A DNA stretch of 64,000 nucleotides from Deltaproteobacteria bacterium (GTDB lineage Bacteria; Desulfobacterota; DSM-4660; Desulfatiglandales; Desulfatiglandaceae). Positions 1-64,000 of the stretch are shown piece by piece. How positions within the stretch are numbered: the stretch's first letter is position 1; each line of letters starts with the position of its first letter. Location of the stretch: assembly GCA_021737785.1 (NCBI GenBank), contig JAIPDI010000008.1, forward strand, positions 62,001 to 126,000, given 5' to 3'. The notes beneath the pieces are model-generated. The model searched no databases. It worked only from the letters and a program-made list of their open reading frames with translations, and was not told where the DNA came from. A program made the translations under genes and the position numbers.

Positions 1-408
1 GCTCTGGCTGATGATCCGGTCAATGGCATGGTAGATATCCTCATCCGTTCCGTAGATGTCGATCACGTCCGGGTCATTGATAAGGATCTCCATCAGATAT
101 TGGGTCATATACAAAGAATAGGGATTCGGATGCGAGACGAGATTGCGGATGGGTGAAACAAAATATTTGAAATCAAATTCCGAGCTATTAAGGGCCATTT
201 TCAGGCCTTTGAGGATCGAATCTGAAACAGCCGTGGCATTATCGGTTTCAATAATCTTTTCCTCTAACAGGGTCTGCCGCAGCTTGTTATGAATTTCAGG
301 GAGTTTGAACCTGAAGAATCTTCCCTGCTGAAAGGCCCTCTGCTTCTCCTGCCTCTCAAGTTTATTAATCAATTTATCCTGAACTCTGCCCGAATCTCTT
401 GTATACAT
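1..408 (-). CDS. Hypothetical protein, C-terminus beyond the left edge
   Basis: An open frame of 136 codons runs from an ATG at 408 to the window edge, so the C-terminal part is missing. The gene begins 16 bases after the stop of the FmdB-like gene, with AAAAGG in the gap, so the two are probably co-transcribed. Residues 3-45 are strongly charged and rich in Lys, Arg, Gln and Glu. The later part is acidic with aliphatic residues and looks helical. No signal peptide or membrane segment is visible. I do not recognise the family. Coding is supported by the smooth codon pattern and tight spacing rather than by homology. Confidence 0.65.
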   Translation of the reverse strand, partial: MYTRDSGRVQDKLINKLERQEKQRAFQQGRFFRFKLPEIHNKLRQTLLEEKIIETDNATAVSDSILKGLKMALNSSEFDFKYFVSPIRNLVSHPNPYSLYMTQYLMEILINDPDVIDIYGTDEDIYHAIDRIISQS

Positions 409-424
409 GGAGAACCTTTTCGGC

Positions 425-733
425 CTAATCCTTGGCTTTGGAAGGCGCCGGAGCTTCCTTCTTATTCTTGGTGTCTGTCGCCGATGCGGTCTCTGATTTT
501 TTTTCTCCGTCAGAACTCTTTTCCGGGCTCTTGGCGCAGGTGGCCCCTGACTTGGAGGCATAATCAGTTACGTACCAGCCTGTCCCTTTCAGATGAAAGG
601 TGCTTTGAGAAATAACTTTCTTGACTTTGTGAGAATGACACATCTCGCACTCGGTCAGCGGCGGATCTGAAAACTTCTGCAAGACTTCCATATGACGTCC
701 GCATGCGTCACATTCATATTCGTAAATCGGCAT
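425..733 (-). CDS. FmdB-family zinc ribbon protein
   Basis: This 102-residue protein opens with MPIYEYECDACG, the hallmark of the FmdB/CxxC_CxxC_SSSS putative regulatory family. The cysteine pairs C8/C11 and C29/C32 would bind one zinc ion. The family is often annotated as regulatory, but its biochemical role is not settled. Residues past about 60 form a low-complexity tail rich in Lys, Ser, Ala and Glu, a common ending in this family. The start is set by a GGAGG-type site just upstream that lies inside the end of the preceding gene. The two genes overlap by 20 bases, suggesting translational coupling. Confidence 0.9.
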   Translation of the reverse strand: MPIYEYECDACGRHMEVLQKFSDPPLTECEMCHSHKVKKVISQSTFHLKGTGWYVTDYASKSGATCAKSPEKSSDGEKKSETASATDTKNKKEAPAPSKAKD

Positions 734-1331
734 TCCTAGTTTCCTCCTTCATGTCACTCCTGATTTGACAGATCCTGTGGCCCTGGTAAGAATCCAGAAC
801 ATAATCCAGGTGGGCCAGGGAAAATTTTTTCAATATGTCAAAGGTCAGCGAGTGCACGACCTCCTCTTCCTCGGCCCGCTCTCTATCCGTCACATCGAAT
901 CTCTGAAAAAACTTACAGAATCTGACGATATGGACCAGTTCGTGGGTGAAGATATATACCAGAAACGGCAGAAGCGCCAGATCTCTATCCCTTCTCAGTG
1001 CCCTTAGGATGAGATGGTCTTGCAGGCAAATGAAATAAAAATCGCGTGTCTTGGTCCTGGGTTCAAAATCCTTCAATACCCTTATCCCCTTACTCAGCAC
1101 GGCAAGGGCAACGCTGCTGATCTCCCTTTGGTTCAAAGAGGAGAGGGTTTTTACATCATACCCATATCTCTTGGATTGCCCGATCGACGTCTTGAAGAAA
1201 TTTCCTGTTGCATCTTCTGCAATGTCGAGGGCATCGCTTACTGTAATAAGTTCATTCCGCCTGAAATGGGCCATCTTGAAAGGCTCATGGATTGCATATA
1301 AGTCACGCAGAAAATAAGCCCTACCCCGCAT
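714..1331 (-). CDS. Putative zinc metallopeptidase-like protein with HELVH motif
   Basis: A 205-residue soluble protein. Residues 130-134 read HELVH, a perfect HExxH zinc-metallopeptidase motif, inside a hydrophobic helix (LLPFLVYIFTH). A Glu-rich stretch follows about 20 residues later (ERAEEEE) and could supply a third ligand, as in gluzincins. No signal peptide or membrane anchor is seen, so it probably acts in the cytoplasm. I cannot assign a named family or substrate. The start is uncertain: the ATG at 1331 lacks a good ribosome site, and a TTGACA at 1333-1338 would place transcription start inside the reading frame, making the ATG at 1274 (MAHFRRNEL) an alternative. Its 3' end overlaps the fmdB-like gene. 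Confidence 0.7.
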   Translation of the reverse strand: MRGRAYFLRDLYAIHEPFKMAHFRRNELITVSDALDIAEDATGNFFKTSIGQSKRYGYDVKTLSSLNQREISSVALAVLSKGIRVLKDFEPRTKTRDFYFICLQDHLILRALRRDRDLALLPFLVYIFTHELVHIVRFCKFFQRFDVTDRERAEEEEVVHSLTFDILKKFSLAHLDYVLDSYQGHRICQIRSDMKEETRNADLRI

Positions 1332-1332
1332 T

Positions 1333-1338
1333 TGTCAA
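1333..1338 (-). promoter_or_regulatory. Possible -35 element for the metallopeptidase-fmdB operon
   Basis: A perfect TTGACA hexamer on the minus strand directly downstream of the tRNA gene. It is followed 16 bases later by TATTTT, a 4/6 match to a -10 box. If active, transcription would begin within the annotated frame and favour the internal ATG at 1274. Read-through from the tRNA promoter is the alternative. Confidence 0.35.
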
Positions 1339-1358
1339 TATCTGATCGGGATTTTTAT

Positions 1359-1435
1359 TGGTGGCGGTGACTGGATTTGAACCAGTGACTCTACGGATAT
1401 GAGCCGTATGCTCTGACCAACTGAGCTACACCGCC
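1359..1435 (-). tRNA. tRNA-Met (CAU), elongator type, CCA encoded
   Basis: The 77-base gene folds as a standard cloverleaf. The acceptor stem GGCGGTG pairs with CACCGCC, followed by discriminator A and an encoded CCA. The D-arm is AGCTCAGTTGGTCAGAGC, the anticodon loop is CTCATAT with anticodon CAT, and the T-arm contains GGTTCAAATCC. The overall sequence resembles elongator tRNA-Met. Lysidine-modified tRNA-Ile(CAU) is the main alternative for a CAT anticodon, and initiator tRNA is unlikely because the first acceptor pair is a normal G-C. Confidence 0.95.
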
Positions 1436-1455
1436 TCTATATACCATAAACTTCT

Positions 1456-1483
1456 AATTTATCGAAATTTCATTTTTTGTCAA
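1456..1483 (-). promoter_or_regulatory. Sigma-70-type promoter for tRNA-Met
   Basis: A perfect -35 hexamer TTGACA (1478-1483) is separated by 16 bases from TAAATT (1456-1461), a 4/6 match to the -10 consensus. The surrounding DNA is AT-rich. The predicted transcription start lies about 10-15 bases before the tRNA 5' end, which fits a stable RNA promoter. Confidence 0.55.
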
Positions 1484-1535
1484 TCAAATAATGACAGCGG
1501 GCTTATCTGGTGCTGGAAGGGAATTGAATGGGATA

Positions 1536-1575
1536 GGATCTGGGGATTGAGGCAATACCCTCAATCCCCAGATCC
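1536..1575 (-). terminator. Perfect 17-bp stem-loop after etfA
   Basis: Two perfect 17-base arms (1536-1552 and 1559-1575) are separated by a six-base loop, beginning five bases after the etfA stop codon. No T-run follows on the minus strand, so this is either a terminator without a U tract or a 3' mRNA-stabilising hairpin. Its position between etfA and the tRNA promoter fits transcript-end function. Confidence 0.6.
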
Positions 1576-1580
1576 TTACT

Positions 1581-2564
1581 TTACATGTACTTCTTGACCT
1601 CTTCCGTCAGGGCCGGAACCACATCAAAAAGGTCGCCGACCACCCCGTAATCGGCCTTCTGAAATATGGGGGCGTCCTCATCCTTATTAATGGCCACGAT
1701 TACCTTTGAGGTGCTCATGCCCGCCAAATGCTGAATCGCCCCGGATATGCCGCACGCCACATAAAGGTTCGGCGACACCACCTTTCCAGTCTGCCCCACC
1801 TGGTCTGCATGGGGCCGCCAGCCCGCGTCCACCGCCGACCGGGAAGCACCGACGCTGGCACCGATAATAGCGGCCAATGCCTCTAAAATAGTGTAATTTT
1901 CAGGTCCCTTCATGCCGCGGCCGCCTGAGACGATCTTGTCTGCCTCTGTCAGGTCCACCTTGCCGCTTTCATCCTTAACCACATCAACGACCTTTGTCTT
2001 GAGCTCGGCATCATCAAGCGTAAAAGACGCATCCACCACCTCCGCGGATCTGGAAGGATCGGGCTCACGAATGCTCATTACCTTTGGTCTGGCAGTGGCC
2101 ATCTGGGGCCAACTGTTTTCAAAGGTCACCTTTGCGTAGGCCTTGCCCGCATAGATGGGGCGGGTGGCCACCAGATTCCCGTCTTCAACGGCGAAAGCCG
2201 TGCAGTCCTGGGCCATGGCCACGTCTAACCTGGCGGCCAATCTGCCGGCCAGATCCTTTCCCTCGACAGACGCACCCAAAAGCAATATGCCGGGTTCATT
2301 GGCCTTCACCAGCTGGGAAATAACAGAGACATACGCATCCGTTGTATAGGGGGAAAGCCTTGAATCGTCAGCCACCAGGACCTTGTCCGCTCCGTAGGGG
2401 CCGAATTCCGCGGCTTTTTCTTTGACATTGGAGCCGAGCAGCACCACTGTCAGATCCTGACCCAAGGCATCGGCCAGACGCCTCCCTTCACTGACCAGTT
2501 CGTAACTAATTTTCCGGATTTCTCCGTCCCTTTGCTCAGCAATTATCCAGACTCCCTGTGCCAT
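1581..2564 (-). CDS. etfA: Electron transfer flavoprotein subunit alpha
   Basis: The 327-residue product matches EtfA/FixB in length and sequence. The N-terminal half is the nucleotide-binding-like domain. The C-terminal half (from SGGRGMKGPENY) carries the FAD-binding signature, including GASRSAVDAGW, GQTGKVVSPNLY and CGISGAIQHLAGM. With EtfB it carries electrons between acyl-CoA dehydrogenases and a membrane or Hdr-type acceptor. The start is placed at MAQGVW because TAAGGAG lies 7 bases before it; the frame stays open 15 codons further upstream without a ribosome site. etfA follows etfB by 77 bases on the same strand. Confidence 0.96.
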   Translation of the reverse strand: MAQGVWIIAEQRDGEIRKISYELVSEGRRLADALGQDLTVVLLGSNVKEKAAEFGPYGADKVLVADDSRLSPYTTDAYVSVISQLVKANEPGILLLGASVEGKDLAGRLAARLDVAMAQDCTAFAVEDGNLVATRPIYAGKAYAKVTFENSWPQMATARPKVMSIREPDPSRSAEVVDASFTLDDAELKTKVVDVVKDESGKVDLTEADKIVSGGRGMKGPENYTILEALAAIIGASVGASRSAVDAGWRPHADQVGQTGKVVSPNLYVACGISGAIQHLAGMSTSKVIVAINKDEDAPIFQKADYGVVGDLFDVVPALTEEVKKYM

Positions 2565-2641
2565 TTTTATCTCCTTACCTGTCTGTATTGTTCCACATTC
2601 ACACATCACGCCGCAGCGACACCATGCCTCCGGTGGAAGGC

Positions 2642-3436
2642 TTAGAGGACCTTCGCCTCTTCGTGGAGTAATTTCGCCAATTGTGCAGCCTTTTCCTGCG
2701 GTGTCTCCCCTTCGATAATCTTACCCGCCTGCCTGCCGGGAGGCGGCGTCAGCTCCAGGATTTTCAGCTTTCTTGCCCCTGTTCCGAAATCGGCACTGTC
2801 CAGCCCCAGATCCGCAAGAGATTTTTCAGCGAGGGGTTTTTTCTTCGCCTTCATAATCCCGGGCAATGACGCATAACGCGGTTCGTTTAAGCCTTTTTGG
2901 GCCGTGATCAGGGCCGGAAGCGTCGATGTGATGATCAGCGTTTCCCCTTCGATGGGCCGTTCCACCTTTACCGACTTGCCGTCCTCCGCCACTTCCACCT
3001 TGACAATCAGGGAAAGCTGCGGAATGCCCAACAACTCCGCCACGGTGGCGCCGACAATGCCCAAATCGTCATCTACCGCCCGCTGTCCGGTGAAGATGAG
3101 ATCGTATTCAGTGTCTTTGACGGCCGCGGCGAGCGCCTTTGCATGGGCAAGGGAATCACTTCCTTCCAATGCCTCGTCGCTGACGAGAATCCCCTTGTCA
3201 GCGCCCATGGCCAGTGCTGTGCGTATGGATTCGGTGACCCTTTTCGGGCCGAGCCCTATCACAGTGACCTCTCCCCCATGTTTTTCCTTCAAACGCAAAG
3301 CCTCTTCTACCCCAAATTCATCATAGGGATTCATGACCCATTTGATGTCATCGGTCACAATGGACTTGCCGTCCGATCCGATCTTGATCTGGGTCTCTGT
3401 ATCCGGCACCTGTTTCAGACAAACGATAATATTCAC
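2642..3436 (-). CDS. etfB: Electron transfer flavoprotein subunit beta
   Basis: The 264-residue product starts NIIVCLKQVPDTE after the initiator, the typical EtfB N-terminus that binds AMP or, in bifurcating forms, a second FAD. Later motifs such as DLIFTGQRAVDDDLGIVG and LPALITAQKGLNEPRY are standard for the family. Initiation is at a GTG at 3436 directed by a perfect AGGAGGA site at 3441-3447; a longer frame upstream lacks such a site. The gene sits between the TetR regulator and etfA on the same strand, so the three may be one transcript. Whether this Etf bifurcates cannot be decided from the sequence alone. Confidence 0.96.
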   Translation of the reverse strand: MNIIVCLKQVPDTETQIKIGSDGKSIVTDDIKWVMNPYDEFGVEEALRLKEKHGGEVTVIGLGPKRVTESIRTALAMGADKGILVSDEALEGSDSLAHAKALAAAVKDTEYDLIFTGQRAVDDDLGIVGATVAELLGIPQLSLIVKVEVAEDGKSVKVERPIEGETLIITSTLPALITAQKGLNEPRYASLPGIMKAKKKPLAEKSLADLGLDSADFGTGARKLKILELTPPPGRQAGKIIEGETPQEKAAQLAKLLHEEAKVL

Positions 3437-3475
3437 GTGATCCTCCTTTCTCAAACCCATTAACGAATTTTTAAT

Positions 3476-3501
3476 TTGTCGACCATGGTGTGGGTCGACA
3501 A
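3476..3501. promoter_or_regulatory. Perfect 9-bp inverted repeat upstream of etfB
   Basis: TTGTCGACC (3476-3484) and GGTCGACAA (3493-3501) are exact reverse complements with an 8-base spacer, 40-65 bases before the etfB start. No T-run follows on either strand, so an operator or mRNA leader hairpin is more likely than an intrinsic terminator. It differs from the TetR operator at 4230, so another factor would be needed. Confidence 0.4.
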
Positions 3502-3597
3502 TATGATAACCCATCTCCTTTTCGCCTACGCATCATGACGCCTGAAAAATCAGCATTGTTCCGGGCATCCGGGTATACATTCTACGGGAATGCCGGC

Positions 3598-4215
3598 CTA
3601 TGCCCGGATACCCGTCGACCCGGGGCAAACGCTTATCCCGTCCAAGAAATATTCGCTGATCTGTCTGGCGACGGTTTTGATATCATATTGCCTGCGACTT
3701 GACAACACCCAACATCTGGACACCTCATCCAATGCCCCAAAAAATGCCCTCTTGGCCACATTGGGGACTATATTTTTCTTGAAAAGTCCCGATTTCTGAC
3801 CTTCCACGACGATGTCTTCTATAATGTTCAGGTATTGAATGAATTTTTCATTTTTATATTCTTTCATGAACTTGCCGCTCTGGCGCAGTTCAACCTGAAT
3901 GATCTCGGCCATGTCCTTATTATTATGGATAAGGCTCAGATGGGTCCATGCGAATTCTTCGAGCTTTTTCGCCGGATCGGTCAGGTTCACCAACCGGGAG
4001 GTCATATTATCCAGTACGGCCTGCATCTGCTCCTCGAACAGAGAGATGAGAATATCGTCCTTATTCTCAAAATAGATATAAATGGTGCCGTCCGCAACCC
4101 GGGCCTCTTTGGCAATCTCCGATATCTTGGACTGGTAGAAGCCCTTCCTGGCAAAAACCTTGGTGGCCGCTGCAATAATTCTCTGATATTTTTCGTTGTT
4201 TTTTCTCTTCGCCAT
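3598..4215 (-). CDS. TetR/AcrR-family transcriptional regulator (FadR-like)
   Basis: The 205-residue product has an N-terminal TetR helix-turn-helix (about residues 9-55: RIIAAATKVFARKGF ... DGTIYIYFENKDDIL), followed by an all-helical ligand-binding domain. Sequence and context resemble the acyl-CoA-responsive regulators that control fatty-acid oxidation genes. It is divergent from the liv operon and precedes etfBA on its own strand, so it probably controls both. A perfect inverted repeat of the type bound by such regulators lies 15 bases upstream of its start, suggesting autoregulation. The ligand is an inference. No recognisable C-terminal domain beyond the usual regulator fold is present. 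Confidence 0.9.
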   Translation of the reverse strand: MAKRKNNEKYQRIIAAATKVFARKGFYQSKISEIAKEARVADGTIYIYFENKDDILISLFEEQMQAVLDNMTSRLVNLTDPAKKLEEFAWTHLSLIHNNKDMAEIIQVELRQSGKFMKEYKNEKFIQYLNIIEDIVVEGQKSGLFKKNIVPNVAKRAFFGALDEVSRCWVLSSRRQYDIKTVARQISEYFLDGISVCPGSTGIRA

Positions 4216-4229
4216 GAGTTCACCGTTAA

Positions 4230-4247
4230 TGAATGACTATTCATTCA
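4230..4247. promoter_or_regulatory. TetR-type operator TGAATGA-N4-TCATTCA
   Basis: A perfect 7-base inverted repeat with a four-base spacer. Divergent TGAATGA-type palindromes are typical operators of FadR/AcrR-like TetR proteins of acyl-CoA metabolism. It lies between the regulator start (4215) and the divergent liv operon, placed to repress the regulator's own promoter and perhaps the transporter. Confidence 0.75.
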
Positions 4248-4595
4248 GAAATCAGATACCATTGCCCGGCCGGGCTGTCAAGCCTTTTTCTCCATCTTCC
4301 TGCAAATGCAGTGAAAAACCAGCCGGATCAGGCGCCTCAAGAGCGACGGAAATTATGGGAACTTGGATGGCAATAACTTCTTGACAAGAAAATCATAGTT
4401 GAATTAGAGTGCCTGGATACATCATCTGGAGAACACATCAAGCTGGGCAAGGATATATCCGGAACAGCGATCTGGCGGCCCAACAGCGCTCTGTCTATAA
4501 TTTATAATTCCAGAAAGAAAAGGAGGTGATCCGGTTTCGGCGTGAGGTTTTGTGGATGTAGTGAATAAACTCTTTAGTTGATAAAGGAGAGGCCC
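4248..4595. other. Divergent intergenic region with livJ leader
   Basis: 348 bases between tetR and livJ. It contains TTGACA at 4381-4386 without a good -10 at standard spacing, a consensus TATAAT at 4496-4501 without a good -35, and an extended AAAGGAGGTGATCC at 4519-4532, which is complementary to the universal 16S rRNA 3' end. The latter is followed by a nine-codon frame starting at GTG 4542 and ending in TAA. No full gene is evident. Confidence 0.5.
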
Positions 4596-5804
4596 ATGCG
4601 CAAATTACTGGTTTTGACGACTGTTTTTTTGGTTATTGCAGGATTGGTCGCAATCGGCATCCCAACTGGCGCTTTCGCAAAAGACATCAAGGCGGGGGCG
4701 GTTATTAACCTGACAGGCCCGGCATCCACGTGGGGTCAATTCCACGCCAAAGGACAACAAGACTATTTCCGGTATATCAATGAGGAGAAAGGGGGCATCG
4801 CCGGCAATAAGATCGACCTGACGGTGGTTGACCATGCCTATAAAGTCCCCGAAGCCCTTAAATTCGTAAAGAAATTCTGCACATCCGATAAAATGGATAT
4901 GATTGCCACCTGGGATGCAGGTTCCGGGATCATGGCCAAACCGATCATTCAGAAGTATAAAGTCCCCAACATCAATTATTCCACCTATCAGGGCATCCTC
5001 AAGCCTCCTGTCGATTATGCGTACCTCCCCTTTGGTAGTTATGTAATGGACTCGTACGCGGTTCTCGGATACATCAAGGCCATCCACAAAGGGAATGCGG
5101 CGCCCAAGGTGGGACTTTTGACCTATAACAACGCCTACGGAAAATCGATTCACGAACCCAGCCAGGAGTATGCCTCCAAAAACAACATAGAAATCGTTGC
5201 CGTTGAGGAATTCCCGCCCAAGAGCCTGGATCTCAAGACCGAACTCCTGAGGCTGAAAGACAAAGGGGCGGAATATATCTTCATGCAGTGCCTCCCTTCC
5301 GCCATTATCATGGCGCTTCAGTCCGCAGACCGGGTGAGTTATGACGTCCCCTTTTTCGGCACCTGGACATCGACGGATCCCGATTTCTTCAAACGGGGAG
5401 CGGGCCTTATTCGAGACCGGATGCACATGCAATTCCCGGGATGTCTGCCAGGTGACGGCACGCCGGGCATTAAAATGATTGAAGACCTGATGGCGCGGTA
5501 TAAGACCGTGGATAAATTTGACTGTTCCTACTGGGAGGGGATTGTTATCGGAGCTATCATGGCCAGGGCCTTCCAGAGGGCGCATGACAAATTGGGTAAG
5601 ATAGACAGCGAGTCCATAAATGTGGCGCTGGAGACCTTCCAAAATGAAGATTTCGGCGGATTGATCCCCAACATCACCTACACCGCCACCGACCACAGCG
5701 GTTCTTTTTCCGCCCGAATTGTTAAAATTAATGAAGATCAGACATTCAAACCGCTAACCAACTTCTGGAACCCGGAAAAGGAAAAGGTAACGATCTTAAA
5801 ATGA
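4596..5804 (+). CDS. livJ: Liv-type ABC transporter periplasmic substrate-binding protein
   Basis: The 402-residue product has a Sec signal peptide: MRKLL, a hydrophobic core to about residue 24, and an AFA-KD cleavage site with no lipobox cysteine. The mature protein begins IKAGAVINLTGPAS, typical of type I periplasmic binding proteins (Peripla_BP_6) of the branched-chain amino-acid/amide/aromatic-acid class. The start is chosen at 4596 because AAAGGAGAGG sits just upstream; a TTG 18 bases earlier is less likely. It overlaps livG by ATGA. The CoA ligase in the same operon suggests the ligand is a carboxylic acid rather than an amino acid, but that is inference. Confidence 0.9.
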   Translation: MRKLLVLTTVFLVIAGLVAIGIPTGAFAKDIKAGAVINLTGPASTWGQFHAKGQQDYFRYINEEKGGIAGNKIDLTVVDHAYKVPEALKFVKKFCTSDKMDMIATWDAGSGIMAKPIIQKYKVPNINYSTYQGILKPPVDYAYLPFGSYVMDSYAVLGYIKAIHKGNAAPKVGLLTYNNAYGKSIHEPSQEYASKNNIEIVAVEEFPPKSLDLKTELLRLKDKGAEYIFMQCLPSAIIMALQSADRVSYDVPFFGTWTSTDPDFFKRGAGLIRDRMHMQFPGCLPGDGTPGIKMIEDLMARYKTVDKFDCSYWEGIVIGAIMARAFQRAHDKLGKIDSESINVALETFQNEDFGGLIPNITYTATDHSGSFSARIVKINEDQTFKPLTNFWNPEKEKVTILK

Positions 5805-6631
5805 AAGCCTTTCGCGGTGAACCCAGTATCTTCACCTCAGCTCGGCCCGAGGAACGACGGGCCGAGCTGGAGGTGAAAGACCTGACCCTCAAGTTTGGCG
5901 GGATTACGGCGCTGACCAAGATTGATCTGAATGTCCGGAACGGCGAACTGGTATCCATTATCGGACCTAACGGCGCAGGCAAGACCAGCCTTTTAAACTG
6001 CATTACCGGCTATTACAAACCCCAGGAAGGCCATATTTCTTTTAACGGGCAGGATGTCACCCGCCTGTCCACGCATCATCTCACCCGGATCGGCATCGGT
6101 CGGACCTATCAGAACATCGAGCTTTTTCCCGGCATGACGGTGCTCTCCAACATGCTGCTGGCCAGGCACGTCCATTGCAATTATCATGTGGGAAAGGCCG
6201 CCCTCTTCCTGAAGAGCGTGCGAGAAGAAGAAGTTCGCCACCGGAAGATTCTGGAAGAACTCATCGATTTTTTGGAGATGCAGCCGATCCGGAAGCAGCT
6301 TGTCGGTTCTCTCCCGTATGGGCTGAGAAAGCGTGTTGAATTGGGCCGTGCATTGGCGCTGCAACCCAAGCTCCTGGTCCTGGATGAGCCCTTTGCAGGG
6401 ATGACCCTGGAGGAAAAGGAGGACATGGTCCGGTTTCTGATCGAATTGAATGAGGCATGGAACCAGACCATGATACTGGTGGAACATGACATGTCCATCG
6501 TCATGAGTATCTCGAAGCGGGTGGCGGTATTTGATTTCGGGGTCAAAATAGCGGAGGGATCTCCGGATTTTGTTCAAAATCATCCCCAAGTCGTTAAGGC
6601 CTATCTCGGAGATACTTCCAAAATTGAATAG
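5801..6631 (+). CDS. livG: Liv-type ABC transporter ATP-binding protein (LivG)
   Basis: The 276-residue ATPase has Walker A GPNGAGKTS, the LivG-type signature LPYGLRKRVELGRAL, Walker B LLVLDEPFAGM and an H-loop (VEHDMSIV). It starts four bases before the livJ stop (ATGA overlap), so the two are translationally coupled. About 25 N-terminal residues rich in Arg and Glu precede the domain. It pairs with LivF to energise the LivHM permease for import across the inner membrane. The ATG at 5801 is the first one available after the livJ reading frame. Confidence 0.95.
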   Translation: MKAFRGEPSIFTSARPEERRAELEVKDLTLKFGGITALTKIDLNVRNGELVSIIGPNGAGKTSLLNCITGYYKPQEGHISFNGQDVTRLSTHHLTRIGIGRTYQNIELFPGMTVLSNMLLARHVHCNYHVGKAALFLKSVREEEVRHRKILEELIDFLEMQPIRKQLVGSLPYGLRKRVELGRALALQPKLLVLDEPFAGMTLEEKEDMVRFLIELNEAWNQTMILVEHDMSIVMSISKRVAVFDFGVKIAEGSPDFVQNHPQVVKAYLGDTSKIE

Positions 6632-6718
6632 GCGCAGCCACATAAACACCTCACCGGAATTGCGAACTTATGGATCAAGTAATTCAGGGATCGAGGGATT
6701 AATGGTATCGGGAAAAGG

Positions 6719-8671
6719 ATGTCTGTGAACAGCAACAATGGAATAGAGCGGATTGACCCGGAGACGCTGTCCTCTTTAGGGCAATTTACCTTGCCTCAGA
6801 TCCTGCTGAGACAGTCGGAGCGTTTGGGGGCTGAACGGATCGCCCTGCGGGATAAGGCGTACGGCATATGGCAGACCTATCATTGGAAAGATTATTTCCG
6901 ATATACAAAACTCATCGGAATGGGTCTGATCTCCCTCGGCCTCAAACGGGGTGAGAATGTCGGTCTGATCCTTGATAATGACCCGGAATGGCTCTTTGCA
7001 GAGCTGGGGGCACAGTCTGTGGGGGGAGTGGCCCTCCCCCTGTTTACATCGGCCGTGGCCAAGGAATTGGTCGGGGGCCTTAACCGGGCCGAAGCCGCCT
7101 ATGTCTTTGCGCAGGACCAGGAACAGGTGGACAAACTCCTTGCCTGCAAGGGAGACCTGCCCCACACGAGACGCGTCATCTACACCGATCCCACCGGCAT
7201 GCGGACTTACGAGGACAACCCCTGGCTGATCAGCTTCAGTCAGCTCCTGGATCTGGGGGAAGAACTGGACAAGGAACAGCCCGAGCTCTACAACAAAGAG
7301 CTATGGGAGGGAAAGCCCGAGGATGTGGCGCTCATGCTCATGACATCGGGGACCACCGGGTTCCCCAAATTGGTCATGTTAAGCCATGGCAATTTTACCG
7401 ATATGGCCTCCAAGTGGCTCCAGACAGCCCCCATCGGCATTGAGGACAACTGGATTTCGATCACGCCGACCGCCTGGATCGTAGACCAGATGTGGGGCGT
7501 GGGCGTCACGCTCTGCGGCGGGATGGTCATGAATTTCCCGGAGACCTTTGAGACGGCAGTGGAGGACTTCCGGGAAATCGGACCGACGGTTATCGTCTCC
7601 TCTTCCAGGTTCTGGGAGGATCTCGCGTCCAAGATCCGGGTCAAGATCAATGATGCAGGATTCATCAAGCGGCGACTCTATGACATGTCGCAGAAAATCG
7701 GCAGGCAGATTGTTGACCTTGAATCAGAGAAGAAGGCGGTCCCCGGACGGCTGAGGCTGTCGCGGTGGCTGGGCACCCGAGTGGTTTCCAGACCCCTGAT
7801 GGATCGCGTCGGGTGTCTCAACTTCCGCGCGGCCTACACGGGCGGACACCCCATCAGTCCGGATGTCATTCGGTTTTTCAGGGCCAACGGCCTCAACCTG
7901 AAACAATGTTACGGGCTGACGGAAACCTGCGGGATATTTCAGGTGCAGCCGGATGACGAGGTTAAACCGGAGACCGTGGGCAAACCCCTTCCCGGAACAG
8001 AGATCAGGATCACCGAAGACCAGGAGGTCCTGGTTCGCAGCAAATCCAACTTTGTCGGATACTTTCAGAACCCGGAGGCAACCGCCGAGTCCCTGAAAGA
8101 CGGCTGGTTCTATACCGGGGATGCCGGCTACTATGACGACGACGGTCACCTTCTCATCATCGGTCGAAAGCAGGATATCATGCGAACCCGTGAAGGAGAG
8201 GCCTTCTCGCCCGACTTTATTGAAACCAGGCTCAAGTTCAGCCCGTACATCAAAGAGGCCGTCATCTGGGGAGAAGGACAGGAATTTCTCACGGCCTTCA
8301 TCAACATCGACTTCGGAAACGTAGGAAACTGGGCCGAAGACAGAAAAATACCCTATACCACCTATACGGATTTGTCCCAACAGCCGGCTGTGGAGGAATT
8401 GATCCGGGGCGAGGTGGCCGAGGTCAATACCCAGTTGCCGGACCCGATGAGACTGGTCCGCATTATTCTATTGTATAAACTTCTGGACGCGGACGATGAA
8501 GAATTGACGCGAACGGGCAAGGTGAGGCGCAAATATGTCTTTGAGCAGTATAAGACCCTCATCGATGCCATGTATTCGGAAAAGACGGAACTGCCGATAA
8601 AGGGCCAAGTGCGATACAGGGACGGCACTATCGGGACCATCGAAACAACCGTAAAGATACTGACGGTGTGA
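6719..8671 (+). CDS. AMP-forming acyl-CoA synthetase (long-chain/FadD15-like)
   Basis: The 650-residue enzyme belongs to the AMP-binding (ANL) superfamily. Motifs appear in order: TSGTTGFPK (T209 on), YGLTETCG, YTGDAG, GRKQDIMRTREGEAFSP and a C-terminal GKVRRK that supplies the catalytic lysine region. It would activate a carboxylic acid to its CoA thioester with ATP. Size and motif spacing resemble long-chain acyl-CoA ligases rather than acetyl-CoA synthetases. The gene sits between livG and livH, so uptake and activation are likely linked. Start: the ATG at 6719 has AAAAGG directly abutting it, and GTG at 6725 is better spaced; both give nearly the same protein. The exact substrate is unknown. 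Confidence 0.92.
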   Translation: MSVNSNNGIERIDPETLSSLGQFTLPQILLRQSERLGAERIALRDKAYGIWQTYHWKDYFRYTKLIGMGLISLGLKRGENVGLILDNDPEWLFAELGAQSVGGVALPLFTSAVAKELVGGLNRAEAAYVFAQDQEQVDKLLACKGDLPHTRRVIYTDPTGMRTYEDNPWLISFSQLLDLGEELDKEQPELYNKELWEGKPEDVALMLMTSGTTGFPKLVMLSHGNFTDMASKWLQTAPIGIEDNWISITPTAWIVDQMWGVGVTLCGGMVMNFPETFETAVEDFREIGPTVIVSSSRFWEDLASKIRVKINDAGFIKRRLYDMSQKIGRQIVDLESEKKAVPGRLRLSRWLGTRVVSRPLMDRVGCLNFRAAYTGGHPISPDVIRFFRANGLNLKQCYGLTETCGIFQVQPDDEVKPETVGKPLPGTEIRITEDQEVLVRSKSNFVGYFQNPEATAESLKDGWFYTGDAGYYDDDGHLLIIGRKQDIMRTREGEAFSPDFIETRLKFSPYIKEAVIWGEGQEFLTAFINIDFGNVGNWAEDRKIPYTTYTDLSQQPAVEELIRGEVAEVNTQLPDPMRLVRIILLYKLLDADDEELTRTGKVRRKYVFEQYKTLIDAMYSEKTELPIKGQVRYRDGTIGTIETTVKILTV

Positions 8672-8687
8672 GGGGGCATCTACGGGT

Positions 8688-9566
8688 ATGGAATTTTTTC
8701 TTCAGCTTCTGGTAAGCGGGCTTTCATTAGGGTTTCTTTACGCCCTTTCGGCGCTCGGCTTTGTCATGATTTTTAAATCGAGCAGCGTCCTCAATTTTGC
8801 CCACGGCGAACTGATGGCCATCGGGGCGTTTCTCTTCCTTGCCCTCTCCGCCTGGGCGGATCTGCCCATTGTCCTGGCGTTTGCATTGACCCTGGCCGGA
8901 AGTTTCACCCTCGGCTTTATCCTGGAGAAATTTTTCCTTCGCCCACTGATTGGAGAGGCCCTTATCCAGGTCATCATGCTGACACTGGGACTGGCCCTGA
9001 TGTTCAGGGGGTTGTTGCTCTTCATCTTCGGCGGAGACATTCACGACTATCCCGATTTCCTCCCCCAGGCCCTCTCCATGCAGTGGGGGGCCATCCAGAT
9101 CCCCGCCGCCTATGTGGCAGCATTCATTATCGGCATCCTGTTTTTAATCCTGTTCGGGTTCTTTTTCAAATATTCATCCCAGGGGATCTACATGAGGTCT
9201 GTGGCCGACAATCAGCCCGCGGCCCTCTCCCTCGGCGTTCACGTGAGAAGGGTGTTTGCCCTCTCCTGGGCCATCGCCGCCCTGGTCTGCGCCATGAGCG
9301 GCATTGTCTTAGGCATCATCAACGGGATCAACGTTCACGAGCTGAGTTCCATCGGGCTCAAGGTGTTCCCTGTGGTGATCTTAGGCGGATTGGACAGCAT
9401 CGGCGGCGCCATCCTGGGGGGCGTCATTATCGGCCTGCTGGAGACCTTTACCGGCGGGTACATCTCCACCTCGCTCAGGGAAATCATTCCCTACATTGTC
9501 CTGATTTTCATACTCATGGTAAAACCATACGGACTCTTCGGCCTGGTGGAAATCGAACGGGTTTAA
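8688..9566 (+). CDS. livH: Liv-type ABC transporter permease (LivH)
   Basis: The 292-residue membrane protein has about eight hydrophobic segments and begins with the LivH-type N-terminus LLVSGLSLGFLYALSALGFVMI, followed by the conserved SSVLNFAHGELMAIGAF. The BPD_transp_2 signature near the C-terminus includes VVILGGLDSIGGAILGG. It forms the channel with LivM in the inner membrane. It follows the CoA ligase by 16 bases and belongs to the same operon. Confidence 0.94.
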   Translation: MEFFLQLLVSGLSLGFLYALSALGFVMIFKSSSVLNFAHGELMAIGAFLFLALSAWADLPIVLAFALTLAGSFTLGFILEKFFLRPLIGEALIQVIMLTLGLALMFRGLLLFIFGGDIHDYPDFLPQALSMQWGAIQIPAAYVAAFIIGILFLILFGFFFKYSSQGIYMRSVADNQPAALSLGVHVRRVFALSWAIAALVCAMSGIVLGIINGINVHELSSIGLKVFPVVILGGLDSIGGAILGGVIIGLLETFTGGYISTSLREIIPYIVLIFILMVKPYGLFGLVEIERV

Positions 9567-9716
9567 TAGATTGCAGGTTGGCCATTTTAGATTGTAGCCC
9601 TTAGGCCCTTATTCCCGGAACCCTGTCAGAAAAGTCATAGGACCACGTGTCATAGATATGATCCTCCTGATTTTGCGCAGAAATCAGAATACAGGAGACA
9701 GAAAAAACCTTTTTAA

Positions 9717-9740
9717 CTCTGCGTCTTTGCGTCTTTGCGC
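9717..9740. repeat. GCGTCTTT octamer array
   Basis: Two exact copies of GCGTCTTT followed by GCGCGAG in the 207-base gap between livH and livM. The reverse complement resembles the sequence at 36878-36900. It is one member of a set of short intergenic arrays in this window. The rest of the livH-livM gap shows no gene. Confidence 0.6.
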
Positions 9741-9773
9741 GAGACATTCTCGGAATGAGGAAAAGACATAGAC

Positions 9774-10844
9774 ATGCGTAAACTCCAGTTTCATCCTTGC
9801 GGCAGCTTCAAGACCAGTTACCATCAAGATTTAAATATCTTCAGCACCGATTTCGGCCGGCTCTGGATGGGCATCGGCATCGTGCTCCTCTTTGGTGTCG
9901 TGCCGTTCATCAGCAGTTCTTATACGTTGTATATCCTCAACAGCGTAGGCATTTATGCCATTGCCGCGGTCGGCCTGAATCTCCTCATCGGGTTTACCGG
10001 CCAGATCTCACTGGGTCACGGGGCTTTTTTCGGCGTCGGGGCCTATGCCGGCGCCATCCTGGCCACCAGGGTGGGTCTTCCTTTTTTCGTTGCAGTGCCC
10101 CTTGCTGGGGTCATCGCCGCTGCCGTAGGCATGGTCTTTGGTCTTCCCTCGGCCCGGTTGAAACACCTCTACCTCTGTATCGCGACGCTGGCAGGACAGT
10201 TCATCATCGAATATGTCCTGGTCCAGTGGGAATCACTGACAGGGGGTGCCATGGGTATCGTCGTTCCGAGCGCCACCCTGTTCGGGATTGATTTAGGGAG
10301 CGATCGCGCCTTTTTCTATGTCATATTTTTCTTGTTTGTTCTGATGACATGGATCGCCGTCAACCTGATCCGCACCCGGATCGGCCGCGCCTTCATCGCC
10401 ATTCGAGACAATGACCGGGCGGCCGAGGGGATGGGGATTCCGATATTTCCCTATAAGCTCCTCTCCTTCGCCATCAGCTCCTTTTATGCGGGGTTCGCCG
10501 GTGCCCTGTTTGCCTACTATACCATGAGCATCACGCCCGAGCCTTTTAATCTGTGGCTGTCCATCGAATATATCGCCATGATCATCATCGGAGGGATGGG
10601 GAGCATCCCGGGCTCTGTTTTCGGGACCATCTTCATTGTAACCCTCAATGAGGTGTTGAGTCACATTACGGAATATCTGATGAATGTGGGGGTTTCCACC
10701 GGGGTCGCCATCACCATCGCCCCGCTCCGGGAGTTCGTCTACGGACTGGCCATTGTCCTCTTTATCATCTTTGAACCCAAAGGGCTGGCCGAGGTATGGC
10801 GCATCGTGCGGTCAAACTTCAGGTTGTGGCCGTTTTCTTACTGA
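9774..10844 (+). CDS. livM: Liv-type ABC transporter permease (LivM)
   Basis: The 356-residue membrane protein has an N-terminal cytoplasmic stretch of about 35 residues and then eight to nine hydrophobic segments. Family motifs are NLLIGFTGQISLGHGAFFGVGAYAGA and, near the end, IIIGGMGSIPGSVFG. It is the second permease subunit of the Liv importer. A GAGGAAAAG site precedes the ATG. It is separated from livH by 207 bases holding a short tandem repeat, unlike the tight spacing elsewhere in the operon. Confidence 0.94.
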   Translation: MRKLQFHPCGSFKTSYHQDLNIFSTDFGRLWMGIGIVLLFGVVPFISSSYTLYILNSVGIYAIAAVGLNLLIGFTGQISLGHGAFFGVGAYAGAILATRVGLPFFVAVPLAGVIAAAVGMVFGLPSARLKHLYLCIATLAGQFIIEYVLVQWESLTGGAMGIVVPSATLFGIDLGSDRAFFYVIFFLFVLMTWIAVNLIRTRIGRAFIAIRDNDRAAEGMGIPIFPYKLLSFAISSFYAGFAGALFAYYTMSITPEPFNLWLSIEYIAMIIIGGMGSIPGSVFGTIFIVTLNEVLSHITEYLMNVGVSTGVAITIAPLREFVYGLAIVLFIIFEPKGLAEVWRIVRSNFRLWPFSY

Positions 10845-10859
10845 GAGGCTGTTTACACC

Positions 10860-11663
10860 ATGCAGGATGATATCAGGCTACTGATCAATAATATCAGCGT
10901 TGTCTATTCGGATGTCATACAGGTCTTAAAGGGCGTTTCCCTTACCATTCGGGAAGGTCAGGTGGTCTCCCTTTTGGGGAGCAACGGGGCCGGAAAAACG
11001 ACGACACTCAAGGCCATTTCCGGCCTGCTCAAACCTGAAAACGGCAAGGTAACCGAAGGTTCCATTGAATATGACGGCAAACCGGTTCAGAATTCCTCTC
11101 CCGAAGAGATCACGCGGAAAGGGATCATCCAGGTACTGGAGGGACGTCAGGAATTTAAATACCTGACCGTGGAAGAAAACCTGAGGGTCGGCACAGCCAC
11201 TCGATGGGGAAAGCCCTACCAGAAAGATCTGGAGCTGGTTTACAACTACTTCCCCGCCCTCCTGGCAAGGAAAAAGTCGATGGCAGGCTACTGCAGCGGC
11301 GGAGAACTCCAGATGGTGGTCATCGGAAGGGCCCTGATGGCCCATCCGAAGTTGCTCCTCCTGGACGAACCCTCTCTGGGGCTTGCCCCGCTCCTGGTCA
11401 AGGAGATCTTCCAGATCATTCGGCGGATCAACCAGGAGCAGAAAACCACCCTCCTGGTGGTAGAACAGAACGCCAATATGGCACTTCAGATCGCCCATTA
11501 TGGCTATGTCATGGAAAATGGGAAGATCGTCATGGAGAGCGGCGCTGAAGAGCTCAGGCAAAATCCCGATGTAAAGGAGTTTTATTTAGGCACGGCTGCC
11601 TCGGGTGCGCTCAAATCTTATAAGAATGTGAAGGCATATAAACGTCGCAAACGCTGGCTCTAA
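10860..11663 (+). CDS. livF: Liv-type ABC transporter ATP-binding protein (LivF)
   Basis: The 267-residue ATPase has Walker A GSNGAGKTTTLKA, signature CSGGELQMVVIGRAL (cysteine in place of the usual leucine of LSGGQ), Walker B LLLLDEPSLGLAP and a LivF-type H-loop region VVEQNANMALQIA. It is the last gene of the operon, 15 bases after livM. Its C-terminal 20 residues are basic (KNVKAYKRRKRWL), a little longer than typical LivF. It partners LivG. Confidence 0.95.
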   Translation: MQDDIRLLINNISVVYSDVIQVLKGVSLTIREGQVVSLLGSNGAGKTTTLKAISGLLKPENGKVTEGSIEYDGKPVQNSSPEEITRKGIIQVLEGRQEFKYLTVEENLRVGTATRWGKPYQKDLELVYNYFPALLARKKSMAGYCSGGELQMVVIGRALMAHPKLLLLDEPSLGLAPLLVKEIFQIIRRINQEQKTTLLVVEQNANMALQIAHYGYVMENGKIVMESGAEELRQNPDVKEFYLGTAASGALKSYKNVKAYKRRKRWL

Positions 11664-11823
11664 TCCTCTTATCGGCAAGAACCCGGGCGTTTGAAAGGAT
11701 GTTTTTGTTATCACGAAACAGCCTATGCGCGCATGAATATGGATGCGACTCTCCTTTACTGAGTTTCATACAGCCCGGACTCTCCATTGCGCCAATCCAT
11801 CCACCACTGGAGATCGAAGCTAC

Positions 11824-14800
11824 ATGGGTTCCAGCAACCCCCTGCCGGAACAGAGCCTTTGGAAAGAAGGCCCTTTTCAATTCATCAATCCCGATGATTT
11901 TCCATCCTTAGGAATTGATCCCTCATCTGTCCCGTTAGGGACATTCGCCTCTTTCAAACACCCTTCCCAGCTTCGCAGCAGATTCGGCGGCAATGCCTAC
12001 GGATTCGGCCTCTTTGAGGATTACGACCGTCTCAAGCCGAGCGAAATCGAACAGCTTCAGGCCATTGATCTTGATAGCGCCGACCATATTCAAGCCCATT
12101 ATAAGGAACTGAATGAAATCTATCGCAAAATGGGTTTGCTGATCCGGTTTTCCAGCCGTGGAAAACGGTATTATCTCATCCCCGTCCACCTGATGTCCAA
12201 CTCCCTCATCCATGTCACGGCCAAGGTGGATGAAATCAGCAAGACCGTCGGATACCACCGGAAGAAATTCCTTAAGGAGTATCACCGGATCGGCGTCTTC
12301 TGCCGGCCGGACGATCTGATTCTGCAGGAACTGACCTTCCGCCTCAAGGAACATCATTTCATTGTTCTGGATTCCTTTGAAAAATTGTCAAATCTGAACC
12401 GGACACTGGATCTTGTCATATTGCCCAGCGATATGTATGAGATTGTTCTGATGGAGAAATTCAGCCCCCTGGCCCGGGAGGCCCTTTCCAAAAGACGTCT
12501 CGACCAGTATTGCACCTATCTGCTTTGGAAAATCTATAATGTATTAAAGCCGGAGGAAGGCGAGATCTTTATCCTTGCAGACCATCTCACCGCCAGAACC
12601 CACCAAAACGTCGACATGACATTCCATACCGAGCATGAGGAAAAAAATTTCTTATTGTTCACCCATCTTTTCAGCACTCGAAAACGTTATCAGATCAAAG
12701 AACACAGGGTCAGGGTCAGCATCTTCGATCTTCAGAAGTATCTGAGCGCATCTTACGTGGAACAAGAAGGCATCACCCAGTTGCTTGGCGGGAAGTCTTT
12801 TGAAGAATTGTCGCTGGAGGAGATCCATGATCTTCCGTACCTGAATACCCCGTTTGAGGACTGGCCCTTTTTTATTGATCAGGAAAAGGCATGGTCCAAG
12901 CTCCTGGCACCATTTTTTGACAAGGTGTTGCTCAACCCCGTGGTACCCGATCCCGTGAGGAGAGAGTGGAACAAGCGATTTTCGTGCAGGGAGTACTCTC
13001 CCAAGTACATGCTCATCTACCTGGGCCAGAGAAGGCCGGTCAAAACTCCGGTGTCCGGCGTCAAGAAGGAGGTCGCCGATTCCAACCTGATGGGCTGTCC
13101 CATAGAACTGGTGGCGGATTACCGGAATTCATTTGAATACTTGATCCGAACCCTGAAAATTTTGAGGGGGAGACTCAAGAGAGAGGACTACCAGCCCCTT
13201 CCCCAGGTCTTTATCGACCGGTTGAGACTGCCGCTGGAGAGCAAGAGCCGGAGGTTCAGCGCCCTCAATGACGTCATCAAGCTCACCAAAAGAATCCACT
13301 CCCTCGATCGGATACAGGGTTACCTGAACCCTGGCGGGACCGAGGGACCCAGGACCAGACTCTTTGAAAATCTGGAGGCCCTGGCCCTCTTCGGGTTTTC
13401 CCACAACGAACTCAAGGAAATTATCCTCATCGCCCTGGGACACACCGCCATGGGTCGGATCATCTCAGGCAAGGTCACTGAGAAGGCTTTGAAACCGGTT
13501 TCCGATCTGGCCAAAACCTATGATTTGCAGCAGGCCCTCAATCTGCTCCGTTACTGCCGATTGATGACACTGGCCGAAACAGAGGCAGCCCGGGATACGG
13601 AGCTGACCCAAATACAGCTTCAACAGCTTTTTGAACTCTACGAATCCGCTGTCAGGGTCGTTGTCAACCGGGAACTGGATTGGAACCAGCTGCTGGACGA
13701 AAAGATCGCCGCCATGGGCGGCATTCATAACAGGATCGTCCAGAAAATACTCATGATGATGAATTATTTTGAGTTTCTCGACAATTGGGCCGAACTGAGG
13801 AAAAAGGGCCGGATGGAGAAGGAGTCTCTGGCGGATTATGATGAACAGCGGTTGGCAAGGATAGAAAAAGTCATTAACCTGGTAAATAAGATGGAACACT
13901 TCGAAGAGATGTACCTCAACTTCGATCCTCTTCACCTGGCCGTTTTCTACAGAAAATTTCTTGACCTGACATTCCACGGAACGTGGCATCTTTTTGAAAG
14001 AATGACCCCTGAAAATGTCTTTGTGCTTCTCTGGATCGCCGTCAATGTGGCTCAGGGGGAAATCGTCAATTTCAATCCGATTTTGGCTGATGTGGAGACC
14101 CTCGACATGGAAAACCGGGTGAAAAAGATCGAGCAGGACGCGCGGTCCATCAATATCGAGCACCTGAATCTCGCGGTTCTTAAGGAGTTCAGCGATCAAC
14201 TGAAGCGCGAACACATCTCCTTTATTATGGGTACGGGATTTCAGCTGAAGGTATCTTCCCAAACCCAGGCGTTGGACATTTCCTACACGGATGTGGCCCG
14301 AGACATTGAACGCCTAAGCACCCTGGCACAGAGGGTCAAGGGCAGCCTCATTTCAGATATCCCCGTCACCCTTCTGAAACGGCTGGAGACCCTGTTTTCC
14401 AATCTGGAGGCGTTTTTTCAAGGTCACCTCAGGATCATTCATGAAGTAGACCCTGCACCGAGCATCCCTGCCAGGCAGAAGCAGTGGTTTCAGGAAGTGA
14501 AGGAATTAAGAGCCACCCTGAAATCCATCTTCATGACCGTGATGTTCCGTCCTGAATCCCTCTATTCGGATATGGAGGCCCTCTACCGCAATTCGCCCTC
14601 CCTGTTGAATTACCTGATCCCGGAATTTACGGCACTTCAGGATCTCGACCTTTCCGGGCATATCTACTTGACCGCCCCGGTAACAGATTACATCCTCACG
14701 GCAACCCGGAAATATCAGGCCTTGATCACCCACGACAAACAGAGCTACTACGATACGGAATTTCTGCACCGGCTGGCTCAGAAGGAATTCGGCCCGATGG

Positions 14801-16533
14801 CCGCAGGGATCGTGGGCGTCAGCGAATTGCAGCTGGAGACCCTCTGGAACATCCTGGAGAATCTCAAAAGCAATCCGGATCTGTCGGATGCACTCACCAA
14901 GTCATTCATCTTTCAGGATATCGGAAGGATTCCTCACCTCAGGGAAGCGTACAGAGAGGAGATTAACCCGTCGGATCTTGCCGACACCGGTGCGTTTCTG
15001 GTGGACAGGGAAAGGGTTGCAGAGAGATACAATCTCACCCAACAGGGAAAATCCTATCTCATTTTCTTAGTCAAACACCATGGGTTGCTTCACCATATGG
15101 TCCGCGGAGAGGTATCCTTTGCAGCACTCCAATCGGTCATCGTCCCCCTGGATAAGGAGCTCTTCGACGCCTTTCTGAGCTCTTCATTCATTATGCTTTC
15201 CGCGATCAGGGAAGATCTTATCCTTGAGGATCTGGCCATCCGCCTCTTCCAGATACGAACCATGTGCCATCAAATCATCGATGGCGCCACAACCCTTGAT
15301 CAACAGATGAACACTATTTTTGAGGAAAGAGGCGCCCTCTACCATGTCCTGGAGACGTATCAGACCCAGGGACTCCCGGATGGGATTTCATTGGATGAGT
15401 GTCTGGAATCGACTCAATGGAACAAGGCCGAGCCCTCAATGGCCCTCGCGGCCGGAAGGATGATCTTTGCCACAGAGAGGCTCCTGAGGCTGAGAGGGAT
15501 TCGGTATGTTGAATTTCAAGATCTGGTGAACATGATACTGAAGGTCCCCTTGAAATACATTCATAAAAAAAGAAGATTTCACAATGTGGGGTATGCCACT
15601 TTCGAGAAGGAGGTTTACGAGGCATTTCGCATCTACAAGACCCTCCAGGCCTTGTCAGAACCGGTGAGGCACTTCATCCTCGATCAGCTTATCGGAGACA
15701 GGGTGCGTATCTTCGGCTATGAGAAGGTCAGCGGTTTTCTGACCTACCAAAATCAGGTCAAACTCCTCCTGATAGGGCTGCTGGGCATCCGGGAGATCTC
15801 CTCCGCCAGTCTTCCCATTTCACTCAGCTTTCTGGAGATGATAAAGGAAATCGATAAACGCTACGAAGCAGTCAATGAATGCCTTAACAACCTTTCTATG
15901 CGGCAGATCTGGGAAGAAAGATCTCAGACAATCCGTCTCCTGAACGCCAAGAACGGCATCCTCCTCAGAAAAGATAAATTCCCCAACCTCCTTTCAGTGG
16001 AATTTCAGGACCTGATTTCCATCTCCCGGAAAATATCGTATCTCTCATCCATCAATGACCTGGAACAATTGAAAAACTATTTTCATTACAGCTTAAGATC
16101 CCTGAGAACCTATCCCTTCTATACGGATGATTATGAACGGCGCCTGGAGGAGGCGTTTGAAAAAAGGATGACCGAGGTAACCGATATGATTCTGAACCGT
16201 ACGGAAAAGCAGATGGGCCTGGTCAAGGATTTCGAGGACCTGCACAACCTGGTCAGCGATCTCCTGGACCGGTCATGGGATATCGGGCTCTCCCCTGAGC
16301 AAAAGCACCGGCTGAACGACCTTTATGAGATGCGAAAGGATGCATTGAAGCGGGAAAAGCTCACCGAGATTCAAGGCGTCCTTGCAAACATTCAAGACAT
16401 GGAGGAGCTGAAGGGCTACTGGCGGAGCATCAAATGGTATCTTCAGAAAAATCGTCGCTATTTTGGAAAGGAATTCGAGCACCTCATCGCTGAAAAATTT
16501 GATGCGAAGGACGCCGCCCTGGGGCCCGCCTGA
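11824..16533 (+). CDS. Giant protein of unknown function (about 1,569 residues)
   Basis: I cannot assign this protein to a named family. It is soluble with no signal peptide or membrane segment, largely helical and charged. Two faint resemblances stand out. Residues about 190-260 (DLVILPSDMYE, then LKPEEGEIFILADHL) look like the end of a Rossmann methyltransferase fold, but no SAM-binding glycine motif precedes them. Residues about 1025-1095 (FIFQDIGRIPHL, then FLVKHHGLLHHM) resemble an HD phosphohydrolase like that of GlnD, with the first metal histidine replaced by Gln1031. The start at 11824 is preferred over 11743 because GGAG lies 11 bases upstream. It follows livF by 160 bases and ends 8 bases from convergent hdrB. 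Read-through into it from the liv operon is possible. Confidence 0.85.
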   Translation: MGSSNPLPEQSLWKEGPFQFINPDDFPSLGIDPSSVPLGTFASFKHPSQLRSRFGGNAYGFGLFEDYDRLKPSEIEQLQAIDLDSADHIQAHYKELNEIYRKMGLLIRFSSRGKRYYLIPVHLMSNSLIHVTAKVDEISKTVGYHRKKFLKEYHRIGVFCRPDDLILQELTFRLKEHHFIVLDSFEKLSNLNRTLDLVILPSDMYEIVLMEKFSPLAREALSKRRLDQYCTYLLWKIYNVLKPEEGEIFILADHLTARTHQNVDMTFHTEHEEKNFLLFTHLFSTRKRYQIKEHRVRVSIFDLQKYLSASYVEQEGITQLLGGKSFEELSLEEIHDLPYLNTPFEDWPFFIDQEKAWSKLLAPFFDKVLLNPVVPDPVRREWNKRFSCREYSPKYMLIYLGQRRPVKTPVSGVKKEVADSNLMGCPIELVADYRNSFEYLIRTLKILRGRLKREDYQPLPQVFIDRLRLPLESKSRRFSALNDVIKLTKRIHSLDRIQGYLNPGGTEGPRTRLFENLEALALFGFSHNELKEIILIALGHTAMGRIISGKVTEKALKPVSDLAKTYDLQQALNLLRYCRLMTLAETEAARDTELTQIQLQQLFELYESAVRVVVNRELDWNQLLDEKIAAMGGIHNRIVQKILMMMNYFEFLDNWAELRKKGRMEKESLADYDEQRLARIEKVINLVNKMEHFEEMYLNFDPLHLAVFYRKFLDLTFHGTWHLFERMTPENVFVLLWIAVNVAQGEIVNFNPILADVETLDMENRVKKIEQDARSINIEHLNLAVLKEFSDQLKREHISFIMGTGFQLKVSSQTQALDISYTDVARDIERLSTLAQRVKGSLISDIPVTLLKRLETLFSNLEAFFQGHLRIIHEVDPAPSIPARQKQWFQEVKELRATLKSIFMTVMFRPESLYSDMEALYRNSPSLLNYLIPEFTALQDLDLSGHIYLTAPVTDYILTATRKYQALITHDKQSYYDTEFLHRLAQKEFGPMAAGIVGVSELQLETLWNILENLKSNPDLSDALTKSFIFQDIGRIPHLREAYREEINPSDLADTGAFLVDRERVAERYNLTQQGKSYLIFLVKHHGLLHHMVRGEVSFAALQSVIVPLDKELFDAFLSSSFIMLSAIREDLILEDLAIRLFQIRTMCHQIIDGATTLDQQMNTIFEERGALYHVLETYQTQGLPDGISLDECLESTQWNKAEPSMALAAGRMIFATERLLRLRGIRYVEFQDLVNMILKVPLKYIHKKRRFHNVGYATFEKEVYEAFRIYKTLQALSEPVRHFILDQLIGDRVRIFGYEKVSGFLTYQNQVKLLLIGLLGIREISSASLPISLSFLEMIKEIDKRYEAVNECLNNLSMRQIWEERSQTIRLLNAKNGILLRKDKFPNLLSVEFQDLISISRKISYLSSINDLEQLKNYFHYSLRSLRTYPFYTDDYERRLEEAFEKRMTEVTDMILNRTEKQMGLVKDFEDLHNLVSDLLDRSWDIGLSPEQKHRLNDLYEMRKDALKREKLTEIQGVLANIQDMEELKGYWRSIKWYLQKNRRYFGKEFEHLIAEKFDAKDAALGPA

Positions 16534-16541
16534 AAACCTGC

Positions 16542-17417
16542 CTACCCGGCAACCCTTTCCAGCAATTCCTTGGTCTTCACCACATTCATGTTCAATCCCA
16601 GCTCTTTTCTGTCAAATCCCATGGCCAGTCCAAGGACCTGGGTCAAGTAGAGGACCGGAAGGTTATACGTCACATTGAATTCCGATTCAATGCTCTTCTG
16701 GTTTCCGTCGTACATGACCGAGCAGAAAGGGCACACCAGACAGAGCGCGTCCGCCCCCGCATCCGCAAGGCTGTCCAGCTTCTTCTTGGTGACGGACAGG
16801 GCCACCTTTTCATCCACAGGAAGTACGGGACCGCCGCAGCACATTTTCTTGCCCGAATACGCCACCACCTCGGCCCCGGTAAGGGCGACCAGTTCTTCGA
16901 TGGATCCGGGGTCTTCCACATCGTCAAAACAATCGTGGATGGAGGACGGCTTGAGATAATGGCAGCCGTAGTGGACGGCGATTCTGAGGCCCTTCAGATC
17001 CCTTTTAAAAGAGTTTCTGATGGTTTCCGCCCCCACTTCTTCAAACAGGACCCGGGCAAAATGCCTTACCCTCGGGCCCTCTCTGTATGTCAGGCCCACT
17101 TCGGAAAGTCGCTCATTGACCCGGGCCTTTTCGTCGTCGTCCTGCGAGAGGTGGTGTACGGCCTCGGCCAGCTGGGAGGCGCAGGAACTGCACAGGGAGC
17201 ATATATCCAGGCCTTTCTCCCGGGCCAGGGAAAGGTTGTAAGCGGCCATGAGAGTGGAAGCCTCCCTATCTGCGGCCTTTATGGGAAATCCGCAACACAT
17301 AAACCTGTCCGTCTCTATCAGGTCAATCCCCAGGGTCTCTGCCACTCTTCTGGCGGAGAGCTCATAATTTCTGGCCCTGGCGGGAATGGTACAGCCCAAA
17401 AAAAATGCGTATTTCAT
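16542..17417 (-). CDS. hdrB: HdrB-like subunit (heterodisulfide reductase B, two CCG domains)
   Basis: The 291-residue product begins MKYAFFLGCTIPAR and has the two cysteine-rich CCG domains of HdrB. The first has CTIPAR, CCGFP and CSLCSSC; the second has HYGCHYLKPS, CCGGP and CPFC. In characterised HdrB these bind two non-cubane [4Fe-4S] clusters that reduce the disulfide. In Desulfobacterota the substrate is unknown, since CoM/CoB are absent. The start at 17417 follows AAGGGA; the longer frame upstream is not supported. It is last in the hdrA-hdrC-hdrB cluster, about 95 bases after hdrC. Confidence 0.93.
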   Translation of the reverse strand: MKYAFFLGCTIPARARNYELSARRVAETLGIDLIETDRFMCCGFPIKAADREASTLMAAYNLSLAREKGLDICSLCSSCASQLAEAVHHLSQDDDEKARVNERLSEVGLTYREGPRVRHFARVLFEEVGAETIRNSFKRDLKGLRIAVHYGCHYLKPSSIHDCFDDVEDPGSIEELVALTGAEVVAYSGKKMCCGGPVLPVDEKVALSVTKKKLDSLADAGADALCLVCPFCSVMYDGNQKSIESEFNVTYNLPVLYLTQVLGLAMGFDRKELGLNMNVVKTKELLERVAG

Positions 17418-17510
17418 TAATCCGTCCCTTGACGTTTTGTCGACTGATTGCACCTCAAAGGGTTCTTCCGTGCATGATACCGTCAAACCCGATCCCCATA
17501 TTATTATTCA

Positions 17511-17996
17511 TTATTCAGCAACGGTCTGTTTATGGAACAATTTCTCTATTTCCTTACATGCGGTAGGCAATACCGGCAGTCCCGCCTTTGTCCGCTTCTT
17601 GTTGTCAAAATCATCGATCGGATAGATCCGGCCGTCATTGGTGACCAGTTTCAGCTGGGCCCTTATTCCGGCGGGCGCAAACCCCTCCTTGATGGCCATG
17701 TTCTTCAGGAGGGTCATGAACTCCGTGATGTTCACGCCCTGGGGGCATCTCTCCTGACATGTATAACAGGTGGCGCAGAGCCATACGAAATCGCTTCTGA
17801 GGACCTCATCCTTGAGCCCGTAAATGGCCATTCGAATGATCTTGGCCGGGCTGAACTCCTTGTTGACGGCCGATATGGGACAGCCCGCCACGCAACTGCG
17901 ACAGGTGAAACAGGCCTGTATCATTTCCCCTCCGGGCTGTCGGGCCACGTCCTTTAAAAAATCCGGATCGCTCCGATCCAGGTCTATGATTCCCAT
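17511..17996 (-). CDS. hdrC: HdrC-like iron-sulfur subunit
   Basis: The 161-residue protein has two [4Fe-4S] motifs, CFTCRSCVAGCP and CATCYTCQERCP, spaced as in HdrC, with the conserved EFSPAKIIRMA between them. It would carry electrons from the HdrA flavin module to HdrB. Its C-terminus (from GLPVLPTACKEIEKLF) is a little longer than the methanogen version and contains one extra cysteine. It lies between hdrA and hdrB on the same strand, with about 160 bases of tandem-repeat DNA separating it from hdrA. Confidence 0.93.
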   Translation of the reverse strand: MGIIDLDRSDPDFLKDVARQPGGEMIQACFTCRSCVAGCPISAVNKEFSPAKIIRMAIYGLKDEVLRSDFVWLCATCYTCQERCPQGVNITEFMTLLKNMAIKEGFAPAGIRAQLKLVTNDGRIYPIDDFDNKKRTKAGLPVLPTACKEIEKLFHKQTVAE

Positions 17997-18068
17997 AATA
18001 TCACCTTGATAGCATCCGTTGCGGAATTGATGGGGGTCCCTCCCTGCCGATCCCCAAATCCCGGCATT

Positions 18069-18168
18069 CTTTAATCCCTAAATTCCTGAATTCCTGAATT
18101 CCTGAATTCCTCAATTCTTTAATTCCCCAATTCCCAAATTAATCTATATCTCTTAATCTATATCTCAT
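18069..18168. repeat. AATTCCTG octamer array plus 14-base duplication at the hdrA end
   Basis: Three exact AATTCCTG copies are followed by four degraded ones (AATTCCTC, AATTCTTT, AATTCCCC, AATTCCCA). Next comes AATCTATATCTCTT (18141-18154) repeated as AATCTATATCTCAT (18155-18168). The second copy spans the hdrA stop codon at 18158, so the last codons of hdrA are part of the array. Confidence 0.75.
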
Positions 18169-21100
18169 TGATCATGGCCATGATCTGATCTTCTCCAAAG
18201 CCCTTCAGGTTCAGCGCCCCGGATCGACATGAGGCCACACACAACCCGCATCCCTTGCACAGCGCGGGATTGATTTCCATTTTACCTGCAAAAGGTCCCT
18301 GCGTCACCACTGCAGGGGCTGAATACGGACAGATGGTCCCGCACACGCCGCAGCTGCTGCACGCGTAGGGATTTACACAGGCCACCGTCCCGGTCATTCG
18401 AACCGACTTTCGGGACAGAAGCGTCACCGCCCGGGATGACGCGGCCAGTGCCTGGGCAACGGATTCGTCTATCGGTTTGGGATAATGGCTCATCCCGCAG
18501 AGGAATACGCCGTCTGTGGCAAATTCGGAAGGCCCCAGCTTGGCATGGGCCTCCACAAAAAACCCATCTTCATTCATCGGCACCTTGAACAATTGCGCAA
18601 GCTTCTCGTCCCCATAGGGCACGATGGCTGCGGCCAGCACCACCAGATCAGGGGTGAAGGTGATTGTTTCCCCCAATACAGTGTCCCGCACCTCAAGTCT
18701 GAGACGGTCCTCATCCAAAAACACCCGGGGCTTCTGATCCACCGAGAACGGGACAAACACCACCCCTGCCAGGCGCGCGTCCCGATAAAGACGCTCCCGT
18801 TCCCCGTAGGTGCGGATATCCCGGTATAATATATAGACCTTCATATCCGGGTTCAGCGCCTTCAGCTGGAGCGCGCTCTCAATGGAATGGCTGCAGCAGA
18901 CCCTGGAGCAATAGGGTCGCTCAGGCTCCCGGGATCCCACGCACTGAATAAATACGGCGGTCCTGATATTTTTGAGGGCCGGATCGCCGGCAATCATCTT
19001 TTGATCCAGTTCCAGGTGGGTGAGCACCCGGGGGTCCTCTCCATACATGTACTCTCGAGGCCTCGACTCCCTTGCGCCGGTAGCGATCACCGCAACACCG
19101 TGCTCGATCAGAGAATCCTCCCCGTTTGAGACGAGTCTTGTTTTGAAGTTTCCCACAAACCCTTCCACATCGTCCAGTTCCGTGTCGAGACATACGTCGA
19201 TTTGAGGATCTTCCTGAACACATGTAATCAATTCAGCGAGATGCTTTTGAACGTCTTCTCCCTTCCAGGTCCTGAAAAGGGCTAAGGACTGACCGCCCAG
19301 GGAAGAAGACCGTTCCACAAGGCAGACCGGAAATCCCTGAGCAGAAAGACTTTTTGCCGCCGTCATCCCGGAGATCCCCCCCCCCACCACCAGGGCCTTC
19401 GGGCTGATCCCCAGTTCGGCCTCCATCAGAGGTTCCATCAGTGCGGCCTTGGCCACGGCCATTCGGACCAGGTCCTTGGCCTTTTCGGTCGCTGACCGGG
19501 GAGAATCCTTATGGACCCAGGAGTCCTGGTTCCGGATGTTGGTCATTTCAAAAAGATATTTATTCAGGCCCGCATCCACCAGTGTCTCCTGAAACAGGGG
19601 CTCATGGGTCTTAGGGGTGCAGGCCGCCACTACAATACGGTTAAGACCTTTATCCTTGATGATTCGGGCGATGATCTGCTGGGTATCTGTGGAACAGGTA
19701 AACAGGTTGTCCGTGGCATATTCCACGTAAGGGAGACCCCTGGCGTAATCTCGCACCCCGGGGACATCCACCACCCCCCCGATATTGATGCCGCAGTGGC
19801 AGATAAATACGCCGATGCGGGGTCTTTCCCCGGCGATCTGTCTCTCCTCCGGAACCTCGATATGCCTGGTCAGGGTGTTCCTTGCGCCGCTCAACCGGGC
19901 GCCCGCCTCTGCGGCTGCAGAACTGGCTTCGATGATGGACTGGGGGATATCCTTGGGTCCTTGAAATGCCCCGCACACGTACACGCCCGGTTTGGACGTG
20001 GATACCGGACAAAACGATTCTGTCTCGCAGAATCCCCCCTCGGTCAGGTCGACGTCGATCCGGTGCGCCAGTTCCAAAGCCTCAGGGGAGGTCTCCATGC
20101 CGACGGAAAGGACCACCATGTCAAAGGTCTCCTGGACCACGTCCCCGGCTTCGTTGACATAGGGGATCAGGAGGTCGCCCGAGTCTTTCAGGTCGATGGT
20201 GGGAACACGCGATCGTATGAAACGGACCCCGTGCTTTTCTCTTGCTTCCGTGTAGTACCGCTCGAAATCCTTTCCGTGGGTCCGCATGTCCATGTAAAAG
20301 ATAGCGCAGTCCAGGCCGGCCCCAGCATGTTCCTTGGCGATAACCGCCTCCTTGATGGCGTACATACAGCAGACCGACGAGCAATACCCATGATCGCATC
20401 GGTGAACGTCCCTTGATCCGACACACTGGAGCCACGCGATTTTCTTGGGCGATGTTCCATCGGAAGGCCGCTGGAGATGCCCCTGATACGGTCCTGTGGC
20501 ACTCAGGATCCGTTCAAATTCCACGCTTGTCACCACATTGGGGTACTTGCTGTATGCATAGGTGGTGTAAGGGCTGGGGTCGTAGGATCTGAATCCGGGG
20601 GCGAGGATAACGGCGCCCGCCCGGATGGTTTGTCTTTCCTCTTTTTGGTCAAAACAGATGGCCTTTGTGGGGCAGAATTTTTCGCAGGCCCGGCATTTTC
20701 CTTTTTGAAAATAGATGCAGTTGTCTTTGTCAATGACATATTTGAGAGGGACCGCCTGGGGATATTCCACATAGATGGCCTTGCGTTTAATGAGATTCCC
20801 GTTAAAGAGATCGTCCACCTTTTTCGGGCATTTCTCCGAGCAGGTGCCGCAGGCGATGCATTTGTCCATATCCACATACCGGGGGCGCCTCAGAACCTCC
20901 ACCTCAAAATTTCCGGCCTCTCCGTGGACCGCGGCAATGTCGGCCAATGTGATCAGTTCGATATTCAGGTGCCGGTCGACCTCGACCAGTTTGGGGGAGA
21001 TGATTCACATGGCGCAGTCATTGGTGGGAAAGGTCTTGTCCAGCCGGGCCATGGCCCCGCCGATGGCCGGCCCCTTTTCCAGAAGGTATACGTAGTATCC

Positions 21101-21184
21101 GGAACCGGCCAGATCAAGGGCGCATTGCATGCCGGCAATCCCTGCGCCTGCAACCACAACAGCTCCCGTTACACCATCAGACAT
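18158..21184 (-). CDS. hdrA: HdrA-like flavoprotein with in-frame TGA (selenocysteine), tandem FAD modules
   Basis: The full frame is 1,008 residues if the TGA at 21005-21007 is read as selenocysteine at residue 60. The N-terminus reads [20 protein letters not shown] (FAD-binding GxGxxG) and continues through TFPTNDCAM, the TGA, then IISPKLVEV. This is the conserved HdrA motif where most homologues have Cys. Further domains are [4Fe-4S] clusters (C109-C119 and a CRACEKFCP), VGSRD and [10 protein letters not shown], a central FICHCGIN region, a second GGGISGM flavin domain near residue 600, a second YCSRVCC motif, and two C-terminal ferredoxin motifs ([23 protein letters not shown]). The start has AAGGAG upstream. 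It heads hdrA-hdrC-hdrB. Conceptual translation without recoding would give a truncated 929-residue protein lacking the flavin N-terminus. Confidence 0.9.
20972..20989 (-). promoter_or_regulatory. Candidate bacterial SECIS stem-loop in hdrA
   Basis: Fifteen bases after the in-frame TGA the mRNA reads CUGGUC-GAGGUC-GACCGG: a six-pair stem (with one G-U) and a six-base loop. The loop starts with G, contains GGU and begins 21 bases from the UGA. This fits the general bacterial SECIS pattern (small apical loop 16-37 bases from UGA with G in the first two loop positions) and resembles the E. coli fdhF loop AGGUCU. Folding energy was not computed. Confidence 0.7.
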
Positions 21185-21227
21185 GAGTTATCTCCTTGAA
21201 TTTGAAATTTGGCGACCCTGAGCTTTT

Positions 21228-21252
21228 ATAGTTGCATTGTAACTATATTATA
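21228..21252 (-). promoter_or_regulatory. hdrA promoter -10 and overlapping inverted repeat
   Basis: On the minus strand a perfect TATAAT (21247-21252) is followed directly by ATAGTT-N7-AACTAT (21228-21246), a perfect 6-base inverted repeat at the expected transcription start. No good -35 is seen at standard spacing, which suggests a promoter dependent on an activator, or one repressed at the operator. The position, 45-70 bases before the hdrA start, fits control of the hdrACB operon. Confidence 0.5.
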
Positions 21253-21319
21253 GCCATTTTGCAACCGATAAAATCGCCCTGCCACGCCGCCCACCCCTTT
21301 GCCTCAGCCCCCATGCCCT

Positions 21320-22477
21320 CTATCTTTTTTCCTGACCCAGGAGATCAAAGGGGGTGGCGTATCCGGTCAGTTCCACGTATCCTGCGCCCTCCACGGCGCC
21401 ACGGCCCTTCCGCCCCCTGATCGTCACGCACCCCTCCCAGTAGCTCACCCGCATGGAACGGGTCAGCCGCAGTTCCTGGTCCTCCATTCGAGGGGAGATT
21501 TCCAGATCGAGCTGCAACGGGAACACCCGGATCCGCCATTGGCAGGGGTAATCTCCCCCTGAATGGGGGCTCCGCCATCGGTCCATGACCTCCACACGAA
21601 AGTCATCCCTCGAAAGGTGTTGCGGCGCCCCTGTGGAAGGCACAAATGTCCCGCTGGAGGCAGGGTTCCACGAACCGTCTTTTTCCCGCAGGATGTAGAG
21701 CATCAGCTCGGTCTTGTCAGACAACTGAAGGCTGAACCAGTCCCACCCCGCGAGTGTCGGCTCCAGGGGGGCCGTGCTGTACTCGTGGTCCATCCAGGCC
21801 GACCCTTTCACTTTATAAGTCCTTCCATTCACGAAGAGATCTCCCGAGGCCTCAAGGCGGGTGAGGGAATAGTAGCAGCTGGCGCTTTCAGGCCCCAGGC
21901 CTTTTTGGCTGTATCCTCCCCTGCCGTGCGCCGTGGGGGCCTTGCGGGGCGTACATGTCAGGTCAAAAGAGAACGTGTCGGTCGTCGCTGTCAGATGATG
22001 TCCCGAGGGCGTCATCATGGACTTCCACCGGCCCAGGAAGACCTCGATCGCATCCCCTGTCTCGGCTACGCCGCCAAGTCCCACCGCCTCTCTGGCCACG
22101 TCCTCATCCCAGTAAAAGCGCCCGCCCTCCACGTCTGAAAGGGCGATATGGGCCAGGAAGAGATTCTTTGCGCGCCACGACGACGGATGGGACGGCCACC
22201 CTTTTTCAGCGCCTGGAGGGATGAGCTGCCGTCTGAAGATGGTCAGTTGAACCCCGAAGGGACGTCCGCCCTCTGCGTAAAGATTCCCCGTATAATACCA
22301 CCACTCTGTCTGATACCCGGGATGGGCCCCGTGATCCGCGGGAAATGCAAAATCACAGGGCCCCTCAACAGAGAGATACTCCCCCCCGAATATTGTCCCG
22401 CTTCCCCAGAGAAAGACGGCACCCACCACCACATAGATGCAGATTAACCCGGCCGGTCGAAAATATCGTTTGATCAC
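21320..22477 (-). CDS. AttH/CrtC-like lipocalin-fold protein (predicted secreted hydrolase)
   Basis: The 385-residue product starts at a GTG (22477) with GGAGG seven bases upstream, two bases past the stop of the permease gene. An N-terminal hydrophobic segment (about residues 6-28) is a signal peptide or anchor. The motif PADHGAHPGYQTEWWYYTG is diagnostic of the AttH / carotenoid 1,2-hydratase-like (CrtC) family. Later motifs include WMDHEYSTAPLEP and WDWFSLQL. The family adopts a double lipocalin-like fold. Its enzymatic role outside carotenoid pathways is uncertain, and no carotenoid genes are present here. It closes an ATPase-permease-AttH set comparable to the att operon. Confidence 0.85.
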   Translation of the reverse strand: MIKRYFRPAGLICIYVVVGAVFLWGSGTIFGGEYLSVEGPCDFAFPADHGAHPGYQTEWWYYTGNLYAEGGRPFGVQLTIFRRQLIPPGAEKGWPSHPSSWRAKNLFLAHIALSDVEGGRFYWDEDVAREAVGLGGVAETGDAIEVFLGRWKSMMTPSGHHLTATTDTFSFDLTCTPRKAPTAHGRGGYSQKGLGPESASCYYSLTRLEASGDLFVNGRTYKVKGSAWMDHEYSTAPLEPTLAGWDWFSLQLSDKTELMLYILREKDGSWNPASSGTFVPSTGAPQHLSRDDFRVEVMDRWRSPHSGGDYPCQWRIRVFPLQLDLEISPRMEDQELRLTRSMRVSYWEGCVTIRGRKGRGAVEGAGYVELTGYATPFDLLGQEKR

Positions 22478-22479
22478 TG

Positions 22480-25074
22480 TCAGGCCTCCTTCAAGGCCTG
22501 CGCGGGCGATGCGCGCAGGATCAGACGGGCCGCGGGCAGCGCGGCGGCGAGGGCCGTAGCCAGTATCAGCGGGAGGGAGACCAGAAAGGTTCCGATGTCG
22601 ATCCTGTAGAGGAACGTCCATCCGAAGGACTGCGGATTAATCACATAAATGAGGAAAGAGGAGAGGAAGAACCCGCATGCGAGCCCGATGAGTTCCCCTG
22701 CCGCCACCATGAGGGCCGCCTCCCAGAAGACCATGGCGCGGATCTGCCCGCGACTGGCGCCGATGGCCGCAAGGGTGTTCAATTGGCGGAACCGCTCCAG
22801 GACCAGGACGGTCAGCGTGGTTGCGATCCCCAGGGCGCTTACCACAAGCGCGATGAGCAGCAACACGGTGGTCACCGCAAAGGTCTCGTCAAAAATCCTC
22901 AGGACCTCCCTGCGCAGTTGGAGACCGGACGCCATTTCCAGGGGATGGTCCTGTGCGCAACACCGAAGAATCCGGTCTTCCAGGTCCCGGATCGCCGCCT
23001 TCAGGTCCCTCTCCCGGTCCTTGAAAAAAAATCGGACGCCCCCCCATGCAATGTCTCCGGTCATGGACTGATAAGCCGTCAAATCCATATAGACCGCACC
23101 GCCATTGGTGCGATAATCCCTGAAAACCCCGAGTATAGGGAGATCGAGGACGACCTCCCCGACCTGCGCACGATAACGATCCCCCGGGCTCAGACCGCTT
23201 CTGTTGGAGAACACCTCGGAGACCAGAACACCTTGGCCCCCGAAAAGATCGTCGCCGATCTTTTCCATGCGGCCCCGAAGGAGAATAAATCCGCCGTAAT
23301 TCATGAGTTTGTTTAGGTTTACCGCCTCCAGCTCATAGGGCAACTTGTTGTGCCGAAGATGGAGACGACGATAGGGAAGGACATCCACGTCCGGCCCCAT
23401 CCCCTGAATCGCTTGGACCACCTGGTCGGGGAGGGCATCACGGTACTTATTGAGTCCGGCCATGCTGGGCCGGAGAAGGTAATCGGCGGCCAGGGTCTGC
23501 TCGATCCAGAGCGATACGGTATATCGGAAGCTGTTCACCATGATCACCAGGGATACGAAGAGGGCCACGGCCGTGATCAAGGCACCCACGGAGATGGCTG
23601 TCCGGTTGCCTCCCTCCCGCACATAGCGTCCGGCCAAGAAGGCCGGCTCTCCCCCCAGGCGCCGAAGCGGACCGGCCAGTCGGGACCCGATGATCCTCAA
23701 GAGGGGTGGGGACAGGCAGGAAAACCCGACGATGAGAAGGCCGGCGGAAACATATCCGGCCAGGGGGAAGGAGCCCACCGGGGGCAACAACGCCAGGGGC
23801 CAGGAAAGGGCGATAAGGGAGAGCCCGACAGGAAAAAACACCCTTCCCGTGGAGGGGGGGGAACTTATCGACCCATGGATGGTCATGGCCTCTTTCGGGG
23901 CTATCCGGGTGGCATCCCAGGCCGGCTTGAAGGCCGCGATGAGGGACGTGCCGACGGTGATCACAAAAGAGAGGAGGATCTCCCAGGCATCCGGTCGCAA
24001 TGCCACGGCCTGCACGCGGACAAAGAGGCTGTCGACGGTTCCGCTGACCGCAGTCAGGAGATATTGAACCAGCATGGATCCGATGGGAATCGCCACCAGC
24101 CATCCGAAGATCCCCAGGGCGATCCCCTCGGAGAGGATCAATAAAAAGATCAGACCGGTAGACCCTCCGAGCGCCTTCAGGACGGCCAGCTCATTCCGTC
24201 GCGCAGCAGCATTCAGGGAAACCAGGCTGTAGACCAGAAACATCCCCACAAAGAGGGATACGAGACTTAACACGGAAAGGTTGAGCTGATATCCCCGGAT
24301 CATGGCCTCGCCTGTCTCCTTGGTCTCGGCGGAACGTTCCAGGCCGAATGCTTCGGGCAGGGCGCCTCGGATGCGCCGGAGGTCCGCCTCGCCCGCCCAT
24401 GGCTTGAGCTTGAGGTCGATGCGGTCCACCCAGCCCTGACAGCCGATGAATTCCTGGATCGTGGCGATATCCGTAATGGCCATGGCGCCCCCTTCCACCC
24501 GGGCAAGACCCCGGGGTTTTAGAATGCCGAGGATGTGAAAGGGGGTGATCGTGTTCACATGGGAGAGCTGTATCAGGTCGCCGGGGGATCGCCGGAGGGT
24601 CTGTGCCAGGGTTCGGGTCATCAGGCAGGTGTTGGGCAATCGGATGAGATCCAGCCACAAGATCCCCTCCTCCTGATCCGGGGCGTCCTGTTGCCAGGTC
24701 CGCAGGGGATAATCCAGGATGGGATCGATGCCGATCAGGAGAAAAGGGGGAAGGTCTTTGCCGTGGACCTTGACATAGGTGGAGATAAAGGGGGATGCGG
24801 TTTCCACGGCGGTATCTGTTTTCAACCGGGCCACCAGGTGTTCCGGTACGCGGGTCCCCCGGCCCAGGACGGACCAGTCAGCCTTTCCGGAGAGCAGGTC
24901 CATGCTTTGGGTGAAGGCGTCCAGGGAGGCATCGACGGCAAGGCGCACGCTTGTGAAAACGGCCGCGCCGAGAGCGATTCCCAGGATGACGGCGACAAGA
25001 CGCCACGGGTGCCTGCGGAGCTGTCGGGTATTGAACCAGATAAACAGACGGAGATAGGTCATCAAGGATTGCAT
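22480..25074 (-). CDS. FtsX-type ABC transporter permease, two-domain
   Basis: The 864-residue membrane protein has one N-terminal membrane segment (WRLVAVILGIALGAAVFTS), a large extracytoplasmic region, then several segments around residues 255-400, a second extracytoplasmic domain and three C-terminal segments near residues 735-860. This is the fused-permease layout of the LolCE/MacB/YbbP class with FtsX domains. AAAGGA precedes the ATG at 25074; the ATG at 25062 is an alternative. It overlaps the ATPase gene by 13 bases and is followed by the AttH-like gene. It likely moves a lipid or lipoprotein across the envelope. The substrate is not evident. Confidence 0.9.
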   Translation of the reverse strand: MQSLMTYLRLFIWFNTRQLRRHPWRLVAVILGIALGAAVFTSVRLAVDASLDAFTQSMDLLSGKADWSVLGRGTRVPEHLVARLKTDTAVETASPFISTYVKVHGKDLPPFLLIGIDPILDYPLRTWQQDAPDQEEGILWLDLIRLPNTCLMTRTLAQTLRRSPGDLIQLSHVNTITPFHILGILKPRGLARVEGGAMAITDIATIQEFIGCQGWVDRIDLKLKPWAGEADLRRIRGALPEAFGLERSAETKETGEAMIRGYQLNLSVLSLVSLFVGMFLVYSLVSLNAAARRNELAVLKALGGSTGLIFLLILSEGIALGIFGWLVAIPIGSMLVQYLLTAVSGTVDSLFVRVQAVALRPDAWEILLSFVITVGTSLIAAFKPAWDATRIAPKEAMTIHGSISSPPSTGRVFFPVGLSLIALSWPLALLPPVGSFPLAGYVSAGLLIVGFSCLSPPLLRIIGSRLAGPLRRLGGEPAFLAGRYVREGGNRTAISVGALITAVALFVSLVIMVNSFRYTVSLWIEQTLAADYLLRPSMAGLNKYRDALPDQVVQAIQGMGPDVDVLPYRRLHLRHNKLPYELEAVNLNKLMNYGGFILLRGRMEKIGDDLFGGQGVLVSEVFSNRSGLSPGDRYRAQVGEVVLDLPILGVFRDYRTNGGAVYMDLTAYQSMTGDIAWGGVRFFFKDRERDLKAAIRDLEDRILRCCAQDHPLEMASGLQLRREVLRIFDETFAVTTVLLLIALVVSALGIATTLTVLVLERFRQLNTLAAIGASRGQIRAMVFWEAALMVAAGELIGLACGFFLSSFLIYVINPQSFGWTFLYRIDIGTFLVSLPLILATALAAALPAARLILRASPAQALKEA

Positions 25075-25769
25075 GGGATCCTTTGGACGATCATCCCGTC
25101 TCTGAGGGTGATCTGCAGGGTTGCATAGGGGTCCGCCAGGGTACTGTGGGTGGCAACGATAACCGTGCGCCCCTGACGCCGGTTGAGATCCGCCAGGAGC
25201 TTCATGACGATCTCGCCGTTGCGGCTGTCCAGGTTTCCTGTGGGTTCGTCCGCCAGGATGATGGAAGGGTTGTTGATGAGGGCCCTGGCAATGGCCGTAC
25301 GCTGCATCTCTCCGCCCGAGAGTTGAGCAGGATAGCGTCCCCCGAATTCCCTCAAGCCGAGTTCCTCCAGGTGTTCCAGGGCGCGGTCATGCGTCGTCTG
25401 ATAGGGTCTTCCTGCCAGGAGTGCCGGCAGACAGACGTTCTCCAGGGCGGTCAGGGTAGGCAGGAGGTTAAAGGCCTGAAAAACCATGCCCACGATGGTC
25501 CGGCGGTAGTCGGTGAGTTCGCCTGCCGAGGCCTTGTCCAGATCCCTCCCTTCCACCACCAGGCGGCCCCGGGAAGGTCTGTCAAGCCCTCCCATGAGGG
25601 CCAGGAGGGTACTCTTTCCGGATCCGCTGTTTCCCTTGACCACCGCCATCTCACCCTTGCGGATGTCCAGATCAATATCGCGAATCCCGACAACGCCTCC
25701 GTTCTCCAGGGGATATATCCGGGTCAACGCATCGGCTTGGATGACAGGGGGATCACCGGGTTGGGCCAT
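25062..25769 (-). CDS. LolD-type ABC transporter ATP-binding protein
   Basis: The 235-residue ATPase has Walker A GNSGSGKSTLLALMGGLD, Q-loop VFQAFNLLPTLTALENV, signature LSGGEMQRTAIARAL and Walker B IILADEPTGNLDS. These are the marks of the LolD/MacB/FtsE group that pairs with FtsX-type permeases. It overlaps the downstream permease gene by 13 bases and is preceded 40 bases upstream by the ketopantoate-reductase-like gene. Together with the permease and AttH-like protein it forms an AttE-AttFG-AttH-like transporter. Confidence 0.93.
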   Translation of the reverse strand: MAQPGDPPVIQADALTRIYPLENGGVVGIRDIDLDIRKGEMAVVKGNSGSGKSTLLALMGGLDRPSRGRLVVEGRDLDKASAGELTDYRRTIVGMVFQAFNLLPTLTALENVCLPALLAGRPYQTTHDRALEHLEELGLREFGGRYPAQLSGGEMQRTAIARALINNPSIILADEPTGNLDSRNGEIVMKLLADLNRRQGRTVIVATHSTLADPYATLQITLRDGMIVQRIPCNP

Positions 25770-25809
25770 GGGGGCACTCTTTGAAAAAGGCGTAACCGTT
25801 CACGGGTTC

Positions 25810-26745
25810 TTAGATTCCGGGGATTGCATTTTCATCCTCTATCCTTTTTATAGTTTCCAGGATCTTTTGGTTCACCGGCGTCGGAATGTCGTATTGCTTT
25901 CCCAGTTCAATCACCTTCCCCGCCAGCATGTCCACTTCGGTCTTCCTCTTGGCCTCCACATCCTGGAGCATGGAGGTCTTTCCCTCAGGCGAGAGACCGG
26001 ATAGAACCGAATACCAGTTTTCAATATCTTTCTCAGACAGATCCACCTTTGCTTCCCTGGCAATGGCCATGACCTCCTTCATGGCCGATTCCATGAGTTC
26101 TCTTGCCTCCTGCGATGTCTGGAACGCGGAATAGGGTGCACCAAGGACGGCCGACGCCTGATTTATTCCAACGTTGATCATGAACTTCCACCAAAGGATC
26201 CGGATCATGTCGACAGGTGTCTCATAGGCAATTCCGGCGCTGTCAAAGAGGGCCTGCACGTCTTTGACCCGCTCTGAGATGACGGGATTTTTTGCCTCGC
26301 CAAAAAACAGCTTCCCTTGAGTGGTATAGGTCAGACGGTTATCTTCCCTGAGCGCATCGATGCCGACAGCAACGGCGTACAATATCTTTTCCATCCCGTA
26401 AGCGGCCCCGAGCTGCTCCTCACTGTCGATACCATTCATCACGGACATTATAATGGTCTTCTCGCCGATCCTCCTTTTTATGTCGGTAACGGCCTTCGGT
26501 AAATGATGATGTTTTACAGCGACGATGACCAGGTCCGAAGGAGGGGTCGCATCATCCGGTCGAATCACCGGCAAGATATACTGCCTGTTATTGACGTAAA
26601 ACCCCTTTTCCCTGAGACGTTCATAGCGTTCCCCATCTGCAATTAAAGATATGCAGTTCCGGTCCATATCAAAGAGCTTGCTGGCATAAAAAGAGCCCAT
26701 GGCGCCGGTGCCTATCAACGAGATGTTTTGGATGGATGACATCAT
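25810..26745 (-). CDS. panE: 2-dehydropantoate 2-reductase family (PanE/ApbA)
   Basis: The 311-residue enzyme has the NAD(P)-binding motif GTGAMG near the N-terminus and the PanE C-terminal domain, with WWKFMINVGINQASAVLGAPY carrying the conserved Asn and Lys region. The typical reaction is NADPH-dependent reduction of ketopantoate to pantoate for coenzyme A synthesis. Paralogues act on other 2-oxo acids, so the symbol is provisional. AAGGAG precedes a double ATG; either start is possible. It lies 40 bases upstream of the ABC ATPase on the same strand, without obvious functional connection. Confidence 0.85.
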   Translation of the reverse strand: MMSSIQNISLIGTGAMGSFYASKLFDMDRNCISLIADGERYERLREKGFYVNNRQYILPVIRPDDATPPSDLVIVAVKHHHLPKAVTDIKRRIGEKTIIMSVMNGIDSEEQLGAAYGMEKILYAVAVGIDALREDNRLTYTTQGKLFFGEAKNPVISERVKDVQALFDSAGIAYETPVDMIRILWWKFMINVGINQASAVLGAPYSAFQTSQEARELMESAMKEVMAIAREAKVDLSEKDIENWYSVLSGLSPEGKTSMLQDVEAKRKTEVDMLAGKVIELGKQYDIPTPVNQKILETIKRIEDENAIPGI

Positions 26746-27332
26746 TCAACTCCTTCTTCTTCAACCTCTAATGAAGGTCAAAGGGACATGCGTGTTGCGA
26801 TTTAAGCGATCGCCGGAGCATACCTTGTGGCGACGCTGCCATTTATTTAAAAATATACTTAAAAAGAGGAAAAAATGCAACTTCACAGGGGGCCTCTCGG
26901 CTTCCGGCCCTGATTTCAGCCCGGGGGGAGTGCTTCCAGCCCGGAGAAGACTGGGGCAGCGTTCCACGTATTACACGCTATTCCGCATTCCATCACTGCA
27001 TTCTCAGGGTGCCCGGGCAAACCAGGCTCTGCGGATGAATCCCCACAAGAAAAACGTCGGCACAAGAGGGCTCGAAATAAACGGGAGTCTGTTCAAGGTC
27101 CTTGAAACCGTTACAGCAGATCCCATGTCTCCCACCCTCCCAAGGGGGCAGGCGTAAGTGAATGCATTGACTCCAAAGCGGTACACATACTATTGATCTC
27201 CATCTCAAATACCGTATTTCGCCTATGGTCTTTTGACAGCCATTTTCGGATGATCGCCTGAGCGGACACGATCCGGCTGGGAGTCCCCCAACAGGATTCC
27301 CGCAGCATTCCATTATAAGGAGGATTTCGAGA
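26746..27332. other. Divergent intergenic region, no gene recognised
   Basis: 587 bases between panE (minus) and the nitroreductase-like gene (plus). Several frames are open but lack ribosome sites or family resemblance. A TTGACA at 27233 has no convincing -10 partner. An AGGAGG site at the right end belongs to the gene at 27333. I see nothing else. Confidence 0.5.
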
Positions 27333-28619
27333 ATGAAGACAGCCGACGTTCCACCCGGGTTCGAGGAAATGCTGGGGTTTGGTCTTCTGGAGGCCTTATT
27401 GGGCCGGAGATCGCGGCGCTTCTTCATGGGCGCAGAGATCCCGGACGGGGTATTTGCGTACAAATCGAGGCACACGCATTTTCCACTCTCCGAACTGGAA
27501 AAACTGATGGTGGTCGGGGCCTGCAGCAGCAACACAGGCTGGCATCACATGATCTATCGTGCCGAGGCCTATGCACCCCATCTCTCCAACTATGCGGGGG
27601 CGGCAGGCGGAAGGACCTTTCCATCCGCGGCCGGATTTCATACCAGCAACATATTTTTCACCGATGATGAAGGGGTCTATTATCTGGACAACAGGGATGC
27701 CCCGGCCTTTGCCGATCCACAGGAGGACGGCTCCCTTGATCCGGGCAGCGTCCTGGACGGATTGAAAGGCCGCATCCGGAAGATCCGGGAAGGACGGCTG
27801 TCTCTTCCGCCCGAGCCGCCCCATGTCGAGCCCCACAATACCTGGGTCGCCAATCATCCGGGGACGCTGCTGGTGACCCCTGTGGGCGATCTGGCGCAGC
27901 ATGTCCTCCTGAACCTCTGCTACATGCTCCAGAACGGGCTGGTGCTGTTCGACGACATCAATAATCGCCGGATACCCGGACTGGCGCAGTTCGAATCCAT
28001 TGTGGACGTGAACAAGACCTGGCCCATCACCTTTGTGGAGCAGTGGTCCATGTCTGAATTGTCAATCGAGATCGCATCCAGCTGCTATGCGGGTGTTCTC
28101 ATGCTTCAGGCCATGGGCCTTGGGGGGTGGATGTTCAACGGCCTGGATCCGTTCAGTTTCATTGGCGCCGGAGAAGACCCGGGCGTTCCCGGTTTGGGAT
28201 TCAGATACGATACCGACGACCGATGGCCCTACCCCAATCCCACAGGTCTGGAGGGGGTGATGGAGGGCTTCTGCCCCCCTCACTATTCCGACATGAGGGC
28301 CGCGGTGGAGGCGGTCTGTGAGCGCAAATTCGGTCCGGGCGGACCCTTTCATCCGGATACGCCCGGGCCGTGGAAGGATTCCGCAAAGGTGCGTTCTTCC
28401 GCCCAGGTGCACAGTGAGGAGTTCAAAAGGTGTGTAGCGCTCCAGGCCCGGTACGTACTGGAAACCTTCGGCAAATTCCCCGGCACCGTACCGTCCATCT
28501 TCTTGATCATGCATCTCCAGGCGCATCACCTGGATCTGGAGTTCTATGACCAGTTCTACAGGCCCGGCGCCTATCTGAGGACTCACAGAGACCATATGCG
28601 GTTGTGGCACGACCGGTAA
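27333..28619 (+). CDS. Nitroreductase-like protein of unknown function
   Basis: A 428-residue soluble protein, preceded by a good AGGAGG site. The N-terminus LLGRRSRRFFMGAEIP followed by FPLSELEKLMVVGACSSNTGW resembles the flavin-binding opening of nitroreductase-fold proteins. YAGVLMLQAMGLGGWMF near residue 260 resembles the conserved C-terminal part. The protein is about twice the usual nitroreductase length, with inserted Pro- and Asp-rich segments. It may use FMN, but no reaction can be assigned. It stands alone on the plus strand upstream of the DUF3786 gene. I regard the fold as probable and the function as unknown. Confidence 0.55.
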   Translation: MKTADVPPGFEEMLGFGLLEALLGRRSRRFFMGAEIPDGVFAYKSRHTHFPLSELEKLMVVGACSSNTGWHHMIYRAEAYAPHLSNYAGAAGGRTFPSAAGFHTSNIFFTDDEGVYYLDNRDAPAFADPQEDGSLDPGSVLDGLKGRIRKIREGRLSLPPEPPHVEPHNTWVANHPGTLLVTPVGDLAQHVLLNLCYMLQNGLVLFDDINNRRIPGLAQFESIVDVNKTWPITFVEQWSMSELSIEIASSCYAGVLMLQAMGLGGWMFNGLDPFSFIGAGEDPGVPGLGFRYDTDDRWPYPNPTGLEGVMEGFCPPHYSDMRAAVEAVCERKFGPGGPFHPDTPGPWKDSAKVRSSAQVHSEEFKRCVALQARYVLETFGKFPGTVPSIFLIMHLQAHHLDLEFYDQFYRPGAYLRTHRDHMRLWHDR

Positions 28620-28640
28620 GGGGGTTAAAAAAAATGAAAG

Positions 28641-28677
28641 AGGAGGTGAAATATGTTAGAATGCTGACTATTTTTTT
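28641..28677 (+). promoter_or_regulatory. Strong ribosome site with four-codon frame and T-run
   Basis: AGGAGG at 28641-28646 is followed after six bases by ATG-TTA-GAA-TGC-TGA (28653-28667) and then seven T residues (28671-28677). An overlapping 16-codon frame starts at the ATG at 28634. It lies in the 104-base gap before the DUF3786 gene and could be a leader peptide, a chance site or the remains of a start. Confidence 0.35.
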
Positions 28678-28723
28678 GTCGTAACAATCTATGCCTGAAT
28701 GGATCGGAAAGGAGCAAGGTGAA

Positions 28724-29524
28724 ATGCCCACCCTAAATAATCCTTTGGAAATTCTCAAACTGCTCGAAAAATCCAACTGCCGGGAATGCGGGGAAAAAAC
28801 CTGTCTGGCCTTCGCCGGTGCGGTCTTCCAGGGGCGGAAAATCCTGGGGGAGTGCCCCAGGCTGGATCCGAAAGTCGCTGAACGCGTCACAGGGGAATCC
28901 CAAAGGGTTAACGATGTCAAGGACAATCGCCAGGAGGCCCTCGAGATCCTGAAAGCCAAGGTTGCCAGGGTCGACCTTCCTTCCATTGCCGAGCGCATTG
29001 GCGGCCGGTTCTCGGACGGCAGGTTGACGGTCAAAATGCTGGGAAAAGACTTTTCAGTGGATGCCGAAGGGAACTTGTATGCCCAGATCCATATCAATCC
29101 GTGGGTGGCCGCCCCGTTTCTCGACTATGTAATCCGTGGCAAGGGCATTCCTCCGACCGGGAACTGGATATCCTTCCGGGAACTGAGCAACGGGCGGGCC
29201 CAGTACCCGCTTTTTCGGAAACGTTGCGAAGACCCGATGAAACAGATGGCCGACCGTTCTCCCGAGCTCTTCGATGACATGGTGCACGTCTTTGATGGAA
29301 AGCAGGTGGAACAACAATTCCAATCGGATGTTTCGGTCGTCCTTCACTTCCTCCCCAAGGTACCCGGCATGATCTGCTACTGGTCTCCGGAAGACGGCAT
29401 GGCGTCCAGCCTCAATGTCTTCTTTGACGAGACAGCGGACCAAAATCTGTCCATCGGTTCCCTGTTTTCGCTGGGCGCCGGGTTTGCCCAGATGATTCAA
29501 AAGGCGGCCTTGCGCCATATGTAG
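28724..29524 (+). CDS. DUF3786 protein with N-terminal Fe-S (ACS/CODH-type) domain
   Basis: The 266-residue product has an N-terminal cysteine motif NCRECGEKTCLAFAGAV plus GECPRL. This is the 4Fe-4S binding module (PF04060-like) also found in corrinoid Fe-S proteins and RnfB. The remaining part matches DUF3786, a family common in anaerobes, with motifs such as NPWVAAPFLDYVIRGKG, PTGNWISFREL, RCEDPMKQ and FLPKVPGMICYW. The start at 28724 follows AAAGGAG; the longer frame from 28691 would put the start before that site. Function is unknown; a role in one-carbon or corrinoid metabolism is speculative. Confidence 0.85.
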   Translation: MPTLNNPLEILKLLEKSNCRECGEKTCLAFAGAVFQGRKILGECPRLDPKVAERVTGESQRVNDVKDNRQEALEILKAKVARVDLPSIAERIGGRFSDGRLTVKMLGKDFSVDAEGNLYAQIHINPWVAAPFLDYVIRGKGIPPTGNWISFRELSNGRAQYPLFRKRCEDPMKQMADRSPELFDDMVHVFDGKQVEQQFQSDVSVVLHFLPKVPGMICYWSPEDGMASSLNVFFDETADQNLSIGSLFSLGAGFAQMIQKAALRHM

Positions 29525-29693
29525 GATTCCTTCAAAAAAATGCAGGGTAAATGGGACATCCCTTATGGGGGATCTCCGGATGAGGCCCGTGGGTTTTTCA
29601 AACCGCTCCCGGGCTGAGCCGATCTATCAGCGGCCATGGGTTCGGCCCGGTCCCCGCAAAACCGGCGTTGGCGGATGTTAGACCATAGAAAGG

Positions 29694-32171
29694 GTGTCAC
29701 GGACATTGCTCATTCAGGTTGCCAAAAGATTGCGCCGATGGCGCCAAAAACTCAGTCGCGTGCGGTGGGTGGCCCGTTTGTTGCCTGTTGCCTTGCCCCA
29801 AGGCGAAACAGACGTGCCCGGGCTGATCATGATCCAGATCGACGGACTGGGCCGAACGCAGCTGGAGAAAGCCTTGAAGCGGGGCCGCCTCCCCTCTATC
29901 CGGAGGTTGTTGCGGAGTGAACGGGTCCGTCTGTACAGCCATTACTCCGGGGTGCCTTCCACAACACCGGCGGTGCAGGCGGAGCTTTTTTACGGTGTCA
30001 AGACCGGTGTGCCCGCCTTTTATTACCTTCACCGCAAAAGCGGACAGCTGTTCAGCATGCAATTCTCCCAGGCCGCCAAGGCGGTTGCCACGGAACTTGA
30101 ATCCAGGACCGACCGCCCCCTGCTCCAGGGCGGTCACGCCTATGCCGACATTTTCACCGGCGGTGCCGAAGAAGCCCGCTTTTGCGCTGAAAGCATGGAT
30201 CTGGAATCGCTCCTCCGTCGGATGCATCCGGTCAAATGGGTTCTGCTGCCGATACTGTATTCCTACAAAGTGGCGAGGGTCCTGGCCCTGGCACTTCTTG
30301 AAATCTTCCTGGCCCTGATCGATTTTGTCCGGGGGGTCTTCGACCGGAAGGATGTCTGGTACGAATTTCTATTCATCCTCTCCCGCATCGGGGTGGTGAT
30401 TGTGCTGCGCGAAATTGTCCGGTTCATGGTGCGACTGGATATCGAGCGGGGGATCCCGGTAATCCACGCCAATTTTCTGGGCTATGACGAGCAGGCCCAT
30501 CGCCGCGGCCCGGAGTCTTATTTCGCCCACTGGGCACTCAAGGGTATCGACGATGTGGTGAGGGACATCCTCCGCGCAATACGACGTTCGGATTACCGTG
30601 ATTACGAGATGATCATTTACAGCGATCATGGCCAGGAGTCCTGCCGCATGTACGTGACGGAGCATGGTGTGAGCGTCCGTCAGGCGGTGCGCCGCACCCT
30701 GCACGCCTTGTGGAACGGCGGCACCCCCCCTGCCGCGGGGACGGACTGGGAGGCAGACAACGAAACAGGTCTGTTTACACGCGGGCTGTTGCGATCCAAA
30801 CCGGCCCGGCCGCCGGTCCGGCCGCCGGATTTGGCCACGCGCGTTACCGTTACCGCCAAGGGCCCGCTCGGTCACGTCTATCTGCCGTTCATTCCGGACG
30901 AGGCCCAGAAACAGGCGGCCGCCCACGCCCTGGTGCACGAGGCCGGGATTCCCCTGGTGCTCTATACGCTTACCGACGGTGAGGTCCGGGCGGTGAATTC
31001 CAAAGGTCTGTTTCGACTGCCGCAGGACGCGGCGCCCCTGATCGGTCAGGACCATCCCTTTTTAACGACCGCTGCCGAGGATCTGGCGGCCACCTGCCGG
31101 CACCCTGATGCCGGAGACCTGGTGATCAGCGGCTGGGAACCGGGGGCCCGACCCTTGACCTTTCCGGTGGAAAACGGGGCGCATGGCGGCCCGGGCAAAG
31201 AGGAGACCCATGGCTTTGTGATGCTGCCGGAGACCATGCCATTGCCTGAGACCCTCCTCGGGAATACTCAAGATCAGGTGTCTTTTTTGCGTCCCCTGGA
31301 TCTGCGGCGGGTCATCTTGGCATATTTGGAGCCGCTGGAGAAAGACCGGGGGACCAGGGTCAAGATTATGGACGGTCCCCGAATCGTGGCGTCGCACCGG
31401 GTCCGGCACCCCAGCGTCATGACCTATAATGTCCATAGCTGCATCGGGACCGACGGTAAGGTTCGACCTTTACGCATTGCCCGGCTGATCTCGCGTCTTC
31501 AGCCGGATATTGTGGCCGTACAGGAGTTGGATGTTGCGTGCCCACGTACCGGTTGCATCGACCAGGCGGCGATGATTGGCGCAGAGCTGGACATGGCGTA
31601 TGTTTTTCTTCCGCTGATAGAAGGTGAGAAGGGCTGCTATGGGATCGCGATTTTTTCCAGATGGCCTTTCAGCACCGTACGGGCTGAAGCCTTCCACGCG
31701 CCCTCAACCAAGGGACGGGAGCCACGGGGCGCGGTCTGGATAAAGCTGGACCTGAACGGCGAAACCATACACATCATCAATACCCATCTGGGCCTCACCC
31801 GCCGGGAACGCCTGGCCCAGATACAGACCCTGCTCGGCCCAAATTGGCTGGGCGCAATAGAGAACAACCCACCGATAATCGTTTGCGGAGACTTTAACGC
31901 CAGGCCCGGATCGGCCGTCTACGGCCTTGTTCAGCGGGTATTTAAAGATGTCCAGACCGGCTGCGCCGGCCACATTCCGAAGGCCACCTTTGCCTCGTAT
32001 CGGCCCTTTATGCGGATTGATCACATTTTTGTGAGCAATGCTTTTTCGGTCGAACGGGTGTGCGTGGCCGCAGGAGGAAATGCCTTGGTGGCATCGGATC
32101 ACCTGCCGCTTAAGGCGGAGTTAAAATTTACGGCACAAGGGCAGAAACAGGGGGGTGGAACGCATGGCTGA
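29694..32171 (+). CDS. Fusion of alkaline phosphatase-like phosphodiesterase and EEP nuclease/phosphatase domains
   Basis: An 825-residue two-domain protein. Residues about 40-500 form an alkaline phosphatase-superfamily phosphodiesterase domain: MIQIDGLGRTQ supplies the first metal Asp, the SGVPSTTPAVQAELFYG region holds the nucleophile Thr, and DEQAHRRGP and YSDHGQ supply further metal ligands. A hydrophobic stretch at about 182-250 may be membrane-associated. Residues about 560-815 are an endonuclease/exonuclease/phosphatase domain, with TYNVHSC, QELD, NTHLGL, GDFNARPGS and SDHLPL. The start is a GTG with a close AAAGG; a TTG at 29706 is an alternative. It overlaps the VTT-domain membrane gene, so they are coupled. 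Phospholipid headgroups or nucleotides are plausible substrates. Confidence 0.85.
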   Translation: MSRTLLIQVAKRLRRWRQKLSRVRWVARLLPVALPQGETDVPGLIMIQIDGLGRTQLEKALKRGRLPSIRRLLRSERVRLYSHYSGVPSTTPAVQAELFYGVKTGVPAFYYLHRKSGQLFSMQFSQAAKAVATELESRTDRPLLQGGHAYADIFTGGAEEARFCAESMDLESLLRRMHPVKWVLLPILYSYKVARVLALALLEIFLALIDFVRGVFDRKDVWYEFLFILSRIGVVIVLREIVRFMVRLDIERGIPVIHANFLGYDEQAHRRGPESYFAHWALKGIDDVVRDILRAIRRSDYRDYEMIIYSDHGQESCRMYVTEHGVSVRQAVRRTLHALWNGGTPPAAGTDWEADNETGLFTRGLLRSKPARPPVRPPDLATRVTVTAKGPLGHVYLPFIPDEAQKQAAAHALVHEAGIPLVLYTLTDGEVRAVNSKGLFRLPQDAAPLIGQDHPFLTTAAEDLAATCRHPDAGDLVISGWEPGARPLTFPVENGAHGGPGKEETHGFVMLPETMPLPETLLGNTQDQVSFLRPLDLRRVILAYLEPLEKDRGTRVKIMDGPRIVASHRVRHPSVMTYNVHSCIGTDGKVRPLRIARLISRLQPDIVAVQELDVACPRTGCIDQAAMIGAELDMAYVFLPLIEGEKGCYGIAIFSRWPFSTVRAEAFHAPSTKGREPRGAVWIKLDLNGETIHIINTHLGLTRRERLAQIQTLLGPNWLGAIENNPPIIVCGDFNARPGSAVYGLVQRVFKDVQTGCAGHIPKATFASYRPFMRIDHIFVSNAFSVERVCVAAGGNALVASDHLPLKAELKFTAQGQKQGGGTHG

Positions 32172-32808
32172 ATCCACCGGGGGGTGGACCAAACCGCTCA
32201 TCGGCGCGGGCCTGCTGGTGGCTGTCGCCGTCGGGCTGAAACTCTATGGCCCGGAGTGGGATAAGGAGGCCCTGGTGGCCTATGCCGAGCAGCTGCCCGG
32301 CAGCCTGTTTATAGCCGGGTTTGTGGTGCTTCCGATGGTAGGGGGACCGGTCAGTCTTTTTCTGATTGCCGCCGGCCTAAAATTCGGCGTGATTGGAGGA
32401 ATGCTCGTGGCCGCCGGCTGTATCGGTGTTCACAACCTTGTGGCCTACCGGTTAACCCACAGCTACTTCAAAACACCGGTTAAACGGTTCTTATTGCGCC
32501 GGGGTTATCCTATTCCCGATGTCCCCGAACGTCACCAGGCCTGGTTCACCGTGGCCTTTACCGGGGTGCCCAGCCTCCCCTACACCACCAAGCTGTACCT
32601 CCTGGCCTTCACCAATATCCCGTTCCGGATCTATTTCTGGTTAGGCTGGCCCACCTATGCCGTCAGCAGCATTGTGTTCGTCGGTCTGGGGGATGCAGCC
32701 GGGCGGCTGAACTGGAACTGGATTATCGTCCTGGCCTTGCTGGGCGCGGGATTGGTGGCGTTTTCCATCTATTTGAACAAAAAGATCAGGCAAAAAATCG
32801 GATTCTGA
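32164..32808 (+). CDS. VTT/DedA-type membrane protein (TVP38/TMEM64-like)
   Basis: The 214-residue product has five or six hydrophobic segments and the VTT (SNARE-associated, PF09335) features: LPGSLFIAGFVVLPMVGGPVSLF, a re-entrant region with GLKFG, and FTGVPSLPYTTKLYLLA. Family members are proposed lipid scramblases or transporters. The start at 32164 has AGGGGGG upstream; the GTG nine bases earlier is less likely. It overlaps the phosphodiesterase-EEP fusion by eight bases and may act with it on membrane lipids. Confidence 0.85.
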   Translation: MAESTGGWTKPLIGAGLLVAVAVGLKLYGPEWDKEALVAYAEQLPGSLFIAGFVVLPMVGGPVSLFLIAAGLKFGVIGGMLVAAGCIGVHNLVAYRLTHSYFKTPVKRFLLRRGYPIPDVPERHQAWFTVAFTGVPSLPYTTKLYLLAFTNIPFRIYFWLGWPTYAVSSIVFVGLGDAAGRLNWNWIIVLALLGAGLVAFSIYLNKKIRQKIGF

Positions 32809-32821
32809 ATCCTGGGCCTTC

Positions 32822-34336
32822 CTATGAAATAAAAAGGTTCTTTGTGGGGAAGCTCGGATCGCTGGTAAGATTGACCCCGAGGCGTCTTAAACCTGCTTCA
32901 TCCCCCGGCGTCGGAATGTGCGTCATATGAACCTCACATCCGTGCAGCTCTCTTAACTGCTCCATGGCCAGTTGCGCGGCTGAGTTTGTCGCGGCACTCA
33001 CACTTAAGGCGATAAGCGTCTCCTCGAGATCCATACTGATGGTTTTTTCGTGCAACATCTCTGTTTTAAGATTGCGGATTGAATCCGTTATATAGGAGGG
33101 AAGCAGCTTTATCTTGGCCGGGATGCCCGCCAGGTGTTTGATCGCATGCAGAACAAGGCTGGATGCCGCATGCATGAGTGTGGAATTCTCCCCCGTGATG
33201 ATGGTTCCGTCTTTCAACGCTATGGCTGCGCCACAAAATATGCCTTCATTGCCTTTGTCTTTCTCCCGGGCATTGTCGGCGGCCCGGCGTGCCGGTCCCA
33301 CGACATTTCTGTATTCCGGCGCCAGGTCGAAATTCTTGATAAAAAGTTCCACCCGCTGCACCGTATCCTTTCCAGTAAAGCCCATGGCATATTCACAGCG
33401 ATAGCGAAAATACCGTCGGATTATTTCCTGCCTGGAGGCCTCCTGGGTAACCTCATCATCCGTTATTGCGAAGCCGCAGCGATTGACGCCCATATCCGTG
33501 GGAGATCGATAGAACGATTCGCCTCCGGTAATTTTTTCCAGTATTCTCTTGAGAACCGGAAAAGCCTCGGTATCGCGATTATAGTTGACGGCTTTGGCAT
33601 CGTAAGCCTCCAGATGAAATGGATCGATGAGGTTAAAATCTTTGATATCCGCGGTCGCGGCCTCATATGCCACATTGACGGGATGTTTCAGCGGCATGCT
33701 CCAGATGGGAAATGTCTCAAACTTCGCATATCCCGCTTTCATCCCCCTCAGGTAATGATGATACAGTTGGGAGAGACACGTCGCCAGCTTGCCGCTTCCC
33801 GGACCGGGACCGGTAACGATAACAAGTGGCTTATGGGTCTCGATGTATTCGTTGGCGCCATAGCCTTCATCGCTCACGATAAGGTCGACATCGGTAGGAT
33901 ATCCTTTTGTATACTGATGGGTGTACACCTTAATGTTTCGTCTTTCCAGCATATTCTTGAATGCTGTCGCCGCCGGTTGATTTTCAAACCGTGTGATGAC
34001 AACGCCCAGCACATTGATCTCCCACACCCTCAGATCATCGATCAGCTTAAGGGCATCCGAATCATAGGTGATGCCGAAATCGGCCCGGATTTTCTTCCGT
34101 TCGATATCTCCCGCGTAGATGCAGAGGAGGATATCCGCTTTATCCTTGAGCCCCTGAAGGAGTCTCATCTTCACGTTGGGATCGTATCCCGGAAGCACGC
34201 GGGCAGCATGGAAATCGAAAAGGAGCTTACCGCCGAACTCAAGGTATAATTTGTTGTCAAACCTTCGAACGCGCTCAAGGATTTCTTTTGTTTGTTCCCT
34301 AATGTATTTTTCGTTGTCAAAACCGATCTTTCTCAT
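32822..34336 (-). CDS. DUF1846 family protein (UPF0371)
   Basis: The 504-residue product matches the DUF1846 family over its full length, with motifs [18 protein letters not shown] near the start, [38 protein letters not shown] and [11 protein letters not shown]. Known structures of the family show an N-terminal Rossmann-like domain related to nucleotide kinases. The GPGPGSGK loop is reminiscent of a P-loop. The biochemical role is not established. It is convergent with the VTT gene, 13 bases apart. Confidence 0.93.
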
Positions 34337-34647
34337 ATGGGGCCGCTATCCTCTCTGCTGATTTTTAACGGTGGGAGTGTAGTCGTAAACAGCGGTGAAA
34401 TCAAGGGTATTTCACAAACGCGCCGTGCAATGACAGGTTCGGTTTTTTTCTGCCTGGATGGTCTCCCCCCAGATGACCGGGGATGCTGCAGATATCAGAC
34501 ATGGAAAATAACGATGTGGGATGACGTTTGGTCGTTGCGTCGGGAAAGAGGCTGTCGTGGATGCAACCCGGGGGTGAAGACCGCCTTTCTGGCGGGCATC
34601 TCGTGCGCCGGGATCGTTCCCCGGCCTTCACCCGTCACAGCGGGGCA
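34337..34647. other. Intergenic region between MCP and DUF1846 genes
   Basis: 311 bases without a convincing gene. The part adjacent to the MCP stop contains the branched hairpin element at 34572-34633. A T-rich patch lies near 34441-34450. No promoter is clear. Confidence 0.5.
34572..34633. repeat. Branched palindromic element: outer stem with two inner hairpins
   Basis: A perfect 8-base outer stem GGGTGAAG (34572-34579) / CTTCACCC (34626-34633) encloses two hairpins. The first is CCGCC-TTTCT-GGCGG (34581-34595) and the second is GCCGGG-ATCGTTC-CCCGGC (34607-34625). The whole folds as a three-way junction. It sits 15 bases past the MCP stop, so it may end the MCP transcript. The element at 52393-52458 has the same architecture with unrelated sequence. 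Confidence 0.7.
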
Positions 34648-36537
34648 TCAAGAATCCTTGAAATTATCTTCATCCCCCAGGGGAATGACATCTTCCGGAC
34701 GTATGTCCCTGGAGGCGCTGCGGGGAGGGAGCTCTCTCCGGGACTGTGGCGTCACGGCCGGAGGGGACGGGTAACCGCGGGTTTCCTTTGACTCGGAAGC
34801 CCCGGTCCACCGGGCCCCACGATGTTTCCCGTTCTTCCCGCCTCGGCTCACCAGCTTGATCAGCTCATCTAAATATCCCTTCATGCTCTCGGCCTGGGCA
34901 TTCATCTCCTCCGCGGCGCTGGCTGACTCCTGGGCGCTCGCCGCGTTATGCTGTGTCACTTCGTCCATGTCGGTCACGGCCTGACTCACCCTGTCTATGC
35001 CGTCGGCCTGTTCCCTGGATGCCTCTGCGATCTCATCCACCAGCGCTCCCACCTTGGAGGAAATCTCCATGTTTTCCTTGAATGACTCCTGCGTGGCCCT
35101 GGTGAACTGGCTCCCCTTGTCTACGGACGTTATGGTGTTGCCGATGAGAGTGGCCGTGTTTTTTGCCGCCTCTGCGGCCCGCAGTGCAAGATTCCTCACT
35201 TCGTCGGCCACCACCGCGAATCCGGCACCGGCCTCACCCGCCCGGGCCGCCTCCACCGCCGCGTTCAGGGCCAACAGATTGGTCTGGAAGGCGATCTCAT
35301 CTATGGTTTTGACGATCTTATCCGTCGCCTGACTCGATTCGGAAATCTCTTTTATGGCTACGCTCATGTCTTTCATGTGGCGATCAACCTGATCCACGAT
35401 GCCCTCAACCTCTTTCATCATCTCCTTGGCCTTGCCCGCATGCGCTGCATTTTGCTTCACCATGGCGGAGACTTCTTCCAGGGATGAGGAAGTCTCCTCA
35501 ATGGACGCGGCCTGTCGGGAGGCCCCTTCGGCCAGGTCCTGGCTGGCACCGGCCACGTGCTCGGAGGAGGAGGCCACCTGCTCGGTCCCCTCCATGACCC
35601 CGCCGATGACGGCGTTGATCCTGCTGACGATCTTTTTTATGGAAACTGCGGCATAAAGTATGCCGATAAACAGGGCGGCGATGATGGTGCCGAAGATGAT
35701 CCTGTTGGAAAGACCTGCCTGGGCCTGGAGCCTCTTTTCCGCCTCTGCCCCCAGTTTCTCGCAGGTGGTGAAGAGATCCTGTTGCGCCTGGTTCATGGAG
35801 GCCCTTAACCCGTCCTGGAGCATGACCTGCTCACGATATCCCTTTACCGAGGCCAGAAGCTCTTCGAAGGCCTGCTGTATCCTGCCCCCCTTCGCCGTCA
35901 GGCTGTCGCTGCTGGAGACCTTTTCCTGCCAGGCCGCCAGGGTTTTTTCGAATTTTTGGATGCCTTTCTCCTCCAAATCCTGCCAATTGGCCTCCGAGGA
36001 TTTGTTAAAATAGGATGCCGCATAGTTAATCAATATCCTGCCGTCAAATAGGACGTCCTCTACCCACAGTTCTGCTTCTCCGATCTGCTTGATGAGGACT
36101 TCATGCTTTGCCCGGCCGTCCTGAACCAAACCGGCCTTATCGGCATTTGCTGAGATATAACTCTCGAAATTGGATCTGTAGTCACCCATGGCCGCTTTGG
36201 CCGAAGAAAGAACCTGTCTTTCCTGGGCGCTTACGCCGGGCACGGCCTCCAGGAGGCCTATGGTCTTTTCAGACTGCTCCAGAAGCCCAAGGGCCTCATC
36301 GCGGGCCGCTGCCTGCCCTTCTGCGTCCCCCCGCAATTCCGCGAGCATGTATCTGCTGGACGCATCTTTGAACGAGGCCACCTGCCTCTGAAGGGAATTC
36401 ACCTGCCTGTAAAGCCCCATCACGTCTCCCACCTGGTTGAGGCCGTAATATCCGGCCCCACCCACGATCACCATCAAAATCAGCATCAGACCGATCCCTG
36501 AGGCGATCCTTTTTCCCAAAGTCATCTCTCGCAGCAT
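34648..36537 (-). CDS. Methyl-accepting chemotaxis protein
   Basis: The 629-residue product has an N-terminal membrane segment (about residues 8-30), a periplasmic region of about 250 helical residues, a second membrane segment ([20 protein letters not shown], about 280-300), and a cytoplasmic signalling domain. The signalling hairpin tip [20 protein letters not shown] is canonical for the CheA/CheW-binding site. A C-terminal tail rich in Pro and Ser ends in charged residues. A normal HAMP domain is not obvious after the second membrane segment. The start at 36537 has AAGGAG nine bases upstream, better than the two ATGs just before it. Confidence 0.93.
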
Positions 36538-36877
36538 TACCATCATCTCCTTAGTTCTGGTCTTTTTACATCGATGCTCGGAGATTTATGCAAAAAAAGG
36601 GCCATTCGCTCTTCTTTTCCCCCGTGTCAGATCCCGGCGCAATACCGGGAACATACGTCGCCGGGAACACCGTCGATCCGTGGCTCTCGATGATCTTCTG
36701 CGAGGATTGTCAAATTTGTGACAAGACGGCCGTCATTTATTTGCTGAGATGAACCCTTTTGGCATATCATGGGGAATTTCATAGATCCGTGCGTGCCCTG
36801 CCGAACCGGGAATCCGGACCCGTTTAGACTCTTTGACTGTAACTTCTACGCAACGTGCGGAGAAGTTTTGGTGAACC

Positions 36878-36900
36878 GCGAAGGCGCAAAGGACGCGAAG
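36878..36900. repeat. GCGAAGGCGCAAAGG-like array
   Basis: GCGAAG-GCGCAAAG-GACGCGAAG, a degenerate octamer-type array. Its complement resembles the GCGTCTTT array between livH and livM, so the two look like members of one dispersed family. Confidence 0.5.
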
Positions 36901-37030
36901 AGGTCTTGATGGGTCGTTCGTTATTCGGTAATGGCCTTTGGATAAAAGAGATCTTTGTGTCTTGGGTGCGGTGGTTAGACCGCGCTAGGGCATAGTCCTC
37001 AGAGTTTTTTATTTAATTGCCAGAATTCCT

Positions 37031-37073
37031 TAACTTTAGGTACTTTAGATCACTTTAGACATTTTAGTCACTT
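37031..37073. repeat. ACTTTAG nonamer array
   Basis: Copies of ACTTTAG spaced 9-10 bases apart: ACTTTAGGT, ACTTTAGATC, ACTTTAGAC, ATTTTAGTC, ACTT. The same unit recurs in reverse orientation at 42327-42372. Confidence 0.65.
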
Positions 37074-37373
37074 CTGGGTTGCGGGCACAGCCCGCATTAG
37101 GTTGGTGAGGTCTTTGAGGTAACGGGGATATGGAAGGATTGGAGAAATGCTGCGGATAGCGTCGATTTCAGGGAGTCACAAGAAGATATCGCATCCCATG
37201 AGTTTCCGGGCACAGTAAAAAGGGAAGTCCCTGCAGACTGAAGTTTTTTGAAGGAACCCTCATGTTGAACAAAATCGGCTGTTGGTTATCTGGATAATGC
37301 CGGCAATGGGATTTCACCAAAGTGCTGCCAATTGGCGCCGGGGTCGGTATCCTCGGCGCTCCAATATATCCCC

Positions 37374-37727
37374 CTAGCCTTCCGACCGTTCCAGGATCTG
37401 AATCCCCACTAAATAATGCCCCCTGAATCTACCCTTGTCCATCCGGGTAATATGCCGGATTTCCGTCTTCAGGCATTCCGCCTCATCCGACCCTTTAATT
37501 GGATTAAATTTCATCTCCAATGCATCTCCCACGGTTAACCGCTTCAGGACTTCGGAACTTTCATTGACCAGGATGCCGAGGCCCAGGGGCGACATATCCC
37601 GCACCCTGAACTGATGAACAGGGAGTTCACGGCTGAGGTTAAACTCTACGCTGTAGTAATCATCCACAATCTTTCGAGATTCGGATCTCCTCTCCGGGTC
37701 CTCCCCCTTCTGCTTCAGTGGATCCAT
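37374..37727 (-). CDS. PilZ domain protein
   Basis: The 117-residue protein is a single PilZ domain. It has the Arg-rich N-terminal motif (ERRSESRKI) and the DMSPLGLGIL motif (DxSxxG), which together bind cyclic di-GMP in characterised members. The C-terminal beta strands end GHYLVGIQ. It would act as a soluble effector of c-di-GMP on motility or surface behaviour. Neighbouring genes give little help, though a chemoreceptor gene lies on the same strand 0.8 kb downstream. Confidence 0.85.
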   Translation of the reverse strand: MDPLKQKGEDPERRSESRKIVDDYYSVEFNLSRELPVHQFRVRDMSPLGLGILVNESSEVLKRLTVGDALEMKFNPIKGSDEAECLKTEIRHITRMDKGRFRGHYLVGIQILERSEG

Positions 37728-38271
37728 ATTGAAACCTCACCCGGGCTTTCAGCCCATCTTTCGGGTTTTGGCGGCGTCTGCCGCAGTCTCACATGTCACC
37801 CCATAACGGACGCATATCAGATATGGGTCCCTTGGCCGATACCGGGTACTTCGAATTTCCCGATTACAAGGGGGGGTTAGATGTTGTCGAACGTTTCTGG
37901 ATTGGAGCCATACGCCCACCGGACGAAGGCCGATACCCACGCCCGGTCTTGCCTACTATCCACTCCAAAACTTCAAAAGTCAAGGATGCAGCGATTTCAC
38001 ACAGGTTGCCGTTCGACAGGTATGTTGGAAACCAGAATATATCAATAAACGAAGGGAGGCGTTTTGCCTGTTGTTGGAAGGGAGACATCCCTGTTCTTCC
38101 CAATATTTCATCGCTCCATCCTTTCATTATTCCAGGCGATTGTCCTCGCCGAAAACATAGAAGCCTTCCGGGTCCACGAACGGTTTAATGCGGGCGACAA
38201 ATACTATTCCTGGTCCTGCCAGGGCCATCTACCGGTCAACTCCATTTCCCATGGCCCGCAAGACCGACGGG
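37728..38271. other. Intergenic region, one small frame only
   Basis: 544 bases between OsmC and PilZ genes, both on the minus strand. The only frame worth recording is the 33-codon one at 38127-38228. The remainder shows no family resemblance, RNA or strong repeat. Confidence 0.45.
38127..38228 (-). CDS. Possible small protein of 33 residues
   Basis: An ATG frame of 33 codons with GGAG eleven bases upstream, 43 bases downstream of the OsmC gene on the same strand. The product contains FVARIKPFVDPEGFYVFGED, which looks protein-like and has coding-like codon choice. It may be a small protein, or the remnant of a larger gene. No family is recognised. Confidence 0.25.
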   Translation of the reverse strand: MALAGPGIVFVARIKPFVDPEGFYVFGEDNRLE

Positions 38272-38829
38272 CTATGTTTCCAAATGCACGGCGACCGGCG
38301 CAGACTTCGTGATGGTATTGAAGACAGGCGAATACTTTTGGGCCATCTTGATCATCTCTTCCTTCTGCTCATCCGAAACATCCGCATCGATCTTGAAGTA
38401 CACCCGGATTTCCTGATACCCCACAGGCACCTCCTCGGAAATCCCGAGAAACCCGCGGAGATCTATATCGCCCTCGTATCTCGACTGCACCCCTTTAATC
38501 TTAATCCCTTTGGCGGATGCGTGGGCCACCAGGCTTGTGGTGAGGCAACCCGAGAGGGCGACCAGGAGATATTCAACGGGATTTCTTCCATCGTTATTTC
38601 CCAGCAGCACGGGCGGTTCATCCATGTCATAAGTCACCGGGGGGCGGGAATCGTCCTCCTTCAGGGCCCCATAGAAATCTTTAATGGTGGCTTGACAATG
38701 GGTTCCGCTGACCCACGTATTGGTCGCCCGAAATTTGAACTTTGCAATGTCCGGTTCCTGTTTTACGGTATCTATGGTCTTGAATAATGCCTCCACATTT
38801 ACCCCGTTTACCATCTGTTGTTCTCCCAT
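38272..38829 (-). CDS. OsmC/Ohr-family protein
   Basis: The 185-residue product has the OsmC fold motifs: NPVEYLLVALSGCLTTSLVAHASAKGIKI in the middle, then SRYEGDIDLRGFLG and a C-terminal SPVFNTITKSAPV. The conserved cysteine in SGCLTT is present, and a second cysteine at GTHCQATI may take the place of the partner cysteine. Family members reduce organic hydroperoxides. The start at 38829 follows GGGAGG nine bases upstream; a longer frame from 38904 is not supported. Confidence 0.9.
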   Translation of the reverse strand: MGEQQMVNGVNVEALFKTIDTVKQEPDIAKFKFRATNTWVSGTHCQATIKDFYGALKEDDSRPPVTYDMDEPPVLLGNNDGRNPVEYLLVALSGCLTTSLVAHASAKGIKIKGVQSRYEGDIDLRGFLGISEEVPVGYQEIRVYFKIDADVSDEQKEEMIKMAQKYSPVFNTITKSAPVAVHLET

Positions 38830-39044
38830 TCTCTGGCACCTCCCTTTTCTTATTTTTTTCAGATTCTTACAGGAATTGAGCATCGATGGAATGGGGTCTA
38901 TCATGTATTTTGGGGTTTTAGTTTGATAAAGAGAGGTGAAAAGGGAAGTAGAGGGGATGTTTCCCGATGTATTGGTTTTCCGGCGAATCCTGCAAAAGGC
39001 GGGGATGCCGTAGAGATGAGGCGGCGGGGTGAAGCGATAAACCG

Positions 39045-40163
39045 TTATTGCGAAGCCGGGATACCCTTCTCTGTGTCATTGCGTGTCATCACATGCTCCT
39101 GGAACGGCGCCCCATGCCACACGTCCATCTGTTGACGGATCCGCTGGATGTCTTCAGAGGTGGGGCGGAAGGGATAGTTGCGCATGTCCGGCCCCGGTCT
39201 GGAATTGGCAAAGGGGCGGTTGCAGGCCACCTCGCCGTCGTATCCTTCGCAGCCGCTGGTTCGAAAGGGCTCGCCGGAATCGATGATACGGTTCAAGACC
39301 GTCCGATCGATGCCGAAGTCCAGGATCTTTCCTTCGGGGGTGTAAGAAAACCGCCCTTTGGCAGAGAGCCGATGATCGATAAGGTGCCTGGCAAGCTGGA
39401 TGCGGCGATACTGAGCCAGGGGCGGGGGCGGCACGTGGCCCAGGGCCGAGTCCGGCTCCGGAAAAAAAGAAAAGAGGTGGGTCCGGCCCCCCATGTCCCG
39501 CACCCCCTGAATGGCCCCGGCCATCTCCTCTTCTGTCTCGCCCATCCCCACCATAAAGTGAGATCCCGCATTCCACTCGCCGAATATTGCGATGGCGTCG
39601 GCCAGGCACTCCCGGTAGCGGTCCCATTGATGGGGTCCGTTCACCCCCCTCCCCCTGTATCGGTCGAACAGCTCGGGCGTGGCCAGATCGATGGCCACGC
39701 CGATCATATCCGCACCCGCATCCTTGAAATCAGTCAGGTCCTGCCGCTTCAGGACCGTGGGTGCAATGAGAAGGGAGACCGGGATATCCACGGCCGATCT
39801 GAGTCTTCGGCACACCTCGATGGTGTGGGCCACGGCGCGCTTCCGGGTGACCATGGAGATGCAGATCCGCTTGACACGGTCTTTTCTCTCCGCGATCCGG
39901 CGGATAATCTCCGTCAGGGGGTAGGTGGGCCAAGTGACCCGAATGAAGCTCTTTCCGTCGTAGGCACCGGGGCGTCTGCTGGAAAGTCCGCAATAGGCGC
40001 ACCGGGCAAGGCACCCATCGGCATAGGTCAGGAGGAGGTTGATGCAATACAGTCTTGCGTCTCGATAAAACAGTCCCCGCTTGAACCCCAGGGTCATGGC
40101 CGCGGCCAGGCTCATCCGCAGATGGCCGGGGCTTTCCATGCCCCTTTCTTCTCCCTCTGTCAC
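39045..40163 (-). CDS. Radical SAM protein, LipS1/LipS2-type lipoyl synthase component (biotin synthase-like)
   Basis: The 372-residue product has a radical SAM CxxxCxxC motif (CLARCAYC, C51-C58) and additional cysteines near the C-terminus (SGCEGYDGEVACNRP) that could bind an auxiliary cluster. It is BioB-like but not canonical BioB or LipA. With the second radical SAM gene, the FAD oxidoreductase and the lipoate ligase, this matches the LipS1/LipS2 lipoate pathway. Start: a GTG with AGGAGGA six bases upstream; the frame open to 40217 is created by tandem-repeat DNA. Which of the two radical SAM proteins is LipS1 or LipS2 cannot be settled here. Confidence 0.75.
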   Translation of the reverse strand: MTEGEERGMESPGHLRMSLAAAMTLGFKRGLFYRDARLYCINLLLTYADGCLARCAYCGLSSRRPGAYDGKSFIRVTWPTYPLTEIIRRIAERKDRVKRICISMVTRKRAVAHTIEVCRRLRSAVDIPVSLLIAPTVLKRQDLTDFKDAGADMIGVAIDLATPELFDRYRGRGVNGPHQWDRYRECLADAIAIFGEWNAGSHFMVGMGETEEEMAGAIQGVRDMGGRTHLFSFFPEPDSALGHVPPPPLAQYRRIQLARHLIDHRLSAKGRFSYTPEGKILDFGIDRTVLNRIIDSGEPFRTSGCEGYDGEVACNRPFANSRPGPDMRNYPFRPTSEDIQRIRQQMDVWHGAPFQEHVMTRNDTEKGIPASQ

Positions 40164-40193
40164 CTTTCTCCTCCTATAGCCGTTCAGCGATTC

Positions 40194-40260
40194 AGAAGTT
40201 AAGAGGTTAAGAGGCATCTGAACCTTAAACCTTAAACCTTAAACCCTGAACCTGTTAACC
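40194..40260. repeat. GTTAAGAG and CCTTAAA short tandem arrays
   Basis: GTTAAGAG occurs twice, followed by AACCTTAA-type units: CCTTAAA three times, then ACCCTGAACC and ACCTGTTAACC. The array fills most of the gap between the two radical SAM genes and creates an artefactual N-terminal extension for the downstream one. Confidence 0.7.
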
Positions 40261-40273
40261 TTTGCCGTCTTCC

Positions 40274-41218
40274 TCACCAGTCCCTATGAGAAAAATCAGC
40301 GCCCACCGAACAGCAGGTGCGCTGATACCGGATCTCCAGGCCCAGGTCCCCGGCCCTTTGAATGACCGCATCCGAGGGGAGGGCCATCCGGTTGACGCCT
40401 CCCTCCAGGGCTAAAAGCTCTATCTCCTCATCCCCTCGCGTTCTGGCGCACCCGAGGCTCATGCGGACTCGAGGCATCAGGCGTCTGGCCTCAATCATCA
40501 CCTCGGCCACCTCGTGGGCATGGGGCGTGGGGACCCCTTCAAAGGGGGTCCCCCGGATGGCCATGAGCGAGACGATCACCAGTTGCTCGATCCGGAAACG
40601 GGCGAGCATCTCGACGGCCTTGAGCTCGCTCTTCATCTTCCCCCGATGGAGACCGCAGATGACATGGGGCACGATGGGCAGTTCCGCCCCATTTAAGGCC
40701 TCAAGGGTGGAGAAGATGCGGGAGATGCCGAAATCCACATGACAGACCGTCTGGTAGGTCTCATCGTCGCCCACCACATCGATCAGGGCCTGATCCACGC
40801 CCGCATCTTTCAAGGCCATGGCCGTATCCCGGTCCAGAAGCCCGCAATGGATGGAGACATAGAGGCCGGTTTCCTGTTTCACCTTCCGGATGGCCGGGAT
40901 AAACCGCGCCCAGGGAAGGCGCCCCTTGCTGTCGCACCCGCCGCTGATGAGGACCCCCAGGCAGCCCTTTTCCGCAACCCGCCTGCACACGTGGAGCAAG
41001 GCATCGGGTGACGCGGCAGCGGGCATGGGTTCCAGGATCTTGGCCTGGCAGTGATCGCACATGAGGGCGCAGTGGGCCCCGGTGACGGAGATCCCCGGGT
41101 AGGCCCCCCTGAGCCCGTTATAGGAGATCATCCCCGGCAGATAGAAGGTGATCTGTTTTCCGAAGTGCTTCCAGGAAAGCTCCCGGGCATTCCGGAGTCT
41201 CTGTTCAAGTGTTGTCAT
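40274..41218 (-). CDS. Radical SAM protein, second LipS1/LipS2-type component
   Basis: The 314-residue enzyme has CxxxCxxC as CALMCDHC (C50-C57). It begins in a LipS-like way with ITFYLPGMISYNGLRGAYPGIS. Further cysteines in LISGGCDSKG, RTCCSVGADF and LGCARTRG may bind an auxiliary cluster. Motifs of canonical LipA are absent. The ATG overlaps the end of the FAD oxidoreductase gene by 14 bases, so the two are coupled. Together with the neighbouring radical SAM gene it would insert two sulfur atoms into octanoyl groups on a carrier domain. That assignment is by context and family. Confidence 0.75.
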   Translation of the reverse strand: MTTLEQRLRNARELSWKHFGKQITFYLPGMISYNGLRGAYPGISVTGAHCALMCDHCQAKILEPMPAAASPDALLHVCRRVAEKGCLGVLISGGCDSKGRLPWARFIPAIRKVKQETGLYVSIHCGLLDRDTAMALKDAGVDQALIDVVGDDETYQTVCHVDFGISRIFSTLEALNGAELPIVPHVICGLHRGKMKSELKAVEMLARFRIEQLVIVSLMAIRGTPFEGVPTPHAHEVAEVMIEARRLMPRVRMSLGCARTRGDEEIELLALEGGVNRMALPSDAVIQRAGDLGLEIRYQRTCCSVGADFSHRDW

Positions 41219-42326
41219 GGCAATTGCCCATCGCCTCTCTTTTTATGGCGAACCGGTCCGGGATCTCCTGAAAATACTCCCTGAAGGCGACCCAGCAGTA
41301 CGGGAGGATCTCGGATAATCGGTCCCAATCTCTTTCCAGGAGCCGGCGGCGGTCGTTCCCGTGTTTCAGGATTTCCCCCAGTTCTTCTCTCAGTTCCCCT
41401 GCATATCCCTGAAGCGCCGACAGATCCCCTCTTCCGAGGGCCTCCACGGCCCATTTCCCGGCCAGCCGGCCGGCAAGGATGGCGTTGGCGATCCCGGCCC
41501 CGGTGATGGGGTGGGCGTGCCCTGCAGCGTCTCCTGCCAGCATCATATTCCCTTTGACAACGCGGTCAAGGGGCGCTGTCGGTATCCATCCGAACATCGA
41601 TTTCCGAGGCAAGGCCCTGATCCTGCCGTCATGGACCAGCCGCCCCACAAACCCGTTGAGCGTGTTCCCGAGGGCCCCGGTCGAGAAATCGCCGCCGGCC
41701 AGGGCGATCCCCACATTGGCCTCTTCCCCCCTGGGAAAGAGCCATCCATAGGCCCCGAAGATTTTCGGATGAAAGTATACATCCGTATGCGCCATAGGGC
41801 CGATCAACGGCACGCGGACCTGGATGCCCGGAATCACGCGGCCACCGCCGAGGCCCATCCACCGCCCTACCATGGAATGGGGTCCGTCCGCGCCGATGAT
41901 GACCCCGGGCCTGGTTCGCATTATCCCGCCGTTACACCGCTTCAGGACCACCTCCCCGTCTTCATTTGAAACGGCTCTTACTCCGGTACGGATCTCCGCA
42001 CCGTGTTTGCGGGCACACTCGGCCAGCCGCTGGTCAAGGAGGTCGCGCCGGATGATGAGCCCGGGGGCCCTGGTTTCCTTGACGTCCCCGTCCGGCAGCA
42101 CGGTCCTCATGGCCTTTACCGGCTGCACCACAAAGGCCCGATCCCTGAAGGGAAGCTCCCCTAAGAGGGCCCGTGGAATATACTCGGCGCACCGGACAGG
42201 GACGCCGATCACATCACGTCGCTCTGCCACCAGGACCTTTGCCCCTAAACCTGCAGCGGTCAGGGCGGCAGCACTCCCCGCGGGTCCGGCCCCTACAACC
42301 AGGATGTCGTAGTGTTTATTTTTCAT
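41205..42326 (-). CDS. FAD-dependent oxidoreductase, geranylgeranyl-reductase-like (LipT-like)
   Basis: The 373-residue flavoprotein has the FAD dinucleotide motif VVGAGPAGSAA (residues 11-21), the GADGPHSMVGRWMG motif, and the GDAAGHAHPITGAGI motif, all typical of the geranylgeranyl reductase family. In the LipS1/LipS2 pathway loci, a related FAD oxidoreductase named LipT is encoded alongside and is proposed to supply electrons. Here it lies between the ligase and radical SAM genes, supporting that role. A role in lipid saturation is the alternative. Confidence 0.75.
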   Translation of the reverse strand: MKNKHYDILVVGAGPAGSAAALTAAGLGAKVLVAERRDVIGVPVRCAEYIPRALLGELPFRDRAFVVQPVKAMRTVLPDGDVKETRAPGLIIRRDLLDQRLAECARKHGAEIRTGVRAVSNEDGEVVLKRCNGGIMRTRPGVIIGADGPHSMVGRWMGLGGGRVIPGIQVRVPLIGPMAHTDVYFHPKIFGAYGWLFPRGEEANVGIALAGGDFSTGALGNTLNGFVGRLVHDGRIRALPRKSMFGWIPTAPLDRVVKGNMMLAGDAAGHAHPITGAGIANAILAGRLAGKWAVEALGRGDLSALQGYAGELREELGEILKHGNDRRRLLERDWDRLSEILPYCWVAFREYFQEIPDRFAIKREAMGNCHDNT

Positions 42327-42372
42327 GAAGTGCGTTAAAGTGGCTAACGTGGCCTAAAGTGACTAAAGTCTG
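42327..42372. repeat. CTTTAGTCA-type array (reverse of the 37031 array)
   Basis: On the minus strand this reads CTTTAGTCA-CTTTAGGCCA-CGTTAGCCA-CTTTAACGCA. The same unit occurs in the plus direction at 37031-37073, and TAACTTTAGGCACTT occurs near 42412. The array abuts the start of the FAD oxidoreductase gene at 42326. Confidence 0.6.
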
Positions 42373-42453
42373 GAGTTTGGAGTTGAAAGGTAAAATCGAA
42401 ATTTTTCCTCTGTAACTTTAGGCACTTCAAACCCGTAATTTCAAACTTCGAGT

Positions 42454-42488
42454 ATCCAGTATCCAGCATCCAGCATCAAGTATCCAGG
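42454..42488. repeat. Five-copy ATCCAGN heptamer array overlapping the ligase stop
   Basis: Five in-phase heptamers: ATCCAGT, ATCCAGC, ATCCAGC, ATCAAGT, ATCCAGG. The lplA-like stop codon (42476-42478) lies inside, so the array supplies the last codons of the gene. Confidence 0.75.
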
Positions 42489-44041
42489 TCCACATTCAAC
42501 ACCATGTTGAGGAGGTCCAGATTCACGTGGGTCTGGCTCTCAAACTGTCCCGCATAGGCCTCTTTTGCCTGGTCCAGCTCATAGCAGGTGGTATTGTCGA
42601 TATCCAAAAGGATGCCGGGGAGTCCGGCCTTTTCAAAATCGTCCACATGCTTGGTAAAAAAGGGCTGGCAGCAGCACCCGATAAAGGCCGATACCCCCCT
42701 GGCTTTCATGCGGCCCAGTTCGTGGATCAAGTCCTCGAAACTGACCACACAGATCCGCTTCATGCGCCGCAACCTGCCGAGGGTCCAGGCCGCGCCGATG
42801 GAACACTTGCCGCACGCCCTGCACCCCTTTTTGTGTCTCAGGTTACAGCCCAGGTCCTTGGAGCAATAGGGTAGGAGGAGGACCGACGGGTGTCGTCTCA
42901 GCACCTCATCGAAAGAACCGTTGGTCACGGAGATCAGGTTGCAGTATTCCAAGGGGATGCCGTGCCGGGCGATGGCGATCTTCTGAAGCACCTGGTCCAC
43001 CGGCTTCAGGAAGTCCTCGCAGGACATCCCCGGGACCCGGATCCGCCCCTCTTCAAAGAACCCCCGAATAATGCCGTCAAGCTCCCCTCTCTTCAGCCGC
43101 GCCCCCCGCAACCGGGCCTCCATGTCATAGAGTGCCCGGGTGGGAAAAGAGAGGAAGTCCCCGGTAATCAGGATGTCTTTGACGCGGTTTCTCTGAAGGT
43201 CCGCCGCAAAGGTGAACCGCACCAGCCCATCCTCGTTTTTGTAGGCCGACCGGACCACCTCATGGCGGGCCGCCGGGGTCCGCACCCGGTCGATCCATCG
43301 CCTGGACCGGTAATATGGGAGTTTTTGTCTGAAAAGCCGGTCTTCCTCTTGGGTCAACCCTCCCGGTTCCAGCCGGATCCCCAGATGCTCTGAAAAGCCG
43401 GTACGGATGGCCTCCTTCACCGCGTCCAGTTCCGGGACATAGCCCAGTTCCCATTTGAGACACGTCACCCGTTCCTTTACCGAATCGATCTCCTTGGCCT
43501 TCAATTTTTCCACAGGAATCCGCAGGCTCCTGAGCATGGCGTCCGCGTCAAAGTCGGTCAGCATGGTCCCCTGAAACAGAAAGGCGTCGTCGGATTCGGT
43601 CCCGCCGGTGCCGGAGATCTTTCTCCCGTTGATCTCGATATCATTGCGGGGCCTGAAAGACGATTCGAGGCCCAACCGCCTTAGGGCCGTGACCACGGGC
43701 TCGCACAGCCGCCTGAAAAGGCGGTTATTGGGCATCTTCACGTCAAAAAAGGCCTTGTCGCAGATCACCTCCCACCCGAGCTGGCTTTCATCAAACAATA
43801 TGGCGCCCCCGCCCGTGACCCGGCGGTTGATGTCGATCCCGTGTTCCAGGCAGTGGTCCAGCCGGATCTCCTCTGATACGGATTGATGAAATCCCACCAG
43901 CACGGCCCGGGGGGAGAACTGGAGGAAGTGGAGGGTATTGGGGGTCCTTCCCTGACCCTTCAGCTCCACCAGGGTCTCATCCAGGGCCATATTTCCCGCG
44001 GCCGTCATGGGGGGGGTATCTAAGAGTCGCCAGGTTTCCAT
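42476..44041 (-). CDS. Lipoate-protein ligase A-type domain fused to DUF116
   Basis: A 521-residue two-part protein. Residues 1-340 are an LplA-type ligase: RRVTGGGAIL (73-82), NDIEINGRKISGTGG with the catalytic lysine K141, and FQGTML. The part from about residue 345 is a DUF116-like cysteine-rich domain: YCSKDLGC and KKGCRACGKCSIG (C393, C399, C407, C410, C413), then a CCC (456-458). The cysteines could bind Fe-S. The gene heads the lipoate cluster. Octanoate or lipoate attachment to carrier proteins is the likely role of the first part; the second part's role is unknown. No clear ribosome site precedes the ATG; repeat DNA lies there instead. Confidence 0.85.
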   Translation of the reverse strand: METWRLLDTPPMTAAGNMALDETLVELKGQGRTPNTLHFLQFSPRAVLVGFHQSVSEEIRLDHCLEHGIDINRRVTGGGAILFDESQLGWEVICDKAFFDVKMPNNRLFRRLCEPVVTALRRLGLESSFRPRNDIEINGRKISGTGGTESDDAFLFQGTMLTDFDADAMLRSLRIPVEKLKAKEIDSVKERVTCLKWELGYVPELDAVKEAIRTGFSEHLGIRLEPGGLTQEEDRLFRQKLPYYRSRRWIDRVRTPAARHEVVRSAYKNEDGLVRFTFAADLQRNRVKDILITGDFLSFPTRALYDMEARLRGARLKRGELDGIIRGFFEEGRIRVPGMSCEDFLKPVDQVLQKIAIARHGIPLEYCNLISVTNGSFDEVLRRHPSVLLLPYCSKDLGCNLRHKKGCRACGKCSIGAAWTLGRLRRMKRICVVSFEDLIHELGRMKARGVSAFIGCCCQPFFTKHVDDFEKAGLPGILLDIDNTTCYELDQAKEAYAGQFESQTHVNLDLLNMVLNVDLDT

Positions 44042-44050
44042 ATCAAAAGA

Positions 44051-44082
44051 GGTTCAGGGTTCAGAGGTTCAAAGGTTCAGAT
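44051..44082. repeat. GGTTCAGA-type tandem array at the lplA-like start
   Basis: GGTTCAGG, GTTCAGA, GGTTCAAA, GGTTCAGA: four degenerate units of 7-8 bases. They sit 10 bases upstream of the lplA-like ATG where a ribosome site would be expected. No SD-like sequence is present there. Confidence 0.7.
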
Positions 44083-44133
44083 GAGTTGACAGACAAGACG
44101 GTGTCGAGGGCCTCGGCTCCATGGCGTATCCCC

Positions 44134-46395
44134 CTATTTGTTAAAACTCTTGGCAAAGGGATTGTTGAACGGGGCCGGCGGCCGCTTCTTCGGGGCGTCG
44201 GCCTGGGTCCTTTTGCCCGGCGGCGTTGATTTTTTCCCTCCCTTTTCAGATGGCTGTACAGGTCCCTCCTTCATGGAAAGGCTGATCCGCTTTCTCTCCA
44301 GATCCACCTCCAGGACCCTGACCGTCACCTGCTGATGGACCTTCACCACCTCGTTGGGATCCCTGACAAACCGGTCCGCCAGTTGACTGATATGCACCAG
44401 CCCGTCCTGGTGAACCCCGATATCCACAAAGGCCCCGAACGCGGTCACATTGGTAACTACGCCGGGGAGGCGCATGCCCGGCTCCACTTCCTCGATCTTT
44501 TCCACCCCTTCCTTGAACGTAAAGATCTCGAATTGGCGGCGCGGGTCCCGCCCGGGTCTGGCCAGTTCGGCCAGGATATCGGTCAGCGTAGGGATTCCCA
44601 CGGTATCCGTCACATACCGGTTCAAATCGATCCGCTCCCGAACGGCGTCCCTGGTCAGGAGATCCGCCACCCCGAGACCGAGGTCCATGGCCATGGCCTC
44701 CACAATGCCGTAGGATTCCGGGTGAACCGCACTGGCATCCAGCGGGTTTTCCCCGTCCCGAATTCGGAGAAACCCTGCGGACTGCTCAAATGCCTTGGGT
44801 CCCAGGCGGGAGACCTCCTTGAGCTTCTCCCTGGAGGAAAAGGCGCCGTTCTTATCGCGATGGGTGACGATATTTCGGGCCAGTTGGGGACCCAGGCCCG
44901 ACACATAGGCAAGAAGCTGCTGGCTGGCCGTGTTAACCTCCACCCCCACCCCGTTGACGCAGCTCATGACCACGTCGTCCAGGCTCCGCTTGAGGGCCGG
45001 CTGGTTGACGTCGTGCTGGTACTGGCCCACCCCGATCGACTTGGGATCGATCTTTACCAGTTCGGCCAGAGGATCCATGAGCCGCCTTCCGATGGATACG
45101 GCCCCCCGGTAGGTCAGGTCCAGATCGGGGAATTCCTCTCTGGCCGCATCCGATGCCGAATAGATGGAGGCCCCGCTCTCATTGACGAGCACCACCGGGA
45201 TATCGGCCGAAAGGGGGAGCGACCGGACAAAGGCTTCGGTCTCCCTTCCTGCGGTCCCGTTCCCGATGGCGATGGCCTCCACCCCATGGGCCTCCACCAG
45301 TCTCTGAACCGTCTTCCCGGCCTCTTGCTTGGCATTTTCAGACTTGAACAAGAATATGGTTTCTGTCTTCAGCAGTTTGCCCTGGCGATCGAGACAGACC
45401 GCCTTACAGCCGGTGCGGATCCCGGGATCGATGGCCATGACCCGCTTTTGCCCGAGGGGCGGGGCCAGGAGGAGTTCCCTCAGATTACCCGCAAACACCT
45501 TGATGGCGTCCTCGTCGGCCCGTTTCTTGGTCTCCAGCCGGGCCTCTGTTTCCATGGAAATGGAGAGGAGCCGCTTATACCCGTCATGCACCGCCTCTTT
45601 GACCTGTTGAGACGCCGCGCCCTCTCCCTTGACAAACATCTCCTCCAGAACGGCCAGGGCCTCCGCCTCAGGGGGCTCGATCCGCAGGTCGATCACGCCC
45701 TCCTTCTCCCCCCTGCGCATGGCCAGGATCCGGTGCGACGGCGCAGCCGGAACAGGCTCTTCCCAATCAAAGTAGTCTCTGAACTTGGCCCCTTCGGTCT
45801 CCTTTCCCGGAATCACCTTGCAGTGAAAAATCCCTTTCCGTCCATAGAGGGCCCGCATCCCCTCTCGGGCCGCCTGATCTTCGTTCACCCACTCGGCAAT
45901 GATGTCGCGGCACCCGGCAAGGGCCTCCTCTGCGGTGGCCACCCCCTTTTCCGGGTCGATATACCCGGCCGCGGCCGCCACCGGGTCGGTCTCGTCCGAT
46001 TGTTCGAAGATAAGGGTTGCCAGGGGCTCCAGTCCCTTTTCCCTGGCCACCGTGGCCCGGGTGCGACGTTTGGGCCTGTAGGGGAGATAGATGTCCTCCA
46101 GGGTAGTCAGGGTATCGGCAGAAACGATACTTTTTTCCAGCGCTTCCGTAAGGATTTCCCGCTCCCTGAGCGATTTCAGGATGGCGTCCCTCCGGTTGTC
46201 CAGGGCCTCCATCTGGGCCATGGTGTCGCGGATCGACGTGATGGCCACCTCGTCGAGGGAGCCGGTGACCTCTTTCCGGTACCGGGCAATGAAGGGGACC
46301 GTGTCCCCTGCGTCAAGCAGCCGGGCCGCGGCCTCCACCTGCCGGAGCGGCAGACTCAGCTGACCCGCAATCCTGTTGAGATGTTCCGCATTCAT
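44134..46395 (-). CDS. tex: Tex-family S1 RNA-binding protein
   Basis: The 753-residue product is a Tex homologue. It has the Tex N-terminal domain (IARYRKEVTGSLDEVAITSIRD), a YqgF-like RNase H domain (AIDPGIRTGCKAVCLD), a helix-hairpin-helix (VNEVNTAS-like SQQLLAYVSGLGPQLARNIV), and a C-terminal S1 domain (PGVVTNVTAFGAFVDIGVHQDGLVHIS). Tex binds nucleic acid and influences transcription; its precise role is not settled. The start at 46395 follows GGAGG; the frame extended upstream is unlikely. A basic, Pro/Lys-rich tail ends the protein. Confidence 0.96.
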   Translation of the reverse strand: MNAEHLNRIAGQLSLPLRQVEAAARLLDAGDTVPFIARYRKEVTGSLDEVAITSIRDTMAQMEALDNRRDAILKSLREREILTEALEKSIVSADTLTTLEDIYLPYRPKRRTRATVAREKGLEPLATLIFEQSDETDPVAAAAGYIDPEKGVATAEEALAGCRDIIAEWVNEDQAAREGMRALYGRKGIFHCKVIPGKETEGAKFRDYFDWEEPVPAAPSHRILAMRRGEKEGVIDLRIEPPEAEALAVLEEMFVKGEGAASQQVKEAVHDGYKRLLSISMETEARLETKKRADEDAIKVFAGNLRELLLAPPLGQKRVMAIDPGIRTGCKAVCLDRQGKLLKTETIFLFKSENAKQEAGKTVQRLVEAHGVEAIAIGNGTAGRETEAFVRSLPLSADIPVVLVNESGASIYSASDAAREEFPDLDLTYRGAVSIGRRLMDPLAELVKIDPKSIGVGQYQHDVNQPALKRSLDDVVMSCVNGVGVEVNTASQQLLAYVSGLGPQLARNIVTHRDKNGAFSSREKLKEVSRLGPKAFEQSAGFLRIRDGENPLDASAVHPESYGIVEAMAMDLGLGVADLLTRDAVRERIDLNRYVTDTVGIPTLTDILAELARPGRDPRRQFEIFTFKEGVEKIEEVEPGMRLPGVVTNVTAFGAFVDIGVHQDGLVHISQLADRFVRDPNEVVKVHQQVTVRVLEVDLERKRISLSMKEGPVQPSEKGGKKSTPPGKRTQADAPKKRPPAPFNNPFAKSFNK

Positions 46396-46660
46396 ATCTC
46401 CTCCAAATGACGATAATTTTCCTCCCTGCCATGGCCGGGCCCGGAGAGCGGGCACTCAGCCTTACAGCGATGTCAGACCCGTGTGCTGAGGTGCTTGCGG
46501 TTTGCAAAGGTGGGATCAGTGGTCCCGTGGTGAAGCCGGCATGACAGCGGCAGGCGCCTGCAAGTCCTGCAGTTCACGATGCATCAGGGGTGCTGTTTCC
46601 ATATCATACCGCATCTTTTTGTCAAGGGCGATACCCCTCCCGGAACATTCCCGACGCCCC

Positions 46661-47152
46661 CTAATCCACTTTACACGCTTTTCCAATGGGATTGGTCGGG
46701 TCCCCCCCGTTCAGCATCTGGCGCATGACCTCTCTTTCAGGTCCGCCGGGGAGATTTCCCTTTACCTCGGCCTCGATGACCACGGTGCCGTCCGAATGGG
46801 TGAATACCACCTCTGCCTCGCCAAACCCCCGGTCATTCATCTTTTTAATGGTCAGCTCACAGGTGACGGTATCGCCGATATATACGGGCTTTTTGAATTT
46901 GAAATTCATCTCCGTTGCCAGCCAGCCCACCTGCCCCCCGATCTCGGTCAGCAGGCTCCCGACCAGCAGTCCGTGGCAGATCCTTCCTCTGAAGTTCTTG
47001 ATCGCTGTAAATCGCCTGTCAAAATGTACGGGATTGTAGTCCCGGGTTGTTTCTGCAAAGTCAATGACATCCCGTTCCGTGAAGGTCCGGGTCACACAGA
47101 ACCGATCCCCGATCCGAATGCCCTTTACAGCCCTCATCCGCATGGATGCCAT
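46661..47152 (-). CDS. MaoC-family (R)-hydratase-like protein
   Basis: The 163-residue hot-dog protein has the MaoC signature FAETTRDYNPVHFDRRF, with the catalytic Asp and His, and GRICHGLLVGSLLTE. It probably hydrates an enoyl-CoA to (R)-3-hydroxyacyl-CoA. AAGGGGGG precedes the ATG. It lies about 265 bases upstream of tex on the same strand with no obvious functional link. It could take part in acyl-CoA metabolism with the CoA ligase at 6.7 kb, but the genes are 40 kb apart. Confidence 0.9.
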   Translation of the reverse strand: MASMRMRAVKGIRIGDRFCVTRTFTERDVIDFAETTRDYNPVHFDRRFTAIKNFRGRICHGLLVGSLLTEIGGQVGWLATEMNFKFKKPVYIGDTVTCELTIKKMNDRGFGEAEVVFTHSDGTVVIEAEVKGNLPGGPEREVMRQMLNGGDPTNPIGKACKVD

Positions 47153-47420
47153 GGGTTACCCCCCTTTTCACAAGGTATTCTGCTGTATAATTGATGCAGC
47201 CCTGGATTTCAACGGAAATCAGGCCTGGTGGAGCTTCTGAGGGTTGTGCAAAAAGGGCCTGGCGTCTTCCATCGGGCTGCGAGGTTTTTATGGAAGTCAC
47301 GGCGGGTATAAAAGAATGAGGGCTGAGGGAGCCATCGTTTTGATGGCAAAGCCCTCGAGCGCCACCAGATGCTCCGGTTTTACCACAGGTACGATCCGAC
47401 TGCCCAGGACGAAGTTCTTG

Positions 47421-47867
47421 TTAGAGATGGACGATTTTAACCCCTCCCCATGTCTCTGCCAGGTGTTCGGCCACGAGGCGGCGATGGCAATGGTCGGGTT
47501 TGTCCTCACTGCAGAGGAGACAGGCATTGTCGAACAGGTCCCTTAAAAGGGTCTCTTCGGGCTTTCTTTGGCGTAACAGGGACCAAAACGCCTTTTCGTA
47601 AGCCGACCAGTCCCCCTTCTTTTTCTTGAAATTGTCCATGATCTCCTGGGTGGGGGCCAGCTCCGGCAGGTGAATATAGTCGATTCCACCGATGGCCTTC
47701 AGAAAATAGCGAAGGTCATCCCGCTTGGTAAAACCGGCGAGCTGCGACACATTGTTGAGGCGTATGTCGATGACCCGTTTCACCCCGGCCCTCTGCAGCC
47801 TGCCGAAAAACGCCTCGGCCGGTTTCCGGGTGAAGCCTATGGTGAACAGATTTATGGTACCCATCAT
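47421..47867 (-). CDS. DUF488 family protein
   Basis: The 148-residue protein matches DUF488, with FTIGFTRKPAEAFFGRLQRAGVKRVIDIRLNN at the N-terminus, the YIHLPELAPT region and, at the C-terminus, ACLLCSEDKPDHCHR (a Cys-His motif typical of the family) followed by VAEHLAE. Function is unknown. Its double ATG (47867/47864) follows GGAAGGGAA. It lies 69 bases after recQ. Confidence 0.92.
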   Translation of the reverse strand: MMGTINLFTIGFTRKPAEAFFGRLQRAGVKRVIDIRLNNVSQLAGFTKRDDLRYFLKAIGGIDYIHLPELAPTQEIMDNFKKKKGDWSAYEKAFWSLLRQRKPEETLLRDLFDNACLLCSEDKPDHCHRRLVAEHLAETWGGVKIVHL

Positions 47868-47936
47868 GGTTCCCTTCCACTCTCGTGTGACGTCTTGTCG
47901 TTCTCCTGAACATACGCGATCCGGTCGCCCTGCATG

Positions 47937-49796
47937 TCATAGGCCCGCTCCACCATTTCTTCGGGAGACGTGAACAGGTCTTTTTCGCGTCCCTTTAGCG
48001 GTCTCATGGATTCCACGGGGTTTGCAGTAGTCCCGAATCATATCAAGGAACAAAGGTCCGTAGGTCTTCTGCTTGGCCGCGCCTACCCCGTGAATATCCA
48101 TCAGCCGCATCTCGCTTTGTGGAAAAAAGGTAGCCATCTCCATCAGGGTCCGGTCAGGGAAGATTACGTAGGGGGGGACATTGGCGCTGTCGGCCAGACG
48201 CTTTCGCTCCTTTCGGAGGATATCGAACAAGGCCCTGTCATATGCCCCCGCCGCCTGCACCTCCGGATCCGGCCGGGGCTCCGCAAGCCGCCCCAGGACC
48301 TTTTCCCGGCCCTTCATGACCTTCCAGGCGTTTTCGGTCAAGCTGAGCCCCCCGAATTCCATATCCTGATTCAGGAGCTTTTTCTGGATGAACTGGCGGG
48401 AGAGATAGTACCACTCCTTCTTGGAATGTTCCGTCCCGATCCCGTAGGTGGAGAGCTGATGATGCCTGAGACCGAGGACCCTTTTGGCCTGGGATCCGCG
48501 CAGGACATCGATAATGTGGCCGGCCCCGAACCGTTCCCCGGTCCGCTTGACGCAGGACAAAAATTTCTGTGCGGCAATGGTGATATCCGTCAGGTCCTTT
48601 TCATCCGTCAGGCAGTTGTCGCACGCCCCGCAATTTTTTATGGGATACGCCTCCCCGAAATAATCCAGCAGAGGGATCCGCCGGCACGCCTCCGTCTCTA
48701 TGAACCCCAAAAAGGCATTCAGATGGATATTGGCGATCCGCTGCTCATGGTCCGGTTTCTGGTCGATAAAGTGCTTGACCTTCTGGATATCGCCGTAGCT
48801 GAACAGGAGGAGACAGTGGGACAAAAGGCCGTCCCTGCCGGCCCTGCCGATCTCCTGGTAATAGCCCTCCATATTCTTGGGAAGGTCGTAGTGGACCACA
48901 AACCGCACATTGGGCTTGTCGATACCCATGCCGAAGGCGATGGTGGCCGCCATGATCTGGACATCATCCCGTATAAAGAGTTCCTGGTTTCTGTTCCGGT
49001 CGGCATCCGACATGCCCGCATGATAGGGCCGGACCGAGTACCCCCGGTGATGAAGGGCCGTGGAAAGGTCATCCACCTGCCGGCGGGAGAAACAGTAGAT
49101 GATCCCGGACTGGTCCGGGAATTCTTGGATAAACGCCACGGTCTGCGCAAAAGGGTCAATTTTGTGGTCCACCCGGATGAAGAGGTTTTCGCGGTTGAAA
49201 CTCCCCACAAATTCGTTTGCGTCCCTGAACCCGAGACTGGCCTTGATGTCTTCCCGGACCCGGGGCGTGGCCGTGGCCGTGAGGGCCGTACACACCGCAC
49301 CGGGGAAGCGGCCCCTCACCCCGGCAAGCTGCCGGTATTCGGGCCGGAAGTCGTGCCCCCATTCCGAGATGCAGTGGGCCTCGTCAATGGTCAGACAGTC
49401 CACCCGAAGGGACGAAAGAAGGGTCAGCATGCCGGGTCGCAACAGGGCCTCGGGGGCCATGTAGAGGAGTTTGACGGTCCCCTCCTTCACGGCCTGCACA
49501 TTGTGTCGGAATTGTCCGGTGGTCAATGAACTGTTCAGGAATGCGGCCGGGGCCCCGGCCTGGTCCAGCTGCTCCACCTGGTCTTTCATGAGGGAGATCA
49601 AAGGGGATACAACGATGGTCAGGCCCGGAAAGATCAGTGCAGGGATCTGATAACACAGCGACTTGCCACCGCCCGTGGGCATGATGACCAGGGTGTCGCG
49701 TCTGCTCAAGACGTTTTCGATAACCTCCGCCTGAAGCGGCCTGAATGCATCGTACCCGAACACTTCTTTGAGAATATGATGCGGCATATCCCCCAT
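47937..49796 (-). CDS. recQ: ATP-dependent DNA helicase RecQ
   Basis: The 619-residue helicase has Walker A MPTGGGKSLCYQIPAL, the DEAH box (IDEAHCISEWGHDFRPEY), and motif VI (YYQEIGRAGRDG). The RecQ zinc domain has CRRIPLLDYFGE followed by CGACDNC. A winged-helix (RQC) domain follows, and a C-terminal HRDC domain (ALFDILRKERKRLADSANVPPYVIF). It unwinds DNA during recombination repair. The C-terminus ends in a short basic tail. The frame starts MGDMPHH; the second ATG is equally possible. Confidence 0.97.
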   Translation of the reverse strand: MGDMPHHILKEVFGYDAFRPLQAEVIENVLSRRDTLVIMPTGGGKSLCYQIPALIFPGLTIVVSPLISLMKDQVEQLDQAGAPAAFLNSSLTTGQFRHNVQAVKEGTVKLLYMAPEALLRPGMLTLLSSLRVDCLTIDEAHCISEWGHDFRPEYRQLAGVRGRFPGAVCTALTATATPRVREDIKASLGFRDANEFVGSFNRENLFIRVDHKIDPFAQTVAFIQEFPDQSGIIYCFSRRQVDDLSTALHHRGYSVRPYHAGMSDADRNRNQELFIRDDVQIMAATIAFGMGIDKPNVRFVVHYDLPKNMEGYYQEIGRAGRDGLLSHCLLLFSYGDIQKVKHFIDQKPDHEQRIANIHLNAFLGFIETEACRRIPLLDYFGEAYPIKNCGACDNCLTDEKDLTDITIAAQKFLSCVKRTGERFGAGHIIDVLRGSQAKRVLGLRHHQLSTYGIGTEHSKKEWYYLSRQFIQKKLLNQDMEFGGLSLTENAWKVMKGREKVLGRLAEPRPDPEVQAAGAYDRALFDILRKERKRLADSANVPPYVIFPDRTLMEMATFFPQSEMRLMDIHGVGAAKQKTYGPLFLDMIRDYCKPRGIHETAKGTRKRPVHVSRRNGGAGL

Positions 49797-49981
49797 GATA
49801 ACCGATCCCCTGACGTGTAGCAGTCAGCGTCTTATGATCATTTTCATCTTCTGTGTAAGTTTATACGAAAACCGTTTGTCTTCCCGCGTCATGGGACCAG
49901 GTTAGCCTGATCTTGTGGAGAACTTCGGCGGATAAGCAATTTGGAAAAGTCTGGAGACGCCGTTGTCAGGCCTTTGGACAT

Positions 49982-49998
49982 CCGAGACACTGTCTCGG
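49982..49998. promoter_or_regulatory. Palindrome CCGAGACA-C-TGTCTCGG
   Basis: Eight-base perfect arms with a single central base, between the winged-helix ferredoxin gene and recQ. It may be an operator for recQ (186 bases upstream of its start) or a transcript-end hairpin. No T-run follows. Confidence 0.35.
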
Positions 49999-50043
49999 GC
50001 ATGCTCTTTATAGGAAGAGATTTGTGCAGCCTCTGTCCATTCT

Positions 50044-50074
50044 GCTTTCAATTCAAATCCGGAGAATAAGGCCC
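50044..50074. repeat. 31-base direct repeat, left copy
   Basis: Matches 52172-52202 at 29 of 31 positions in the same orientation, with a shared core GGAGAATAAGGCCC. The two copies are 2.1 kb apart and enclose the ferredoxin gene and the AlbA_2 remnant. Confidence 0.7.
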
Positions 50075-50107
50075 AGATTGGTCACAAAACCGATCAAATC
50101 TTCAAAG

Positions 50108-50124
50108 CCGGTTGGCAGAACCGG
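50108..50124 (-). terminator. Hairpin after the winged-helix ferredoxin gene
   Basis: CCGGTT-GGCAG-AACCGG, a perfect 6-base stem with 5-base loop, starting 10 bases past the stop codon. On the minus strand it is followed by CTTTG but no full T-run. It probably ends the ferredoxin transcript. Confidence 0.45.
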
Positions 50125-50133
50125 ATTCTATTT

Positions 50134-51225
50134 TCAAGCCCCAATGCTCCGGCTCGCCTTGATGGCCTCCCCCAGGGCCCTGCCGTTCTTCGGGATTTCG
50201 GGAAAGCCCGGCCGGCTGACCATGGCGATCGCATCCGACGGGCAGCCGGTGGCACATACGGCGCAACCGAAACAGCGGTCGCGATCCACCTGCGGGGGTC
50301 CTTCTTCTCCCAGAGAGAGGGCCTCCGCCGGGCACCGTTCCAGGCATGTCCCGCAGGCCACGCAGCGCTCGGCCTCGAAACGGGGTTCAAAGCCGGAATA
50401 AAAATAGAGGGCGGGTTTGGGCTTGGCCAGTGCCTGTTTTACCGACACGCAGTGCCACCGGTCGCAATTACAGATGAAGCCCACCTCTTCGGTGGTGTTC
50501 ATGCTCATGTGAATCAGACCGGCCTCTTCCGATTGTTTCAAGACTTCCCGGGCCTCTTCCTTGGTTACCTTCCGCCCGCCTAACCGCTCGATGGCGAACC
50601 GGGCGCCCAGGCCGAACTGCATGCAGACATCCAGGGGCATCCCGTGAATGTCCTCGTCGCGCAGGACGGCCGCATGACGGCAGTAGCAGGTAGTCACCGC
50701 AATGGGGTCGTACTGGTCAATATAGGTCTCCACCTGGTCGTAGGTATGGACCTGATTCCCGGCGGCCACGGCCCGGTCCACGGTGATGACCCGGGTGGGC
50801 GGAAAGGTGACCGCCGTTGCGTCGGTTTTCTGGTCGCAGGCCTTTTTATAGGCGGCGATGAGCCGGGCGAGCTTCTTGTGCCGTTCGGTCGTCAATCCCG
50901 GCATAAATTGGAACTCCAGTATGCCGGGCATGAACCGGGCGCTCTGGTAAAACTGGATCCCGTTCATTTTGACGGCCACGCACAGTCCCTTGTCGGCCAT
51001 GGACTCCAAGGTTTTTTCCAGTTCCGCTTCGTCCCGGCCCATCTCCCGAGCCAGGTCTTTGGCCGTAAAAGGCCCCCGCGGCATGGCATTGTTGACCTCA
51101 GCCTCTGCGGGCGTGAAGAGTTCTTCCGCCATGGCGTAGAATTCCGGAATATCCATTCCCGAGTAGCCGCCCCCGCGTTTTTTCATCACCGCCAGTAACT
51201 GTTGATACACCTCGTGGTGGGTCAT
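50134..51225 (-). CDS. Winged-helix 2[4Fe-4S] ferredoxin-type protein
   Basis: The 363-residue protein opens with a helical region of about 100 residues containing a likely winged helix-turn-helix (FTAKDLAREMGRDEAELEKTL). A middle region has extra cysteines: TTCYCRHAAV and FICNCDRWHC. At the C-terminus are two [4Fe-4S] motifs, CVACGTCLERCP and CFGCAVCATGCP. Similar proteins in anaerobes are annotated as 4Fe-4S dicluster ferredoxins near hydrogenase or Hdr genes. No partner genes are adjacent here. The start at 51225 follows AAAGGAG. It could be a redox-sensing regulator, but that is a guess. Confidence 0.85.
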   Translation of the reverse strand: MTHHEVYQQLLAVMKKRGGGYSGMDIPEFYAMAEELFTPAEAEVNNAMPRGPFTAKDLAREMGRDEAELEKTLESMADKGLCVAVKMNGIQFYQSARFMPGILEFQFMPGLTTERHKKLARLIAAYKKACDQKTDATAVTFPPTRVITVDRAVAAGNQVHTYDQVETYIDQYDPIAVTTCYCRHAAVLRDEDIHGMPLDVCMQFGLGARFAIERLGGRKVTKEEAREVLKQSEEAGLIHMSMNTTEEVGFICNCDRWHCVSVKQALAKPKPALYFYSGFEPRFEAERCVACGTCLERCPAEALSLGEEGPPQVDRDRCFGCAVCATGCPSDAIAMVSRPGFPEIPKNGRALGEAIKASRSIGA

Positions 51226-51722
51226 GATGTTCTCCTTTCCGGGCCCCTCCGGCACTTCGAAATTTGATATAAGGTGAAAGGAAACGCCTCACCGCCTGGT
51301 CGGCGGGGACGCCCCTGCGACAGACCTGCTCATAACTGGGACTTGTGAGAAATTATTTGTTTTCGCAGGGCAGGCGGGACGCCTGCCTGTTCGGTATTTG
51401 GTAAGGTGGTCACAACTTCCTTTTCCGATTTCCGACTATAGGGAATTAGGCCTTGGGGATCAAGCAATATGTGACCGCAGCATACTGTGGTCGGAACAAT
51501 GCGCCTCGCTATGCAGGTCTCAGTTCAGGATGGGACTTGATTTGGTGAACGTTGGGTAGGTTTGGGAGAAACCCGAGAGCTGCGGGACAACATCAGGGAA
51601 TTGTCGCGGCTCGTCCCCATTATGCCGCTACATGCCCGGTGGGTTTACGGGTCAGCGTTTCCCGGCCACTCCGCTTTGCGTTCGGCTTGACAAACTGGTT
51701 TTTTTGCATATTGCGATTAAAT

Positions 51723-51931
51723 TTAACATCCAACGGCATCGGGGTCGATGCCCGTCACCTCGCCCGAGTCCTTAACGCCAAGCAGAATTGTCACGCCGTG
51801 CCGGTTGAGGAAGGCACACACCGTCTCGTAGACATCCCGGGTGAGCTGGCCTCGGCACACTCCTTGAACTCCGTCGAGATGCCTTCCCCCTGACGGATCA
51901 CCTCCCGCAACTGACGTTCATTTGCGTTCAT
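51723..51931 (-). pseudogene. Frameshifted AlbA_2-domain (Schlafen-type) remnant
   Basis: An ATG at 51931 opens NERQLREVIRQGEGISTEFK, which matches the start of AlbA_2 proteins, then shifts frame at GAG-TG-TGCCGAGG. In the shifted frame the family sequence resumes (RGQLTRDVYETVCAFLNRHG, LLGVKDSGEVTGIDPDAV) before a stop at 51723. An extra TG explains the shift. Intact family members are about 400 residues, so this is a truncated and frameshifted remnant. A 23-codon frame (51928-51999) overlaps its start by ATGA, as genes in a former operon would. AlbA_2 genes are frequent in type I restriction loci. Confidence 0.75.
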
Positions 51932-52171
51932 GGCTGTCTCTGCTCCAATACGATGCTGATCTTGCGAGGCTCTTTGCCATCCTGGACCCCTTCATTCATT
52001 CATGCTCATGGCGGAACTACCATCACCTCAACCGGAAAAGCGAATTAAACGCTAATGCTCTCGATTCCCACACTCCCCACGCCCGTTCACTCACATAAGT
52101 TTACAAGTTGGCCGCGTCCCGCATGGCCCGTCCATTTTTTCCGGTCAGTCAACCCTGCCCCCGTCCCTTTG

Positions 52172-52202
52172 GCTTTCAATTCAATTCTGGAGAATAAGGC
52201 CC
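52172..52202. repeat. 31-base direct repeat, right copy
   Basis: Right-hand partner of 50044-50074, differing at two positions (a T for A at position 14 and a T for C at position 17). Neither copy lies within a recognised gene. Confidence 0.7.
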
Positions 52203-52392
52203 TGGCAAAACGCAACAAAAGTACCGGCGTCCCCCATTCTCTCGCAAACGGTGGGGACAAGTCGCTTCCTGAGTTTGGGAAGCGCCTTTTCTCCGAAATC
52301 CGGATTCGATCGGAGCCTTGTCAAAAAATTCTGAAAATTCACACCGAGTGCATTCCCCGTTGCTTGCGGCGGACCGCCCGAGGCGGATAAAG

Positions 52393-52515
52393 GTTAGCGA
52401 GCCCGGTTAAATCCTCCAGAGGAGGGCCGCAAAGCGGCATTTAACTGGGCGAGCGAACTTAAAATATAAAGGATTCTCCTTAAATTTGGGAGATTCCCCT
52501 CAGCTTGCTGCGGGG
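52393..52515. repeat. Branched palindrome followed by two further hairpins
   Basis: An outer imperfect 20-base palindrome (52393-52412 with 52439-52458, 16 of 20 matching) encloses hairpins CCTCC-AGA-GGAGG (52413-52425) and CCGC-AAA-GCGG (52427-52437). Then GGATTCTCC (52471-52479) pairs with GGAGATTCC (52489-52497) at 8 of 9 positions, and CCCC-T-CAGC pairs with GCTG-C-GGGG (52496-52515). The last two hairpins overlap by two bases, so only one can form at a time. It may be a transposon end, a REP-like element or structured RNA. Confidence 0.6.
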
Positions 52516-52739
52516 TTCTTCAATCACCTGCCTGCACGCAAGCATCGCTTCACCCACCTCGAAACGCCGTATGGCTAAACACAGCCCCCAGCCAACCTAT
52601 TCCTGCCAGCATCCCGTCCCTTTGGACATCATGAGCCTCTTAGGGAACCTAACAACCTTACAGCGTTATATATCTAAAAAGCAAGGGGTTAGCTTCCCCA
52701 ATCCCCCACACCCTCCAGTGGTCGTTGCACCCGCGCCCG

Positions 52740-53423
52740 TTATATGGCCTCTTCCAGCAACTGTCCGTTTTCTTTCAACCAAGCCTTTGCCTTTTCCATG
52801 GTCGGGGCCTGGGCGCGGATGATGTTCCAGAATCTGGTAGTGTGGTTGGCCTCGATGAGGTGGGCCAGCTCATGAATAATGGCGTAGTCAATGACAAACA
52901 TGGGCGCTTTCATTAGGCGCCAGTTGAAATTTACATTGTTGTTCACGGTGCAGGAACCCCAGCGATAAAGGTTGTCGACTATTTTGACTTTTGAATAGGC
53001 CACACCGAGCACGCGGGCGTGATGTTTCACCCTGGGGATGATCTTGGCCTCGGCCCGCTGTATATACCATTCCCGCAAAACCTCCTGCCGTTTTCCGGCG
53101 TGGTCGGCAGGGATATAAAAGCGCTGGTTGAATCGAATCTCGGATAGCCCCGATTTGACCACTTCAATGCGGTAGTGTCGGCCAAGGTATAGGGCGGATT
53201 CACCGTTGACGATCTCCTTTCCCGGAGGATGGGGCAGATCCCGGTATTTCTGGGGGTGGCGCATTTTTTCGAAAATCCATTGGCGCTTTGCGTCCACCAC
53301 CTGATGGATCTTTTCCCCCGATGTCGATTCCGGTGCATGTACGACCACGGAACGGTCCCGTTCGACTGTGATGGTCAGTTTACGGCGCCTGGGCGACCTT
53401 ACAATGGTGTAATCAAGATCCAT
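52740..53423 (-). CDS. DUF45 / YgjP-type metallopeptidase beside hsdR
   Basis: The 227-residue product carries HELAHLIEANHTTRFW, the HExxH zinc motif followed by the third histidine of the YgjP/DUF45 (M48-like) family, and the upstream CTVNNNVNFNWRL region with WGSC typical of the family. The start is taken as the ATG two bases after the hsdR stop; the frame continues 34 codons into hsdR but has no site there. Such genes often sit next to hsdR in type I loci. Their role there is unknown. Confidence 0.88.
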   Translation of the reverse strand: MDLDYTIVRSPRRRKLTITVERDRSVVVHAPESTSGEKIHQVVDAKRQWIFEKMRHPQKYRDLPHPPGKEIVNGESALYLGRHYRIEVVKSGLSEIRFNQRFYIPADHAGKRQEVLREWYIQRAEAKIIPRVKHHARVLGVAYSKVKIVDNLYRWGSCTVNNNVNFNWRLMKAPMFVIDYAIIHELAHLIEANHTTRFWNIIRAQAPTMEKAKAWLKENGQLLEEAI

Positions 53424-53424
53424 G

Positions 53425-56400
53425 TCACTCTGCATACAGGATGGTGTCGTTGTTCTTTTCCGCAATCTCCACAATCCTGGAAATAATATGGGCGCGGTTT
53501 TTGATGAGATCGGGAAGTTTGACAAATTCCTCTGCCAGCAGAATTGTTTGCAGATCCGCCTTGAGCTTGTTGCGGGCCGGGATGCTCTCCCAGAAGCCGG
53601 TGAGTTTTAATTCCCGCTCTACCACCAGAAAAGTTTTCTGGGTCAAATCCACCAGGTGAGTGATTTTATCTTCTTCGTTCATCCAAATGGGAGGAGGGGG
53701 TTCACCAGCTGCTGACGGAGCTGCTTGAGATATGATATCATCACTACTCCCGAAAATTTCCCGCCTGAACATGCGAAACAGCGGCATCTGTTTTTTACGG
53801 TGCAGGCCGTAAGTCGGCTCCTTTCGGGCATTGATGATGCGTTGCCGCAGTTTTTCCAGCTCCTCGTAAATCTTTTTCCAGTTTTTTTGAAAATCCTCCA
53901 GGATTTTCTTCAGGGTCTCGGCAAAGGAGGCTTGCAGATCGGGATCGTCATCCAGGTCCACATCAAGATGGTGTCGTATGGCATGCTCGACCTCGGCGGC
54001 CTTGGTTTTGGTCCGTTTTCTTTTTCCGACCTGACTTTCAAAGTCCTGGTCCAGAATCGAGATGGGGGCAACTTTGAGGTCAATGCCCTTGGATTCCAGA
54101 TATGCATCGGTAATTCCCCTGAGCTTGGGCGGAATCCCCTTCATGCTCAAACGCGCGTCGCGGAAATGTTTTCCCGCCAGTACGTTGATTTCGGAGAGCT
54201 GCTGGTAATCCGGCATGAAGTCGAGCGCTTCCTTGGCCGGGAAGACGAGGTTGAGGCTCTTGGTGAATCCTTTAAATGCCAGCAAGTACTCAAAGCGCAC
54301 ATCTTCATCGTAAAAAAGGTCGAAAAAGGCGTCATGGTCATTGAGGTCGGTCAAACCATGCTTTTCAAAAAACGCCATAATCGACCGGTGGGCGACCCGC
54401 AAATCATTCAGCTCTTTTTCCGGAAAGCTTAGGGCATCGAGAACGTCCTTCTGCTCGCGCTCGTCGGAGATTTCGATGGCTTTTTTCAGGTGATGGCCGA
54501 TGCCGACGTAATCGACCACAAACCCCTTGTCCTTCCCCTCGCCGCCGACCCGGTTCACCCGGGCGATGGCCTGCAGCAGGTTGTGGGCAACGACCACCTT
54601 GTCAAGATACATCACCTGCTCCACCGGTGCGTCAAATCCGGTGAGCAGCATGTCCCGGACTATGACGATACCCATGTTGCCGGTGATTCCCTCATCTTCG
54701 CCGTCAAAAGGAAGCTTGAAGCTCTTGATGCTCGTTTCGTGCCTTGACTTATCCGAATACGCCTTAATGTGCGGCAGATCGTTGTGCCCTCCGGAGATGA
54801 TCACATCGGTTTGCATCTTTTTAAGCCGGTCCAGATCGATGCTGTCCGGATTGTCTTTTCCAAGGGCGGCGATAGCCTCGACTATGGCCGCATCGATGTA
54901 GGTCTTGTACCGCACGGCCGCTTCCCGCGAGACGGCAACCACCTGGGCCTTGTAACCGTTGGGGAAGACGTGGGTCAGGTAGTGTTCCACCATATCTCCG
55001 GCCTTGGCCTTGATGGTGGATTTGGCTTCCAGATAGGCGTCACGGGAGCCGTAACCGAGGATCTCCATGCGCTCTTGCAAGTTATATTCGCTGAACACAT
55101 CGGCAAAGGCGGTGTCCATGCTCGTCTGGTCCGCCACTTCGGCATTGTGGGTGCGGCCTTCATAAACAATCTCCAGGGTTACACCATCTTCGATGGACCG
55201 GCGCATGGTGTATTTGTCGATATAATCGCCAAAAACCCGCTCGGTTTTGTCGATGGGGGTGCCGGTGTAGCCGATCCGGGCCGCATTGGGAATTCCCTTG
55301 TCCAGATTGGCTCCGAGCATGGCGTACTGGGAGCGATGCGCTTCGTCGGTCATCACCAGAATATGCGGGCTGGGATTTAACTCCGGAAAGGTTTGCGTCA
55401 AGTCCGCTTCGCGAAACTTATGGATCATGGCCATCACCAGATCCGAAGAATCCGAGCGTAAGAGTTCTTTCAGGGTGCGGATGCTGTCGGCAACCTTGAC
55501 GGAAAAACCGATGCTCTGACTGGTTTCCGAAAGCTGCTGCTCCAATTGGGTGCGGTCGGTGACAAAGACCACCTTCCATTTGGATAAGGTAGGATGACGA
55601 TACATCTCGCGCACCATGAACATCATGGTCAGCGATTTGCCCGAGCCTTGAGTATGCCAGATAATGCCGCTGCGATCGCGGGGGTTGCGGCCTTCCAACA
55701 GGCGCTGCACCCCCAGCTTCACCGCCCGAAACTGCTGGTAGCGGCCCACGATTTTGATAGTCTCGCCTTTGTCGTTGGTAGAAAAAAGGGTGAAGGTGCG
55801 GATCAGATCGAGCAGGTTGTCGCGATCGAGCATTCCGGCCACCAGGCGCTGCTGGTCGTTGGGACCGCTGGCGCCGTGTTCCAGATCCTCCACGGTGCGG
55901 GGATAGGGATCCGCCCAGCGGAAAAAAAGCCGCTCGCTGTGGGTAGTGATGGTGCCGAACTTGGCCTGCTGGCGGCAGGTGGCGACCATGAACTGGTTGT
56001 AATAAAACAGCGGCGCACTGCCTTCGCCCTTGGCCCCGCGCTGCTCGCTGTAACGCAGTATCTGGTCAATGGCCTCGGCCATGGGCTCCTTGACTTTGGG
56101 CGATTTGCACTCGATCACCACAACCGGCAGGCCATTTAAGAAAAGCACGATGTCCGGAAGAATGTGGTGCTCGGTGCCTAAGATTCGCACCTTGAACTGA
56201 CAGACCGCCATAAAGCGGTTGTTGAACCGATGCTCGAAATCGATAAAGCGCACCGTAGGGCTCTTTTCACCTGTCTTTCGGTTCTCGCTGACGCTGGTGT
56301 TTTCCAACAGCAGGTTCAAGACATGGCGATTGTTCTCGATCAGTCTGGTACCGGGAAAGCCGGCGGTGAGCTGCTTGACCACTTCTTCAACCTGGTCGTC

Positions 56401-56619
56401 TTCCAGCCAAGTATTGATGACCTTCAACTGCTCGCGCAGCACCGCCGGCATCACCACTTCGGTAAAGCTATCCCGGTGGCTATCGGCGGGATGCTGTTTG
56501 TTGTCGAGATCAATGATCTCCCAACCGAGACCTGAAAGCTGCTCGAGAAGTGGTTTTTCGACGTGATTGCGCTCGTCGAGTCTTAGGCGGGCTGTCTGAT
56601 GATTGAAATCCGAATTCAT
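53425..56619 (-). CDS. hsdR: Type I restriction endonuclease subunit R
   Basis: The 1,064-residue subunit has an N-terminal PD-(D/E)xK nuclease domain (D156, then ECK at 170-172), a helicase core with Walker A HTQGSGKSLTMMF near residue 320, a DEAH box (TDEAHRSQ), and motifs IGYTGTPIDKTE and NLLQAIARVNR. The C-terminal part is helical and mixed charged, as in HsdR. It cleaves DNA at a distance after ATP-driven translocation with HsdM and HsdS. It is separated from hsdS by the ABC-3C and AbiE cassettes. hsdM is not in the window. A GGAG lies 13 bases before the ATG, a weak site. Confidence 0.96.
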   Translation of the reverse strand: MNSDFNHQTARLRLDERNHVEKPLLEQLSGLGWEIIDLDNKQHPADSHRDSFTEVVMPAVLREQLKVINTWLEDDQVEEVVKQLTAGFPGTRLIENNRHVLNLLLENTSVSENRKTGEKSPTVRFIDFEHRFNNRFMAVCQFKVRILGTEHHILPDIVLFLNGLPVVVIECKSPKVKEPMAEAIDQILRYSEQRGAKGEGSAPLFYYNQFMVATCRQQAKFGTITTHSERLFFRWADPYPRTVEDLEHGASGPNDQQRLVAGMLDRDNLLDLIRTFTLFSTNDKGETIKIVGRYQQFRAVKLGVQRLLEGRNPRDRSGIIWHTQGSGKSLTMMFMVREMYRHPTLSKWKVVFVTDRTQLEQQLSETSQSIGFSVKVADSIRTLKELLRSDSSDLVMAMIHKFREADLTQTFPELNPSPHILVMTDEAHRSQYAMLGANLDKGIPNAARIGYTGTPIDKTERVFGDYIDKYTMRRSIEDGVTLEIVYEGRTHNAEVADQTSMDTAFADVFSEYNLQERMEILGYGSRDAYLEAKSTIKAKAGDMVEHYLTHVFPNGYKAQVVAVSREAAVRYKTYIDAAIVEAIAALGKDNPDSIDLDRLKKMQTDVIISGGHNDLPHIKAYSDKSRHETSIKSFKLPFDGEDEGITGNMGIVIVRDMLLTGFDAPVEQVMYLDKVVVAHNLLQAIARVNRVGGEGKDKGFVVDYVGIGHHLKKAIEISDEREQKDVLDALSFPEKELNDLRVAHRSIMAFFEKHGLTDLNDHDAFFDLFYDEDVRFEYLLAFKGFTKSLNLVFPAKEALDFMPDYQQLSEINVLAGKHFRDARLSMKGIPPKLRGITDAYLESKGIDLKVAPISILDQDFESQVGKRKRTKTKAAEVEHAIRHHLDVDLDDDPDLQASFAETLKKILEDFQKNWKKIYEELEKLRQRIINARKEPTYGLHRKKQMPLFRMFRREIFGSSDDIISQAAPSAAGEPPPPIWMNEEDKITHLVDLTQKTFLVVERELKLTGFWESIPARNKLKADLQTILLAEEFVKLPDLIKNRAHIISRIVEIAEKNNDTILYAE

Positions 56620-56650
56620 TGTTCGTATCGAGTCTCCATGTAGGGCGTCC

Positions 56651-57484
56651 TCACTTCGTATCCTCTACCAACTTGTGAAAGGTCTTGACCCATTCCTTCC
56701 ACAGGCGATCAAAAGCCGGCACGTCTTTCAGCATGGGCCCCAATCGGTTTAACCAGGCATTTTCGTTCCACTCGCGCAGCACGTCCGAAGTCAAGCTTGT
56801 AATATCAGGCTGCACCTCCCGAATACGGCACTTCTCATCAAAAAGAGGTTTTAGTTCTTGCCATGAAAAACGCTCTCTTGTTTTGCACAGGATATACCAG
56901 AGATCATATAAATCTCTCGGACGTGGCCACTTTTTCTGCTGCTGAAGCAGAGATCTCAGCTTTTCCGCCACGATTTCTCTTTTGGAGTAAGCCGTGATCC
57001 CGAATGCCGAAAGGTCTGAATACCCCGGCGTAACTGAGCAATCAACCGCTTCATCAAGAATAGGCTCATCAAAGGTAAGATGAACTTTTACCTGCGGCAA
57101 TCCCTGCCGTCGCGCTCCGCCCCTGTTGTATTCCATGGGAATCTCGATCTGAAAATCGCCCGGCACCGTCACGGGCTCCCGCATGGACAAGTGGACCCCT
57201 GATTCATGAAAAACCCATACGGCAACCGTATCGAGCAGGTGGAGCGATGTTTCAAGGTTGTCTCCGCTATGCCTGCAACTGAAATCAATGTCCTCAGAAA
57301 ACCGGTAGCCCCTGTAGTAGCAATGCCTTAAACATGTCCCACCCTTGAACACCCAGCCGTGGTCTTTGGCCTCTGAATGCGCCAATCCTGACAGAAGCCA
57401 GAGGATGACGTAGTCTTTTTCGGCCTGATCAAACCGGAGCCCTTCCTTTTCCGCCACACGATGCAGTTCCGCGGTAGTGATCAC
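56651..57484 (-). CDS. AbiEii/AbiGii-family nucleotidyltransferase toxin
   Basis: The 277-residue product starts at a GTG (57484) that overlaps the antitoxin stop by four bases (GTGA). The nucleotidyltransferase motif is FKGGTCLRHCYYRGYRFSED, with ED-I-D (SEDIDFS) supplying the two metal-binding acidic residues. Family members are the toxins of type IV AbiE systems. Downstream residues include KREIVAEKLRSLLQQ and RPRDLYDLWYI, also conserved in the family. The translated frame begins at 57517, but the GTG is favoured by overlap and GGAGA spacing. Confidence 0.92.
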   Translation of the reverse strand: MITTAELHRVAEKEGLRFDQAEKDYVILWLLSGLAHSEAKDHGWVFKGGTCLRHCYYRGYRFSEDIDFSCRHSGDNLETSLHLLDTVAVWVFHESGVHLSMREPVTVPGDFQIEIPMEYNRGGARRQGLPQVKVHLTFDEPILDEAVDCSVTPGYSDLSAFGITAYSKREIVAEKLRSLLQQQKKWPRPRDLYDLWYILCKTRERFSWQELKPLFDEKCRIREVQPDITSLTSDVLREWNENAWLNRLGPMLKDVPAFDRLWKEWVKTFHKLVEDTK

Positions 57485-58287
57485 GTTTGTATCTCCGCGT
57501 TTACCAGAAGGCCCCACCTTCTGTTGTATTTCCCGTGCTTCGGCATGGTCGGGTCAAGGGCGGAAAAACCGGGGGCACGAGGTATCTCTGTGCGAAGCGC
57601 TTCGACGTCTCCCATTCCCAGCGCTTCCATTATAAACCCCAGACGCTTTGTGACAGCGGAGTTACCGATTTTGGCGGCGTATTTTCTCAGCTTTTTCTCG
57701 TCCAGCATCTTCCAGGAACCCGTCAATGCCTTGGTAATCTCGCTGACTCCGCCTACGTACTGAGGAAGGTCCAGTCCGTCAATAATCGTTTTTTCCCGGT
57801 CGGTGACACTGAAGGGGATCTCGTCTATCCAGTCCTTCATGACGCCAAAAAGTTTGTCTGGTTTCAGCGACACGAGCTTGTAGGGCACTCCCAGTACATC
57901 GCCCGGTTGTCGACGCACGGGGTGATCTGTCGCCACGAAAACCGTGCGGGGAAGTTGTTCCGTCATGCCGTGATGGTTGAGGGCCGACCAGTAGGCGATC
58001 ACTGCCGGAGAAACCAGCTCCATGGCGACCACAAACTCGTGCAACTGCGGCGAACGGTCTTCGCCGGAAGAAAGTGGAATAACGGCGAACCGCCCCCTGC
58101 GGATGCGCCTTATCCAGCCTTTACTCTGAAGCCGCTCAAGAAACTGAGGCGTTGGGTCGCCCTTTGCATGCCCCAGTATCTGTCGCGCCAAGGCAAGGCT
58201 GAAGGTGGGATGAGCACCTGCCTTGGCGAGAAAGGCGGCCTCAATCTTTCCCAACTGGCCTCGTGTTATATTTCGATCGTCATTCAT
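57481..58287 (-). CDS. AbiEi-family antitoxin / transcriptional regulator
   Basis: The 268-residue product resembles AbiEi: an N-terminal winged-helix (IEAAFLAKAGAHPTFSLALARQIL ... WIRRIRRGRFAVIPL), then the AbiEi C-terminal domain with ELVSPAVIAYWSALNHHGMTEQ, TVFVATDHP and SVTDREKTIIDGLDLP. AbiEi both represses the operon and neutralises the AbiEii toxin. The promoter and inverted repeat at 58315-58364 fit autoregulation. No strong ribosome site precedes the ATG. Confidence 0.9.
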   Translation of the reverse strand: MNDDRNITRGQLGKIEAAFLAKAGAHPTFSLALARQILGHAKGDPTPQFLERLQSKGWIRRIRRGRFAVIPLSSGEDRSPQLHEFVVAMELVSPAVIAYWSALNHHGMTEQLPRTVFVATDHPVRRQPGDVLGVPYKLVSLKPDKLFGVMKDWIDEIPFSVTDREKTIIDGLDLPQYVGGVSEITKALTGSWKMLDEKKLRKYAAKIGNSAVTKRLGFIMEALGMGDVEALRTEIPRAPGFSALDPTMPKHGKYNRRWGLLVNAEIQT

Positions 58288-58314
58288 ATTCTTTATAGCC
58301 TATCTTTGTCGCAT

Positions 58315-58364
58315 AGAATATAACATTTCGCCGGCCGGTCAAGATATTTTTTGTGAATATCTTG
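58315..58364 (-). promoter_or_regulatory. AbiE promoter with overlapping inverted-repeat operator
   Basis: TTGACC (58337-58342, 5/6 match) is separated by 16 bases from TATTCT (58315-58320, 4/6 match). A perfect inverted repeat CAAGATATT-N7-AATATCTTG (58340-58364) overlaps the -35. It is placed to block RNA polymerase, consistent with negative autoregulation by AbiEi. The 246-base gap holds nothing else recognised. Confidence 0.7.
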
Positions 58365-58533
58365 CGAAACCCAGGCCCATAAGTTGATAGTGACTGTTTT
58401 TCTCAAACATGGTTACAGAAGTTGGGTTTAAGACGTTGGGGACGTCAATCATACCCTGCTCTTTTTGTCCAAATTTAGTGCATCAAAAAGTCTCAAATGA
58501 TCCAAAATCGCATCGAATCATTCTGCACTGCAT

Positions 58534-60534
58534 TTATCCCTCCCTTTTCAGCCAAGAAGCAGGGATGAGAAATTCGTCGTGTCCTTTACGCCAGTTACCA
58601 ACGAGATGTATATGAGGAATTCCTTCCCAAGTGATGGACCCTGCATGTTCAGTCACAATCATCTGAAATTCGCCTGTCACCGCATCCATAAAACGAGACA
58701 AGGCACTGAAAATGCGGTGTACGCCGGCAATGTCCGAAGAGTAACCAATCCTATCATGTCCATTCGGAGTTTGCTCCATCGAAGGCCATGCATCGGGAAA
58801 ATAAACTTGACTCGGCTGGTCAATGACAAGGAAACGTGGTACCGGATTGCTGCTCGAGCTCATGAAATGTGCGTGTAGGGCTAGCAAACCAGCAACATGA
58901 TACCCGACCCAGTTCTGCCCACTGCCAACTTCCCAAAGAAAATCGGTTCGACCGGAAAGTCGGCCAAATTGTAAGCTCAGTTCGCGAATATTGAGGCGAA
59001 CGTTTTCAGTCGCATGCTCAAGCTGTAAACGTCGAGCATAGTGCGCAATTTTCGCAGACACGGTGTCGATAGCGGCATTAAGTCGTTCGCGTTGTTTATG
59101 TGGATCGAGCTCTCGTTTAAGTTCAACAATTCTCTGTGCCAAAACTTTCACTTGTTCACGAAGATCATCAACATTACGGCTGGCACTTACATTCTCTAAT
59201 GCTTGCTCAACACGACCGACGAATAGATAGATTTGTCTTACGCGTTGCCGTTGGGCAGACAACTCGTTCGAACGGCCTTCTACAAACTTTCGCTTTTGAC
59301 GAATTTTGGAAATGGCCACTTCACGCTCACGGAGGTCCTGACGCAACACTGCAAGTTCTCGATCAAGTTTAGCTGGGGCCTGATTTACCGACGAGGTAAG
59401 GGATTTCAATTCACGCGCCAAATTTGTCAGCTCAGCGAGACGAGAATTGCCCTCGGTGTGAATGGCAGCACAAACAGGACACTCATAAGAATTTAGCAAG
59501 CTTTTCTCGAACCAGCCGACACCTTGCATCCGATCTTCTTGATTTGTAAGCGTGATGCTGTACTCATTGACAGAAGAGGAAAGCTGATCGAGTTTTCCCA
59601 GCCTTCGCCTGATCGAGCCGATCTCCTGGGCTTGCCGATCTTCCTCATTAATAAGGGAGGTCAACTCGGTAACTGCCGCCTCGCTGGTTCCTTCTTTAAT
59701 ATCTGGAATGTCCATAGCTTTGATAGTCTCAGGGACTTTTTGTAACTCTAAAATGTATTTGTCCAACGACCAGCCCACTTCATGGGCCGGTGAGTCCGGT
59801 AGCAGTCCAAGTGTCCACGCCTGTAAATAGTAGCTTTCAATTTCGGCTTCCCAAGCATGAGCGGCACTGAGGCGAGCGTCTAATTCACGCTTGAGGCGAT
59901 CATGCTCACGTTCGGTGTCCTTTAATTCGCGTTGCTTGGCGAGTGTGCTTGCGTCAATTGCCCCCAAAACAAGGGGGAAAATTACTCGCAATTTTTCGCG
60001 ATGCTCTGTTGTATCTGCCTTGTAAAAGAAAGTATAAGGGTTAGCGACAATGTGCTGAGGCTGGAAATTAAACGCGGCCATGTCGCGAAAGCTAGGGCGT
60101 CCAGCATAACCAACCTTTTCGTCTGAAGAGAAATCGAGGTTAGGAAGATAAGAGATTTGATTGAATCGGTTTTTAAGGTCGTCCACCCGAGCATTTTTTT
60201 CAACGTTACTCGGAACGGACAAATTAAGTCCCTCTGCCCAATAAAGATCACTCGTATTCTGTTGGTCTTCTGGATTGCGTCGGGCGACAATCATCTCTGT
60301 GTTTGCCAATTGAAGATGGAGACCAAACCAGCTTGTCACGTCGCGAATCAAACCAACTGGAATTGAGCATTTTCCACTGCCAAGACAATAGTCAATAATC
60401 GAGGTCAAAGCCGACTTGCCTGTAGCATTCTCCCCCGTAATGACATTAATCTTGCCCGGGGAAAAAGGAATCACGCGCGGGCTTTGTTCGATGTCTTTCG
60501 GCCAAAGGATAATTTTCAGTATCGCAATTTTCAT
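58534..60534 (-). CDS. DUF3732-type SMC/Rad50-like ATPase of an ABC-3C cassette
   Basis: The 666-residue protein has Walker A ITGENATGKSALTS (G34-S41), long coiled-coil-like regions on either side of a CPVC zinc-hook motif (about residues 352-356), and a C-terminal ABC half with HAHFMSSSSNPVPRFLVIDQPS holding the Walker B Asp. This is the DUF3732 family of ATPases. It starts within the stop of the middle-component gene (TAATG). In ABC-three-component systems such an ATPase works with a middle component and a nuclease-type effector in conflict with phages or plasmids. Base composition is visibly lower in GC than flanking genes, suggesting transfer. Confidence 0.85.
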   Translation of the reverse strand: MKIAILKIILWPKDIEQSPRVIPFSPGKINVITGENATGKSALTSIIDYCLGSGKCSIPVGLIRDVTSWFGLHLQLANTEMIVARRNPEDQQNTSDLYWAEGLNLSVPSNVEKNARVDDLKNRFNQISYLPNLDFSSDEKVGYAGRPSFRDMAAFNFQPQHIVANPYTFFYKADTTEHREKLRVIFPLVLGAIDASTLAKQRELKDTEREHDRLKRELDARLSAAHAWEAEIESYYLQAWTLGLLPDSPAHEVGWSLDKYILELQKVPETIKAMDIPDIKEGTSEAAVTELTSLINEEDRQAQEIGSIRRRLGKLDQLSSSVNEYSITLTNQEDRMQGVGWFEKSLLNSYECPVCAAIHTEGNSRLAELTNLARELKSLTSSVNQAPAKLDRELAVLRQDLREREVAISKIRQKRKFVEGRSNELSAQRQRVRQIYLFVGRVEQALENVSASRNVDDLREQVKVLAQRIVELKRELDPHKQRERLNAAIDTVSAKIAHYARRLQLEHATENVRLNIRELSLQFGRLSGRTDFLWEVGSGQNWVGYHVAGLLALHAHFMSSSSNPVPRFLVIDQPSQVYFPDAWPSMEQTPNGHDRIGYSSDIAGVHRIFSALSRFMDAVTGEFQMIVTEHAGSITWEGIPHIHLVGNWRKGHDEFLIPASWLKREG

Positions 60535-61022
60535 TAGAATTTTATCTCCAAATGGCTGGTAATTTGCACAATGGTTAGTTCAGCAAAGGTTTGCCCAACT
60601 CGCTTGGCAGCCTTTAGGATAGTTCTTACGTCATCAGTGACATGTGTTACTGGAGGAGTCTTCTTGCCAGGGAGTACCTGGCGCTGATGGTCTTGATCCA
60701 TTCTTAGCAATCCGGTCGAAAAGGCAATGGATAATGCGTGGAACGTACGTTCCGACAGGGCTTCCATTCGGGCTTGAAGCCCAACGGTAATTTCACGATC
60801 ATCGGCGAGAGCCTTGTAGATAGCTCCTGGTTGAGTTTTTAAGGCCAATACTGCTGCTGTACGCTTATGAAAGGCAAGGGGAAGGACAAGAAACAGCAGG
60901 GGAAATGGCACACCTTCGGTGCGACCTTTCGCCTCGTAAGTTTCATGAACTGTTTGCCAGATCGTTTCAGCTGCAAGGCCTGTATTCTGGATTACCTTCT
61001 GTTCGAAAAGGACGTCTATCAT
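60534..61022 (-). CDS. ABC-3C middle component protein
   Basis: The 162-residue product starts at an ATG that overlaps the stop of the effector gene (ATGA), with AAGGAG a few bases upstream. The region NTGLAAETIWQTVHETYEAKG and LPLAFHKRTAAVL matches the middle-component pattern. It ends with the stop that overlaps the ATPase gene start. The tight overlaps on both sides indicate one operon and fixed stoichiometry. Its molecular role is unknown; it may link effector and ATPase. Confidence 0.75.
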   Translation of the reverse strand: MIDVLFEQKVIQNTGLAAETIWQTVHETYEAKGRTEGVPFPLLFLVLPLAFHKRTAAVLALKTQPGAIYKALADDREITVGLQARMEALSERTFHALSIAFSTGLLRMDQDHQRQVLPGKKTPPVTHVTDDVRTILKAAKRVGQTFAELTIVQITSHLEIKF

Positions 61023-62212
61023 GACATCTCCTTGAGTTCTCGCATAAGTTCTTCGAATCGTGGATGCCACCCCACTCGGATCATGTTAGCCAAACGGTGG
61101 TATGTTCCAGAGGTCAGATATACCTGTTCGGTATCGCTTCCGGCGAGTATCTCACGGTGGTCTTCTGTAGTGTCAGAAAAAATTTCAAAGCCAATATCCT
61201 CTTCTTTTCGTTCCTTCAGTGACATTCGAATAACACGCTTGCGAATTTTTTCCCACCGAGACTGTAATGTGGCTTCAAAGGCCTTCCAATCGTCATCTGT
61301 GATGTTGCCCTCCGCAGACAGACGCATTTTCTCAATACTGCAGCGGACAAATTCGCGAATCGCGTTATCTACAATGCTGTCGTCCTCTGTTACTAAATAG
61401 ATCTGCTTTACAAAAGGACTGCCTTTCTCTTGCCCGATTTTCTCGTCGGTTACCGGAATAAGATTCTCCGCCCTCTCTCTTTTAATTTGTCGTTTTCGAC
61501 GATCAATGACTGCATGAAGTTGGTTGACAAAATGATCGCGTTCAATCCAAGCAGGGATGCGCTGCTGCCACGCGGCTAAGGCGGTTCTGTGCAACCAGCC
61601 CAAGAGTTCATCGACAATGGATTCGGACTCCGATAGACACCATTCAGGCATCTGTAGCTGAGCGATGGTACTCTTCCGTAATTCCACTCCAGCCGAATCA
61701 TCCGACCCATCGACCAATTCGCACCCTTTGATGAGATTCTTTAGACTTGTTCGCGAATCTGTTCGCAGGACGCGCTCCATGAACGTTGCAATGTTCTTCG
61801 GCGGGTTTATGGCCGCCGCTTCCAATTGCTCAATACAGACTGTAATTTGTTCTTCAGATTCAGCAAGATCTATATTACGGGCGATACAGTCCGGCAACAC
61901 CTTGTTCGTAACCATTAAGAATCTGGTTGTCTCGGCCGCCATCTCTCCAGAGTCCAAAGCTTCAACCCAAGTCGCCAATGTATTCCACAAATCTTTAGAG
62001 CGATCTCCGAATGGTTTAGCGGTGTCACGAATGGAATGCTTGTCCTGCTCCAATAGCTGCGAACCGTCTGCTCCGGCTATGGCAACGTCATCATCTGTTT
62101 CGACACCTATGACAAAACCAGATGGACTTTGTGCCAACCAGAATAGGGCACGCTCAAACTGATAGATAAATCCCGCGTTAGCTCCCGGTGCTGAGTGATG
62201 GTTTAGACGCAT
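61019..62212 (-). CDS. ABC-3C effector, DUF4297-like nuclease domain (putative)
   Basis: The 397-residue product begins with GANAGFIYQFERALFWLAQSP, then VETDDDVAI and LLEQDKHSI. The acidic cluster D40-D42 and the Q56-D57-K58 triplet match the D...(E/Q)xK pattern of restriction-endonuclease-like DUF4297/Cap4 nucleases. The rest is helical without clear family marks and corresponds to the C-terminal part of ABC-3C proteins. It is first in the cassette. DNA cleavage is inferred, not shown. Confidence 0.7.
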   Translation of the reverse strand: MRLNHHSAPGANAGFIYQFERALFWLAQSPSGFVIGVETDDDVAIAGADGSQLLEQDKHSIRDTAKPFGDRSKDLWNTLATWVEALDSGEMAAETTRFLMVTNKVLPDCIARNIDLAESEEQITVCIEQLEAAAINPPKNIATFMERVLRTDSRTSLKNLIKGCELVDGSDDSAGVELRKSTIAQLQMPEWCLSESESIVDELLGWLHRTALAAWQQRIPAWIERDHFVNQLHAVIDRRKRQIKRERAENLIPVTDEKIGQEKGSPFVKQIYLVTEDDSIVDNAIREFVRCSIEKMRLSAEGNITDDDWKAFEATLQSRWEKIRKRVIRMSLKERKEEDIGFEIFSDTTEDHREILAGSDTEQVYLTSGTYHRLANMIRVGWHPRFEELMRELKEMS

Positions 62213-62377
62213 ACTAATTCTTAAACCTCCGCTCTACGGTCATTTTAAAATCTTCAGTTCGCGATTCCAGATCCGTGGTTAGAAACCTCCTCGCCGTTAA
62301 AAGATGCAGTTGAGCCAAACCGTAAGTGTCGTTGTTGCGCTCGTCCCAGTTGATATAATGGGGCGTTCTCTCATGGT

Positions 62378-63661
62378 TCACGGGCTCGTAACCTCCGCGT
62401 CGTTCAGCAAGGCGGTGATGCGTCTATTGCCCTTGAGCAGGTCTTGCATAAGGGCGGTTTTGAGGGAGCGGAGTTTTTTGAAACTCTCAAAGCATGTACT
62501 GATGGTTTTTCTCATGCTGGTGAATCGTTTGACAATCTCGCATTGCTCATTCAAGCTGCTCGGGAATGCCGCATGTATGGCTCTTAGGTTTGTCGGATTG
62601 ATATTAACTTGCTGGACTGCTGGGGTGGCGAGTCTGCGCATCGCAATCTGGGTTGGCTCCCAGTTCAGCCAGACATTCAACAGTTCCGAAAGCAGCATAT
62701 CAGGGTCTGGATTCAAGCGAACAAGATACGAAGCAAATGTCGCTTTCCCTACCTGGCCTCGCCAAATGCCAGTTCGACCAACATGTTCCCAACTATTCGT
62801 TCTATTGAACAATACATCACCATCTCGCAGCCACAATTTTTCAGGGACTTTTAGGTCGGTGTATTTCAGGTCAGAAATATCAGCCTCCCCTTCGAATAAA
62901 TTATTCATTCGCAATACAGGATTTCCAGACTCACCAAGTGAAGTTGAGATGCCATATTCTGCTGACGGAACAAAGCGTGACAAAAGCGTGCAGTCCCACT
63001 CCACCGGAATTCTGCCAATCGGCGAGTCTTTGAACTGGTGGGTTTGTTCAGAGCGGAGGTTGCAGTGTTCGTCGATGCCGCGGGTGAGGAGGTCCTGCAT
63101 CAGGCCGGTCTTGATGCGCTGCTGCTTGGCAATCAACGCCTCGGTCTGTTCAATGGCCCTGTCCACCGTCGAGAGGATCTCGGCGATTTTAGTTTGTTCG
63201 ATCCATAATTCTGGGTACTCGAACGTAATCTTCTTCAGCTTTTCTTTATTTAGAGTTGCTCCCTTAATTGCCTGATCAACATCTTGCAAAAGATCCCACT
63301 GATGAAGTCCGTGGAACAAGTAGTGCGGATTGATTCTGTTGGAGTTCAATCCCGCAATCGCCTCATTTGTATATAGAGGCACTCCAGCAAATGCGACTCG
63401 ACCAATGCTCAGCTTGAAACTAAGGAGAACAGTTCCCTGTTTCTGCAATTTTGCGTTAGAATGCTTAATGCCAGAATCTGAAAGGTATTCTGCTGTATCA
63501 GTAATTACAGATCTATTGAGATCTTTTATTGACACCCAGAGGTTTGACGACTCCTTAGATACATCCCAAAAGCTTGGGTTACTACGGGATGGGGTTCCAC
63601 CAATCTCAATTGAGCATAATTCGCCAAGCCGGCCTGACCTCCATCCTTCCACAGCCTTCAC
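62378..63661 (-). CDS. hsdS: Type I restriction specificity subunit HsdS
   Basis: The 427-residue product has two target-recognition domains, each followed by a conserved helical spacer. The first opens WRSGRLGELCSIEIGGTPSRSN and its spacer includes EQTEALIAKQQRIKTGLMQDLLTRG. The second opens IPVEWDCTLLSRFVP and its spacer includes SFKKLRSLKTALMQDLLKG. The spacers share the TALMQDLL/TGLMQDLL repeat, typical of HsdS. It sets the recognition sequence for HsdM and HsdR. Start overlaps the upstream small gene by ATGA. The 165 bases downstream, before the ABC-3C effector, show nothing else. Confidence 0.93.
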   Translation of the reverse strand: MKAVEGWRSGRLGELCSIEIGGTPSRSNPSFWDVSKESSNLWVSIKDLNRSVITDTAEYLSDSGIKHSNAKLQKQGTVLLSFKLSIGRVAFAGVPLYTNEAIAGLNSNRINPHYLFHGLHQWDLLQDVDQAIKGATLNKEKLKKITFEYPELWIEQTKIAEILSTVDRAIEQTEALIAKQQRIKTGLMQDLLTRGIDEHCNLRSEQTHQFKDSPIGRIPVEWDCTLLSRFVPSAEYGISTSLGESGNPVLRMNNLFEGEADISDLKYTDLKVPEKLWLRDGDVLFNRTNSWEHVGRTGIWRGQVGKATFASYLVRLNPDPDMLLSELLNVWLNWEPTQIAMRRLATPAVQQVNINPTNLRAIHAAFPSSLNEQCEIVKRFTSMRKTISTCFESFKKLRSLKTALMQDLLKGNRRITALLNDAEVTSP

Positions 63662-63996
63662 TTCACACCTCTCTCTTCACCCTTCGCTTGCCATTCTTCA
63701 TCCCACATGTCACGATAGGCATAGACATACGAAGCGGTTGCCTTCGGGTCTATTCCGAAGTAGTAGCGGCAGAGTTTTTTATATAACCGGACCATCGCTG
63801 CGTCGAAGCCAAAATCGAGCATACCGTCAAGCAGGTGTTCGATGCGCCGGGGATCGCGGCGCCGGGTTCGCAAGATATCCTCTACTTCAGGGACATATTG
63901 TTTTTCAGCTTGCCGCGCAAGCCGACGGCCTGCCCGCGCAATTTCGCCGATAGACTGAACAAGGTCATCCATCTGCGGTTTCGCTTTACTTTTCAT
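63658..63996 (-). CDS. Small protein between hsdM and hsdS (possibly partial at right edge)
   Basis: A 112-residue product beginning MKSKAKPQMDDLVQSIGEIA. It is basic and helical, with RRIEHLLDGMLDFGFDAAMVRLYKKLCRYYFGIDP and YAYRDMWDEEW. Similar small frames occur between hsdM and hsdS in type I loci. It overlaps hsdS by four bases. The ATG is four bases from the window edge, so the frame may extend further and no ribosome site can be judged. Function is unknown. Confidence 0.75.
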   Translation of the reverse strand: MKSKAKPQMDDLVQSIGEIARAGRRLARQAEKQYVPEVEDILRTRRRDPRRIEHLLDGMLDFGFDAAMVRLYKKLCRYYFGIDPKATASYVYAYRDMWDEEWQAKGEERGVK

Positions 63997-64000
63997 CAGC

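Follow-up and report, generated by a model that had tools for sequence, protein, structure and literature searches.

GlnD carries an N-terminal nucleotidyltransferase domain (GGxGRxEL...SDxDL) and an HD domain, the intact dyad of which provides its uridylyl-removing activity (PMC4285133). In class II tRNA nucleotidyltransferases, the helices of the body and tail hold the acceptor and T arms of tRNA (PMC3925840). We analysed a 64,000-nucleotide stretch of a deltaproteobacterial contig, hereafter the window, which encodes a giant protein that resembles these enzymes over a helical and HD-like region and resembles class I SAM-dependent methyltransferases over another.

Results

The giant gene runs on the plus strand from an ATG at 11824 to a stop at 16533 and encodes a product of 1,569 aa (183 kDa, pI 6.4). 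A GGAG sequence at 11809-11812 lies 11 bases 5′ of this ATG. The open frame extends from 11743 to 16533, but because relatives begin at the equivalent of ATG 11824, a start at 11743, though in frame, is unlikely. Neither a signal peptide nor a membrane helix was apparent in the product (highest 19-residue hydropathy mean 1.66), which appears to be cytoplasmic. The source genome holds one copy of the gene, and no paralogue of the protein was found within it. The whole protein had no match in Pfam, NCBIfam, PHROGs, PADLOC or the PDB sequences (among the anti-phage defence models of PADLOC, one relative matched only Cas3, at E 0.49). The first-pass annotation of an unassigned family therefore held in every protein-family library searched, and no profile search assigned the full length to a known family, GlnD included, likeness to which was limited to the HD module. 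A literature search for giant or dead HD proteins returned nothing relevant.

Full-length orthologues (29-85% identity) occur in several Desulfobacterota/Thermodesulfobacteriota lineages, including the cultured Desulfacinum hydrothermale, D. infernum and Desulfocarbo indianensis. An orthologue was present in 47/61 near relatives (34/40 genera) and in 23/247 genomes drawn across the phylum, mostly at full length and as a single copy per genome; fragments of the gene in certain draft assemblies are consistent with broken contigs. Of 297 genomes searched with a profile, 35 had a match, but at least 6 of these (E 2e-5 to 0.009) were HD domains of other proteins (4 GlnD, 1 CCA-adding-type enzyme and 1 unnamed HD protein). 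Using one conserved peptide with tblastn confirmation, we located 58 loci among 84,980 species genomes, a scan by a single peptide pattern that divergent members could escape. Their titles were deltaproteobacterial or Thermodesulfobacteriota, apart from one that was merely 'Proteobacteria' and one Aminicenantes exception. The latter is a 4.5-kb contig labelled Candidatus Aminicenantes (L056), whose member is 56% identical to the window protein and groups inside the window's order; the label is probably a binning error. Both the 'Myxococcota' and the 'Aminicenantes' labels in our tree were read as naming or binning artefacts, given 'Deltaproteobacteria' titles and the 4.5-kb contig, respectively. 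The tree resolved three main groups: Desulfarculaceae, Desulfacinum with allied MAGs, and the window's order. Shorter family members (L038, L039 and L042-L046, from genomes G131 and G163) have frames of 1,253 and 1,147 aa, do not have parts of the middle region and are 22-25% identical to the window protein.

The gene is under purifying selection, with a whole-gene dN/dS of 0.154 against the nearest relative (85% identical). By residue range, dN/dS was 0.08 for 1-125, 0.11 for 126-405, 0.13 for 406-880, 0.26 for 881-1160 and 0.19 for 1161-1490. Because an orthologue is found in 47/61 relatives and 23/247 phylum genomes at a dN/dS of 0.15, the giant gene is more than a chance frame; the open frame, shared start, wide orthologues and purifying selection bear out the large ORF that had been called from the letters alone.

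We then examined the predicted architecture using AlphaFold models built from alignments of 50 and 45 family members, which covered residues 1-900 (pLDDT 85.4, pTM 0.80) and 560-1569 (pLDDT 85.2, pTM 0.76). The most conserved stretch of the family, with invariant columns, is at residues 30-65 (11911..12018, plus strand), which bear the motif GID..D.P.GT..A..HP....SR.GGNAYG.GL.E. Within this motif, residues 51-56 and 60-65 were modelled with pLDDT <50, and the stretch is a probable binding loop. Residues 63-120 (12010..12183, plus strand) are modelled as three helices and a beta hairpin, with N97, R108, G113 and LIP118-120 conserved. By eye, this part could be winged-helix-like, a likeness that no fold match confirmed. 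A profile of the N-terminal part had no meaningful match among PDB sequences.

The methyltransferase-like stretch suspected at first pass was recovered as a predicted class I SAM-methyltransferase fold, of Rossmann type, at residues about 125-405 (12196..13038, plus strand). This region matched class I methyltransferases (VIA Z 14.3, rmsd 3.1 over 155 residues). Nearly all of its Foldseek rows were methyltransferases at high probability, although the best E was only 4e-3. Its sequence profile found nothing meaningful among PDB sequences. Class I SAM-dependent methyltransferases have a glycine-rich SAM motif, whereas the giant family does not: GxG of motif I occurred at residues 154-173 in 0/50 members.

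Much of the remainder is accounted for by an internal duplication, in place of the earlier statement that no repeat structure explained the protein's size. Residues 458-833 (13195..14322, plus strand) align with residues 998-1409 (14815..16050, plus strand) at an hhalign probability of 92 and E 7e-7, against E 0.24-0.6 for controls. The duplication spans about 375-410 residues and is so diverged that it is visible by profile comparison only. The first copy carries the motifs HGTGHL, LLW and NFN, with H540, R545, G549-K550 and E585 conserved. Its residues 522-616 align weakly with the final part of the GlnD HD domain, keeping the same register (E 0.0023, probability 13). At the far end of the protein, residues 1491-1569 (16294..16530, plus strand) form a basic helical region (pI 9.0).

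The second copy overlaps a helical part and HD-like domain at residues about 825-1157 (14296..15294, plus strand), identified by both fold and profile matches. Its closest fold was PDB 3wfq (Z 13.9 over 240 residues), with 3wfo-3wfs as the top entries, deposited as 'Poly A polymerase' or 'tRNA processing enzyme'; lesser matches were Ppx/GppA (Z 9.9 over 144 residues) and then phosphodiesterases (Z about 7). The same 3wf entries topped a PDB search with a sequence profile of residues 900-1165 (E 0.013). GlnD profiles matched residues 901-1132 at E 1.1e-10 and 1.4e-9, pairwise values that, like those for the duplication and its first copy, come from a one-profile search and are to be read against controls, for which reversed or column-shuffled GlnD gave E 0.17-0.77. 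The HD fold is thus present in both predicted structure and profiles, but the superfamily's metal-binding set H...HD...D is not intact. At the dyad position, Q1031-D1032 (14914..14919, plus strand), an alignment of 45 members had Q in 34, Y in 10 and R in 1 in place of the histidine (H in 0/45). H1085-H1086 (15076..15081, plus strand) align with the HH of GlnD 'FLVRHHLLM' and are retained in 30 and 41 of the 45 members, respectively. The earlier hint of a degenerate HD region, drawn from these same four residues, is borne out by their alignment to the HD motif and later HD-domain histidines. The catalytic dyad, and with it the metal site of the second copy, appears to be lost in every member compared, as read from alignments of a diverged domain.

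How far does this likeness extend to any one enzyme? With GlnD, the giant protein shares a pre-HD and HD module (residues 901-1132) and a large multi-domain build, but the GlnD nucleotidyltransferase domain was not found, the full GlnD profile aligned over the pre-HD/HD part only, and the intact dyad of GlnD is replaced by Q, Y or R at the histidine in 45/45 members. For the C-terminal glutamine-sensing ACT domains, there was no Pfam match among 18 members, and the GlnD alignment ended before them. PF08335, the GlnD family domain, was found in two genes elsewhere in the genome and not in the giant gene. With these two genes present and the nucleotidyltransferase not found, identity with GlnD was rejected, and because of the same two genes the giant gene is no substitute for GlnD. 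With class II tRNA nucleotidyltransferases and bacterial poly(A) polymerases (3wfo-3wfs), the protein shares the helical body and HD domain at residues 825-1157, but it is three times longer and has lost the dyad. Fold matches start at residue about 174 of 3wfq, and the nucleotidyltransferase head was not among the ranked matches. The Ppx/GppA phosphatases share a C-terminal HD-like helical domain, but this match is weaker than that to the nucleotidyltransferases and the remainder of Ppx/GppA is unmatched. A separate 456-aa HD protein (L120, 633-1997, minus strand) has an intact HDIGR motif, adjoins an HDOD-type gene and occurs in 7/8 genomes of family f44; its Pfam HD match (E 0.061) is below cut-off. 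By eye it seemed akin to the giant protein beyond the HD domain, a kinship we rejected since profile comparison supports the HD part only (E 1.7e-5).

In the window, the giant gene sits, as first described, between livF (10860-11663, ABC_tran) and hdrB/hdrC/hdrA-like genes, which lie on the minus strand from 16542 and converge with it. A livF-like gene was directly upstream on the same strand at 17/28 loci of the window's order (gaps of -7 to 191 bases) but at 0/26 in other clades, and an hdrB-like gene was directly downstream at 9/21 in the order versus 0/19 elsewhere. A general tie to liv or hdr, as the first-pass placement might suggest, therefore failed outside the window's order, and the liv link is local. 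Within the gap between livF and the giant gene, no promoter-like site was found and a terminator-like pattern was only weak. No conserved partner gene common to all clades was found, so the neighbourhood indicates no pathway. Upstream of the giant gene in three members of the order without livF there (L049, L054 and L063) is a gene pair that by eye encodes electron-transfer flavoprotein subunits (clusters c4 and c6), accompanied in L049 by a TetR-type regulator.

Discussion

We lean, with a little short of even confidence, towards the giant protein being a cytoplasmic pseudo-enzyme that acts as a putative scaffold or ligand-sensing regulator. This reading follows from the loss of the parent active sites from the methyltransferase and the second HD copy in a protein that as a whole is nevertheless under selection. 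The dead folds would serve as binding surfaces, and neither the metal-dependent nor the SAM-dependent chemistry seen in the parent enzymes would be expected. Because the N-terminal motif and the first copy are the most strongly constrained, these are the likeliest contact sites: a ligand or partner would be contacted by the loop near the N terminus (HP...GGNAYG) and by the first copy (through H540, R545, K550, E585, HGTG and NFN), and the second copy would mainly support that contact. The family does, however, retain numerous polar residues, invariant or almost so, that resemble an active or ligand site (H46, N57, E65, N97, R108, H540, R545, K550, E585, N751 and D823), so new catalysis is possible.

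Accordingly, a serious if unlikely candidate is an active enzyme, in which the N-terminal module and first copy form a new catalytic site and the other domains are structural. The highest conservation and low dN/dS do fall in residues 1-125 and 406-880, with their invariant H, N, E, R and K, but they contain no known active-site motif, and the N-terminal part has no meaningful PDB chain match and a motif that is partly modelled as disordered. Alternatively, the nucleotidyltransferase-like helical bodies could clamp a tRNA-like RNA without polymerising it. Methyltransferase folds are also found in RNA modification, which would suit such a role. So would the closeness of residues 825-1157 to the C-terminal region of class II tRNA nucleotidyltransferase/poly(A) polymerase. 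In those enzymes, tRNA is gripped by helices of the body and tail (PMC3925840). The matched part, however, includes an HD fold also present in GlnD, Ppx/GppA and cyclic-nucleotide phosphodiesterases, none of which is known to bind RNA. The HD region itself is acidic, with a pI of 5.4, and the nucleotidyltransferase head was not found; we consider RNA clamping improbable. A giant enzyme or RNA clamp of a new kind in sulfate-reducer lineages would have the invariant N-terminal GGNAYG module and first degenerate HD copy as its working site, and what it catalyses or recognises would differ from what the parent methyltransferase, tRNA nucleotidyltransferase or GlnD does; this we regard as distinctly unlikely. 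Very doubtful is the reading in which the gene is co-transcribed with livF and its product regulates or assists the adjacent branched-chain/acyl-CoA cluster (liv, acyl-CoA ligase, ETF, Hdr). The livF-like gene upstream at 17/28 loci of the order, other acyl-CoA-type genes near some other loci and the weakness of the terminator-like pattern here would fit it, but in the other clades (0/26) the neighbours are unrelated and the gene is still full length.

If the giant protein is a pseudo-enzyme, as we tentatively favour, its architecture would be unusual, combining two diverged HD-bearing bodies of the tRNA-nucleotidyltransferase/GlnD lineage with a dead methyltransferase. Since it occurs in cultured Desulfacinum and Desulfocarbo strains, the protein is open to testing. 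A 183 kDa protein that is kept full-length under selection in several lineages of sulfate reducers, yet carries no name in the libraries searched, exposes a gap in what is understood of environmentally important bacteria.
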